Below are positions 1 through 42,664 of a stretch of DNA of 42,664 nt, piece after piece; the first letter of the stretch is position 1; each line of letters begins with the position of its first letter. The stretch spans positions 1-42,664 of the forward strand of contig JAQWOT010000034.1 in assembly GCA_029245725.1 (NCBI GenBank), written 5' to 3'. This DNA comes from SAR324 cluster bacterium. Lineage in GTDB: Bacteria; SAR324; NAC60-12. The notes beneath the pieces are model-generated. The model was not told the DNA's origin. It worked only from the letters and a program-made list of their open reading frames with translations, and searched no databases. The position numbers and the translations under genes were made by a program.

Positions 1-276
1 CAGGATGAGCACAGTGATGACATTGCATCCTTAGATCTCCAAATCTTGGAGATTACTTCATTTGTCTTAACGACGCAACTGCGCCAACCCCAAAATGATG
101 GTGTTTGTGTATTCAGAGTTTTTTCGAAGCACAATGATAGCCCAGTTAAACGCATTACAGCAATGGTTACAGGTCATCTTGAGGGTGGAAAACTTGCTCG
201 TCATAAAATTGTCAGAGAAGTTTTGGACTACGATCCTGCAGAAAATCAGGACTGGGACTGGGAAGATTACGAGTGA
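1..276 (+). CDS. C-terminal part of an unrecognised protein, cut by the left edge
   Basis: The frame is open from base 1 to the TGA at 274-276, so this is the last 91 residues of a protein that begins outside the window. The only start-like codon inside is a TTG at 46, and nothing suggests it is used. The visible part is soluble, has a basic stretch around GGKLARHK and ends in a very acidic, Trp-rich tail (NQDWDWEDYE). I recognise no family. It is the only plus-strand gene before 7.4 kb and is followed by one of the intergenic hairpin elements. Confidence 0.55.
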   Translation, partial: QDEHSDDIASLDLQILEITSFVLTTQLRQPQNDGVCVFRVFSKHNDSPVKRITAMVTGHLEGGKLARHKIVREVLDYDPAENQDWDWEDYE

Positions 277-354
277 ACGAGACAGGGGACTCCCTTACCT
301 TCCCAAAATTCTGCTGGTGGGGCGTAGTGGTTTGAGGAGTGCTGGGATGGAGTG

Positions 355-388
355 TCGCATCACAGGAGCTTTGCACAGGGTGATGCGA
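355..388. repeat. Intergenic hairpin element, copy A
   Basis: An 8-nt arm TCGCATCA (355-362) is followed by an 18-nt loop and the exact reverse complement TGATGCGA (381-388). The loop reads CAGGAGCTTTGCACAGGG. The same 8-18-8 layout recurs at 1000, 3922 and 5268, with decayed copies at 1702 and 8145. It lies between the left-edge gene and the AhpD-like gene. Function is unknown: it could be a REP-like element, a small mobile element or an RNA structure. Confidence 0.6.
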
Positions 389-410
389 CCATGTGTGAGG
401 AAAGAACTGG

Positions 411-800
411 CTACTTGGAAAACATTTTTTTCAATTCTTCGATATCGTATTGGTTCGCGTAAAGCATCGTACTGTTGATGGCAATGAGTCCAGCCATCAT
501 CGCAACACTCTTGATCTCCTCATCGGTAGCGCCAGCCGCTTTTGCCATTGCTGTGTGAGCCAGAATACAATACTCACATTTCATCCCTGCAGATGCAGCC
601 AAACTAATCAACTGGAACGTTTTTGCATCAAATCCAGAGCCTTTCTGGAAGTTTGCTTCATTCATCAACATTTCAGTGTATTTTCCCTCCATAGCCTTAG
701 GCTCCAAGGGTGTCAGAATGGGGTGACCTTTAGAGTGTCCTCCCCCAAAAGCTACAGAAATTGGAAACAGCAGAAATAGAATGATTGTTAGCTTCTTCAT
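411..800 (-). CDS. Secreted AhpD-like (carboxymuconolactone decarboxylase family) protein
   Basis: I chose the ATG at 798-800, giving 129 aa, because it begins a clear signal peptide (MKKLTIILFLLFPISVAFG) and has a GGAGA ribosome site upstream. A longer reading to 869 would bury the signal. Residues 60-110 carry the AhpD core: C75-E-Y-C78 followed by H82 (KCEYCILAHTAMAKAAG) and then the typical GATDEEI. In AhpD-type proteins this CxxC and His do thiol-disulfide or peroxide reduction. Here the protein should act in the periplasm or at the membrane. The partner is unknown, and no peroxiredoxin gene is adjacent. Family assignment is solid; substrate is not. Confidence 0.8.
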   Translation of the reverse strand: MKKLTIILFLLFPISVAFGGGHSKGHPILTPLEPKAMEGKYTEMLMNEANFQKGSGFDAKTFQLISLAASAGMKCEYCILAHTAMAKAAGATDEEIKSVAMMAGLIAINSTMLYANQYDIEELKKMFSK

Positions 801-999
801 GATGAATCTCCATGGATATTCAACTAGCACTATTGCCCTGTAGATCAAGGGATCTGTCAAACCTACCAATCGGCATATTCTTGTTAGTTTGCATAAGTAT
901 CAAGAAAAATCGCGAGTTGGTAAGACCATATCGTCTTACCTCTTGGATTAAATGGATACAGTTTTATTAGGCTTGAAGAATCTGAGTGGAATCAGGAAG

Positions 1000-1033
1000 T
1001 CTCATCACTGAGTCTGTGGTAATGGTGATGCGA
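1000..1033. repeat. Intergenic hairpin element, copy F
   Basis: Arm TCTCATCA (1000-1007), an 18-nt loop, then arm TGATGCGA (1026-1033), identical to the right arm of copy A. Seven of eight positions pair, with one T/C mismatch. It sits in the gap between the AhpD-like gene and the pseudogene at 1122-1454. The geometry matches copies A, D and G exactly, although the loop itself is less conserved. Confidence 0.5.
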
Positions 1034-1121
1034 TCTTTTCAAGTTTGTAAAGATATGGGGAAAAGATTTAGCAGACAAAGATTTGCAATCTATTTTTCAG
1101 AAAGAGGCTCTTCCTAAAGTA

Positions 1122-1454
1122 TTAGATAACGTGCTTTGCACCAATATTTTTTTCCATTTCCTTCATTTGAGGATGACTGGTGAAGAAATTCTTCATCTTA
1201 TCCATATCAAAAACTTTACCGGTGACCACTGCTGTCTTGTCATCAATTTTTCCAACGGTGAAATCATTTCCATATGTTGAGCGCATTTCTGCACCCTCAT
1301 TATGAGCTTTTTACCATTCATCGAAATTTAGCTTCCCCATCAAGACAACTACCATAACGTTGAACGACTCTAGTTTAGACACTTGACCACCGCTCAATGC
1401 TACAGATGGAAGCAGCAGACTACCTAGCAACAAAGGTAAGAGACTTTTTCTCAT
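1122..1454 (-). pseudogene. Small secreted protein gene interrupted by an in-frame TAA
   Basis: Translation from the ATG at 1452-1454 gives a signal peptide (MRKSLLPLLLGSLLLPSVALS), preceded by an AGGAGA ribosome site, and then a short domain. Codon 48 is TAA (1311-1313), directly after NFDEW. The same frame stays open for another 62 codons (KAHNEGAEMR through FTSHPQMKEM to AKHVI) before the TAA at 1122-1124. The intact product would be about 110 aa. I do not recognise the family with certainty. One substitution would restore the frame, so this is either a young pseudogene or a sequencing error. Similar lesions lie nearby. Confidence 0.7.
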
Positions 1455-1654
1455 GGATTCTCCTGTTAGGATAGGGATTAAGATTTACTGAAAAAAAGAT
1501 ACAAAAATACCATTAAGTAGGAAACTAAAGATTATTTCTTAGCAATGTCTATGTAGAAAATTCACCTAGGCCTGTATGTCTGTGAAACCTAAGCATGAAC
1601 TGACTGAAGTCCTCCTGGCAGAGGTTGTGAGACAAATTCTAAGTACATAGACAA

Positions 1655-1735
1655 GGGTAGGGATATCCGGTGTGGTGTTGTGTGAGGTCAGTGTTGAGGA
1701 ATCACATCATGGAGGCTCTGCTCTTGGTAGTGCAG
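1655..1735. repeat. Intergenic element, copy B (decayed hairpin with flank)
   Basis: The flank GACAAGGGT plus GTTGTGTGAGG resembles copy D at 5218-5250. It is followed by ACATCATGGAGGCTCTGCT, which matches the left arm and loop start of copies D and E. The expected right arm (1728-1735) has lost most of its pairing. It lies just beyond the end of the outer-membrane protein gene at 1748. Confidence 0.45.
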
Positions 1736-1747
1736 ATTATTCAGAAT

Positions 1748-2338
1748 TTAGAAGGCAAGCATTACCCCGAGATAAGGTATTGTTGCAGAGGCATTGTAGG
1801 TCCCTGATTTTGTGCCATTTGTTTTTACATCTGAGTCGCTGGCATCAATAACCCCCAAACCTCCTAACAAGAGCACTGGGCCCAGCAGGGGAGGTGTCAC
1901 AAGCGAGACAGAGTAGGCTGTCAAGTTCGAATCCTCCACCTTTCTAGTGGAATCATCTGAGGTAAAAGCAACGGTGCCGACTCCAAGGCCAATTCCCATC
2001 CCAAACCCACCAAGTGGAATCCGGATCACTATCTCGTAAATGGTGTGTTTCTCAGTACCCTTAACGCTTGTATTTGTGCTTTCATCATAGTCTGCGGTGA
2101 AGTTTGAGTAAGCCAAAGCGACGGGAAGAAAGCTTGGAGAGATGAACAACTTATAACCGCCATATGAATCTGGATCTGCCATACTTCCAGATGCATTACT
2201 ACCTGTTGAATCAAACCCTACTGGCAGTCCGAGTCCTAGGATCAAACCAGACCCGCCACCTTGGTGGTTTGCAAACCCTACTGGAGCAAATACAAAAAAC
2301 TGCAGGGCCATTAGCACAATTAATTTACGAGTTTTCAT
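1748..2338 (-). CDS. Small outer-membrane beta-barrel-like protein
   Basis: The product is 196 aa with a signal peptide (MKTRKLIVLMALQFFVFAPVGFA) and a Gly-rich mature part. Alternating amphipathic stretches such as YEIVIRIPLGGFGMGIGLGVG are separated by polar loops, and the chain ends in LAF. A C-terminal Phe and this strand-loop pattern are typical of small outer-membrane beta barrels. No named family is recognised, so function is unknown. It stands alone, with more than 290 bp of non-coding sequence on each side. Confidence 0.65.
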   Translation of the reverse strand: MKTRKLIVLMALQFFVFAPVGFANHQGGGSGLILGLGLPVGFDSTGSNASGSMADPDSYGGYKLFISPSFLPVALAYSNFTADYDESTNTSVKGTEKHTIYEIVIRIPLGGFGMGIGLGVGTVAFTSDDSTRKVEDSNLTAYSVSLVTPPLLGPVLLLGGLGVIDASDSDVKTNGTKSGTYNASATIPYLGVMLAF

Positions 2339-2734
2339 GGTGGATCCTGGTCTAAAGAATTTTGGGAACCTTGCATTCTAAACCGAGATAATTATCTACT
2401 TACCAGTTGATGCAAATGATAGACAACAAATATCTCAATAAATTTAGTGGTTCACGGAAGCACTATAACGAACTCACCCAATGCATCCAACCTAAGTAAA
2501 TGGATTGCCAAGTGAAACACTACTACACCCAGATGAAGACCTGCAAGGAAGCAAGGGTATATCTTGATACAAGATTATAGTCTGAGTCGGGAGAGTTCTG
2601 TTGCGCCGTGTGAGGCGTTGTGAAATTAGTCATGAGTGGAGAGTCGGATCGCAAGGCATTTGATCTCGATCTCAGAAATCGCAAGCACTGAGAATGTCAG
2701 GAGGCGAGTGAAATTAATTTGTCTAATGGCCTAA
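2339..2734. other. Non-coding gap with a partial copy of the intergenic repeat
   Basis: No credible gene is seen. At 2610-2645 the sequence GCCGTGTGAGGCGTTGTG, followed by ATTAGTCATGAGTGG, closely matches the flank of the hairpin element at 5232-5266. The hairpin arms themselves are not recognisable here (partial copy C). The stretch holds the upstream region of the outer-membrane gene on one side and the 3' end of the secreted protein gene on the other. Confidence 0.35.
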
Positions 2735-3238
2735 TTACGGCTCGGGTTCATCCATGAAGACTCCTTCAAGTATGTACAAGTTTGGTCCTTCTTTTTCATC
2801 CGTTTCAACTGCATCTTTTTCATTGAAATTGAGTTCAAGAATCTTTCCTTCGAATTCCCCAAAGCCTTTAAACCACATTACACATGAGGTTGATCCACCT
2901 GTTAAATCACAACGTTGATGTCCTTTAAAGCCGGATAACGTGTCTTTTTCAGAAGTCCAAACACTGCGTGAAACAATTGATCCGTTGACATATTTGTCGA
3001 AGATAGAAAGTGCCCAGTCACTCTCTGCGTTACCCTTGAAGCCAAAACCTTCTCCATAAATGGTAACTTCAGCAGTTCCTTTTGCTGAGAAAAAATGGGT
3101 TCTTCTGCCTGAATCCCTCCACTTTTCACCAAACTCACTACCAGTAGATTTATACCACCCTTCTACGGGAATTTTTTCAGCAAAAATTGGTAAAGCAAAG
3201 AAGCTAACTGTGATCAGGCTTAAGATGGTTTTTTTCAT
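2735..3238 (-). CDS. Secreted protein of unknown family, intact member of a local paralogue pair
   Basis: I chose the ATG at 3236-3238 (167 aa), since it starts the signal peptide MKKTILSLITVSFFALPIFA, followed by EKIPVEGW. An ATG six codons upstream is possible. The mature part contains WRDSGRR, YGEGFGFKG, three Cys (one in CVMWFKG) and ends in LEGVFMDEPEP. The broken gene at 3295-3801 is its tandem paralogue and shares nearly all these motifs. I do not recognise the fold; a periplasmic or surface beta-rich protein is a guess. The conserved positions shared by the two copies show that the family was under selection. Confidence 0.7.
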   Translation of the reverse strand: MKKTILSLITVSFFALPIFAEKIPVEGWYKSTGSEFGEKWRDSGRRTHFFSAKGTAEVTIYGEGFGFKGNAESDWALSIFDKYVNGSIVSRSVWTSEKDTLSGFKGHQRCDLTGGSTSCVMWFKGFGEFEGKILELNFNEKDAVETDEKEGPNLYILEGVFMDEPEP

Positions 3239-3294
3239 GTGATTCTGGCTTATCATTGTTTTGAACTCAGATGTACAAAGCTTTGTTTTGGAAA

Positions 3295-3801
3295 TTATTC
3301 GGTGCTGGGTTCATCCATCACAATGCCTTCAAGCATATACAGGTTTGGATTTTCATCCTTTTCGTTTTCAGCAGCATCTTTTTCGTTGAATGTCAGCTCC
3401 AAGATCTTTCCTGCATACTGATCATATCCCTTGAACCACATAACACAGGTTGTCGAGGCTGAAGTAAGCTCACAACTTGCGTGTCCTCTGAATTGAATAG
3501 TCGAATCCTTTTCCGTTGTCCAAGTTTCTTTTGTGACTATGCGACCATTCCCATAGTCATCAAGCATGGTGAGTCCCCAATCAGACTCAGCTTTCCCCTT
3601 AAAACCAAAGCCTTCACCATACAAAGTTATCTCACCAGTGGATTTAGCACTGACAAAGTGTTTTCTTCTGCCAGAATCTCTCCACATCTCTCCAACTTTG
3701 GTACTAGTGCCTTTAAATCATCCTTCGACTGGAATCTTTTGGGCAAAAGCTGGGGACGCTAACAAGCCAAAGCCAATCAGTACAGAAAGTATCTTTTTCA
3801 T
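3295..3801 (-). pseudogene. Paralogue of the 2735-3238 gene with TGA replacing a conserved Trp
   Basis: Reading from the ATG at 3799-3801 gives MKKILSVLIGFGLLASPAFA, then QKIPVEG and a TGA at 3718-3720 (codon 28). The frame continues as FKGTSTKVGEMWRDSGRR through YGEGFGFKG and CVMWFKG to LEGIVMDEPSTE. In the neighbouring intact paralogue the stop position is Trp (VEGWYKS), so a single TGG to TGA change explains it. All other landmarks are in frame, so the lesion is recent. Reading UGA as Trp in this genome is unlikely, because rpoB, nuoF and many other genes here end in TGA. Confidence 0.75.
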
Positions 3802-3921
3802 AGTGTTACTTATCTTTAAGAAATTGAACAACAAGTCAGCAAGAGTAGAACAGGTGCCAACTAAGTATTCGGTTCCAATTTTAATGATCACAAGTATCTG
3901 AAGTCAAGCCCGCGATCCTGC

Positions 3922-3955
3922 CAACATCACTGGTCAGGGCTCTTTGCAGATGTTG
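3922..3955. repeat. Intergenic hairpin element, copy G
   Basis: Arm CAACATCA (3922-3929), an 18-nt loop CTGGTCAGGGCTCTTTGC, then arm AGATGTTG (3948-3955). Seven of eight positions pair. The stem sequence differs from copies A and D but both sides have changed together, so the pairing is kept. It lies between the pseudogene at 3295-3801 and the GFA gene. Confidence 0.45.
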
Positions 3956-4047
3956 TGATTGATCAGGTATGGGGAGGCATTCCACAGAAGTTCTGCTTAT
4001 AATGAGCAACCTACTGGACTTTGCAGGTGAAAATTGAGAGCAGTGGC

Positions 4048-4503
4048 TCACTCTCGTTGATCAAGATTTTCCATGAACATCTGTATTCTATCGAGAGTCC
4101 CATTGTCTACGAAGGTCTCAGCCACACAGTCGAACTTGCCAAGCCAAGAGGATTTATAATCTGTCCAGATTTCAACCTTGGGTTTGAAGGCTTCCCAGTC
4201 ATCAAAATTCCCCAGATTCAGATAAACCATTCCTTCAATCAACTCCGGTCTTGTGAAGATTTGTGAGCCACATTGGCCACAAAACTCTTTCTCCATCTTC
4301 TTGCCGCTTGTCCCTTTGTATTCGAAGGATTGACGATCACCAGTTATCAGGATTTCGGATTCATAAAAGGCAGCAAAACTTGATAAATTGGCACCAGAAA
4401 TTTTCTTACAGGTCCTACAGTGACAATTCATCACCAACATCGGGTCGAACTCTGTGGTGAATCTAACTTGATCACAATAACACCCACCTTGATGCTTGAT
4501 CAT
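4048..4503 (-). CDS. GFA-family (CENP-V/GFA domain) zinc protein
   Basis: The 151-aa protein shows the zinc-binding plan of the GFA family: GGCYC near the N-terminus (C8, C10), NCHCRTC (C27, C29, C32) and FCGQCGS (C75, C78). Named after glutathione-dependent formaldehyde-activating enzyme, the family has varied or unknown substrates. The length is typical for a single-domain member. A second, broken copy lies at 5340-5789, and both have a similar upstream region (4545-4610 and 5829-5890), so gene and promoter were duplicated together. Both copies end in a matching ENLDQ motif. The true substrate cannot be told from sequence. Confidence 0.85.
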   Translation of the reverse strand: MIKHQGGCYCDQVRFTTEFDPMLVMNCHCRTCKKISGANLSSFAAFYESEILITGDRQSFEYKGTSGKKMEKEFCGQCGSQIFTRPELIEGMVYLNLGNFDDWEAFKPKVEIWTDYKSSWLGKFDCVAETFVDNGTLDRIQMFMENLDQRE

Positions 4504-4544
4504 AGGATCTCCAGGCTAGTCAGTTATTCAAGTAAGCGTTAGTA

Positions 4545-4610
4545 GAGTTGCTTCCTGCAAAATGGTAGGAGTGCTGACGTATCTTATCGCAGGAAATTGG
4601 AGTTAAGTTC
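4545..4610. repeat. Upstream region shared by the two GFA genes, copy 1
   Basis: This stretch aligns over its whole length with 5829-5890. Shared landmarks are TTGCTTCCT, AAATG(G/A)TAG(G/A)AGT, TGAC, ATCT(T/C)ATCGCAG and AATTG(G/A)AGT(T/C)AAG. Each copy lies just upstream of a GFA gene on the minus strand, so it probably contains the duplicated promoter. I could not fix the -35 and -10 boxes with confidence. Confidence 0.5.
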
Positions 4611-4708
4611 TTCTCTCAGGTCCATCCATATGGTTGAGTGGTGCTGGTTCAGGCTCAGTGACTTCTCCAGCACCCTTCAACATATTGATGCTAAAAGACA
4701 AATCTACA

Positions 4709-5035
4709 TTAATCCGTTTTGCTAATTTCCATCCATATTGCATCACCAACCGAACTACTTTCAATATGTGGCATAAGTTCAGAGACCATTTGATTCCACT
4801 CTTGATTTGCATCAAGCTTTGCTGCTCGAGCCATCTCTTCATCCATACTTTCAACTTCCCAAGACCACATCACCTGATTGAATGGGCCCAATACCCTAGC
4901 ATAAAATTTCACATCCCCCACAAAGTCATCACCAAGAATTTTTTTTGCTAACTCTGGAAATTTTGTTCCCATCTCTACGACTGTGGGCATTGATCCCGGT
5001 TTAACATTCATCAGTCTGTCATACTTAATTGTCAT
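4709..5035 (-). CDS. Small soluble protein, possibly of the dimeric alpha/beta-barrel type
   Basis: The 108-aa product begins at the ATG at 5033-5035, with an AGGAAG ribosome site just upstream. It has no signal peptide. The order of segments (MTIKYDRLMNVKPGSMPTVV, an acidic helix, then a strand-like FYARVLGPFNQVMWSWEVES, then another helix) resembles short NIPSNAP-like or ferredoxin-like barrel proteins that report length and helix-strand alternation of about 100 aa. That match is by pattern only. It stands between the two GFA copies on the same strand. Confidence 0.6.
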   Translation of the reverse strand: MTIKYDRLMNVKPGSMPTVVEMGTKFPELAKKILGDDFVGDVKFYARVLGPFNQVMWSWEVESMDEEMARAAKLDANQEWNQMVSELMPHIESSSVGDAIWMEISKTD

Positions 5036-5217
5036 AGCTTCCTTTCAGATAGTGATCATTGAAACTAAGGACTGTTTTATCAAAACAGCCCTTTTAGTTG
5101 GGTGACTAAGATTCAAGGAGGTCAATAGTAAAAGTCAAGAACACTTAGATACAATGACAAAGACCTGTATAGAAGCTAGGACCTACCTCACCAGGGCAAT
5201 ATTCAGAGCCTAGGCAA

Positions 5218-5301
5218 AGACAAGGGTGGTGTGCCGTGTGAGGCTTTGTGTGATTAGTTAGGTGGGGTTGCATCATGGAGCAATTGCTTAGGGTGATGCA
5301 A
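5218..5301. repeat. Intergenic hairpin element, copy D (most complete)
   Basis: The hairpin is TTGCATCA (5268-5275), an 18-nt loop TGGAGCAATTGCTTAGGG, and TGATGCAA (5294-5301), a perfect 8-bp stem. The loop contains the palindrome AGCAATTGCT, allowing a short inner stem. Upstream, GACAAGGGT and GCCGTGTGAGGCTTTGTG are shared with copies B and C, so the repeated unit is about 85 bp. It lies in the gap between the 108-aa gene and the broken GFA gene. Confidence 0.65.
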
Positions 5302-5339
5302 ACTGTTAGGAGATCACAGGCAAAAATTAAACTTTCGGT

Positions 5340-5789
5340 CTAAGTATGTTGATCCAAATTTTCTATCAGGGCTTGCATACGTTCCATGATGGCAGTTTCT
5401 TCAAAGGACTCTTGAATACAGCCACTATCTCGTAGCCATTTCATTTTATAGTTTTTGAAAATTTCTCCCTTAGGTTCAAACTCAACAGAGTTATCAAAGG
5501 CACCCAAAACTATAGATATGATTCCATTAAATGCCTCAGGTTCTCTATAAATACTTGTTGAGCACGCTTGGCATGAATGCAAATAAACTGGCATTCCACT
5601 GCCACCATTGAAAGTGTATTCAACGGTTTCACCCATAATTTCAACTTCGTCTTTACCAAACACTGCCCCTAGACCAACTGCCCCAAAAAGCCTTCTACAT
5701 CAGGCACAATGGCACTGCCCTACTAACAACAGGTCGTCCGTAGTAAATTTAACTTTTCCACAGTGACATCAACCTTGGTTCCCAATCAT
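5340..5789 (-). pseudogene. Second GFA-family gene, disrupted by two in-frame TGA codons
   Basis: Starting at the ATG at 5787-5789, the frame reads MIGNQG, TGA (5769-5771), CHCGKVKFTTDDLLLVGQ, CHCA, TGA (5700-5702), CRRLFGAVG and on to IENLDQHT with TAG at 5340. Without the stops it is a 149-aa GFA protein of normal length with the CHCG, CHCxxC and CQAC cysteine clusters. The intact neighbour at 4048-4503 has Gly and Thr at the two stop positions, neither a Cys, so selenocysteine is not a good explanation. The later part from 5663 could start internally, but would lack two zinc clusters. This is a duplicated gene in decay. Confidence 0.75.
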
Positions 5790-5828
5790 AAACACTCCAT
5801 ATGGATCTGTTTTTTTGAGCAACAGTAA

Positions 5829-5890
5829 AATTGCTTCCTATCAAATGATAGAAGTATTGACACATCTCATCGCAGATAATTGAAGTCAAG
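5829..5890. repeat. Upstream region shared by the two GFA genes, copy 2
   Basis: It aligns with 4545-4610 and sits directly upstream of the broken GFA gene. It continues into GAAGTCAAGCCC, a string also found at 3900-3911 upstream of the pseudogene at 3295-3801. The gap 5790-6178 otherwise contains only the possible gene remnant at 5980-6020. Confidence 0.45.
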
Positions 5891-5979
5891 CCCCCCGTCA
5901 AGTAATCCAGTACCCCGTCCTGAGTACTACCAAGTGACCCTCACCTACCCCCTTCAACAGATCAACTGACAACACTTCC

Positions 5980-6020
5980 GAAATTTTGAGCAAAAACTGG
6001 ACACTCAGAATCTTCGTCAC
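5980..6020 (-). other. Possible remnant of a third copy of the secreted-protein gene start
   Basis: Read on the minus strand from 6020, GTGACGAAGATTCTGAGTGT resembles the ATGAAAAAGATACTTTCTGT start of the pseudogene at 3801. It is followed by CCAGTTTTTGCTCAAAA, like CCAGCTTTTGCCCAAAA at the signal cleavage site of that gene. About 25 bases of the signal-peptide core are missing between them and nothing recognisable follows. This could be a deletion fossil, but the match is short. Confidence 0.25.
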
Positions 6021-6178
6021 ACCTTTTTGCTCACTTAGTGTTGACCACGTTTTGTCAATTCTGTTTCTCCAATCTCTTTTGGTTTCTGGCTTTCAGGGCC
6101 TTCAGGTGTTCTTGGCGAAGTGATAACTTGTTCAGTAGAATCAATGCTGTCCGGGTGCGGGATGATTTGCAATCAACC

Positions 6179-7093
6179 TTATACTATTCTCGGCTGAATA
6201 CAGCATTTCACAGAAATATATTCTCCTTTTTCCAACCACTTAGGACAGACAGTTCCTGGCTTGCCAACATTGTTCAAGGCATCAACAGTATGGTTGACAG
6301 GTTCAATGCAAACAAAATCTGCCACAGCAGCAGGGCTGAAGATCTGCAAGCAATTCAGGGGGTTTTCTGCCTTGACCTGCACGGATAATCCATGTTGAGG
6401 CCGGATCAAATCTGCAATTCCATCCCAGCCGGTGTAGGCATTGTTTAGCAAACCATCAGGGAAATCATGCTCTGTACTAAAATCTGTTGAGGAGCCAGAG
6501 CCCAGTGGAACATGTTCTGTCGGTAGATGCTCGAGATCTTCGAGCCAGCAACCAGTTGCATTGAATCGGAGTTGGCTATTTGCCTCTCGAGCAAGCCAAG
6601 GATGAAAACCCAGGCCGTAAGGTAGCGCTTCCTCCGCCCCATTGGTCACCTCCAACTCCATTTGAAATGACCCCAGCTTAAACACATAACGCAGCTGCGC
6701 TGAATATTGAAATCGACTGGGCCCATGGCTCTGTAAAGTTAAGCAGATCTCATGATCCTTGACTTGATTGACTTGCCAGGGGACTTGGAAACCATTGCCA
6801 TGAATAGGGAAAGGCTCCCCAACCAGATTGGGAGAGAGTTGTAAAATTCCTTGAGGAGTCTCAAATCCGCCACCAGAGACGCGGTTTGCAAATGGTACGA
6901 GTACGTTGCAGCCCAGACTGAATGGACCAGATCGATGAAATGAATCCCCTGGCCGCAGGATTGGAATCGATCCTTGGCTCGTTTTGAAATCATAGCCGAC
7001 CAAAGCCCCACCCATCAGGGGGTTGACAACCAACTTGCCTTGACTATCGCTGAGAACAATTTGTTTTTGATTTTGCATCTGTTTACCTGTCAT
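6179..7093 (-). CDS. Aldose 1-epimerase family (GalM-like) protein
   Basis: I chose the ATG at 7091-7093 (304 aa), preceded by GGAGGAG. The reading can extend to a TTG at 7132, but without support. The family's catalytic plan is visible: PFANRV (N70, R71), HG at 98-99, the FHPW motif at 163-166 with the likely acid H164, and E264 in VCIEPVNHT as the likely base. Such enzymes interconvert alpha and beta anomers of free sugars, or of hexose-6-phosphates in the YeaD branch. There is no signal peptide, so it acts in the cytoplasm. It stands alone with no sugar operon nearby, so the substrate is open. A short palindrome lies about 50 bp upstream. Confidence 0.85.
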   Translation of the reverse strand: MTGKQMQNQKQIVLSDSQGKLVVNPLMGGALVGYDFKTSQGSIPILRPGDSFHRSGPFSLGCNVLVPFANRVSGGGFETPQGILQLSPNLVGEPFPIHGNGFQVPWQVNQVKDHEICLTLQSHGPSRFQYSAQLRYVFKLGSFQMELEVTNGAEEALPYGLGFHPWLAREANSQLRFNATGCWLEDLEHLPTEHVPLGSGSSTDFSTEHDFPDGLLNNAYTGWDGIADLIRPQHGLSVQVKAENPLNCLQIFSPAAVADFVCIEPVNHTVDALNNVGKPGTVCPKWLEKGEYISVKCCIQPRIV

Positions 7094-7141
7094 CAATGGA
7101 GGGCTCCTCCGATACTCCCCATGGTTGATCAATGTAGTATT

Positions 7142-7161
7142 CTGTTTCGCTGCAGAAACAG
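7142..7161. promoter_or_regulatory. 20-bp palindrome upstream of the aldose epimerase gene
   Basis: CTGTTTC (7142-7148) and GAAACAG (7155-7161) are perfect inverted copies separated by GCTGCA. The site lies 49-68 bp upstream of the minus-strand ATG at 7093, in the gap shared with the plus-strand gene at 7435. The size and symmetry suit an operator for a dimeric repressor. No T-run follows, so a terminator is unlikely. Confidence 0.35.
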
Positions 7162-7434
7162 TAAATCCTCTAACCCATTTGCCTGTGTCCCAATGAAGCC
7201 AAAGCCAATGATGCGAATTCTGCTGCTTCTCACCAGACAGTCTTTAATAGCAATTCCTAGTCGTCCATCCTATGATCGTAAGGGCTCAAAATGCTGATTA
7301 AATAAAGCCAAAAGGTATCAGCAAGTTCGTCCTATATCAATTTCAGCTGTGGTGCTACATTTTCACTATAGTTACGCCCGTGTCGATCCTTACGAGTTTT
7401 GCACACTCCGAAAATACCACTAAAGGTTCCTGTC

Positions 7435-7596
7435 ATGTCTCTCTCCAATTTTAATGAGGTCGCAGCAGAATTGTTGAAACTGTCCAAGGAGATCGAGCAA
7501 CTGCAAAAGCAATTGAATGAGGAGCAGCAACAGCGGTTGCAGATGGAGCAAACGATCCAGCAACTGTTGGACAAGCTAGGGCAGAAAAGGGAATAA
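7435..7596 (+). CDS. Small coiled-coil protein with N-terminal FNE motif (first of two)
   Basis: The ATG at 7435, with AAGG upstream, gives a 53-aa protein starting MSLSNFNEVAAELL. It is a single long amphipathic helix rich in Glu, Gln, Lys and Leu, with heptad-like spacing (LLKLSKEIEQLQKQLNEEQ), so a coiled coil is expected. A second gene 118 bp downstream begins MPITGFNELVGEL and shares the pattern of a short N-cap, FNE and then a helix. The pair probably arose by duplication and may bind each other. I know of no family name; a structural or adaptor role is a guess. Confidence 0.6.
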   Translation: MSLSNFNEVAAELLKLSKEIEQLQKQLNEEQQQRLQMEQTIQQLLDKLGQKRE

Positions 7597-7714
7597 TTTC
7601 CAATGATCTGCAAAATCACTCGAGCATGTGGCAGCGCTTTTGACCTCACCAGGGCATTCACTATGCACTGTTATTCAGACAATTAGAGGATCACACAGCT
7701 ATCGAGGACACAAA

Positions 7715-7990
7715 ATGCCCATTACTGGATTCAACGAGCTAGTTGGGGAACTGAAACTGATGAGGGAGCAGTTCAAGGATCAGCAAGAGCGACAGGCAGT
7801 AGAACAATTGAAACGGGAGCAGTTGGAGTTGTGCATCGAAGATCTACAGCAGCAGATCTCAATGGAACAGCTCAAAAGGCAGCAATTAGAAACCTACATC
7901 AAAGAATTGCTCAGCAGACCCGGTAAGCTTCCTTTTGTGGATGAGTTGCCTGCTACAGCCACATTCTTCGAGGAGGTTTTTCAGAAGTAA
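7715..7990 (+). CDS. Small coiled-coil protein with N-terminal FNE motif (second of two)
   Basis: The start is the ATG at 7715, with AGGA upstream, giving 91 aa. After MPITGFNELVGEL comes a coiled coil with an internal repeat: VEQLKREQLELCIEDLQQQ is followed by MEQLKRQQLETYIKELLSR, a step of about 22 residues. A non-helical tail (PFVDELPATATFFEEVF) follows. Its N-terminus matches the 53-aa protein encoded just upstream. The tail is unique to this copy and could be a docking segment. Function unknown. Confidence 0.65.
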   Translation: MPITGFNELVGELKLMREQFKDQQERQAVEQLKREQLELCIEDLQQQISMEQLKRQQLETYIKELLSRPGKLPFVDELPATATFFEEVFQK

Positions 7991-8144
7991 AGCGATTGAC
8001 CTCCCTTCTTCTCTACCGGTCTCACCAAGGATAATAGCTGATGCTGGCCTTAGTGTGTGCCCGATCTAGTCTGTTATCCGCTTCTGGATAAAAACAATGT
8101 TGATTTGCAGTTTAAGACGTTTGTCCTGTGTCAGGAGAGCGGAA

Positions 8145-8170
8145 TTGCATCATGGAGACTTTGCTATCGA
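8145..8170. repeat. Intergenic element, copy E (left half only)
   Basis: TTGCATCATGGAGACTTTGCT matches the left arm and loop of copy D, including the spacing. The right arm expected at 8171-8178 is absent (CTTAAAGC). This is a decayed or truncated copy, downstream of the second coiled-coil gene. Confidence 0.4.
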
Positions 8171-8501
8171 CTTAAAGCCCTGCAGATACAGAGATCATCA
8201 GGATTCATTTCATAGCCTTTAAAAGTACATCATACAAATTGACCTCTTTCCCAAATGTTCTCTAGCTAGTTTGAAAAAAATTGTTTTTATATAAATTGCA
8301 TGAAAATGCTCTCATTCAAATTCTTTGGAGATAATGACTCTATGCCCCGAATATTCTAGGAATTCCTGAGGTGTGAAGGTTGAAAAATTGGATTTATCAA
8401 CTGATTGCAAAAAAAAGAATCAAATGAAACAATTATGAAATATCCAAAATTAGATTTTGTGACAATTAGTCTGAGATTTTGTACCAGCAAAAAAAAATAG
8501 A
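8171..8501. other. AT-rich non-coding stretch
   Basis: No gene is supported. The sequence is markedly AT-rich with several A and T runs, including nine A at 8489-8497. A short frame from the ATG at 8436 (MKYPKLDFV) ends in that A-run. If the run has lost or gained a base, this frame would join the broken gene that follows, but the TTG start at 8502 with its own signal peptide is simpler. Confidence 0.3.
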
Positions 8502-9158
8502 TTGATCAGTGTCTTGTTGAGAATTGTTATCTTGCTGATTATGTCGGTATCTACAACTCAAGGAGCGGATCAAATCATAGTGTTTTCTTACAGTGAAGGG
8601 TTGGCGTTCAATAAAATTGATATGCTAGACTACGATACGAAATTTGAGAGCATAGATTCTGTGAATGACAATACGACAAATGAAGTAATACTGAAAAAAA
8701 CAGCTATAAATTTTTTGCTGGATATCGGGTAAAGCCTGGTCCTCTACCAGAACTAGAAATTCGAGGTTTGATTGAGCACTATAATTTTCATGCTAAAAAC
8801 GTGATTGATGCAAAATGTAAGTTTGGTCCTGGAATAGAAGCGATTTTAGGCGCGGGGGGGCTTTATCAATTTTCATGTGGGCTATACCTATTGCAAATCA
8901 GAGTTGAAGCAATCTGAGGTGTATATTTTAGACACAACATCACCCACGAGGAATCCGTATGAAAATTCAATGAATAAGTTCACTAGGGGACTTTCACTGA
9001 CTCTAGAGGATCCTAGCACAAGAGATAAAAAATGGGGGTTTAGGTCTACATACAGTCTTGAAACAATCGAATTGAAAATCTATGGGGTTAACCGAGATAG
9101 TGATCCTGAACAGCCTACTTTTCAGATGTATGGTGCTGAGTTCTACACTTTTCTATGA
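8502..9158 (+). pseudogene. Secreted or outer-membrane protein gene with two frameshifts at homopolymers
   Basis: Three pieces in different frames read as one protein. Piece 1 starts at TTG 8502 with a signal peptide (LLRIVILLIMSVSTTQGA) and runs to the A7 run at about 8694-8700. Adding one A there gives LKKNSYKFFAGYRVKPGPLP and continues to GIEAILGAGG at the G7 run (8854-8860). The third frame then gives FINFHVGYTYCKSELKQSEV and runs to the TGA at 9158. The whole, about 215 aa, has the alternating aromatic strands of an outer-membrane barrel and ends FYTFL. Both breaks sit exactly in homopolymers, so either real slippage or base-calling errors are possible. No family is recognised. Confidence 0.65.
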
Positions 9159-9277
9159 ATAATTAGCTTAACAAAAGGCCGTCAAACACCTTCTGACATC
9201 CCACCCCAAAAACTTCCTTTTCAGAATCTCTTAAAACTTAGGTCTATCTTCAAAGTCTGTTCTAAATAATGCGAGTT

Positions 9278-9490
9278 ATGATTTAGAGTAAAAACACAAT
9301 TCCCCCGGATATTGCAGAGGCCAAATCCCAAATGGATTTACTGGCTCGCAAGGAAGCGTTATTACATTAGATAGAAATGATGGAAGAAGGGATCGCTTTC
9401 ACCGGTTTGCGTGAGCTGTATTTTCGCTTCATTGGTAATACTCAAAACACCTCCCTGGGAGAGCTGGAGCCTTTGGGCCAATCAAGCTAG
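9278..9490 (+). pseudogene. Possible degraded small gene with in-frame TAG codons
   Basis: From the ATG at 9278, one frame reads MI, TAG, then SKNTIPPDIAEAKSQMDLLA, RKEALLH, TAG (9368-9370), IEMMEEGIAFTGLRELYFRF and on to a TAG at 9488. The amino-acid make-up looks like a real helical protein of about 70 residues. Each inner TAG is one change from a Gln or Glu codon. Starts at 9332 or 9377 could give shorter products. Evidence is only this open-frame character, so the call is tentative. It is directly upstream of the first 34-aa membrane protein, in the same frame. Confidence 0.35.
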
Positions 9491-9574
9491 TTGGAAGCTC
9501 ATCCGAATTGTGCCAGGCAAACTTTTCCTTCATTCTCTGCGGATTTAGTTCAACAATCCTCGGGAGAACTACCT

Positions 9575-9679
9575 ATGAATGAAGGTAGAAATTTCTTTGT
9601 GTGGCTCGTCTTCATGGTCGCAATATTTGTCACACTCGCGGTACTAGAAACACTTCTGGAGGTTCCAGATATTTCCTGA
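9575..9679 (+). CDS. 34-aa single-span membrane protein, first of two paralogues
   Basis: The protein starts MNEGRNFFVWLVFMVAIF, forms one transmembrane helix and ends LLEVPDIS. The start at 9575 is set by alignment to the second copy at 10089, where similarity begins exactly at this ATG, and by GGGAG just upstream. The frame is open further upstream to a TTG at 9491, but that part has no counterpart in the second copy. Twenty-six of 34 residues match the paralogue, and at least 13 codons differ only silently, so selection acts on the protein. Expected topology is a short polar N-terminus, one helix and an acidic C-terminal tail. Function unknown; small membrane proteins of this size often tune a transporter or respiratory complex. 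Confidence 0.75.
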   Translation: MNEGRNFFVWLVFMVAIFVTLAVLETLLEVPDIS

Positions 9680-9999
9680 ATAAATCCGCCGCAGATCCCA
9701 ATCATTACCCTACCGGACTCGCTAAGAACCATAACTTGCCAGACTTCACAATGGGTTGTGGTTCTTCGGTTCACCAATACCTCACTTCCTGCTCATTTCA
9801 CTTCTGTAGCTATTGCTCAAGTCTCCTGCTTTGAGAACACTGTGGCCCTGTTCATTGGTTTCACTACCCAGATAAGCAACTGACAAACCCAGTACTTCTG
9901 ATAGCTGGTGTGCTCTACGAGCTTTTATATTTAATTGCTGCGTAGTCTTAAAGATTCAGTGAAATCAGCCAATGCAGCAGATTTTTATAAAACAATCAC
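9680..9999. other. Gap between the two 34-aa genes
   Basis: No gene or strong structure is supported. The right end becomes AT-rich and leads into the promoter-like sequence at 10000. The two paralogues are therefore separately transcribed or loosely linked, not translationally coupled. Confidence 0.3.
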
Positions 10000-10030
10000 T
10001 TGACATTACTGACTAATAGGTTTCTATAAA
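10000..10030 (+). promoter_or_regulatory. Likely sigma-70 promoter of the second 34-aa gene
   Basis: A perfect -35 box TTGACA (10000-10005) is followed after 19 bases by TATAAA (10025-10030). The spacer is two bases longer than ideal. Transcription would start about 50 bases before the ATG at 10089. Confidence 0.4.
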
Positions 10031-10088
10031 TTTTTACTTAATTAACCGTATTATAACTTCAAATCCAAGAGAGTAGGAGTCAGTTATA

Positions 10089-10193
10089 ATGAATGACGGT
10101 AGAAACTTCTTTATCTGGCTCATCTTCATGGTGGCCATCTTCATTATTCTTGGTGTCCTCGAAACAGCCCTTGAAGTGCCAGACATCGGCTGA
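10089..10193 (+). CDS. 34-aa single-span membrane protein, second of two paralogues
   Basis: The protein starts MNDGRNFFIWLIFMVAIF and ends LEVPDIG, with the TGA at 10191-10193. AGGAG lies nine bases before the ATG at 10089, a strong ribosome site. One transmembrane helix is expected from about residue 7 to 25, followed by an acidic, Pro-containing tail (ETALEVPDIG) like that of copy one. Changes between the copies are conservative (Glu/Asp, Val/Ile) and most DNA differences are silent, the mark of two working genes. It has its own likely promoter at 10000. No known family is recognised. Confidence 0.8.
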   Translation: MNDGRNFFIWLIFMVAIFIILGVLETALEVPDIG

Positions 10194-10736
10194 AGCAATT
10201 TGCTAACGGTTCTAGGCTGCTTATCATAATCAGATCCTTGTTTTGGATAAATCAGATCCAAAATCTTCAATAGCTCCCCAACTCATTTTTGTAGATTCTG
10301 GTATCGCCTGTGATCCGTTCGCTGCACCGGGCCATCCCCCTCTGCGCTTCTCTCCAAGGTTGAAGCATCTAGCCCTCCTGGCACTATGAAAAATTCAAGT
10401 ACCCCACAGCAGTTCAGATTTTTTATTTTTGTGTCTAAAATCGTTGAGGCTCCTATCCTAGTATTCCAAAACTAGAAGTTGACAAGTAGATGGGTTCGTT
10501 CGAAAGATAATGAGAATATGTTTGTCGAAAAACTTTGATAAAGGCGAAAGTTTGAAAACGCCCTGAGTTTAAGGCCATTCTAAGGATCACAATTCAATTT
10601 GAGGTCAGCGTTCTTTATAGGATGAATCGGCCAAAATTTTGCTCATTGTGAAAAAATTATACTTACGTCAGTTGTACATGGAGTTAGATGGAGAAAGATT
10701 CTCACTGCCCTAGATGCTTACTTTGAGAGAAGTCCG
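10194..10736. other. Non-coding gap before the bestrophin gene
   Basis: No credible gene was found on either strand. The stretch must carry the 3' end of the 34-aa gene and the promoter of the bestrophin gene, but I could not single out convincing boxes or a terminator. Confidence 0.3.
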
Positions 10737-11603
10737 ATGATTAATTACCAGTCTGACAAGCGCCTGAAGATCATTTTCGCCTACACAGGTACGGTGCTTC
10801 CACGAGTGATGCCCTACGTCTTTGCAATGATGTTGTGGTCTCTGGCCTTAATTTTATTTTTTGAGTTCACAGGACTTAGGTTCGAAATGAGCTCCCAAGC
10901 TCACTCAATTGTCGGGGTCGCGCTCGGGTTGTTATTGGTCTTTAGAACAAACACCTCCTACGACCGCTACTGGGAGGGGAGAAAGCAACTAGGTTCACTG
11001 TGCATCGGAGCCCGCAACTTGATGAATCAAGCCAATGCAGTGATTCCAGAGGAGGAGAAGGAATACCGGCAGCAGATCGGTATGCTATTAGCCGCTTTCA
11101 TGGGAGCAATGCGTGATGATTTGCGAGATGGAATCACCCTGAAATCGATGGGAAAGCTGACAGGACAGCTCCACCAGCGACTGAATCAGCACAGCAACAA
11201 GCTCAATGGTTTACTCAGCATGCTGAACACGGAACTGCGCTTAGGTGTTCGCAAGCGCTGGATGCATCCCTCGGAGTTTAACCCGATTGTTCAATCAATT
11301 GCTGATTTGCAAGCGGCTACACATGCCTTGAGAAGAATCCGTCAAACACCTTTGCCCTTCGCTTATGTGAACCAGCTCAAAGTGTTCATGGGGATTTATT
11401 TTGTCACTCTGCCCTTCGCCCTGATTCCCCAGTTTGGCTACATGACTTTAGTGATCATGGCCTTCTTCATCTATGCCTTGGTGGGTATCGAAGAGATCGG
11501 TCTCGAGATTGAAGATCCCTTTGGCGATGACCCCAACGACCTGCCCATCGTGCCGTTGACCAATGGTGTCATCAAGGACATCCAAGACGTTCTCGAACGC
11601 TAA
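10737..11603 (+). CDS. Bestrophin-family membrane channel (UPF0187 type)
   Basis: The 288-aa protein has the family landmarks: two N-terminal membrane segments (about residues 22-44 and 57-70), then LVFRTNTSYDRYWEGRK right after the second. A long cytoplasmic helical part follows, then two further membrane segments (about 215-245), and the acidic motif GIEEIGLEIEDPFGDDPNDLP (starting at about 247). Bacterial homologues form pentameric ion channels, chloride- or cation-conducting. The length is normal. The ATG at 10737 follows GAGAGAAG. The gene stands alone with a terminator-like hairpin 60 bp downstream, so it is probably monocistronic. Confidence 0.9.
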   Translation: MINYQSDKRLKIIFAYTGTVLPRVMPYVFAMMLWSLALILFFEFTGLRFEMSSQAHSIVGVALGLLLVFRTNTSYDRYWEGRKQLGSLCIGARNLMNQANAVIPEEEKEYRQQIGMLLAAFMGAMRDDLRDGITLKSMGKLTGQLHQRLNQHSNKLNGLLSMLNTELRLGVRKRWMHPSEFNPIVQSIADLQAATHALRRIRQTPLPFAYVNQLKVFMGIYFVTLPFALIPQFGYMTLVIMAFFIYALVGIEEIGLEIEDPFGDDPNDLPIVPLTNGVIKDIQDVLER

Positions 11604-11664
11604 CTGCTGACTTAGATCTTTCAGAAGCCCAGGTTACCACTGGGGCTCTCCCTCAAACACAAAA

Positions 11665-11692
11665 GCTCCAATTGTTCTGGAGCAACTTTTCT
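11665..11692 (+). terminator. Likely terminator of the bestrophin gene
   Basis: GCTCCA (11665-11670), a 7-base loop and TGGAGC (11678-11683) form a perfect stem, followed by AACTTTTCT. The stem is also flanked by AAAA on the left, so it may work weakly in both directions. A weaker GC-rich hairpin (AGCCCAG and CTGGGGCT) lies just before it at about 11625-11646. Confidence 0.5.
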
Positions 11693-12166
11693 GATAGCAT
11701 TGTGTTCATTTGGCAACAGTTCGTCAATTGAGAGCTACCCCTCCATTCTGTCTTTGCTGGATGGAAGTCGTCTGAAAATTGATAATTAATTTTTCAGATA
11801 AACTTGGGTAGAAAAATTGCTTTTTGATGTCTATTTAAGAAGAAAGTTTTCAAAATCTTGTTTGTCCGTTGATGCAAAGAGAGTTTGTCAGAACCTGACA
11901 AAAAAGTTTTCCTTCCACATTCTAATTTCAGCCTAAGGGCTGGGAGTACCCCTCACTTGCCAAGTAGGGTAAGTGTCTTCTAGGCAATAAGTCTGTTAGA
12001 GATACCATTGATGGATTTCTCTCATGAATGAGCCTGTCCAGAAAAGATTTCTGATTTAAGCAAAAAATTCAGTAAGAAATGTTTGGGTGTCCTTAGCAAG
12101 ACACCATGATGAACAGAACCACGTGTCGCTATTGGAAAAATATCCAATCAGAACTGGAGATAAACA
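11693..12166. other. Long upstream region of the Calx-beta lipoprotein gene
   Basis: No gene is supported. Two inverted repeats stand out near the right end. GGTGTC and GACACC (12086-12105) enclose an 8-base loop. ATTGGA and TCCAAT (12131-12148) enclose AAAATA and lie 18 bases before the ATG. Either could be an operator or a leader hairpin controlling the large surface protein. Confidence 0.35.
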
Positions 12167-15100
12167 ATGTCTGGGTTCCGCAATCTAGCCCTCATATCCC
12201 TCGCATGTTCTCTATTGCTCAACTCCAGTTGTGCCCCCACAGAAGATGAGGTGATTACTGCTGACAATGTTCAGCGAGAAGGCTCACCAGGAATCTTCCT
12301 AGACAGTGCTGTAGGTGGTGTTGATTACACGACTACCAGTGGTCTGGGTGGTGTAACGGATTCCAGCGGTCGCTTCTATTATAACCCCGGGGACAAGGTG
12401 AGTTTCACGATTGGTGGCATTTCACTGGGAAGTGTGACGGGAGCTGCCAAACTGACTCCGGTAGAGGTGATGGGTGCTAGTGGGACGGCTGACCAAAAGG
12501 TAATCAATCTTAGTCGACTACTGCAAACCTTGGATGCGGATGGAGATCCAAGCAATGGGATCAGTATCAATGATTCTACGAAGACGACTTTGGCAGCAAA
12601 GTCAGTGAATTTTGATGTCTCGGTGGATACATTTGATAATGCAACGAAGTCGGTGACAGCTGCAGTTGGGAAGACAATGGTCACAGCAACAAGGGCAATC
12701 AAGCACCTGCATAGCACACTCAATGATCAGGGCTTGGGCGATAAGGCAGCGAGTGATACGGAATTGCGGAGTGTCAGTTCAGAGCTGGATAACTTCACTA
12801 CTGTTGCAGCCAATTTTACGGTTAGTGAGAATGCGACTGCTTTAACAGAGGCAAGTGGCAGCTCACACACAGATAATTTTACAGTTGTGTTGGCCTCCGA
12901 GCCAGTTGGTAATGTGGTCTTTTCAGTGGTTCCCAGCGATGCAAGTGAAGTCTCTTCCTCTCCTTCCTCTCTGACGTTTAGTCCTGACAATTGGAGTACT
13001 GCCCAAACGGTCACTTTGACGGGAACAGACGACGAGATCAGTGATGGGGCCATTAGCAGTGCTGTCACAGTAGGAATCAATGAGAGTCAAACCAAAGACT
13101 CTGAATACGACAAGCTCACGAGTCATAGCATCTCGGCGACTACCAGTGATGACGAAGGAATTCCCTCTGTGACGCTGACTGCTGTGATAGTTAGCTTGGT
13201 GGAAAATGAGGAAACACTCACTTTGACAGTCAATATGAGTTTGGCCTCTGGTACAGATACCACTGTAGATTTCACTACCTCAGGGACTGCCAAACAAGAT
13301 GTAGACTATTCAATAACTCCTGACCCATTGATCATTCCAAGTGGAAGCAAGCAAGGTACGGTTACGGTCAAGAGCATCAATGACAAAATTGATGACGATG
13401 CTGAGACGATCATCATAGGGGTTGGTGCAGGGTCAATTTCTAACAGCGTTGGAGCGACGAACAACATTCAAGATGTAACGCTGACAATTAGTGATGATGA
13501 TACTGCTGGATTCCAACTCTCTAAGACGACAGCTGCTGTCACAGAAAGTGGAACTAAAGATACCTTCACAGTTGTACTGGATTCCAAGCCCACCCATGAT
13601 GTGATCGTGTCACTTACTTCTGATGATACTGGCGAGGCAGCCGTTTCTCCTGATAACTTGACGTTTACCTCAGAAGATTGGAACACCGCTCAAACGGTCA
13701 CAATTACAGGTGTGGCGGATGATCAAGTTGATAAGAATGCCACAAGCACAATCACAGTTTCTGTCAACAGCAGTGATACCAACTATGTTAGTAGCAAACT
13801 GTCAGCTAAAGAAGTAAAAGTAACTACTGCTGATGGGGATATAGCAGGCTTTAAACTCTCTGAAACTATAGTCACTGCAACAGAGGGGGGAGATAACGAC
13901 ACCTTCACGGTGGAACTGACTTCTAAACCAACTAGTGCAGTTACCATTGGAGTAGCTGGCTCCACAGAGGCTAGTATTTCACCAACTTCACTGAGCTTTG
14001 ATGCATCGGATTGGAAAATCCCCAAAACGGTAACAGTGATTGCGGTCAATGATTCGGTGGATGATGATCAGCAAACTAGTACAATCACGGTCTCTGTCAG
14101 CAGTTCCAGTGATTCCAAATACGGGAGTGGCATTGCTAATCAAAGTGTGAAAGCTACCACTAAAGATGATGATACTGCTGGTTTTACGCTTTCAAAAAAT
14201 ACAGCTACTGTGACCGAGGGAGGAGATTCAGATAACTTCACAGTAGTGCTGAATTCTCAGCCGACACAGGATGTTCTCCTGACTCTGACTGCCAATGATT
14301 CGACAGAGGTAAGCCTCTCTTCTTCCTCTACGCTGACCTTTACAAGCTCTGACTGGAATACCACAAAAACAGTGATTATTGCTGCTGTAGATGAAAATTT
14401 GGACGATGACAATATTACTAGTGCCGTCACGGTAGCAGCCAGCAGTACAAATGATGAGAAATATGATAATATTACTAATCAGACAGTTACCGTGACAACA
14501 GTGGATGATGACACTACTCCCTTAGTGACCCTGACAGCGGATAACTCATCGATGCTTGAGACCGGTGGTACCGTTATCCTTACAGTGAGCATGAGCACGG
14601 CTGCGACTAGTGAAACCACGGTGGCTCTATATGCTTCAGGTACAGCTGCAATCAATACAGATTACGAACTATCAAGCACGACCCTGACTATCTATGCGGA
14701 TAATACAACTGCCACTGCTACGCTGACAGGTATTTCAGATCAGTTTGTGGAAGGTTCAGAATCTATTGTGGTGGATATCAGCGGTGTCTCTGGTGGTAAT
14801 GGTGCTAGAAAAAGTGGTACCCAGCAGCAGTTAATCACGATCACAGATGATGATAACGCGACAGTGACGATTGCAGATGTAATTGCGCTGGAGAGTGCTG
14901 GTACAGCAACAGTCACACTGAGCCTAAACAATGCAGTGGCTGGTGGTTTTAAAGTAGGAGTTGCCACTACCGATGGCACCGCAACAGCGGGCTCAGACTA
15001 CACAGCCCTAAGCTCTACAGAGCCTTTTGCAGGCAGTGCTGGTGAGACTGTGCAGGTAAGCATCACCTTAGGTAGTGACTCCATAGTAGAAGACAATGAG

Positions 15101-16213
15101 ACGATTACAATCAGCATGAGCAACGCCAGCAACACTGGGGTCATTGTTACAGATACGGCGACGTTGACGATCACAGATGATGACATGGCTGGCTTTAGTC
15201 TAGCCAATACAACAGCTTCGGTTTCAGAGACTGGTACGAGCAGTAGTACTTCAGTAGTTTTGACGAGTGAACCGACAGCGAATGTGACCTTGACGCTATC
15301 GGATAATGACACGAGCGAGGTGATCTATCCGACGAGTGTTGTTTTTGGTAGTGGGAACTGGTCGACTTCTCAGACAATTACGTTGACTGGCAAAGACGAC
15401 AATGTGAGTGATGGTAGTCAGACGACGCTATTGACTCTGACACCGAGTGGAGGAGGCTACAGTGGATTGTCTTCCCAGACGTTGACGGTGACGACGGCAG
15501 ACAACGACACGGTTGGCTTTAGTTTATCTGGTACAACAGCTTCGGTTTCAGAGACTGGTACGAGCAGTAGTATTTCGGTAGTTTTGACGAGTGAACCGAC
15601 AGCGAATGTGACCTTGACGCTATCGGATAATGACACGAGCGAGGTGATCTATCCGATGAGTGTTGTTTTTGGTAGTGGGAACTGGTCGACTTCTCAGACA
15701 ATTACGTTGACTGGCAAAGATGATGAAATCGTTGATGATAGCCAGATGACGCTATTGACTCTGACACCGAGTGGAGGAGACTACAGTGGACTGTCTTCCC
15801 AGACGTTGACGGTTACCACGACAGATAATGACACAGCCACAGTGAAGATTGACAATGTGAGCGTGAATGAAGGAGATAATGCAACGATTACGCTGAGTGT
15901 TGATCTGGAAGTAGTAGGTGGATTTACCGTTAATGTTTCAACAGCTAATGGAACCGCAACAGGAGGTGTAGATTACACGGCAGTCAGTTCCCAGCTGATA
16001 ACTTTCACAGGGGGGACAGCTGGAGAGACCCAAACCTTAAATGTTGTGACAGCTTCAGATAATGATAACGAAGTTGCCGAAACGTTCTCGATCTCTATGA
16101 GCAACTCTAGTAAGAGTTCTGTTTTAGTGACGGATAACGCAACAGTAACGATTGTTAATATCAATGGTGGTGGTTCTGGTAGTGGTGGTTCTGGTGGTAG
16201 TGGTAAACCCTAA
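12167..16213 (+). CDS. Large Calx-beta-repeat surface lipoprotein
   Basis: The 1348-aa protein starts with a lipoprotein-type signal (LLLNSSC, Cys near residue 23). Residues of about 40-180 form a domain common in marine bacterial lipoproteins, beginning GIFLDSAVGGVDYTT. About ten repeats of roughly 108-115 residues follow, most ending in TxDDD or TxDND. Four are canonical Calx-beta domains with GTA...DY motifs (for example TTDGTATAGSDYTA). The others are a related type with SxPTxxV and DWNT motifs. Acidic loops suggest calcium binding. Repeats 8 and 9 are nearly identical. The chain ends in a Gly/Ser tail (GGGSGSGGSGG) with no sorting domain that I know. GGAG precedes the ATG. The likely role is adhesion or a surface stalk, as for other Calx-beta proteins. 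Confidence 0.85.
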   Translation: MSGFRNLALISLACSLLLNSSCAPTEDEVITADNVQREGSPGIFLDSAVGGVDYTTTSGLGGVTDSSGRFYYNPGDKVSFTIGGISLGSVTGAAKLTPVEVMGASGTADQKVINLSRLLQTLDADGDPSNGISINDSTKTTLAAKSVNFDVSVDTFDNATKSVTAAVGKTMVTATRAIKHLHSTLNDQGLGDKAASDTELRSVSSELDNFTTVAANFTVSENATALTEASGSSHTDNFTVVLASEPVGNVVFSVVPSDASEVSSSPSSLTFSPDNWSTAQTVTLTGTDDEISDGAISSAVTVGINESQTKDSEYDKLTSHSISATTSDDEGIPSVTLTAVIVSLVENEETLTLTVNMSLASGTDTTVDFTTSGTAKQDVDYSITPDPLIIPSGSKQGTVTVKSINDKIDDDAETIIIGVGAGSISNSVGATNNIQDVTLTISDDDTAGFQLSKTTAAVTESGTKDTFTVVLDSKPTHDVIVSLTSDDTGEAAVSPDNLTFTSEDWNTAQTVTITGVADDQVDKNATSTITVSVNSSDTNYVSSKLSAKEVKVTTADGDIAGFKLSETIVTATEGGDNDTFTVELTSKPTSAVTIGVAGSTEASISPTSLSFDASDWKIPKTVTVIAVNDSVDDDQQTSTITVSVSSSSDSKYGSGIANQSVKATTKDDDTAGFTLSKNTATVTEGGDSDNFTVVLNSQPTQDVLLTLTANDSTEVSLSSSSTLTFTSSDWNTTKTVIIAAVDENLDDDNITSAVTVAASSTNDEKYDNITNQTVTVTTVDDDTTPLVTLTADNSSMLETGGTVILTVSMSTAATSETTVALYASGTAAINTDYELSSTTLTIYADNTTATATLTGISDQFVEGSESIVVDISGVSGGNGARKSGTQQQLITITDDDNATVTIADVIALESAGTATVTLSLNNAVAGGFKVGVATTDGTATAGSDYTALSSTEPFAGSAGETVQVSITLGSDSIVEDNETITISMSNASNTGVIVTDTATLTITDDDMAGFSLANTTASVSETGTSSSTSVVLTSEPTANVTLTLSDNDTSEVIYPTSVVFGSGNWSTSQTITLTGKDDNVSDGSQTTLLTLTPSGGGYSGLSSQTLTVTTADNDTVGFSLSGTTASVSETGTSSSISVVLTSEPTANVTLTLSDNDTSEVIYPMSVVFGSGNWSTSQTITLTGKDDEIVDDSQMTLLTLTPSGGDYSGLSSQTLTVTTTDNDTATVKIDNVSVNEGDNATITLSVDLEVVGGFTVNVSTANGTATGGVDYTAVSSQLITFTGGTAGETQTLNVVTASDNDNEVAETFSISMSNSSKSSVLVTDNATVTIVNINGGGSGSGGSGGSGKP
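15188..15835 (+). repeat. Two near-identical 324-bp tandem units inside the Calx-beta gene
   Basis: Units 15188-15511 and 15512-15835 encode repeats 8 and 9. Over long stretches, such as that around TTCGGTTTCAGAGACTGGTA, they are almost base-for-base identical, while the other repeats in the gene have diverged strongly. This points to a recent duplication or gene conversion, and the copy number could vary by recombination. Confidence 0.75.
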
Positions 16214-16225
16214 TAGAAAATAGAT

Positions 16226-16636
16226 TTAAGGAATTGCGGTACCAGGGGCTTCTGCAGAGAGTCCCTTCGAACCAGCTTGGTTGAAAGCGGCTACTCGGTA
16301 GTAGTACGTTGTCCCCGGTGTCAGGCCAGTATGAACATAAGGGTTGGTCACAACATCCTTAATTGTTTGAACTGTGATGCTGGTATTAGGGTCACCCTCT
16401 GCGTCTGTTATCTCTTTCAAATTCTCTGTGATTTCTTGAGTATTCCAGTAAATCCTATAGCTGCTCGCATTACTGACTGTACTCCAAGTGAGGGTGATCT
16501 GTTGAGAACCAGCGACGGCCTCCAGGTTGCCTGGAACAGCGGGGGGCATCTTTTCTTTGTAGGAAATCGTACCCTCATCCCCACAGCTGAAGAGCAAAGG
16601 CGAGAAGAGCAAGGCAGCTAGGATTCTAGTGGACAT
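16226..16636 (-). CDS. Small lipoprotein with one fibronectin type III domain
   Basis: The start is the ATG at 16634-16636, with AGAGG upstream (136 aa), because it begins the signal ILAALLFSPLLFSC with the lipobox Cys at about residue 18. A reading from 16687 adds an unlikely N-terminus. Residues of about 32-135 form a fibronectin III domain: PPAVPGNLEAVAGSQQITLT at the start, W followed by YRIYW in the middle, and the end motif LTPGTTYYYRVAAFN. Such domains bind proteins or sugars at the cell surface. It converges with the Calx-beta gene (12-bp gap), so both may serve the cell surface, although they are not in one operon. Confidence 0.8.
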   Translation of the reverse strand: MSTRILAALLFSPLLFSCGDEGTISYKEKMPPAVPGNLEAVAGSQQITLTWSTVSNASSYRIYWNTQEITENLKEITDAEGDPNTSITVQTIKDVVTNPYVHTGLTPGTTYYYRVAAFNQAGSKGLSAEAPGTAIP

Positions 16637-16769
16637 GAAGCCTCTAGTAGTATTGAAGTTCCGGAATTTATGATGAGATGTGATCAAAAGTTACATTCTT
16701 GTAGCACAGAGATTTCTGATGTGCAAAGCACAATCCGAGATTCAATAGGAGGGGTGAGCAAAACCTAAA

Positions 16770-16997
16770 ATGACAAAAGATCCTGCTGAAGCAACCATGC
16801 CGATCTCCGTCCTCACTTGCCCTCAATGTCAGGTGTCATTCGTAGAGCAGATTCCTCCAGACCAGTGACTCCAGCGGATTCGTTGCCGTGCCTGCAACCA
16901 GGACCTTATCACTCCTTCGGGTCAATGCTGCGTATTTTGTGCCCACGGCTCGGTCGGTTGTGGCGTCAGTTGTGAGGCCATCCCCTCCTCAGATTGA
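16770..16997 (+). CDS. GDCCxV-family selenoprotein with in-frame UGA (Sec33)
   Basis: Translation from the ATG at 16770 gives 75 residues if the TGA at 16866-16868 (codon 33) is read as selenocysteine. The product reads LTCPQCQVSF, VEQIPPDQ, Sec, LQRIRCRACNQDL, SGQCCVFCAHGSVGC and ends at the TGA at 16995-16997. This aligns without gaps to the small GDCCxV-domain family as I remember it (LTCPxCG, MPTDxC/U, YxCxxCG, GDCCVFCSYGSVPC). The UGA falls exactly on the family's Cys-or-Sec position. A SECIS-like hairpin follows at the right distance. The GDCC Asp is Gln here (GQCC). The family is probably redox-active or metal-binding, with unknown substrate. Ordinary termination would leave 32 residues and waste the perfectly conserved second half. 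The ribosome site AGGAGG lies rather far upstream; an ATG at 16797 is an alternative start. Confidence 0.85.
16866..16898 (+). promoter_or_regulatory. Bacterial SECIS-like hairpin after the selenocysteine UGA
   Basis: Downstream of the TGA, GTTGC (16882-16886) and GCAAC (16894-16898) pair around the loop CGTGCCT. Counting the U of UGA as 1, the loop G and U are at positions 23 and 24. That is the placement I recall for the essential loop G-U pair recognised by SelB in E. coli fdhF mRNA. TCC at 16870-16872 and GGA at 16901-16903 could lengthen the stem. Confidence 0.7.
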
Positions 16998-17247
16998 ATC
17001 GTTTCGAGCAGATTCCTGACTCACCCACATTCTTGCACCGAGACATTTTTTAAGCTCACTTGTCGATGGATGTAAAATCTATTGGGATGGGTCTTCCCCA
17101 GTTTTTTTGAAATCTGGAACAAAATTTTGTGCAGATGTAGGAAACGGGTTAGTTGGCACCTCCTTTGTAAGCCACAGATGAGATCAGTATTCGGATTCAA
17201 GAATAGGGTCGTGGACCCCCACTATGCCTGTCGGGAGAGAGTTTGTG

Positions 17248-18027
17248 ATGAAAGGTGCTTGGAAATCAATCTGTTTGGCCATGGGCCTCTTGACGTTGGT
17301 TCCACAACTGTCACAGGCTCGTTTGAACGAATCATTGACCCAATGCCGTAGCCGCTACGGAGAGCCCAAACAGCTACTGGCAAATGCTGCGGGTCAGATC
17401 GTGGGAGGCGTCTTTGAAAGCCGAGACATTCGGATTGTCGTAGATCTCAACCGCGAACGCATGGTAACCGGAATTGAATACGAGATCCCCGCTTATTTTT
17501 TGCCAGGGGACCGGAAAGAATTTGTAGACCGGCTCGGTGAAATCTACAGGTTACCAAAGAGCCAGGAATTGCAACCACCAACTCCCTTTGCCTCATCCGC
17601 TTTTTTCAGTACGGTCAAGGGAAGAGAATACTTGGTGTTCAACGAGGACGTTCGCAACCAATTTGATTGCGCAGTCCAAGCTAAATTTTGCAATTACCAG
17701 CGCATCGTGGAACAGATTACGGCTTGTGAGCAGAACTTGGCTTCCACAGAGGCTAAGTACCGCCAGTTGACACAGACCAGTCGAGTACCGGTGGTTCAGG
17801 ATCCTGTTACTCCGATTAATCCGCACCATGCTATCAGTCCTGATCTGAAGACGATCTATTTTCTGGAAGAGGACTTAACTACCGGAAGAGAGCGTCATCG
17901 CTTTGAGCCTCTGGATCCTCAAGCAGAGCTCAGCAAGGGACAGGTAGCCCTCCAGCAATGCCAAGACTTCACTACTCGCTACGTTCGAATCATTGAATCT
18001 GCTGCACCCGGCTTTGATAATTTCTAA
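17248..18027 (+). CDS. Secreted protein of unknown family
   Basis: The ATG at 17248, with GGGAGAGAG upstream, gives 259 aa. A signal peptide (SICLAMGLLTLVPQLSQA) is followed by RLNESLTQCRSRYGEP. The first half looks like a small alpha/beta domain with strands GGVFESRDIRIVVDLN and MVTGIEYEIP. The second half has Cys-containing helices (CAVQAKFCNY, ITACEQNLAS) and a Pro-rich linker. Four or five Cys suggest disulfides in the periplasm. The start SLTQCRSRYGEP recalls secreted proteins that measure or bind at the envelope, but I recognise no named family. It is flanked by the selenoprotein gene and an MFS gene on the same strand. Confidence 0.65.
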   Translation: MKGAWKSICLAMGLLTLVPQLSQARLNESLTQCRSRYGEPKQLLANAAGQIVGGVFESRDIRIVVDLNRERMVTGIEYEIPAYFLPGDRKEFVDRLGEIYRLPKSQELQPPTPFASSAFFSTVKGREYLVFNEDVRNQFDCAVQAKFCNYQRIVEQITACEQNLASTEAKYRQLTQTSRVPVVQDPVTPINPHHAISPDLKTIYFLEEDLTTGRERHRFEPLDPQAELSKGQVALQQCQDFTTRYVRIIESAAPGFDNF

Positions 18028-18126
18028 GTAATTTTTCTAAAAACACTCCGATTTTCTCCTCTCCGAAAGCAACTTGTCAGACAAAGTGACTTGTGATTGC
18101 CAGTCACCAGAACTCTGTCATAATGA

Positions 18127-19458
18127 ATGTTTGAGTTTGTAAGCAGTGGTCCCCCTCCTCCCGTTATTTTTCTTGTCCAATCGAAAGCACGTGTGAATCC
18201 TTCCCAATTAAGTGGCCTTGTCTGGCTGAAACGTCGTCTTGGCTTGCACGAAGAGGCTGAACGTAAGTACTGGGGCTTGCTGCTACCCTTGTTCCTGCTG
18301 ACTCTTTTCTCATGGATCGACCACATGATCACAGTTCCGTTGAGCGCAGAGATTTCTGCAGCAACGGGACTTTCTCCAGTTCGTAGCGGTCTGCTGGTTT
18401 CTGTCTATCCTGCAGCGGCAGCGGTCTCAGCTTTTATTTTTGCTCCCTGGTCAGACCGATTGGGGCGCAAGCAACTACTGCTCTACCTAGGATCTGGTTT
18501 TGTGATCTCCACCTTTGGCTGTGCCCTCGCTCAAGGTGTGGAGAGCTTCTTTCTGTTCCGTGTTCTTTCAGGAGCTTTTGCTGGACCGATCATGCCGAAT
18601 TGCCTAGCGTATGCGGGAGATGCGTTGCAAGGAAATCGAAGAAACCGAGCACTAACAAACATCATGCTGGGATTCACGCTGGCTTCGATCCTCGGTGTGC
18701 CTGTTGGAGCTGCCTTGGCAGAATGGGTCTCCTGGCGCTGGACATTCGGTGTGATTGGGCTGGGTGGTTTGCTCTCCTTGCTCTGGTTGACCAGCATTCC
18801 ATCAATCACCACCGGTGCTGAACAGATTACGATCCGTCGTCAGTACCTCCAGATGTTTGGTCTCTGGAAACGTCAGGAAGTGCGTTGGGTGTTTGCCATG
18901 CAGTTCTTCATGCTGATCGGGCTGTTTGGTTTCATTCCGCATATGAGCATTTGGTTAACAACTAACTATGGACTCTCTGCTTCGGCAATTGGTCTTTTCT
19001 ACATGCAGGGGGGAATTGGCAGTCTGATCGGAAACCAGCTTGCTGGTTGGCTGTTGCAGCGAGGATTGCGTTTTAGTCTGATCGGGATCGGTTCTGTCTT
19101 GATGGGGACCGTGCTGATGCTTTCCACTCAAGATCTACTACCAGGGCCGTGGATGGGTGCCATGTTCTTTGGCATCATGCTCGGTGGGTCCATGCGGATG
19201 CCTGGCCTGCAAACCATCCTGATTGAACTGACAGGCAAGGAAATCCGAGGGCGTCTGATGGCGATGAGTATGATCGTGTCCAATATGACGATGGGACTCG
19301 GAGGTTTTTGGAGTACAGGTTTGCTCTCCATGGAGAATGGCTATCTGCTGGGGATGGATCGGGTCGGGCTGGTTTCGATGTTGACCTTGCTGGTTGTTTT
19401 ACCCCTGATCTGGTTGATTCAGCGACAGCAGCGTAGTACGCCACAGCCCACAATTTGA
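18127..19458 (+). CDS. MFS transporter, 12-helix type
   Basis: The 443-aa protein has an unusual N-terminal extension of about 55 residues and then the membrane part. The first helix begins at about YWGLLLPLFLLTLFSWIDHM. Between helices 2 and 3 is the MFS signature loop (FAPWSDRLGRKQ), and helix 4 has FFLFRVLSGAFAGPIMP. The second half again has about six helices (FMLIGLFGFIPHMSIWL, then GSLIGNQLAGWLL). The family is sure; the substrate is not, although the DHMITVP start resembles drug or metabolite exporters. The ATG at 18127 has no good ribosome site, and a start nearer the first helix is possible. It precedes dgcN by 221 bp and is probably a separate unit. Confidence 0.85.
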   Translation: MFEFVSSGPPPPVIFLVQSKARVNPSQLSGLVWLKRRLGLHEEAERKYWGLLLPLFLLTLFSWIDHMITVPLSAEISAATGLSPVRSGLLVSVYPAAAAVSAFIFAPWSDRLGRKQLLLYLGSGFVISTFGCALAQGVESFFLFRVLSGAFAGPIMPNCLAYAGDALQGNRRNRALTNIMLGFTLASILGVPVGAALAEWVSWRWTFGVIGLGGLLSLLWLTSIPSITTGAEQITIRRQYLQMFGLWKRQEVRWVFAMQFFMLIGLFGFIPHMSIWLTTNYGLSASAIGLFYMQGGIGSLIGNQLAGWLLQRGLRFSLIGIGSVLMGTVLMLSTQDLLPGPWMGAMFFGIMLGGSMRMPGLQTILIELTGKEIRGRLMAMSMIVSNMTMGLGGFWSTGLLSMENGYLLGMDRVGLVSMLTLLVVLPLIWLIQRQQRSTPQPTI

Positions 19459-19599
19459 ATCTTGTATGCTGCTGTGTGACAAATCATTTCGATTGCCCTG
19501 CTTGGGGATCTCCCTAAAGCACCATTCCGCTTGCCTCTCCAACAAACTGAGCCTAGTTTGGTCGCCTTTCTTGAATTCTGGATTTGTGCGTTAATAAAA

Positions 19600-19625
19600 C
19601 ACTCAAGAGTGATGTTCAAGAGTGA
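19600..19625. promoter_or_regulatory. Possible operator upstream of dgcN
   Basis: A palindrome CACTCAAGAGTG (19600-19611) is followed at once by a second TTCAAGAGTGA (19615-19625), so TCAAGAGTGA occurs twice, 14 bases apart. A weak promoter-like TTGAAT and TAATAA pair lies just upstream (about 19571-19596). This is a plausible site for regulation of the D-glutamate genes; no regulator gene is in the window. Confidence 0.35.
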
Positions 19626-19679
19626 GCAGTGGGGCGCTCCGAGTAATCCAGAAAATGTTCCTCTGTGTAGACATGGATT

Positions 19680-20756
19680 ATGACTAGTAAACAATCAGCG
19701 TTGGTTCTAGCCTCAGGTGGATTCAACGGTAAGCTTGCCAAAACAGCTTTTGGCCTGATTCGTAGTAGTGAACGCTTTCAGATCGTGGGAGTCCTTGATC
19801 CAGAAAAGGCAGGACTAGAAGCAGGACAAATTGTCGATGGAAAAGACCGTGGAATAGGAATTTATGCCAGTGTTGCTGACGCATATGCCCAAGCTCAAAC
19901 GACACCAGAAGTGGCCATTATTGGAGTGGCGATTGCGGGTGGAAAGCTCGATGACGATCTCAGGGTTGCTGTGACTGATGCCCTGCATCAGGGTTTGAAG
20001 ATTGTCAACGGTTTGCATAGTTGGCTTGCAGAAGATCCAGAGATGGTAGCCCTGGCACAGTATCATGGAGGAAGTCTGTTCGACTTGCGGAAGCCACGCC
20101 CACGGGAGCAGTTGAGCTTCTGGTGTGGGGAAATCCTCGATGTCAAGGCACCTCGTGTGGTGGTGATGGGGACCGACTGTGCCTTGGGGAAGCGCACCAC
20201 AGCCCGCTGGTTACGAGATGCCTGTCAGGCAGAAGGCATAAAGACCGAATTGATCTACACCGGACAAACTGGCTGGATGCAGTCGGCCCATGACTATGGA
20301 TTTATTCTGGATGCAACGCCCAATGACTTCGTCAGTGGTGAACTGGAAAGTGCCATCGTGCGCTGTGATCGTGAGCTTGTGCCTCAATTGATTCTGATTG
20401 AAGGACAATCCGCTCTACGCAATCCAAGTGGCCCTTGTGGAGCAGAGTTTCTCTCATCAGCCCAAGCCAAGGGAGTGATCCTGCAGCATGCTCCGGCTCG
20501 TGAACTTTACAAAACCACAGATCGGCCCTGGCCCATGGCCGACATTGCTGATGACATCAAGATCATTCAACTCTATGGATCCGAGGTGCTTGCTGTGACC
20601 CTCAACGGAGAGGGGATTGCGATGGAAGATCGGGAGGGTGTTCGGGTGCAATTGGAACAGTGCCTGGGGTTGCCGGTTTTTCTACCATTGGAGCAGGGCG
20701 TGTCCAATATTCTACCACTACTGCGTGACTTCGTTGCTCGGGAGGCCCAACCATGA
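19680..20756 (+). CDS. dgcN: DgcN-like D-glutamate N-acetyltransferase (DUF1611)
   Basis: The 358-aa protein is a full-length DUF1611 member. Residues 8-110 form a Rossmann-like half. The second half has the family's P-loop, GTDCALGKRTT (164-174), followed by ELIYTGQTGWM and LILIEGQSALRNPSG. DUF1611 proteins next to an enolase-superfamily epimerase have been described as DgcN, which acetylates D-glutamate to N-acetyl-D-glutamate. Here the next gene is exactly such a partner and overlaps by four bases (ATGA, 20753-20756), so the two are translationally coupled. The function is inferred from family and context, because some DUF1611 proteins may act on other substrates. The enzyme should be cytoplasmic. 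Confidence 0.75.
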   Translation: MTSKQSALVLASGGFNGKLAKTAFGLIRSSERFQIVGVLDPEKAGLEAGQIVDGKDRGIGIYASVADAYAQAQTTPEVAIIGVAIAGGKLDDDLRVAVTDALHQGLKIVNGLHSWLAEDPEMVALAQYHGGSLFDLRKPRPREQLSFWCGEILDVKAPRVVVMGTDCALGKRTTARWLRDACQAEGIKTELIYTGQTGWMQSAHDYGFILDATPNDFVSGELESAIVRCDRELVPQLILIEGQSALRNPSGPCGAEFLSSAQAKGVILQHAPARELYKTTDRPWPMADIADDIKIIQLYGSEVLAVTLNGEGIAMEDREGVRVQLEQCLGLPVFLPLEQGVSNILPLLRDFVAREAQP

Positions 20757-21814
20757 AACTAACATCCTGCCGTGTTTTTCAAGAACACATTCTTTTGACT
20801 CAGCCCTTCACGATCTCCTATCACACGACAGAAGCGATTACACTTCACTTTGTTGAATGGCAAACGGACACAGGTCACCATGGTTGGGGTTCAGCCAGCC
20901 CAGGGCCCCAAGTGACAGGAGAAACGAATGAGGTCTGCAACGCAGCTCTTCAGGCTATGAGTGCTTTTCAAGGGGAAGACGTCCGTCATCTACCCCGTTT
21001 GCTGCGCCAACTGGAGATAGAGTTTCCCAAAGCTCCTGCAGCTCGAGCTGCTGCTGATATGGCTTTCCATGATCTGCTGGCTCGTCGACTGGATCTGCCC
21101 TTGACAGATATGCTGGGCCGTTGTCATGCGGCTTTGCCAACTTCGGTGACCTTGGGCCTGCGTTCCTTAGATGAAACGCTCGCTGAAGCAAAAGAGAAAG
21201 TTTCTCAGGGCTTTAGTGTCCTCAAAGTTAAGTTGGGTCAGAATTCTGAAGCAGATTTGGAACTGTTACGGCGACTGAGAGAAGAACTTCCTCAAGACAT
21301 CCTCCTGAGAGTCGATCCAAATCAAGGCTATGATCTGCAAGCTTTACGGACCATCCTGACTAAATTTGATGAGTTGCGGCTGGAGTTTGTGGAGCAGCCA
21401 ATGCCTGTTTCACAAACAGAGAAGCTAAGGTCACTACCAGCAGCACAGCGCCAGCACTTGGTGTTGGATGAAAGCCTGCAAAGCCCTGGGGATGCACTGC
21501 GTTACGGGTTTCAAGATCCACTTTGTGGAGGCTTTAATATCAAGCTGATGAAATGTGGTGGCTTAGGGCCTGCGCGTCAGATTGCCAACCTGTCTGAACA
21601 GACGGGTTGTACGCTGATGTGGGGATGTAATGACGAGAGTCGACTTAGTTTAGCAGCGGCTCTGCACCAAGCCTTGGCCTGCCCAACTACACGATATCTG
21701 GATCTGGATGGTGATCTTGATCTTGTTCGTGATCCAGCCCAAGGCGGCTATACCATTGAAAAGGGCATCATGATTCCTCTTGATCAGCCAGGGCTTGGAA
21801 TCACGGTGCCATGA
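20753..21814 (+). CDS. dgcA: DgcA-like N-acetyl-D-glutamate racemase / dipeptide-epimerase family
   Basis: This is a 353-aa enolase-superfamily protein of the muconate-lactonising type. The catalytic set is complete: K158-V-K160, metal ligands D188 (RVDPNQGY), E214 (FVEQP) and D239 (LDES), and K264 (NIKLMKCGG). The C-terminal DLDGD (317-321) is typical of L-Ala-D/L-Glu epimerases. Coupled to a DUF1611 gene, it most likely converts N-acetyl-D-glutamate to N-acetyl-L-glutamate, completing a route that turns D-glutamate from cell walls or seawater into usable carbon and nitrogen. A dipeptide epimerase role in murein recycling is the main alternative. No separate ribosome site is needed, as the start overlaps the dgcN stop. 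Confidence 0.75.
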   Translation: MKLTSCRVFQEHILLTQPFTISYHTTEAITLHFVEWQTDTGHHGWGSASPGPQVTGETNEVCNAALQAMSAFQGEDVRHLPRLLRQLEIEFPKAPAARAAADMAFHDLLARRLDLPLTDMLGRCHAALPTSVTLGLRSLDETLAEAKEKVSQGFSVLKVKLGQNSEADLELLRRLREELPQDILLRVDPNQGYDLQALRTILTKFDELRLEFVEQPMPVSQTEKLRSLPAAQRQHLVLDESLQSPGDALRYGFQDPLCGGFNIKLMKCGGLGPARQIANLSEQTGCTLMWGCNDESRLSLAAALHQALACPTTRYLDLDGDLDLVRDPAQGGYTIEKGIMIPLDQPGLGITVP

Positions 21815-21917
21815 GGGATGCCTCCCTAGTGGTTCAACGGTGTTCAACAAAAAGGAATGCTTCCTGCTGTAAGTGGATTGTTCCCAGTGCTTGAACTGAG
21901 AACATTACAATTTCTTT

Positions 21918-22043
21918 GACGGAGGATTGGGCCGTCGGGGAAATGATCCTGATTCTGTGACAATCAGGATCCGGGAGTTCTACCGTGCTTGGCGGTCGGT
22001 GGAACTCCCATGCTTCCGCGCGCTGCTGCGAGACGTGTCCTCC
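21918..22043 (+). ncRNA. Candidate structured RNA between dgcA and the HTTM gene
   Basis: Three neighbouring stems are visible. GACGG and CCGTC pair at 21918-21936. GATCCTGATT and AATCAGGATC form a perfect 10-bp stem (21945-21971). GGGAGTTC and GAACTCCC form an 8-bp stem (21973-22009) with a possible inner ACCG and CGGT. In addition GGAGGA (21921-21926) could pair with TCCTCC (22038-22043) to close the whole into a junction. No T-run follows, so simple termination is unlikely. I match it to no known riboswitch or RNA family. It lies about 100 bp before the HTTM gene, so it could be its leader. The strand is assumed from the gene direction. Confidence 0.4.
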
Positions 22044-22138
22044 CTCCTCTCAACTCATTTTGCTGAAGAAAACGCAGAACAGTTCATCATCTGAATCTTT
22101 TGTAAATTCCCTTGGTTTCCATTTTACAACTCTACAAA

Positions 22139-23950
22139 ATGCGCTGGATTCTCCGCCCTCTGAGTCTTGATCTTCGTGGACTAGCTGTGCTCCGTGTATT
22201 GTTGGGTGTTTTGGTGATGTTGGATGCGTTGATTCGTAGCAGCGACTTGATTGCCCACTATGGAGATTCAGGGGTTCTACCCCGATATGTCCTGCTAACC
22301 GAATTCAGTAATCCCTACCATTTCTCTCTGCTATTTCTTAGTGGACAACCGCTGTGGGTTGGACTTTGCCTTCTGGTATATGGATGCGCTGGCCTGGCAT
22401 TAGCCCTTGGTTGGCGTACTTGGTGGAGCACCCTAGTGGCTTGGGTGCTGATGTTGTCACTCCATAATCGAAATCCAGTCATCCTCAATGCTGGAGATGT
22501 CTATTTCAGAGTTTTGCTTTGCTGGAGTCTCTTTCTGCCATTAGCAGCTCGCTACTCACTTGATCGAGCCCGGAGTTTGGCAGGTTTCAAACCTGCTGCA
22601 AACCTGAGTGAACAGGAGATTCTGACAGGAGGTTCGGTTGGTTTGGTTTTGCAGGTGGTGCTGATGTATGTCTGTACAGCAGCACTCAAGACCTCAACAG
22701 AATGGTGGCCAGAGGGGACAGCGGTTTGGTATGCGATCACCTGGGAGCAATTTACTACACCACTGGGAGACCGGCTTCAAAATTTTCCTGAGTTACTGAA
22801 ATGGCTGACGTGGGGAGTCTATGGAGTGGAGTGGGTTGCGCCGTTACTGCTGCTCTGGCCATTTTGGCATGTTTGGATGCGGACCATCGGTGTACTTTTA
22901 CTCATTTCACTTCATCTGGGTCTGATCCTGACGATGGAGTTGGGTTTCTTCCCTTGGATCTGCATTGCGGTACTGCTTAGTTTGTTTCCCAAGGAAATCT
23001 GGGACTGGCTATCTTCCAGGAATTGGCTGCGCCAGGTTCCTGGCGAAAACCTGATCCTTTATTACGATCAGGACTGTGGTTTTTGCCGACGAATGGTTGG
23101 AGTGTTGCGCGAATTTGTTCTGTTTGGCAGAGCCGAAATTCGGCCGATTCAAGCCGATCCTGTGGTGCATGCGCTTTTCGATAATGAAGCTCCCAGCAGT
23201 TGGGTTGTGCAGCAGGGAGAACACTATGTGTTTGCTGGTGAGGGACTCTGGCTGGTGTTACGGCAATCTCCTTGGTCCGCATGGTCAACCCGTTTTTTGT
23301 CTGAAGTGAAAACCTTGGCTTCACTCGAGAGTCTGTATGCTTGGGTCGTACGCCATCGACCTCAGCTAGGTCGTTTGACTGCTTGGATCGGTTCGCGTCC
23401 ATTTCCACCCAAAGCGGTTCCGAACCAAGACCTTTCAACGGTGGCCTTGGTCTTGGTCGTTTTGGTTGTGGGTTACAATCTGCGCTACAGCTTTTTCAAG
23501 GAAGTTCCTTTACCCTCATCGGTCAAGACGTTGTTTGCGGCGTTACGGTTGGATCAATACTGGAACATGTTTTCTCCTCAGCCTAGTAAAGATGATGGTT
23601 GGTTTGTGATGGAAGGAGAACTTCGTGACGGAATGCCCATTGATGTGTACCGACTGCAACTCGGAGAGGTCTCCTTTGAAAAACCAGATGATCCCTCTGC
23701 TTATTATCCAAATCAGCGCTGGCGTAAGTACCTGATGAATCTTTGGCTTAAAAAATACAAAGACTACCGTCTCCACTATGGCCGCTATCTCTGTCGTCAA
23801 TGGAATAGCGGAGAAACGGAACGGGAGCGCAAGTTAACCGCCTTTCGGATCCACTTCATGCTGGAAAGACCAGGACTCCCCGGTCAGCCTGCAAAACCAA
23901 CAGAGAAACGAACCATTTGGCGACACGAGTGCTTCAAAAAAGAAGGCTGA
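22139..23950 (+). CDS. HTTM membrane protein fused to a DCC (DUF393) thiol domain
   Basis: I use the ATG at 22139 (603 aa); a TTG at 22112 is possible, and neither has a good ribosome site. Residues of about 1-290 are an HTTM domain, the fold of vitamin-K-dependent carboxylase, with many helices and the motif LHNRNPVILNAGD. At about 306-316, YDQDCGFC (D310, C313, C316) marks a DCC/DUF393 thiol-oxidoreductase domain. A further membrane segment (about 440-460) precedes a C-terminal part containing YWNMFSPQP, also seen in HTTM proteins. Joining the two domains in one chain is a known arrangement. Enzyme activity is unproven. It converges with the next gene with an 18-bp gap. Confidence 0.85.
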   Translation: MRWILRPLSLDLRGLAVLRVLLGVLVMLDALIRSSDLIAHYGDSGVLPRYVLLTEFSNPYHFSLLFLSGQPLWVGLCLLVYGCAGLALALGWRTWWSTLVAWVLMLSLHNRNPVILNAGDVYFRVLLCWSLFLPLAARYSLDRARSLAGFKPAANLSEQEILTGGSVGLVLQVVLMYVCTAALKTSTEWWPEGTAVWYAITWEQFTTPLGDRLQNFPELLKWLTWGVYGVEWVAPLLLLWPFWHVWMRTIGVLLLISLHLGLILTMELGFFPWICIAVLLSLFPKEIWDWLSSRNWLRQVPGENLILYYDQDCGFCRRMVGVLREFVLFGRAEIRPIQADPVVHALFDNEAPSSWVVQQGEHYVFAGEGLWLVLRQSPWSAWSTRFLSEVKTLASLESLYAWVVRHRPQLGRLTAWIGSRPFPPKAVPNQDLSTVALVLVVLVVGYNLRYSFFKEVPLPSSVKTLFAALRLDQYWNMFSPQPSKDDGWFVMEGELRDGMPIDVYRLQLGEVSFEKPDDPSAYYPNQRWRKYLMNLWLKKYKDYRLHYGRYLCRQWNSGETERERKLTAFRIHFMLERPGLPGQPAKPTEKRTIWRHECFKKEG

Positions 23951-23968
23951 AGCACATTCTTGAAGTTA

Positions 23969-24400
23969 TCAGTGAAGCTGTTGATGGAGAGCCCAGGCAA
24001 GCAGAAAACCCCTCACAGTCCAGGCTAGGGTACGAATCCAGTTTGTTTGTAACAATAGTTGTTGGGCATAGGAGTCGTAGCACTCTGAGAGACGCAGGTG
24101 CTGTGGAACCTGCAACCAAAATGTGGAAGCCCAAATGAGCACAAGCAGTCCCAGCGAGGTTCCCAATAGTGTCGATGACAAGCCAGTAGGAGGTGACCAC
24201 CAGAGCAGTATTGCAGAAAACAACTCCAGCAACATGGGGCCAATCACCACCCAAGCCGTTCGGTGAGTATTCTGACGTTCATAGGCAGGAAAGACTTCAG
24301 CGGGGATGTTTGCAAAGAAAGGATAGTGAACAACTTGGATCAGCCAGATCAAGCCAACCATATACCAGGTCACAATCAGATTCAGCAGGAGCCAGGTCAT
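23969..24400 (-). CDS. Small four-helix membrane protein (conserved, DUF1772-like)
   Basis: The ATG at 24398-24400 follows AAGGAAG and gives 143 aa. About four membrane segments are visible, beginning [20 protein letters not shown], with the conserved HYPFF after the first helix and [13 protein letters not shown] before the second. I have seen this type as a conserved hypothetical protein in many bacteria, resembling DUF1772. The function is unknown. It converges with the HTTM gene and diverges from rpmJ, so it is its own transcription unit. Confidence 0.7.
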
Positions 24401-24494
24401 CAATCTTCCTTATGGGTTTGATGGAATTTACTGGACATTCTTAGCCAGACAACTATATTGGTTAGTTTTTCTGATTTTTATTGGAGTATCCAAA

Positions 24495-24620
24495 ATGAAA
24501 GTGCTTGCATCCCTCAAGTCAGCAAAGCAGCGTCATAAAGACTGTCAGATCGTTCGTCGACGTGGAAAGATTTTTGTGATCTGCAAGAGCAATCCTCGCT
24601 TCAAAGCACGCCAGAAGTGA
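24495..24620 (+). CDS. rpmJ: Ribosomal protein bL36, zinc-free type
   Basis: The 41-aa product starts [17 protein letters not shown] and ends [12 protein letters not shown], the hallmark of bL36. Two of the four zinc ligands of the classic form (CxxC...C...H) are missing. The first Cys is replaced (QRHKDC) and the final His is gone, as in YkgO-type paralogues that work without zinc. GGAG lies nine bases before the ATG at 24495. It is encoded alone, not in a ribosomal operon, and a strong terminator follows at once. A lone C-minus copy suggests either the only bL36 of the cell or one used under zinc limitation. Confidence 0.9.
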
Positions 24621-24627
24621 GCTCGCT

Positions 24628-24660
24628 GAGCCCCACTCAACTGGGGGCTCGTTCTTTCTT
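24628..24660 (+). terminator. Rho-independent terminator after rpmJ
   Basis: GAGCCCC (24628-24634), an ACTCAACTG-type loop and GGGGCTC (24644-24650) form a 7-bp GC-rich stem, followed by the T-rich GTTCTTTCTT. It begins eight bases after the rpmJ stop and also separates it from the converging mlaF gene. Confidence 0.8.
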
Positions 24661-24684
24661 CGCTAGTCCTTCCTCAGATTCGTT

Positions 24685-25425
24685 TCAAAACGGACCGTCC
24701 ACTTTCCCGTTGATAAATTGCTGTAAAATTGGGTTCGAGTTTTCCCGAATTTCCTTCGGACTCCCTTCCGCAATGATTTTGCCCTGATAGAGCATCGCTA
24801 ACTTGTCAGCAACCCGCATGGAGTTGGGAATGTGATGGGAAATGGAAATGCAGGTTTTGCCAAAGTTATCACGCATTTCCACCATTAAGTTGCCGACCGC
24901 CGTGGTTGTGATTGGGTCTAGACCGGATTCTGGTTCATCAAAGATCATAATCTTAGGCTCCATCATCAGCGCTCGCGCCACTCCTACACGCTTTTTCATT
25001 CCTCCAGAGAGTTCGGCGGGCATTTTGTCTTCCACATCGTAGAGACCTAGTCGATTGAGTGTAGAAGTGACTCTCTCAGCAATATCACTTTCCTTGAGCT
25101 GCTTTTGGTGTTCACGCAGAGCAAAGGCAACGTTTTCGAAGACATTCATCGAATCAAAGAGTGCGGAATACTGAAAGCACATTCCTGTTTTCTTGAGCAC
25201 TTCTACGCGCTGCTGCTTGCTCATCTCCAAGACATTGGCCTCATCGACAATGATCTCTCCTAAGTCCGGAATAATGAAACCAAGGATCAACTTGACGATG
25301 GTGGATTTCCCATGGCCAGAACCCCCCATGATGACGGTAATCTTGTTGGCAGGAATTTTTAGGGAGAGATTGTCGATGACCTTATTACTACCGAAGGCCT
25401 TGGTGACTTGGATTAATTCAATCAT
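24685..25425 (-). CDS. mlaF: MlaF-type ABC transporter ATPase
   Basis: The 246-aa ATPase shows Walker A GGSGHGKST (34-42), Q-loop FQYSALF (84-90), signature LSGGMKKR (139-146) and Walker B IMIFDEP (159-165), with the switch His in SISHH. The FQYSALFDSMNVFENV stretch is characteristic of the MlaF/Ttg2A branch, which powers phospholipid traffic between the membranes of Gram-negative cells. The usual partners (permease MlaE, MCE protein MlaD) are not next to it. Instead lptE lies five bases upstream on the same strand, so envelope-building functions are paired. Confidence 0.85.
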   Translation of the reverse strand: MIELIQVTKAFGSNKVIDNLSLKIPANKITVIMGGSGHGKSTIVKLILGFIIPDLGEIIVDEANVLEMSKQQRVEVLKKTGMCFQYSALFDSMNVFENVAFALREHQKQLKESDIAERVTSTLNRLGLYDVEDKMPAELSGGMKKRVGVARALMMEPKIMIFDEPESGLDPITTTAVGNLMVEMRDNFGKTCISISHHIPNSMRVADKLAMLYQGKIIAEGSPKEIRENSNPILQQFINGKVDGPF

Positions 25426-25430
25426 GTCTC

Positions 25431-25976
25431 TCAGAAAGTGTAGAAGATCTGGCTGTAAATTTTTTCAGCAAAGTTTTCGGTCAGTTCCTGTATGCCGCGG
25501 CTGAGTCGCTGACCACTAAGGTCAGCACTGCTACTGCTATCGTTGCTGCTGGTAGAGACCTCAACTCTGAGATTTGAAACTTCCCAAAGCTGTTTGTTGG
25601 TCCGTTGATCCTCAAGAATAGCGCTTCCCACAAGGGTCAGCTGCTGAGCAACAGCCAAGGCTTCTGGCTCGTCCAAGTTCAGTCTGGTCAACTGAGCCAA
25701 TCGCACTCGCAGCAGTAGATCACTACGTTCACTTCCACCACGAAGTCGAACAGCCGAATTACTGCGCAAACGGCTGCTGAGAGACTGCATCACGAAAGTT
25801 TCCAGATCTGATTCAAAGGTTTGATTTTCAATGGGCGCAATGCTCAGGGTCGCAGCTTCTGCTGGAAGGGGAGGATTGCCACCCTCAAACGTATACTGGC
25901 AACCAATGAGCAGCAACAGAAAACATGAACAGACAAATTTCTGGAGAGTTGAGTTGACTCTAAAAATTTTATTCAC
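25431..25976 (-). CDS. lptE: LptE-like LPS-assembly lipoprotein
   Basis: I use the GTG at 25974-25976, giving 181 aa. A longer reading reaches 26444, but it would run through the nuoE gene and has no signal peptide at its front. From the GTG there is a lipoprotein signal with lipobox LLIGC (Cys near 26), then YTFEGGNPPLPAEAATLSIA, PIENQTFESDLE and LTENFAEKIYSQIF. That is the layout of LptE (RlpB), which plugs the LptD barrel that inserts LPS in the outer membrane. The pattern is good but the family is weakly conserved. The ribosome site is poor. The gene is upstream of mlaF and probably cotranscribed with it. Confidence 0.75.
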   Translation of the reverse strand: MNKIFRVNSTLQKFVCSCFLLLLIGCQYTFEGGNPPLPAEAATLSIAPIENQTFESDLETFVMQSLSSRLRSNSAVRLRGGSERSDLLLRVRLAQLTRLNLDEPEALAVAQQLTLVGSAILEDQRTNKQLWEVSNLRVEVSTSSNDSSSSADLSGQRLSRGIQELTENFAEKIYSQIFYTF

Positions 25977-26042
25977 AGTAACAACTAAGGTCAGAGAGTC
26001 GGGGATAGCCCAAATTGTAAGCAGGGACGGGTCGTTTTTCGA

Positions 26043-26071
26043 TTGCGTCTTCAATGGGCATTCGTTAAAAA
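26043..26071 (+). promoter_or_regulatory. Possible promoter of the nuo cluster
   Basis: TTGCGT (26043-26048) is followed after exactly 17 bases by TAAAAA (26066-26071). It sits about 75 bases before the nuoE start, in the 168-bp gap between the diverging lptE and nuoE genes. The boxes are imperfect. Confidence 0.35.
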
Positions 26072-26144
26072 ATGAGGTTTTGAACTTTCCCCCATCCGTG
26101 TTCGCCAGACCGGTTTTCGTTCGGTCCACCGCAAAAGAGGTAGA

Positions 26145-26642
26145 GTGTTTTCTCCTGAAACGCAACAACAGGTTGACTGTCTTCTTTCCCGCTATCCGAT
26201 TCGTCGTAACGCTCTCTTGCCTCTCCTGCATCTGGCTCAGAAAGAAAATCAAGGCTGGTTGGATAGCAAGTGGGTAAATCATGTAGCAGAACTGTGTGAG
26301 GTTTCGCCCACCCATGTGGAGGGAGTAGCGACTTTCTACACAATGTTTCGCTTTCGACCGCCGGGCAAGTATCATCTGCAAGTTTGCACCTGTGTGCCCT
26401 GCTGTCTGGTAGGAGGTCCAGAAATTCTGGAGCATCTTGAGCACAAATTAGGCATTCATACCGGTCATACCACGAAAGATGGTCTCTTCAGCATTGAGGA
26501 GATGGAGTGCATCGGAGCCTGTGCCTATGCGCCGGCAATGATTGTCAACGAGGACTATATAGAGCAGTTGACCCCTGAAAAAATCGATCAACTGCTGGAC
26601 AGTCTCGCTACTACCCCGCAAGAGCAGGAAACACATGCTTGA
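26145..26642 (+). CDS. nuoE: NADH:quinone oxidoreductase subunit E
   Basis: The GTG at 26145, with GAGG upstream, gives 165 aa, the usual NuoE length. A helical N-terminus (HVEGVATFYTMF at 57-68) is followed by the [2Fe-2S] thioredoxin-like domain. Cluster ligands are C81 and C86 (VCTCVPC) and C122 and C126 (ECIGAC). NuoE is part of the NADH-oxidising arm of complex I. It overlaps nuoF by eight bases (26635-26642), the normal coupling. It is the first gene of the nuo run here; nuoABCD are not upstream. Confidence 0.95.
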   Translation: MFSPETQQQVDCLLSRYPIRRNALLPLLHLAQKENQGWLDSKWVNHVAELCEVSPTHVEGVATFYTMFRFRPPGKYHLQVCTCVPCCLVGGPEILEHLEHKLGIHTGHTTKDGLFSIEEMECIGACAYAPAMIVNEDYIEQLTPEKIDQLLDSLATTPQEQETHA

Positions 26643-27894
26643 GGAAACGCTCGTTCTCTTCCGTAACATCCGCACCCCCGGATATGATGGTACTTTAGAC
26701 AGCTACCGCAAAGCCGGTGGTTACCAGTCTTTGCCAAAAGCCTTGACGATGCAACCTGAAGAGGTAATTGCCCTAGTCAAGGAAGCGGGTTTGCGCGGCC
26801 GGGGTGGGGCGGGATTCCCCACAGGCCTCAAGTGGAGCTTTATGGCCAAAAACACAGGCAAGCACAGTTACTTGGTCTGCAATGCAGATGAGTCCGAACC
26901 AGGGACCTGCAAAGATCGGGAATTGATGCTCAAGGATCCACATCTTTTCCTTGAAGGGATGATGATCGGTTGCTATGCCTTGGGTTGTCATCATGGCTAC
27001 ATCTACGTCCGAGGGGAGTATTTCCCAGCGATCAAGAGCTTGAACAAAGCGCTTGATGACTGCTATCGAGAAGGAATCCTTGGCCCAAAATTGTTGGGTG
27101 GAGACTATGCGCTGGATCTGACAGTGCACACTGGAGCGGGTGCCTATATTTGTGGTGAAGAATCAGCCCTGTTGGATTCACTCGAGGGCAAACGTGGCCA
27201 TCCCCGTGTTAAACCACCATTTCCTGCAGTTGCTGGGTTCAATAGTTGTCCAACGAGTGTGAATAACGTTGAGACCCTGACCAATGTCACTGCTATATTG
27301 GAAATGGGGGCTGATGCCTACAAGAATTTGGGCAGTCCGAATAATGCAGGAACTCACTTGGTAAGCTTAAGTGGGCATGTCAACCGACCTGGTGTATACG
27401 AAGTAGCAATGGGGGTTGGCTTGCGAGATATCATTCAAGAACTTGGAGGAGGAGTGCGTGGAGGAAAGCAACTCAAGGGAGTGATTCCCGGAGGTTCCTC
27501 TTCTCCGGTGCTACGAGCAGATGAAATAGATATTGCTTATGACTTTGATTCAGTTGGTAAGGCCGGATCGATGATGGGCTCTTCGGCAATCATGGTCTTT
27601 GACGAAGACGCAGACGTGGTCAAGTTGCTGCACCGCATCTCGCGCTTTTACAATCACGAATCCTGCGGTCAATGCACTCCCTGCCGTGAAGGGACTCACT
27701 GGGCCCGACAGTTGCTCCGAGATTTTCTGCAGAACAACGGTAGTGAGCGCAAACTCAACCGATTGCAAAGAGTTGGGCGCAACATGGGAGGGACCACACT
27801 CTGTGCACTCGGAGACGCTGCTTCAATGCCGATTGTCAGCTTCCTTAAGAAATTCCCCGATGATTTTCGACAGTACTACGCAACCGCTTCCTGA
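26635..27894 (+). CDS. nuoF: NADH:quinone oxidoreductase subunit F
   Basis: This 419-aa subunit binds NADH and FMN and carries cluster N3. The glycine-rich GRGGAGFPTGLKW (55-67) forms the FMN/NADH site, and VCNADESEPGTCKDR and GAGAYICGEESALL follow as in all NuoF proteins. The [4Fe-4S] ligands are in SCGQCTPCREG (C344, C347, C350) with the fourth Cys in TTLCALGD (about 389). Length and order are standard. It overlaps nuoE and is six bases from nuoG. Confidence 0.97.
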   Translation: MLEETLVLFRNIRTPGYDGTLDSYRKAGGYQSLPKALTMQPEEVIALVKEAGLRGRGGAGFPTGLKWSFMAKNTGKHSYLVCNADESEPGTCKDRELMLKDPHLFLEGMMIGCYALGCHHGYIYVRGEYFPAIKSLNKALDDCYREGILGPKLLGGDYALDLTVHTGAGAYICGEESALLDSLEGKRGHPRVKPPFPAVAGFNSCPTSVNNVETLTNVTAILEMGADAYKNLGSPNNAGTHLVSLSGHVNRPGVYEVAMGVGLRDIIQELGGGVRGGKQLKGVIPGGSSSPVLRADEIDIAYDFDSVGKAGSMMGSSAIMVFDEDADVVKLLHRISRFYNHESCGQCTPCREGTHWARQLLRDFLQNNGSERKLNRLQRVGRNMGGTTLCALGDAASMPIVSFLKKFPDDFRQYYATAS

Positions 27895-27903
27895 GAAAAA
27901 GTG

Positions 27904-29532
27904 ATGGAAGTCTTTTACATTGATGATCAACCGGTTCCCTTTGAGAAGGGCGAGAAGATTCTCTCGGCAGCGCTGCGAGCTGGCTTGGAAATTCCTCATT
28001 TCTGTTACCATCCTGCGCTCTCAGTGGTGGCCACTTGCCGTATGTGTCTAGTCGATGTGACAGATCTTGGCAACGGACGCCCAGCACCAAAGTTGATGAC
28101 ATCCTGTTCGACCGATGCCATGCCAAACATGCGGATCTCCACCAAGAATGAAAAAGTTCAGGAAGGTCGAGAACTGGTAATGGAGTACCTGTTGGTGAAC
28201 CATCCACTGGACTGCCCAATTTGTGACCAGTCTGGGGAATGTACTCTGCAGGATCATTCCTATGCTCATGGTACTGGGCACTCCGAGATGGAATACAACA
28301 AGCGAGTTTATGGCTGGCGTGACATTGGTACTTTTGTACAGCTGGAGCGCAATCGTTGTATTCATTGTTCCCGCTGTGACCGCTTCACTCGTGAGATCAC
28401 AGGAACAGACGAGTTTGGAATGTTTAATCGGGGGCATGAGCTAACGCTGGATACATTCTCAGATCGTGCGATGACGAATCACTTCCAGGGCAACATGGCT
28501 GACATTTGTCCAGTGGGCGCAATCACTGAGAAGGAGTTTCGATTCAAGCGAAGAGCCTGGAAACTACGTAAAGTTCCGTCGGTCTGTACTGGGTGCTCCA
28601 CGGGTTGCAACATCACGATTGAACATGATCGCAACGAGGTACTTCGTCTGAAGCCCCGTGAGAATCAAGATGTCAACCAGTGGTGGATGTGTGATGAGGG
28701 TCGATTGACCTACCAACAAATGAATGAACGAGAGCAACGTCTTGCCAAACCGATGGGGCGGGTCAAAGGGAAGCTGTTACAGGTGACATGGCAGCAACTC
28801 TACGATGCTGTAGCCGACCGACTAGAAGCCTTGAACCCAAATGGGGAGCAGGTTGTCGCCTTTGTTGATACCCACTCCACCTTGGAAGAGATGTTCTTGC
28901 TGCGCCGCTTGCTCCAAGAAGTTTTCTCTTCTGATCAAGTCTTTTATTCACAGCAGGATTGGACGCAGCCAGAATCAGAATTTTTCATCGAAACAATGAT
29001 CACTACGGACAAGGCTCCTAATCAGGCTGGAGCTCGATTACTGGGGCTCAAGGGATCCCAGGAGCACGATATCATTAGTGTAATGAAATCGGCCAAGTTG
29101 TTACTGGTCCTTGGCAACCCCTTCATTAATGAGCAATCACTGCTGGATTTGGCAGGAACAACAGAGTTGATGGTTCACATTGCTTCTCGTCAAAGCGAGT
29201 GGACTGATCGAGCAGATGCAATCTTCCCCGGGCAAAATTATGCTGAAAAAGAAGGAAGCTTCCTGAATAAACAGGGGTATTGGCAGCGTTTCTGGCCAGC
29301 TTTGCGGCCTTCCCGTCATGTTCGTCCTGAATGGCAAATTCTCAGCGAACTGCTACACATGGGAACAGCCACTCCAGTTCAGCAGACCCTTCAGTTCAGC
29401 CAGGTTTTCCAACAGATGACCTCTATTGAACACAAGTTGTTTGGGAACTTGGCCTTGGAAAAATTAGGAGAGAGTGGAATTTCTCTGGCAGATCTGTGTC
29501 AGCAATCAGATACCCTGGCTCAAACCGCTTGA
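27904..29532 (+). CDS. nuoG: NADH:quinone oxidoreductase subunit G, short form
   Basis: I use the ATG at 27904 (542 aa); a GTG one codon earlier is equally possible. The N-terminal [2Fe-2S] ferredoxin domain has C35, C46, C49 and C69. The following segment carries DCPICDQSGECTLQDH and NRCIHCSRCDRF for [4Fe-4S] clusters, then CPVGAI. CTGCSTGCNITIE and WWMCDEGR would hold a further cluster (N7-type) at the start of the molybdopterin-like domain. That domain is shorter than in the 900-aa E. coli form, so this is the compact version. No molybdenum cofactor is expected. The next gene downstream is nuoJ, not nuoH. Confidence 0.93.
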   Translation: MEVFYIDDQPVPFEKGEKILSAALRAGLEIPHFCYHPALSVVATCRMCLVDVTDLGNGRPAPKLMTSCSTDAMPNMRISTKNEKVQEGRELVMEYLLVNHPLDCPICDQSGECTLQDHSYAHGTGHSEMEYNKRVYGWRDIGTFVQLERNRCIHCSRCDRFTREITGTDEFGMFNRGHELTLDTFSDRAMTNHFQGNMADICPVGAITEKEFRFKRRAWKLRKVPSVCTGCSTGCNITIEHDRNEVLRLKPRENQDVNQWWMCDEGRLTYQQMNEREQRLAKPMGRVKGKLLQVTWQQLYDAVADRLEALNPNGEQVVAFVDTHSTLEEMFLLRRLLQEVFSSDQVFYSQQDWTQPESEFFIETMITTDKAPNQAGARLLGLKGSQEHDIISVMKSAKLLLVLGNPFINEQSLLDLAGTTELMVHIASRQSEWTDRADAIFPGQNYAEKEGSFLNKQGYWQRFWPALRPSRHVRPEWQILSELLHMGTATPVQQTLQFSQVFQQMTSIEHKLFGNLALEKLGESGISLADLCQQSDTLAQTA

Positions 29533-29554
29533 TCCTCTAACTTGAACCATCAGT

Positions 29555-30070
29555 ATGATTCTCTTCTACTTATTTGCCCTGCTGAGCATACTTGGAGCAC
29601 TTGGGGTTCTTTTTCTGCGCAACCCCATTCACGGTGCAATGAGTCTCGTGGGTAGCTTTTTTTCGCTGGCTGCAGTGTATGTGATGATGCAGGCTGAGTT
29701 TGTAGCTGTTATTCAGGTGCTGGTCTATGCCGGCGCCATCATGGTTTTGTTCCTTTTCGTACTGATGTTGTTGAGTTTACGGGACGAAGGACCCTCATTC
29801 ATTCGTTGGTCTGTCGGCAAGGTGTTGGCTGTCGTGATTGCCTTTGGCATCTGGGCTCAATTAGCCTTGGTGCTCGGTCAGCATGATCCAGAGGCTCTGG
29901 TTCCACCGCTTGTGTCTTCTGGTGAAGAAGTCGATTCGATCAAGTTAATTGGGCAGTTGCTGTTTACGGAATACCTACTGCCCTTCGAGGCAATTTCCTT
30001 ACTGTTGTTGGTCGCGGTGATCGGAGCAGTCGTGATTGCTAAGCGCCGTTATCCCGGATCATCCTCATGA
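29555..30070 (+). CDS. nuoJ: NADH:quinone oxidoreductase subunit J
   Basis: The 171-aa membrane subunit has five hydrophobic segments: [18 protein letters not shown], then [40 protein letters not shown] and two more. NPIHGAM and [18 protein letters not shown] are family signatures of NuoJ, part of the antiporter-like module and E-channel of complex I. It ends in an ATGA overlap with nuoK (30067-30070). It follows nuoG by 22 bp with nuoH and nuoI missing between. Confidence 0.95.
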
Positions 30071-30375
30071 TGCAAATTCCACTGGGTCATATTCTGGTCC
30101 TAAGTTCACTGCTCTTCTCCATTGGGGTGCTGGGGGTCTTGCTGCGGCGTAATGCGATCGTGATCTTCATGAGCATTGAGTTGATGCTGAATGCGGTCAA
30201 CCTCTCATTTGTTGGCTTTGCCCAATCAATGAATTCGCTCAATGGTGTGATGTTCATCTTCTTTATCATTGTTGTTGCAGCTGCAGAAGCAGTGGTTGGT
30301 CTCTCCATTATTCTGTCTCTCTACCGTTCACGCAGAACGCTCAACATCGATGAATTCAACCTATTGCGCTGGTAG
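30067..30375 (+). CDS. nuoK: NADH:quinone oxidoreductase subunit K
   Basis: The 102-aa protein has three membrane helices and matches NuoK closely. It contains [22 protein letters not shown], with the conserved Glu of [11 protein letters not shown], and [18 protein letters not shown] with the second membrane Glu. These two Glu residues lie on the proton path. The start overlaps the nuoJ stop. Length is typical (about 100 aa). Confidence 0.96.
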
Positions 30376-30414
30376 CGTTCAACCAAGGCAATTTTTTCTC
30401 TGTCTCAAGGCCTC

Positions 30415-32310
30415 ATGGCAACGCAACTCTGGCTGATTCCTCTCTTCCCGCTGTTGGGTTTTGTCCTCAATCTGTTGCTGGGTCGTACTCTAGGCCGAAC
30501 CTTCACAACCTTGGTTGGACCACTGGCTGTACTGGCTGCATTGGGTCAATCTGTCTGGGCTTGTATTGCCCTGTGGAGTGGGAGTGCAGCAACAATTCAA
30601 GAGACGCTCTGGCGTTGGATTCACATTGGTGATTTGCAACTGGAGGTAGGCTTTCAAGTCGATCCTCTGACAGCTTTGTTCTTGCTGATCATCACAGGGA
30701 TTGGATTCCTGATTCATGTCTACTCTGTCGGATACATGGCGGATGAGGAGCACTACGGACGATTCTTTGCCTTTTTGAATCTGTTCGTGTTCTTCATGCT
30801 AGTGTTGGTCTTAGCGGACAACCTGTTGCTGATGTTTGTTGGCTGGGAGGGAGTTGGCCTGTGCTCGTATTTGCTGATTGGCTTCTACCACGAAAAGATC
30901 TCTGCCGGAGAAGCAGCAAAGAAGGCCTTCCTTTTCAATCGAGTTGGTGACTTTGGGGTGCTCTCAGCAGTGATGATGCTCGTTGTCTATCTTGGTACTC
31001 TGCGCTTTGATGAAATCAATGCACAGGCCGGAGCCTTGGGCGAAGGTGGTTTGAGTGTTACCCTGATCACCTTACTGCTTTTCCTAGGAGCAACGGGTAA
31101 GTCGGCTCAGGTTCCTCTCTATGTTTGGTTGCCAGATGCGATGGAAGGCCCAACACCAGTTTCGGCTCTGATCCACGCAGCCACTATGGTCACAGCTGGA
31201 TTGTACCTTGTAGCCAAACTGAGTTTCCTGTTCATCTTGGCACCTTTTACTCTTACAATCATTGCTGTGCTAGGGACCGTGACAGCTTTCTTAGGAGCGA
31301 CGGTTGCCCTGACCCAGACCGATATCAAGAAGGTACTCGCCTACTCAACTGTTAGTCAGCTCGGCTATATGTTTCTGGCAATGGGTGTTGGGGCGTTTGG
31401 AGCTGGAATTTTCCATGTGCTGACCCATGCTTTTTTCAAGGCTTTGCTTTTCCTGGGAGCCGGTGCCGTTATTCATGCACTGCATCATGAACAAGATATG
31501 CGCCAGATGGGAGGGTTACGCCAGAGATTGCCCTGGACGTATGCAACAATGTTGATTGGTACTTTGGCCATCAGTGGCATTCCATTGTTCTCAGGGTTCT
31601 TTAGTAAAGATGAAATTCTCTGGAGTGCCTACAGTTCCCCATTTGGTAGTCCAGTACTCTGGCTCTTCGGTTTTCTCACCGCAGGTTTGACTAGCTTTTA
31701 CATGTTCCGGATGATCTACCTGACTTTTCATGGCTCTTTCCGAGGAGCACATGAAGAGTCAATTCATGAACCTCCGATGAGTATGGTCTTGCCGCTTATC
31801 GTATTAGCGGTTCTGGCTGTGTTTGGGGGCTTTCTAGGTGTGCCGCACGCGCTACACTTCCTGCCAAACGGCATGGAAGCCTACTTCCACGGATCCTTTG
31901 CAGAGATCGAATTGCATGGCTCCGTGATTGAGGAATTGGGCCTGATGGTGATATCTGTGGTACTGGCGCTCATCGCTTGGGGACTTGCCAGTCGACGTTA
32001 TCGCAACGGCTGGCCACGTGCCATTGATCCAGATTCTCTATTGGCGGGTGCAGAGAGTTTTTCCCTGCAGAACTGGAATGCAGATGCAGTCTACGCAACT
32101 ATGGTTGTTCGGCCGTTCCACCATATCTCTCACAGTGTTCTTTGGAAGACCTTCGACCGTTACGCAATTGAAGGACTATTGCAGGGAGTTGCGAAGCTGC
32201 AACGAACTGGAGGATACTGGCTCCAGCAAATGCAAAACGGAAGTGTACAGCACTACGCCACCGTCTTTACTGTCAGTACCTTCCTATTGCTGCTATGGAG
32301 TCAACTCTGA
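30415..32310 (+). CDS. nuoL: NADH:quinone oxidoreductase subunit L
   Basis: This 631-aa protein is the terminal antiporter-like subunit of complex I. Family motifs are MFVGWEGVGLCSYLLIGFY (residues about 139-157, with the key Glu), VGDFG, SAQVPLYVWLPDAMEGPTPV, SALIHAATMVTAGLYL and DIKKVLAYSTVSQLGYM. A long C-terminal part with the lateral helix region and a last anchor helix (VSTFLLLLWSQL) is present. No nuoM or nuoN follows; the next gene is rpoB after 324 bp. These missing subunits must be elsewhere for a working enzyme. Confidence 0.96.
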   Translation: MATQLWLIPLFPLLGFVLNLLLGRTLGRTFTTLVGPLAVLAALGQSVWACIALWSGSAATIQETLWRWIHIGDLQLEVGFQVDPLTALFLLIITGIGFLIHVYSVGYMADEEHYGRFFAFLNLFVFFMLVLVLADNLLLMFVGWEGVGLCSYLLIGFYHEKISAGEAAKKAFLFNRVGDFGVLSAVMMLVVYLGTLRFDEINAQAGALGEGGLSVTLITLLLFLGATGKSAQVPLYVWLPDAMEGPTPVSALIHAATMVTAGLYLVAKLSFLFILAPFTLTIIAVLGTVTAFLGATVALTQTDIKKVLAYSTVSQLGYMFLAMGVGAFGAGIFHVLTHAFFKALLFLGAGAVIHALHHEQDMRQMGGLRQRLPWTYATMLIGTLAISGIPLFSGFFSKDEILWSAYSSPFGSPVLWLFGFLTAGLTSFYMFRMIYLTFHGSFRGAHEESIHEPPMSMVLPLIVLAVLAVFGGFLGVPHALHFLPNGMEAYFHGSFAEIELHGSVIEELGLMVISVVLALIAWGLASRRYRNGWPRAIDPDSLLAGAESFSLQNWNADAVYATMVVRPFHHISHSVLWKTFDRYAIEGLLQGVAKLQRTGGYWLQQMQNGSVQHYATVFTVSTFLLLLWSQL

Positions 32311-32319
32311 AGAATAGAG

Positions 32320-32348
32320 TTGACTTCTCAAAAAGAATCAAAGATAAA
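32320..32348 (+). promoter_or_regulatory. Likely sigma-70 promoter of rpoBC
   Basis: TTGACT (32320-32325), a 17-base spacer and GATAAA (32343-32348) form a good promoter match just after nuoL. Transcription would start roughly 280 bases before the rpoB ATG, giving a long leader. Confidence 0.5.
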
Positions 32349-32369
32349 TAAAAGTTTACTTGCTAGCAG

Positions 32370-32424
32370 AACGGAAAACAAACCGTTACCCCCCACCAGT
32401 TCTTGCAGGTTCCTCAATCCTGCA
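32370..32424 (+). promoter_or_regulatory. Two hairpins in the rpoB leader
   Basis: AACGG and CCGTT pair around AAAACAAA (32370-32387). TGCAGG and CCTGCA pair around a 9-base loop (32404-32424). They lie between the putative promoter and the strong ribosome site at 32451. They could regulate rpoBC expression, which in other bacteria often involves the upstream rplJL genes that are absent here. Confidence 0.35.
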
Positions 32425-32463
32425 TTCTGCAACCAGTTCGCCCGTTAACAAGGAGGTCCAGCT

Positions 32464-32619
32464 GTGCAAAGCGCGGCCCGTGTCCAATTGTCTTCAACGC
32501 CTCCTCTATTCCATCGGACCCCATGCATAGTCTCTCCCAAATACAGCACCGACCTATCTACTCTGCTGGCCTGTGTTCCTTTTGCTGAAGTCACCTCTGT
32601 GACTCAGTCAACTCTTTAA
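32464..32619 (+). CDS. Possible 51-aa leader peptide gene before rpoB
   Basis: A near-perfect ribosome site, AAGGAGGT (32450-32457), lies six bases before a GTG at 32464. The frame reads VQSAARVQLSSTPPLFHR and so on to the TAA at 32617-32619, 15 bases before the rpoB start. The composition is not typical of a folded protein and I know no homologue. The case rests on the ribosome site and the position, so it may be a regulatory leader peptide or chance. Confidence 0.3.
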   Translation: MQSAARVQLSSTPPLFHRTPCIVSPKYSTDLSTLLACVPFAEVTSVTQSTL

Positions 32620-32634
32620 CCCAGGAAAAGCTTC

Positions 32635-35600
32635 ATGTCTGTCACGCTGAGCAACCGACACCGTATCCGGCGTTCTTTTGGGCAGATCAATCCGCCCATT
32701 GAAATTCCAAATTTGCTGAAGATCCAACTGGATTCCTTCGAGCGTTTTCTACAGCGCAATGTTGCCCCTGAGCAACGAGACAAACGGCGCGGCCTCGAAG
32801 CGGTCTTCCGCTCGGTGTTCCCGATCTCTGACTACAGCAATTCTTCGACACTGGAATATGTCCAGTATCGTTTGGGCGAGCCCAAGCACACTGTGGAGGA
32901 GTGTCGGGTTCGGGGTGTGACCTATGCCTGTCCAATTCGGGTGGCTTTGCGCCTGATTGTCTGGGAGAAAGAAGAAGGTGCAGAGGAAGTTAAGCAGATC
33001 AGAGACATCAAGGAACAAGACATCTACCTAGGTGAAATTCCGCTGATGACCCCAACTGGATCCTTCATTATCAATGGGACAGAGCGTGTGATCGTCAGCC
33101 AAATGCACAAGAGTCCGGGGGTTTTCTTCGGACACGATAAAGGCAAAGGTCACTCAAGTGGTAAGTTGCTTTACAACGCTCGCTTGATTCCGCAGCGAGG
33201 CTCATGGTTAGACTTTGAATTTGATGCTAAGGATCTGCTCTATTCCCGCATCGACCGTCGCCGTAAGTTCCCTGCAACTGTGCTACTGCGAGCACTGGGC
33301 TACACTGACGAACAGCTACTGGAGTTGTTCTATCCCGCAGAGACTTTAGATCTCAGCGCCTGCGAAAACCTAGAAACTCCGGTTGAGGAACAAACCTTCT
33401 ATCGTCTGGTTGACGAGCAGGTCACACTGGACCAAAAAGCAACACAGGACATTCTTAGTGAATCGGGTGAGGTTCTGGTTCGAGCGAACCAGCGTATTCA
33501 TCGCCGCAACCTCAATCGGTTGATGAAAGCTGGAGTGAATCGATTGGAGACAAACTTCAACGAGATTCGTGGGCGGTTCCTAGCTCGTGATGTCTATGCT
33601 GATGATCAGAAAATTGCTGAATGCAACAGTATGGTAACCGGAGAGCTCATCAAACGTCTTCTGGAGAAGGACGTCCAGCAGGTTTCGCTGCTCTATATCT
33701 CACCACCAACTACAGCCGGTCCTAGCTTCCGAGATACTCTGGAACTGGATCGATCCATCTCTCCGGAGCAGTCACTGATTGAACTTTATAAGAAGATGAA
33801 GCCAGGAGACCCTCCGACTCTGGATGCAGCGCAAAATATGCTGCAGAATTTCTTCTTCAGCGAAGATCGCTACAGCCTTTCACCGGTTGGTCGACTCAAA
33901 ATCAATGAGAAACTGAGAGTAGAAGAGCCTCTCGATAAGGTCGTCTTGACTCGCCAGGACATTCTGGAATCTGTGAAGTATCTATTGCTGCTTCGTGAAG
34001 GCAATGCCCGCACTTTAATTGATGACATTGACCACCTTGGTAACCGTCGGGTTCGCAGTGTTGGAGAATTGCTGGAGACCCAGTTCCGGATTGGACTGAT
34101 CCGGATGGAGCGGACGATCAAGGAGCGAATGTCCCTGCAGGATGCCGAGACGATGATGTTGCACGATATTGTCAACGCTAAGCCAGTTGCCGGGGCCATT
34201 CACGAGTTCTTTGGTAGCAGTCAGCTATCGCAGTTCATGGACCAAACCAATCCTCTGTCGGAAATCACGCACAAGCGCCGACTCAGTGCACTGGGTCCAG
34301 GTGGTTTGACCCGTGAGCGTGCCGGTTTCGACGTGCGTGACGTGCACTCCTCCCACTACGGACGGATCTGCCCGATCGAAACACCAGAAGGGCCAAACAT
34401 CGGGTTGATTGCATCTTTAGCCACCTATGCTCAGGTCAACTCCTATGGATTCCTGGAAACTCCTTATCGTAAAGTAGAGCAGGGTAAGATTACCGACAGC
34501 ATTGAATACCTCTCAGCGACTGAGGAGGATCGCTACAAGATTGCCCAGGCAAATGCTGTGATTGATGAAGGGGGTAACTTGGTCAACGACTTTGTTACCG
34601 CCAGGGTTGGAAGTGAATTCAGTATGGTGCCCAAGGACCAGATTGACTACATCGATGTATCGCCGATCCAACTTGTGTCAGTAGCAGCTTCGCTGATTCC
34701 ATTCCTCGAACATGATGATGCTAACCGAGCCCTGATGGGTTCGAACATGCAGCGTCAGGGAGTGCCGCTGGTAAAGCCTCAGGCTCCACTGGTTGGGACA
34801 GGTATGGAGCATCAAGGGGCACTGGACTCAGGGACCTGCACCATCGCAAGACGAACTGGTATTGTTGACAGTAGTGATGCTTCCCGCATCGTGATTCAAG
34901 CAGATGTGGATCTGTCAAGTGTCGATAGCATCGTGCCCAACAATGTCGATATCTATCACCTGATCAAATACCGACGTAGCAATCAAAACACCTGCATCAA
35001 CCAGCGCCCACTCGTCAAGAAGGGTGATTACGTGAAAGCAGGTGACATCATTGCTGACGGAGCTTCCACAGAGAATGGTGAACTAGCACTAGGACAGAAC
35101 ATCCGGATCGCTTTCATGCCTTGGAATGGCTACAACTTTGAGGATTCCATTACTGTCTCACGGCGTTTATTGCACGAAGATGTCTACACTTCTGTGCATA
35201 TTGATGTTCTCGATACGGTTGCTCGCGATACGAAGCTTGGCAAGGAGGAAATCACACGTGATATCCCCAACGTAAGCGAAGAGGCGCTGAGAAACCTGGA
35301 TGAGAGTGGGATTATCCGAATCGGTACCTACGTTCGTCCAGGAGATATTCTAGTCGGCAAGGTCACTCCGAAGGGAGAAACCCAACTCAATCCTGAAGAA
35401 AAACTGCTTCGAGCAATTTTTGGTGAGAAGGCAGGTGATGTCCGAGATACCTCCTTGCGTGTGTCACAAAGTATGGAAGGTGTTGTCACGGATGTGATTG
35501 TCTTCAACCGTGAAGGTGTGGAACGAGATGAGCGGACGCGCCAGATTGAAAAGGACAGGCTGCGCCACTACGAGAAGGATCATCAGGATGAGGTTCGCAT

Positions 35601-36861
35601 CATCCGCAAGAACTTGCTGGATCGAGTCTGCTCAATTGCCAGCGGACAAGCTCTAGGAGAAGATCTGCGCAACATGCAGGGTGAGGTTTTGGTTCCTGCA
35701 GGAACAGAACTCACTCGTGAAGCGATTGAGAAAGTTCCCTTTATGCGTGGAGCTATTGATGAGATGCAGATGGAAGACGCCTCAACCAACAACAAGGTTC
35801 AGACGCTGATCCACAATGCGTTGCAGCAGAAAGAAATGATGGACAACGTCTTTGAGGATCGTTGTGAAAAGTTGTCCAAGGGTGATGATCTGCCTCCGGG
35901 TGTGATTCGGATGGTCAAGGTCTATATTGCCACCAAGCGCAAGCTCTCTGTCGGTGACAAGATGGCTGGCCGGCACGGAAACAAGGGTGTTGTCTCCACA
36001 GTGCAGCCCATCGAAAACATGCCTTACATGGAAGATGGAACTTCAGTGGACATCGTACTCAACCCACTTGGGGTGCCATCCAGGATGAACATTGGCCAGG
36101 TCCTAGAGACACACCTAGGACGTGTGGCTTCAGGATTGGGTAGCAAAATCGAGGAAATGCTCGAGAAGCAGCAACCTGTCAAGAAGCTGCGTGAGTTCAT
36201 CAATCAAATCTATGAGTCCAAAGTTGCTCAGGAGCACTTGGGAGCAATGAGTGATGATGACTTCCTCGAATTCATGAAGCGTTACAAATTAGGCGTTCAT
36301 ATGTCAACCCCCGTGTTTGATGGGGCGAAAGAGAATGATATTCAACGGATGGCTGATTTGGCGGAATTAAATCACTCTGGCCAAGTCTGGCTCCATGATG
36401 GATTAACCGGAGAGCGTTTCAGCCAGAAGGTAACAGTCGGTTATGCCTACATCATGAAGCTGCATCACTTGGTGGACGAGAAGATTCATGCTCGCTCAAT
36501 TGGTCCATACTCACTGGTGACTCAGCAACCTCTGGGTGGTAAGGCGCAATTTGGTGGGCAGCGCTTTGGTGAGATGGAGGTCTGGGCCTTGGAAGCATAT
36601 GGTGCAGCTCATACTCTGCAGGAATTGCTGACGGTCAAATCCGATGACGTCTATGGTCGTAACAAGATCTACGAAGCGATCGTCAAGGGACGTCACCAGG
36701 TTGAATCTGGCCTCCCTGAATCCTTCAAGGTTCTCATTAGCGAACTCAAGAGTCTTTGTCTGAATATCGAATTACTACAAGAAGTCGACTCAGACGAGGA
36801 AGAAGCAAATACGGAATCAGTCAGCCGCAGTGAGAAGGCTGCTGTCTCTGAAGAAATCTGA
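32635..36861 (+). CDS. rpoB: RNA polymerase beta subunit
   Basis: The 1408-aa protein is full-length RpoB. It starts with RIRRSFGQ and carries [20 protein letters not shown], the rifampicin-pocket region [20 protein letters not shown] with [31 protein letters not shown], the GYNFEDSI motif, [19 protein letters not shown] and the C-terminal [20 protein letters not shown]. It is followed by an acidic tail ([18 protein letters not shown]). The pocket appears wild type at the residues usually changed in resistance. It precedes rpoC by 52 bp. Unusually, no rplK, rplA, rplJ or rplL lies upstream. Confidence 0.98.
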
Positions 36862-36913
36862 GCCGACCTGGTTTATCCGGTAATCGTAATCCCAACCCCC
36901 ATCCGGAGGCAGA

Positions 36914-39900
36914 ATGGCGTTTGGTAATATGTTTGAAATCGCGGAAGATCCCAAAAATTATTCCGCAGTCCGCATCAAGATCGCGACCAGTGAAGATGTG
37001 ATTTCCTGGTCTTTTGGTGAAGTGAAGACCTCAGAGACCATCAACTACCGGACCTTCAAGCCGGAGCGTGATGGTTTGTTCTGTGGCAAGATCTTTGGTC
37101 CAATCCACGACTACGAGTGCATTTGCGGCAAGTACAAGCGGATGAAACACCGCGGTATCACCTGTGAAAAATGTGGAGTCGAGGTGATTGAGTCCAAGGT
37201 GCGCCGGGAGCGTATGGGCCACATCAAGCTGGCCACTCCTGTGTCTCACGTCTGGTTCCTTAAGGGTGTTCCCAGTCGAATTGCCACCTTGCTGGAAATG
37301 ACACTACGGGACTTGGAGCGAGTCCTCTATTTTGATGCTTACATCGTCATGGACCCAGGTGGCTCGGAGATTGAGAAATTAAGCATCGTCGAAGAAGAAC
37401 AAGCAATTGAGCTGAAGGATAAATTCCCAGAGTTGGAACTGGGAATGGGTGCAGAGTCAGTACGCATGCTGATGCGTGAAATGGATCTCGAGGAGTTGGA
37501 CAATCAACTGCGCGAGGAACTCCGCTCCGTGAACTCGGAGACACGCCGCAAGCGCATTGCCAAGCGGCTGAATATTGTGAGTTCGCTACTGCATTCCGGT
37601 AACTCTGTGGATGCAATGATCGTTGATACTCTGCCGGTTCTTCCTCCAGAATTGCGACCATTGGTGCCACTGGAAGGTGGGCGGTTTGCGACAAGCGACC
37701 TCAATGATCTGTATCGTCGAGTGATTCATAGAAATAATCGCCTGAAGCGTCTGATCGAACTGCGTGCACCGAGCATTATCGTCAAAAATGAGAAGCGGAT
37801 GCTTCAGGAATCAGTCGATGCGCTCTTTGACAATGGTCGTCGAGGACGTCCGATGGTTGGTTCCAACAAGCGTCCATTGAAATCCTTGAGTGACATGCTC
37901 AAGGGCAAGCAGGGCCGTTTCCGTCAGAACCTGCTTGGTAAGCGTGTTGACTACTCGGGCCGGACCGTAATTGTCGTAGGGCCGACCTTGAAGCTACATC
38001 AGTGTGGCCTGCCCAAGGTAATGGCGCGAGAGCTGTTTAAACCGTTTATTTTCCACAAGCTGATCGACTATCAGGAAATTCACACAATCAAGATGGCCAA
38101 GAAGAAGCTGGAGGAGAATAGTCCTCGGGTCTGGGCCATTCTGGAAGAAGCGGTCCGCGAGCATCCGGTACTGCTCAACCGCGCACCGACCCTCCACCGG
38201 CTAGGAATTCAGGCTTTTGAGCCAGTACTGATTGAAGGCAAGGCGATTCAACTGCACCCGTTAGTCTGTACGGCATTCAACGCAGACTTTGACGGAGACC
38301 AGATGGCGGTACACGTCCCGCTGTCTGTGGAAGCACAGTTGGAAGCCAAGATTCTAATGATGTCCACTAACAATGTCCTCTCTCCTTCAAACGGCAAACC
38401 GTTGATGACACCAACGCAGGACATGGTGCTTGGACTCTACTGGATTACGCGTGAGACAGAAGGTGTCCGAGGAGAGAACAAAATTTTCTCAAATCGGCAG
38501 GAAGTGGTCACAGCTTATGATCACGGTAAGGTTGACCTGCATGCCAAGATTCATGTGCGTCTGAATCCGGGTGAGGCCTTAGTAGAAACGACAGTTGGAC
38601 GAGCCACCCTCTCATTGATTGTGCCGGAAGAAGTTCCCTACTCTGCGATCAATCGGCAGTTGAAGAAGAAGCAAATGGCCGAGTTGATTGACACGGCATA
38701 TCGAACGGCTGGGAACATCAAGACTGTTCGCATGCTAGACGAAATGAAGAACTTAGGCTATCGCTTTGCGACCAGAGCCGGTTTCTCAATCAGCATGATG
38801 GACATGGTGATTCCTGAGGAAAAGCAGGATCTGCTCTCCCGTGCCCAATTGGAGATTAACCGAATCCATACTGAATATCAGGAAGGAGCGATCACTGATG
38901 GTGAACGCTACAATCAGGTCATCGATGTCTGGGCTAAGACGACAGAAAAAATCGCGGAGAAGATGCTAGGTGGTCTCTCAAAGGGAATGGTCGACACAGA
39001 GGATCAGACCGAGAAGGTCAACTCCATTTTCATGATGGCAGATTCAGGAGCCCGTGGTAGCAACCAGCAGATGAAACAGTTGGCGGGTATGCGTGGATTG
39101 ATGGCGAAGCCTTCGGGTGAAATTATTGAGACACCGATCCTCGCAAACTTCCGGGAAGGCCTGAACGTCTTGGAATACTTCATTTCCACCCACGGTGCCC
39201 GCAAAGGATTGGCAGATACAGCCCTGAAGACAGCGAACTCAGGTTATTTGACCAGACGACTAGTGGATGTGGCGCAGGATACAGTCATCACTCAGCACGA
39301 CTGTGGTACGTTGGATGGAATCGATATGACTGCCTTGATCGAGTCTGGTGAGATCATCGAAGGGCTCGGAGATCGTGTGCTTGGTCGTGTAGCTTTAGAA
39401 GACGTGATTGATCCGCTGGATGAGAACAACGTGATTGTCGAAGCTGGACAGGAACTCACGGAAGCTGAAGTCAAGCTGATCGAAGAGGCAGGTATTGAAA
39501 AAGTTCGTGTACGTTCAATTCTAACCTGTATTGCTGCTCATGGTGCTTGTCGGCTTTGTTATGGACGTGACTTGGCCCATGGTCATTTGGTCAACATGGG
39601 TGAATCTGTTGGGGTAATTGCTGCTCAAAGTATCGGTGAGCCAGGTACACAGTTGACAATGCGAACTTTCCACATTGGTGGAACTGCAAGTCGACGAGCA
39701 GAGCAGAACACTTGGGATGCACGCTTCAGCGGAATTCTTCGTTTCGAAGATCTCAAGGAAGTACGTGACAGAGACAACAACCTGATCGTCCTTGGGCGGC
39801 GTGGTGAAGCCGTTATCGTCGATCAGCAGGGTCGGGAAAAAGAGCGACGTCCTTTGCCTTTAGGGGCCAAGCTACGCAAAACTGCTGGGGATGAGGTGGC

Positions 39901-41020
39901 TCAAGGTGATACGATTGCTGAGTGGGATCCCTTCTCCATTCCGATCATCACGGATGTGAGTGGCTTCGTCAAATTTGTTGATCTGGAAGAAGGAGAGACC
40001 TTCAGGGAGCAGGTAGATGAAGTGACAAACCTGTCCCGTCGGGTGGTTAAAGAATCACCCAATCACGAGAAACGCCCAAGAATTCTGATCATGGATGCTG
40101 ATGGCAATACTGTGATGAGAGACAACGAGACACAAGCAGAATTCTCCTTGCCAATCAAATCAGAATTGGCAGTAGAGCATGGACGTGAAGTCCATGCTGG
40201 AGAAACTCTTGCGAAGATTCCTCGTGAATTGGCGAAGAACAAAGATATCACTGGAGGACTACCACGAGTTGCCGAACTATTCGAAGCACGCGTCCCTAAG
40301 GATCAGGCGATCATCAGCGAGATTGATGGAATCGTGGAATACGGTGCTGACATGAAGAAAAAGCAGCGCCTGGTCATTCGTCCGGAAGATAGCAAGGGTG
40401 AGGAGAAAGAGTATCTGGTTCCTCGAGGACGTCACGTTACCGTGCATGTTGGCGAATTTGTGCGTGCTGGTGATCCATTGATTGACGGCTCTCCAAACCC
40501 ACATGATATTCTTGCGGTCAAGGGAACCAAGGCTCTGCAGAATTACTTGGTGAACGAGGTGCAGCAAGTCTACCGACTGCAAGGGGTTACCATCAATGAC
40601 AAGCACATTGAAGTAATTGTGCGCCAAATGCTGCGCCAGGTTTATGTTGAAGATGCAGGTGAATCGACCTTCCTGATTGGAGAAATCATCTCGAAGAATG
40701 AATTCAACAAACAGAATCAGAAGTTGTTGGAAGAAGGACGAGCGCCTGCCCGTTCCAAGCCGATCCTCCAAGGGATCACTAAGGCTTCTTTAAGTACGGA
40801 TTCCTTCATTTCAGCAGCATCTTTCCAAGAGACAACCAAAGTCCTGACAGACGCTGCGCTCTCTGGGAAGCATGATCTCTTCCGTGGACTCAAGGAGAAC
40901 GTGATCCTTGGCCGATTGATCCCTGCGGGTACCGGCTACAACATGTTCCGCAATATGGAATATGAAGTTGATGGTGAAATGGCTCAGACACCTCCTCAGG
41001 TTTCAGAAACTGCTCTTTAA
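36914..41020 (+). CDS. rpoC: RNA polymerase beta' subunit
   Basis: The 1368-aa protein has the N-terminal zinc site [20 protein letters not shown] (C69, C71, C84, C87) and the catalytic [12 protein letters not shown] with D458, D460 and D462 holding magnesium. The trigger-loop region ([19 protein letters not shown]) and the second zinc site ([15 protein letters not shown]) are also present. CGGAGG precedes the ATG. Length and domain order match proteobacterial RpoC. It is cotranscribed with rpoB and followed by a strong hairpin. Confidence 0.98.
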
Positions 41021-41024
41021 GCTT

Positions 41025-41047
41025 GATCGGGCCGAATAGGCCTGATC
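41025..41047 (+). terminator. Hairpin between rpoC and tkt, possibly a partial terminator
   Basis: GATCGGGCC and GGCCTGATC pair over nine positions (one G-U) around GAATA. No T-run follows (CCTGACTTG), so complete termination is doubtful. With only 54 bases between rpoC and tkt, it may reduce read-through or mark an RNA-processing point. Confidence 0.4.
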
Positions 41048-41074
41048 CCTGACTTGTTACACTGGAGACTCTGC

Positions 41075-42664
41075 ATGCAAGCCCAACTTCGGGAACAGTG
41101 CGCAAACACCATCCGGCTCTTGGCTGCAGATATGGTACAGTCCGCCAACAGCGGTCACCCCGGTGCACCGATGGGCTTGGCGGATATTACCCTGGCGTTA
41201 TGGACGGAGTTTCTGCGCTATAATCCTGATCAGCCAGATTGGGTGAATCGAGATCGGTTTGTCCTTTCTGCAGGTCATGCCTCGGCTTTGCTTTACGTGA
41301 TGCTGCACTTGGCTGGCTATGATTTGCCAATGGAGGAACTGAAGCGGTTTCGCCAGTGGGACAGTCGGACACCTGGACATCCAGAGTTTCGACTGACAGA
41401 TGGTGTAGAATGCACAACGGGGCCACTGGGTGCAGGGTTTAGCAATGGAGTGGGGATGGCGTTAGCTGCCAAGATGCATGCTGCCCGCTACAACGATCAA
41501 GACTTCCCTCTTATCACAGCTAACATCTATGTCCTGTGTAGCGATGGAGACCTGCAGGAGGGTGTGTCTGCAGAATCTGCTGCCTTGGCAGGGCACTTGG
41601 GTCTGGGGAACCTGATTGTGATTTATGACAGCAATCAGATCACCATCGCGGGAAATGCCCGCTTAGCAATGAGTGAAAATGTTGGACAGCGCTTTGAAGC
41701 CTATGGATGGCACGTTCAGCACTGTAATGGACACGATCACGACCAAATTGTGCAGGCTGTCGAAGCTGCGCGAGTTGAGGGGAGTAAGCCTTCTCTAATT
41801 ATTGCTAAAACTACAATCGGCAAAGGCTCTCCAAACAAGCAAGGGACGTCTGATATTCATGGGTCCCCACTGGGTGATGAAGAACTGGCTGCTACAAGAG
41901 AGGCATTTGGCTGGGAGCATAGTGAACAATTCTATGTGCCAGATGAGGTTCGAGAAGTTTTCGCTAACCGAAAGGCGAAAAACATTGAAGAATACGAGCA
42001 CTGGCAGGAACTCTTTAGTCAGTGGCAATCCGCTCATCCAGAAAAAGCTAAAATCTGGAACCAACACTGGGAGCCTCCTTACGGCGAAGATCAATTACTC
42101 GAAGAATTGATTCCTGCAGTAGCTGACAGAGTAGATGCCACAAGGTCCCTTTCTGGGTTGGTGATTCAACAGGCAGCCAAGTTGCTTCCTGGTCTAGTTG
42201 GAGGTTCTGCAGATCTTGAACCCAGTACCAAGACACTAATTAAGAATGCTCAGAGCATTGTGCCAGCTTCCCTGGACAGTCAAGTGTTGCCAGATCCTTC
42301 CTTCTCTGGACGGAACATCCACTTTGGCATCCGTGAGCACGCGATGGGTTCCATAGTTAATGGAATTTCCCTGTTCGGAGGATTTCAGGTTTTCGGTTCT
42401 ACCTTTCTGGTCTTCTCTGACTACATGCGCCCTTCACTACGCTTAGCAGCGCTCTCCAGAATTTCCTCGATTTTTGTGTTCACTCACGACTCGTACGCAG
42501 TTGGGGAAGATGGACCAACGCACCAACCAATTGAGCATGCTTGGGCACTGCGTTTGATTCCTGAATTAGAAGTTTGGCGTCCATCAGATGCGCTGGAGAC
42601 TGCTGCAGCTTGGGCCTACGTGCTTGGCCGTGATCATGTTTTTACTCCTGCTGCAATCCTGCTG
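41075..42664 (+). CDS. tkt: Transketolase, cut by the right edge
   Basis: The ATG at 41075, with GGAGA upstream, opens a frame that stays open to the last base: 530 residues of a protein usually about 660 long. Thiamine-diphosphate and catalytic motifs are present: SANSGHPGAPMGLA, SAGHASALLY, CTTGPLGAGFSNGVGMA, CSDGDLQEGVSAESAALAGH, DIHGSPLG, NIHFGIREHAMGSIVNG and FTHDSYAVGEDGPTHQPIEH. It transfers two-carbon ketol units in the pentose phosphate pathway. The position right after rpoC is unusual and may let it share rpoBC transcripts. Confidence 0.95.
   Translation, partial: MQAQLREQCANTIRLLAADMVQSANSGHPGAPMGLADITLALWTEFLRYNPDQPDWVNRDRFVLSAGHASALLYVMLHLAGYDLPMEELKRFRQWDSRTPGHPEFRLTDGVECTTGPLGAGFSNGVGMALAAKMHAARYNDQDFPLITANIYVLCSDGDLQEGVSAESAALAGHLGLGNLIVIYDSNQITIAGNARLAMSENVGQRFEAYGWHVQHCNGHDHDQIVQAVEAARVEGSKPSLIIAKTTIGKGSPNKQGTSDIHGSPLGDEELAATREAFGWEHSEQFYVPDEVREVFANRKAKNIEEYEHWQELFSQWQSAHPEKAKIWNQHWEPPYGEDQLLEELIPAVADRVDATRSLSGLVIQQAAKLLPGLVGGSADLEPSTKTLIKNAQSIVPASLDSQVLPDPSFSGRNIHFGIREHAMGSIVNGISLFGGFQVFGSTFLVFSDYMRPSLRLAALSRISSIFVFTHDSYAVGEDGPTHQPIEHAWALRLIPELEVWRPSDALETAAAWAYVLGRDHVFTPAAILL

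Follow-up and report, generated by a model that had tools for sequence, protein, structure and literature searches.

The window, a stretch of 42,664 nucleotides from a SAR324 cluster bacterium, carries on its forward strand two very small genes, A (9575-9679, ATG 9575 to TGA 9679) and B (10089-10193, ATG 10089 to TGA 10193), which encode proteins of 34 amino acids (MNEGRNFFVWLVFMVAIFVTLAVLETLLEVPDIS and MNDGRNFFIWLIFMVAIFIILGVLETALEVPDIG, respectively, as read from the window), each with a single predicted transmembrane helix, which in A should be oriented N-in/C-out. Annotation usually overlooks genes of 33-40 codons. Re-reading the sequence bore out the initial description of these twins, with 34 codons each, starts 514 bp apart, 26 of 34 residues identical, and 13 silent codon differences (counted by eye); by the NG86 method, the differences between A and B amount to 17.5 synonymous (23 sites) and 10.5 nonsynonymous (79 sites). 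Both frames are also preceded, as had been proposed, by a ribosome-binding site on the same strand: GGGAGA for A (9562-9567), conserved in most relatives, and AGGAG for B (10075-10079), conserved as well. The promoter suggested for B (10000-10030, forward strand) held up only in part. Both hexamers are present (TTGACA at 10000-10005 and, after a 19-nt spacer, TATAAA at 10025-10030). The aligned relatives retain the TTGACA block, CACTTGACATTACTGA, in a stretch that is otherwise not conserved in the most distant genome, G005, but they do not retain the TATAAA. A generic promoter scan did not call this TTGACA/TATAAA pair. Just after A lies a forward-strand hairpin (9724-9766, arms 9724-9735 and 9755-9766), a possible transcript end without a U run, both arms of which are conserved in six genomes around a variable loop, with one U-G to C-G change that keeps the pair. 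The two genes seem to form separate transcription units, and each is probably transcribed on its own.

When 58 genomes were searched with the protein, all six members of the genus proved to carry both frames, in the same order and at the same position, and the other genera among them gave no comparable match. Across the six orthologues, variable sites fall at first, second, and third codon positions in the numbers 2/2/18 for A (Fisher p=1.6e-7) and 1/0/18 for B (Fisher p=7.6e-10). Rather than near 1, dN/dS (NG86) is 0.03 for A and 0.008 for B. A and B are conserved coding genes, not chance frames. The dS separating the twins is about 2.5 and saturated (NG86), so their duplication is old, not recent. 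Around the two frames, conservation is limited to short leaders, the hairpin after A, and the promoter-like block before B. The original prediction of real, translated-looking, duplicated, single-span proteins under strong purifying selection, with no known family to match them, thus stands, although it understated the duplication, since the window's own genome has about 11 copies and not two.

A profile search (E below 1e-10) counted 11 copies there, spread over nine places; in the other five genomes of the genus, most of them less complete, there are 5-9 copies per genome. The family comprises about ten subfamilies of 33-40 residues, including, apart from A and B, C and D (two copies on G000:C253), E (C204), F (C362), G (C276), K (G004:C81), H (C358, 40 aa), I (C319, 40 aa), and J (C277 and C98, 36 aa). 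Wherever a subfamily has enough copies, purifying selection on the protein is seen (omega 0.008-0.23; 0.13-0.23 in F, H, I, and J). The family core reads R-N-x-x-x-W ... L-x-V-L-E-x-x-L-x-V-P. L24 and E25 are invariant in the 13 representatives compared and W10, L21, V30, and P31 are near-invariant across diverged paralogues, which implies a binding surface and not mere hydrophobicity. Several copies look decayed, indicating that the family is subject to birth and death: the second copy on G000:C253 has changed W to S and E to Q, two copies in G003 contain internal stops (C309) or lack a start codon (C300), and the start codon of F is lost in G004. In F, an inverted repeat (GGGAGGTCTC-TACA-GAGACTTCCC in L031) lies shortly before the start codon, with no clear ribosome site there (L031, L020, and L023 for both observations).

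Outside the genus, the profile search showed 46 other genomes of the class to lack the family, the weak matches in them (E about 0.01-0.05) being partial, mostly inside longer frames, and taken as chance. A degenerate DNA pattern searched against 84,980 species genomes hit five assemblies only, at positions that agree with the sister-genome loci. Phages, plasmids, and viral contigs contained no family match, and we rejected a mobile or phage origin on this basis. Neither Pfam, NCBIfam, PHROGs, nor PDB offered a credible relative; the best Pfam match, to a Babuvirus (plant virus) movement protein, had an E of 8e-4, below that model's own cut-off, and was dismissed as a chance hydrophobic-helix match, and the CydX/YbgT oxidase subunit family was not listed when 20 members were scanned against Pfam at E up to 5. 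The safest statement is that these single-span membrane microproteins make up a new family, restricted to one genus and present in multiple copies. Its kind is already known, because small-protein families confined to a single genus are common: of the GMSC families with at least three members, more than half are genus-specific (PMC11364881). The present family resembles those in its restriction to one genus and differs from them in its strong multi-copy amplification, its shared promoter element, and the structured RNA linked to one branch; copy number, shared promoter, and RNA are its unusual part.

The bestrophin family channel gene that follows the twins (10737-11603, forward strand; PF25539, E 2.6e-69) had been put forward as a possible partner. 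It does come next wherever the contig continues, in G000, G001, and G004 and, with only its start, in G002. Nevertheless, bestrophins at about 52% identity occur in three genomes of two other genera (G007, G012, and G013), all without the microprotein, and none lies alongside the other family loci examined, so that a consistent co-occurrence with bestrophin genes was not borne out and, on this distribution, the channel is not supported as the partner. On the upstream side, a gene for a 91-aa coiled-coil-like small protein (7715-7990, forward strand) neighbours A in six of six genomes; together with 7399-7596 it forms a pair of small coiled-coil-like proteins with similar starts (MPITGFNELVGEL and MSLSNFNEVAAEL, respectively). 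The window also encodes a putative surface protein of 1348 aa with repeated similar blocks (12167-16213), and its orthologues beside bestrophin are longer in G001 and G004 (at least 1799 and 1992 aa). No partner gene was common to the family loci examined, where neighbours differ by locus: an MFS transporter with a pentapeptide gene, caspase and pentapeptide genes, a NOV_C protein, a Rieske protein, and, by our own reading, an ABC-transporter-like cluster and NTF2-like genes (only a weak DUF4440 match). Three family places in G000 (C253, C204, and C358) are near a pentapeptide-repeat gene. This 4.4-Mb genome has 131 pentapeptide domain matches, in roughly 35-40 genes by our estimate, and we set the association aside as a suggestive enrichment only, perhaps due to shared accessory islands.

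Subfamilies H, I, and J share a promoter-like element, CTCCCCC-N3-TGTCCTCCGAG, 91-96 bp before their ATG, with -10-like hexamers exactly 17 nt after it (TAGGTT, CATACT, and TATACT). A genome search with the element, which was derived from H, I, and J only, led to two non-homologous, conserved small-protein genes, M (58 aa with two hydrophobic stretches; L098:1612-1788, forward strand) and N (76 aa; L092:1593-1823, forward strand), both with strong ribosome sites and located 90-111 bp downstream of the element. A stricter pattern gave 16 matches in the six genomes, 15 of them preceding H, I, J, M, or N, and its reversed control gave no match in the same six; the remaining one precedes, by 144 bp from the motif at 1501 of L141 in G005, a pentapeptide-repeat gene without obvious signal peptide. 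We considered that the C-rich element might act as an anti-Shine-Dalgarno leader switch, as its TCCTCC is complementary to the ribosome site, with good pairing in N and M. What disfavours this is the -10-like hexamer, which in H, I, J, M, and N follows the element at a distance of exactly 17 nt and makes it more likely that the element lies upstream of the transcript. Its sharing by H, I, J, and two unrelated small-protein genes implies controlled expression of a set of small proteins. A and B do not have this element. Family copies stand under at least two kinds of promoter region.

A second feature of this branch is a structured RNA element of about 155 nt, located on the same strand directly 3' of the H, I, and J2 frames, with 12 intact copies (L072:4747-4901, forward; L070:579-735, reverse; L044:8556-8714, forward; and 10 more places when a decayed copy is counted). 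It folds into a 13-pair long-range stem and three inner helices, with 92.5% of cells paired, a percentage that leans in favour of the structure because we drew it from the same sequences; two-sided changes occur in 18 cells, compared with 7.1 in shuffles and 2-6 after sliding the structure. As no Rfam family matched there, it is apparently an undescribed, covarying structured RNA. A covariance model, built from 12 of the 13 H/I/J2 places that it found, one of which is a decayed H copy, never detected the RNA at A-G or in the window. One weak copy follows an unrelated gene (L088:1380-1534, reverse strand), and the J1 copies (G000:C277 and G003:C175) do not have the element. At J1 (L071:1079-1341, reverse, and L079:3056-3318, forward), a second small, probably single-span frame replaces the RNA (MVVGFGVVFPYFVGLVTYLVLRAYAEHLKRKELAKGQVEAEIPTS in G000). 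The link between RNA and microprotein is, consequently, not strict. We regard as tentative, and somewhat doubtful, the possibility that one private promoter drives a set of membrane microproteins comprising H, I, J, and two unrelated ones, most H/I/J transcripts carrying the new RNA and the RNA-less A and B standing under separate control. If so, this would be an RNA-linked set of small membrane regulators unlike the toxin-antitoxin or dual-function RNA systems described.

Concerning the protein itself, AlphaFold2 predicted for B alone one helix spanning residues 3-28 (mean pLDDT 88.8), and the best 19-residue hydrophobic window of the members usually starts near residue 7. With fewer than 50 codons, conserved coding sequence, and one predicted transmembrane helix, they share these traits with the single-span small membrane proteins that act on complexes. 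The position of R5 before the hydrophobic stretch and of E25, E29, and D32 after it suggests, by the positive-inside rule, an N-in, C-out topology. The net charge of the members (-3 to 0) argues against antimicrobial peptides. Small proteins such as AcrZ, CydX, KdpF, and MgrB work as accessory or regulatory subunits of membrane complexes, and our preferred reading, to which we give about an even chance, is that the twins are old paralogues within a family of small accessory or regulatory subunits that serve inner-membrane complexes under specific conditions, although not members of those known families. The N-terminus would be cytoplasmic, with R5, and the acidic C-terminus outside; the helix would lie side-on against larger membrane complexes, binding them by W10 and by the L21-x-V-L-E25-x-x-L-x-V-P31 end; and the paralogues would be exchangeable subunits made under different conditions. 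Selection at the protein level, the binding-surface residues, the high-confidence helix, the apparently separate transcription units of A and B, the H/I/J promoter element, and the constant location of A and B across six genomes all support such a role. Against it, about 11 copies is unusual for a dedicated subunit, neighbours vary by locus, some copies are decayed, and conservation does not trace a clean helical face (one-sidedness not significant, p=0.16). The family resembles the AcrZ/CydX/KdpF/MgrB/SgrT type in length (about 30-50 aa), in the single helix that most of them have, and in conserved membrane-edge residues, and differs in having no Pfam or NCBIfam match, about 11 paralogues per genome, and a range of one genus.

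The main rival to the subunit reading is a type I toxin, that is, a short hydrophobic peptide made when its antisense RNA is lost, damaging the membrane, and amplified in tandem and dispersed copies as in Ldr and Ibs. The members are indeed small, hydrophobic, single-span peptides according to hydropathy and AlphaFold2, and their many intergenic single-gene copies, the tandem pair, and the decaying copies recall ldr and ibs; in E. coli, Ldr has 35 aa and four repeats, three of them in tandem, and Ibs has five copies (PMC4147584). HokB is likewise N-in with a negatively charged C-terminus outside (PMC8309996), a topology that in our family is predicted. The structured RNA after the 12 intact H, I, and J2 copies might also evoke a toxin locus, but it lies on the same strand and A-G do not have it. 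Scans of Pfam and NCBIfam retrieved no curated type I toxin model (Hok, Ldr, Ibs, TisB, or Fst), the net charge is unlike that of most such toxins, and the W...VLE..L.VP motif is conserved in the family; charge pattern and motif both set it apart from Ldr and Ibs, as does the lack of an evident antisense gene at A and B. Unlike Hok and HokB, A and B have no cysteines, match no Pfam model, and show no evident overlapping leader frame. At the twin locus, sequence conservation goes no further than the frames with the leaders just before them, a single hairpin, and a single promoter block. The roughly 170 bp between A and B are unconserved in G005, which leaves little room for a conserved antitoxin gene, and dS for the twins shows no special reduction relative to the adjacent 91-aa gene, so that an overlapping antisense RNA is not evident. 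On balance, we consider a toxin unlikely.

Two further explanations bear on parts of the same evidence. In the H/I/J branch the RNA could be the main actor, within a dual-function transcript combining a small protein and a structured regulatory RNA, A-G being relatives with the protein only. SgrS/SgrT is a dual-function RNA of this kind. The long-range stem with its three helices and the excess of two-sided changes over shuffles would fit, and so would the comparison of I with J loci, where the RNA is 78% identical over about 150 nt and more conserved than the reading frames. Yet J1 does without the RNA, a weak copy follows a different gene, and nothing about the twins would be explained, which makes this an improbable account. 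Alternatively, the twins could be the small subunit of one specific known complex, such as a terminal oxidase, a transporter, or a channel, for example the neighbouring bestrophin. Oxidases and transporters have many single-span subunits of about this size, and in each of the four genomes with a continuing contig the gene after the twins is bestrophin. The bestrophins of other genera without a microprotein, their absence from other family loci, and the failure of Pfam and PDB to match any known small subunit weigh the other way, and we hold such an assignment to be very doubtful.

These microproteins, whose sequences are clearly under selection, can be traced in an uncultured lineage through about ten subfamilies and six genomes. 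They are, for this reason, a good test case of how tiny membrane proteins become multiplied and specialised in bacteria. In one branch, the shared promoter element and the linked RNA provide handles (a regulator, an RNA, and a partner) on the function of such small proteins.
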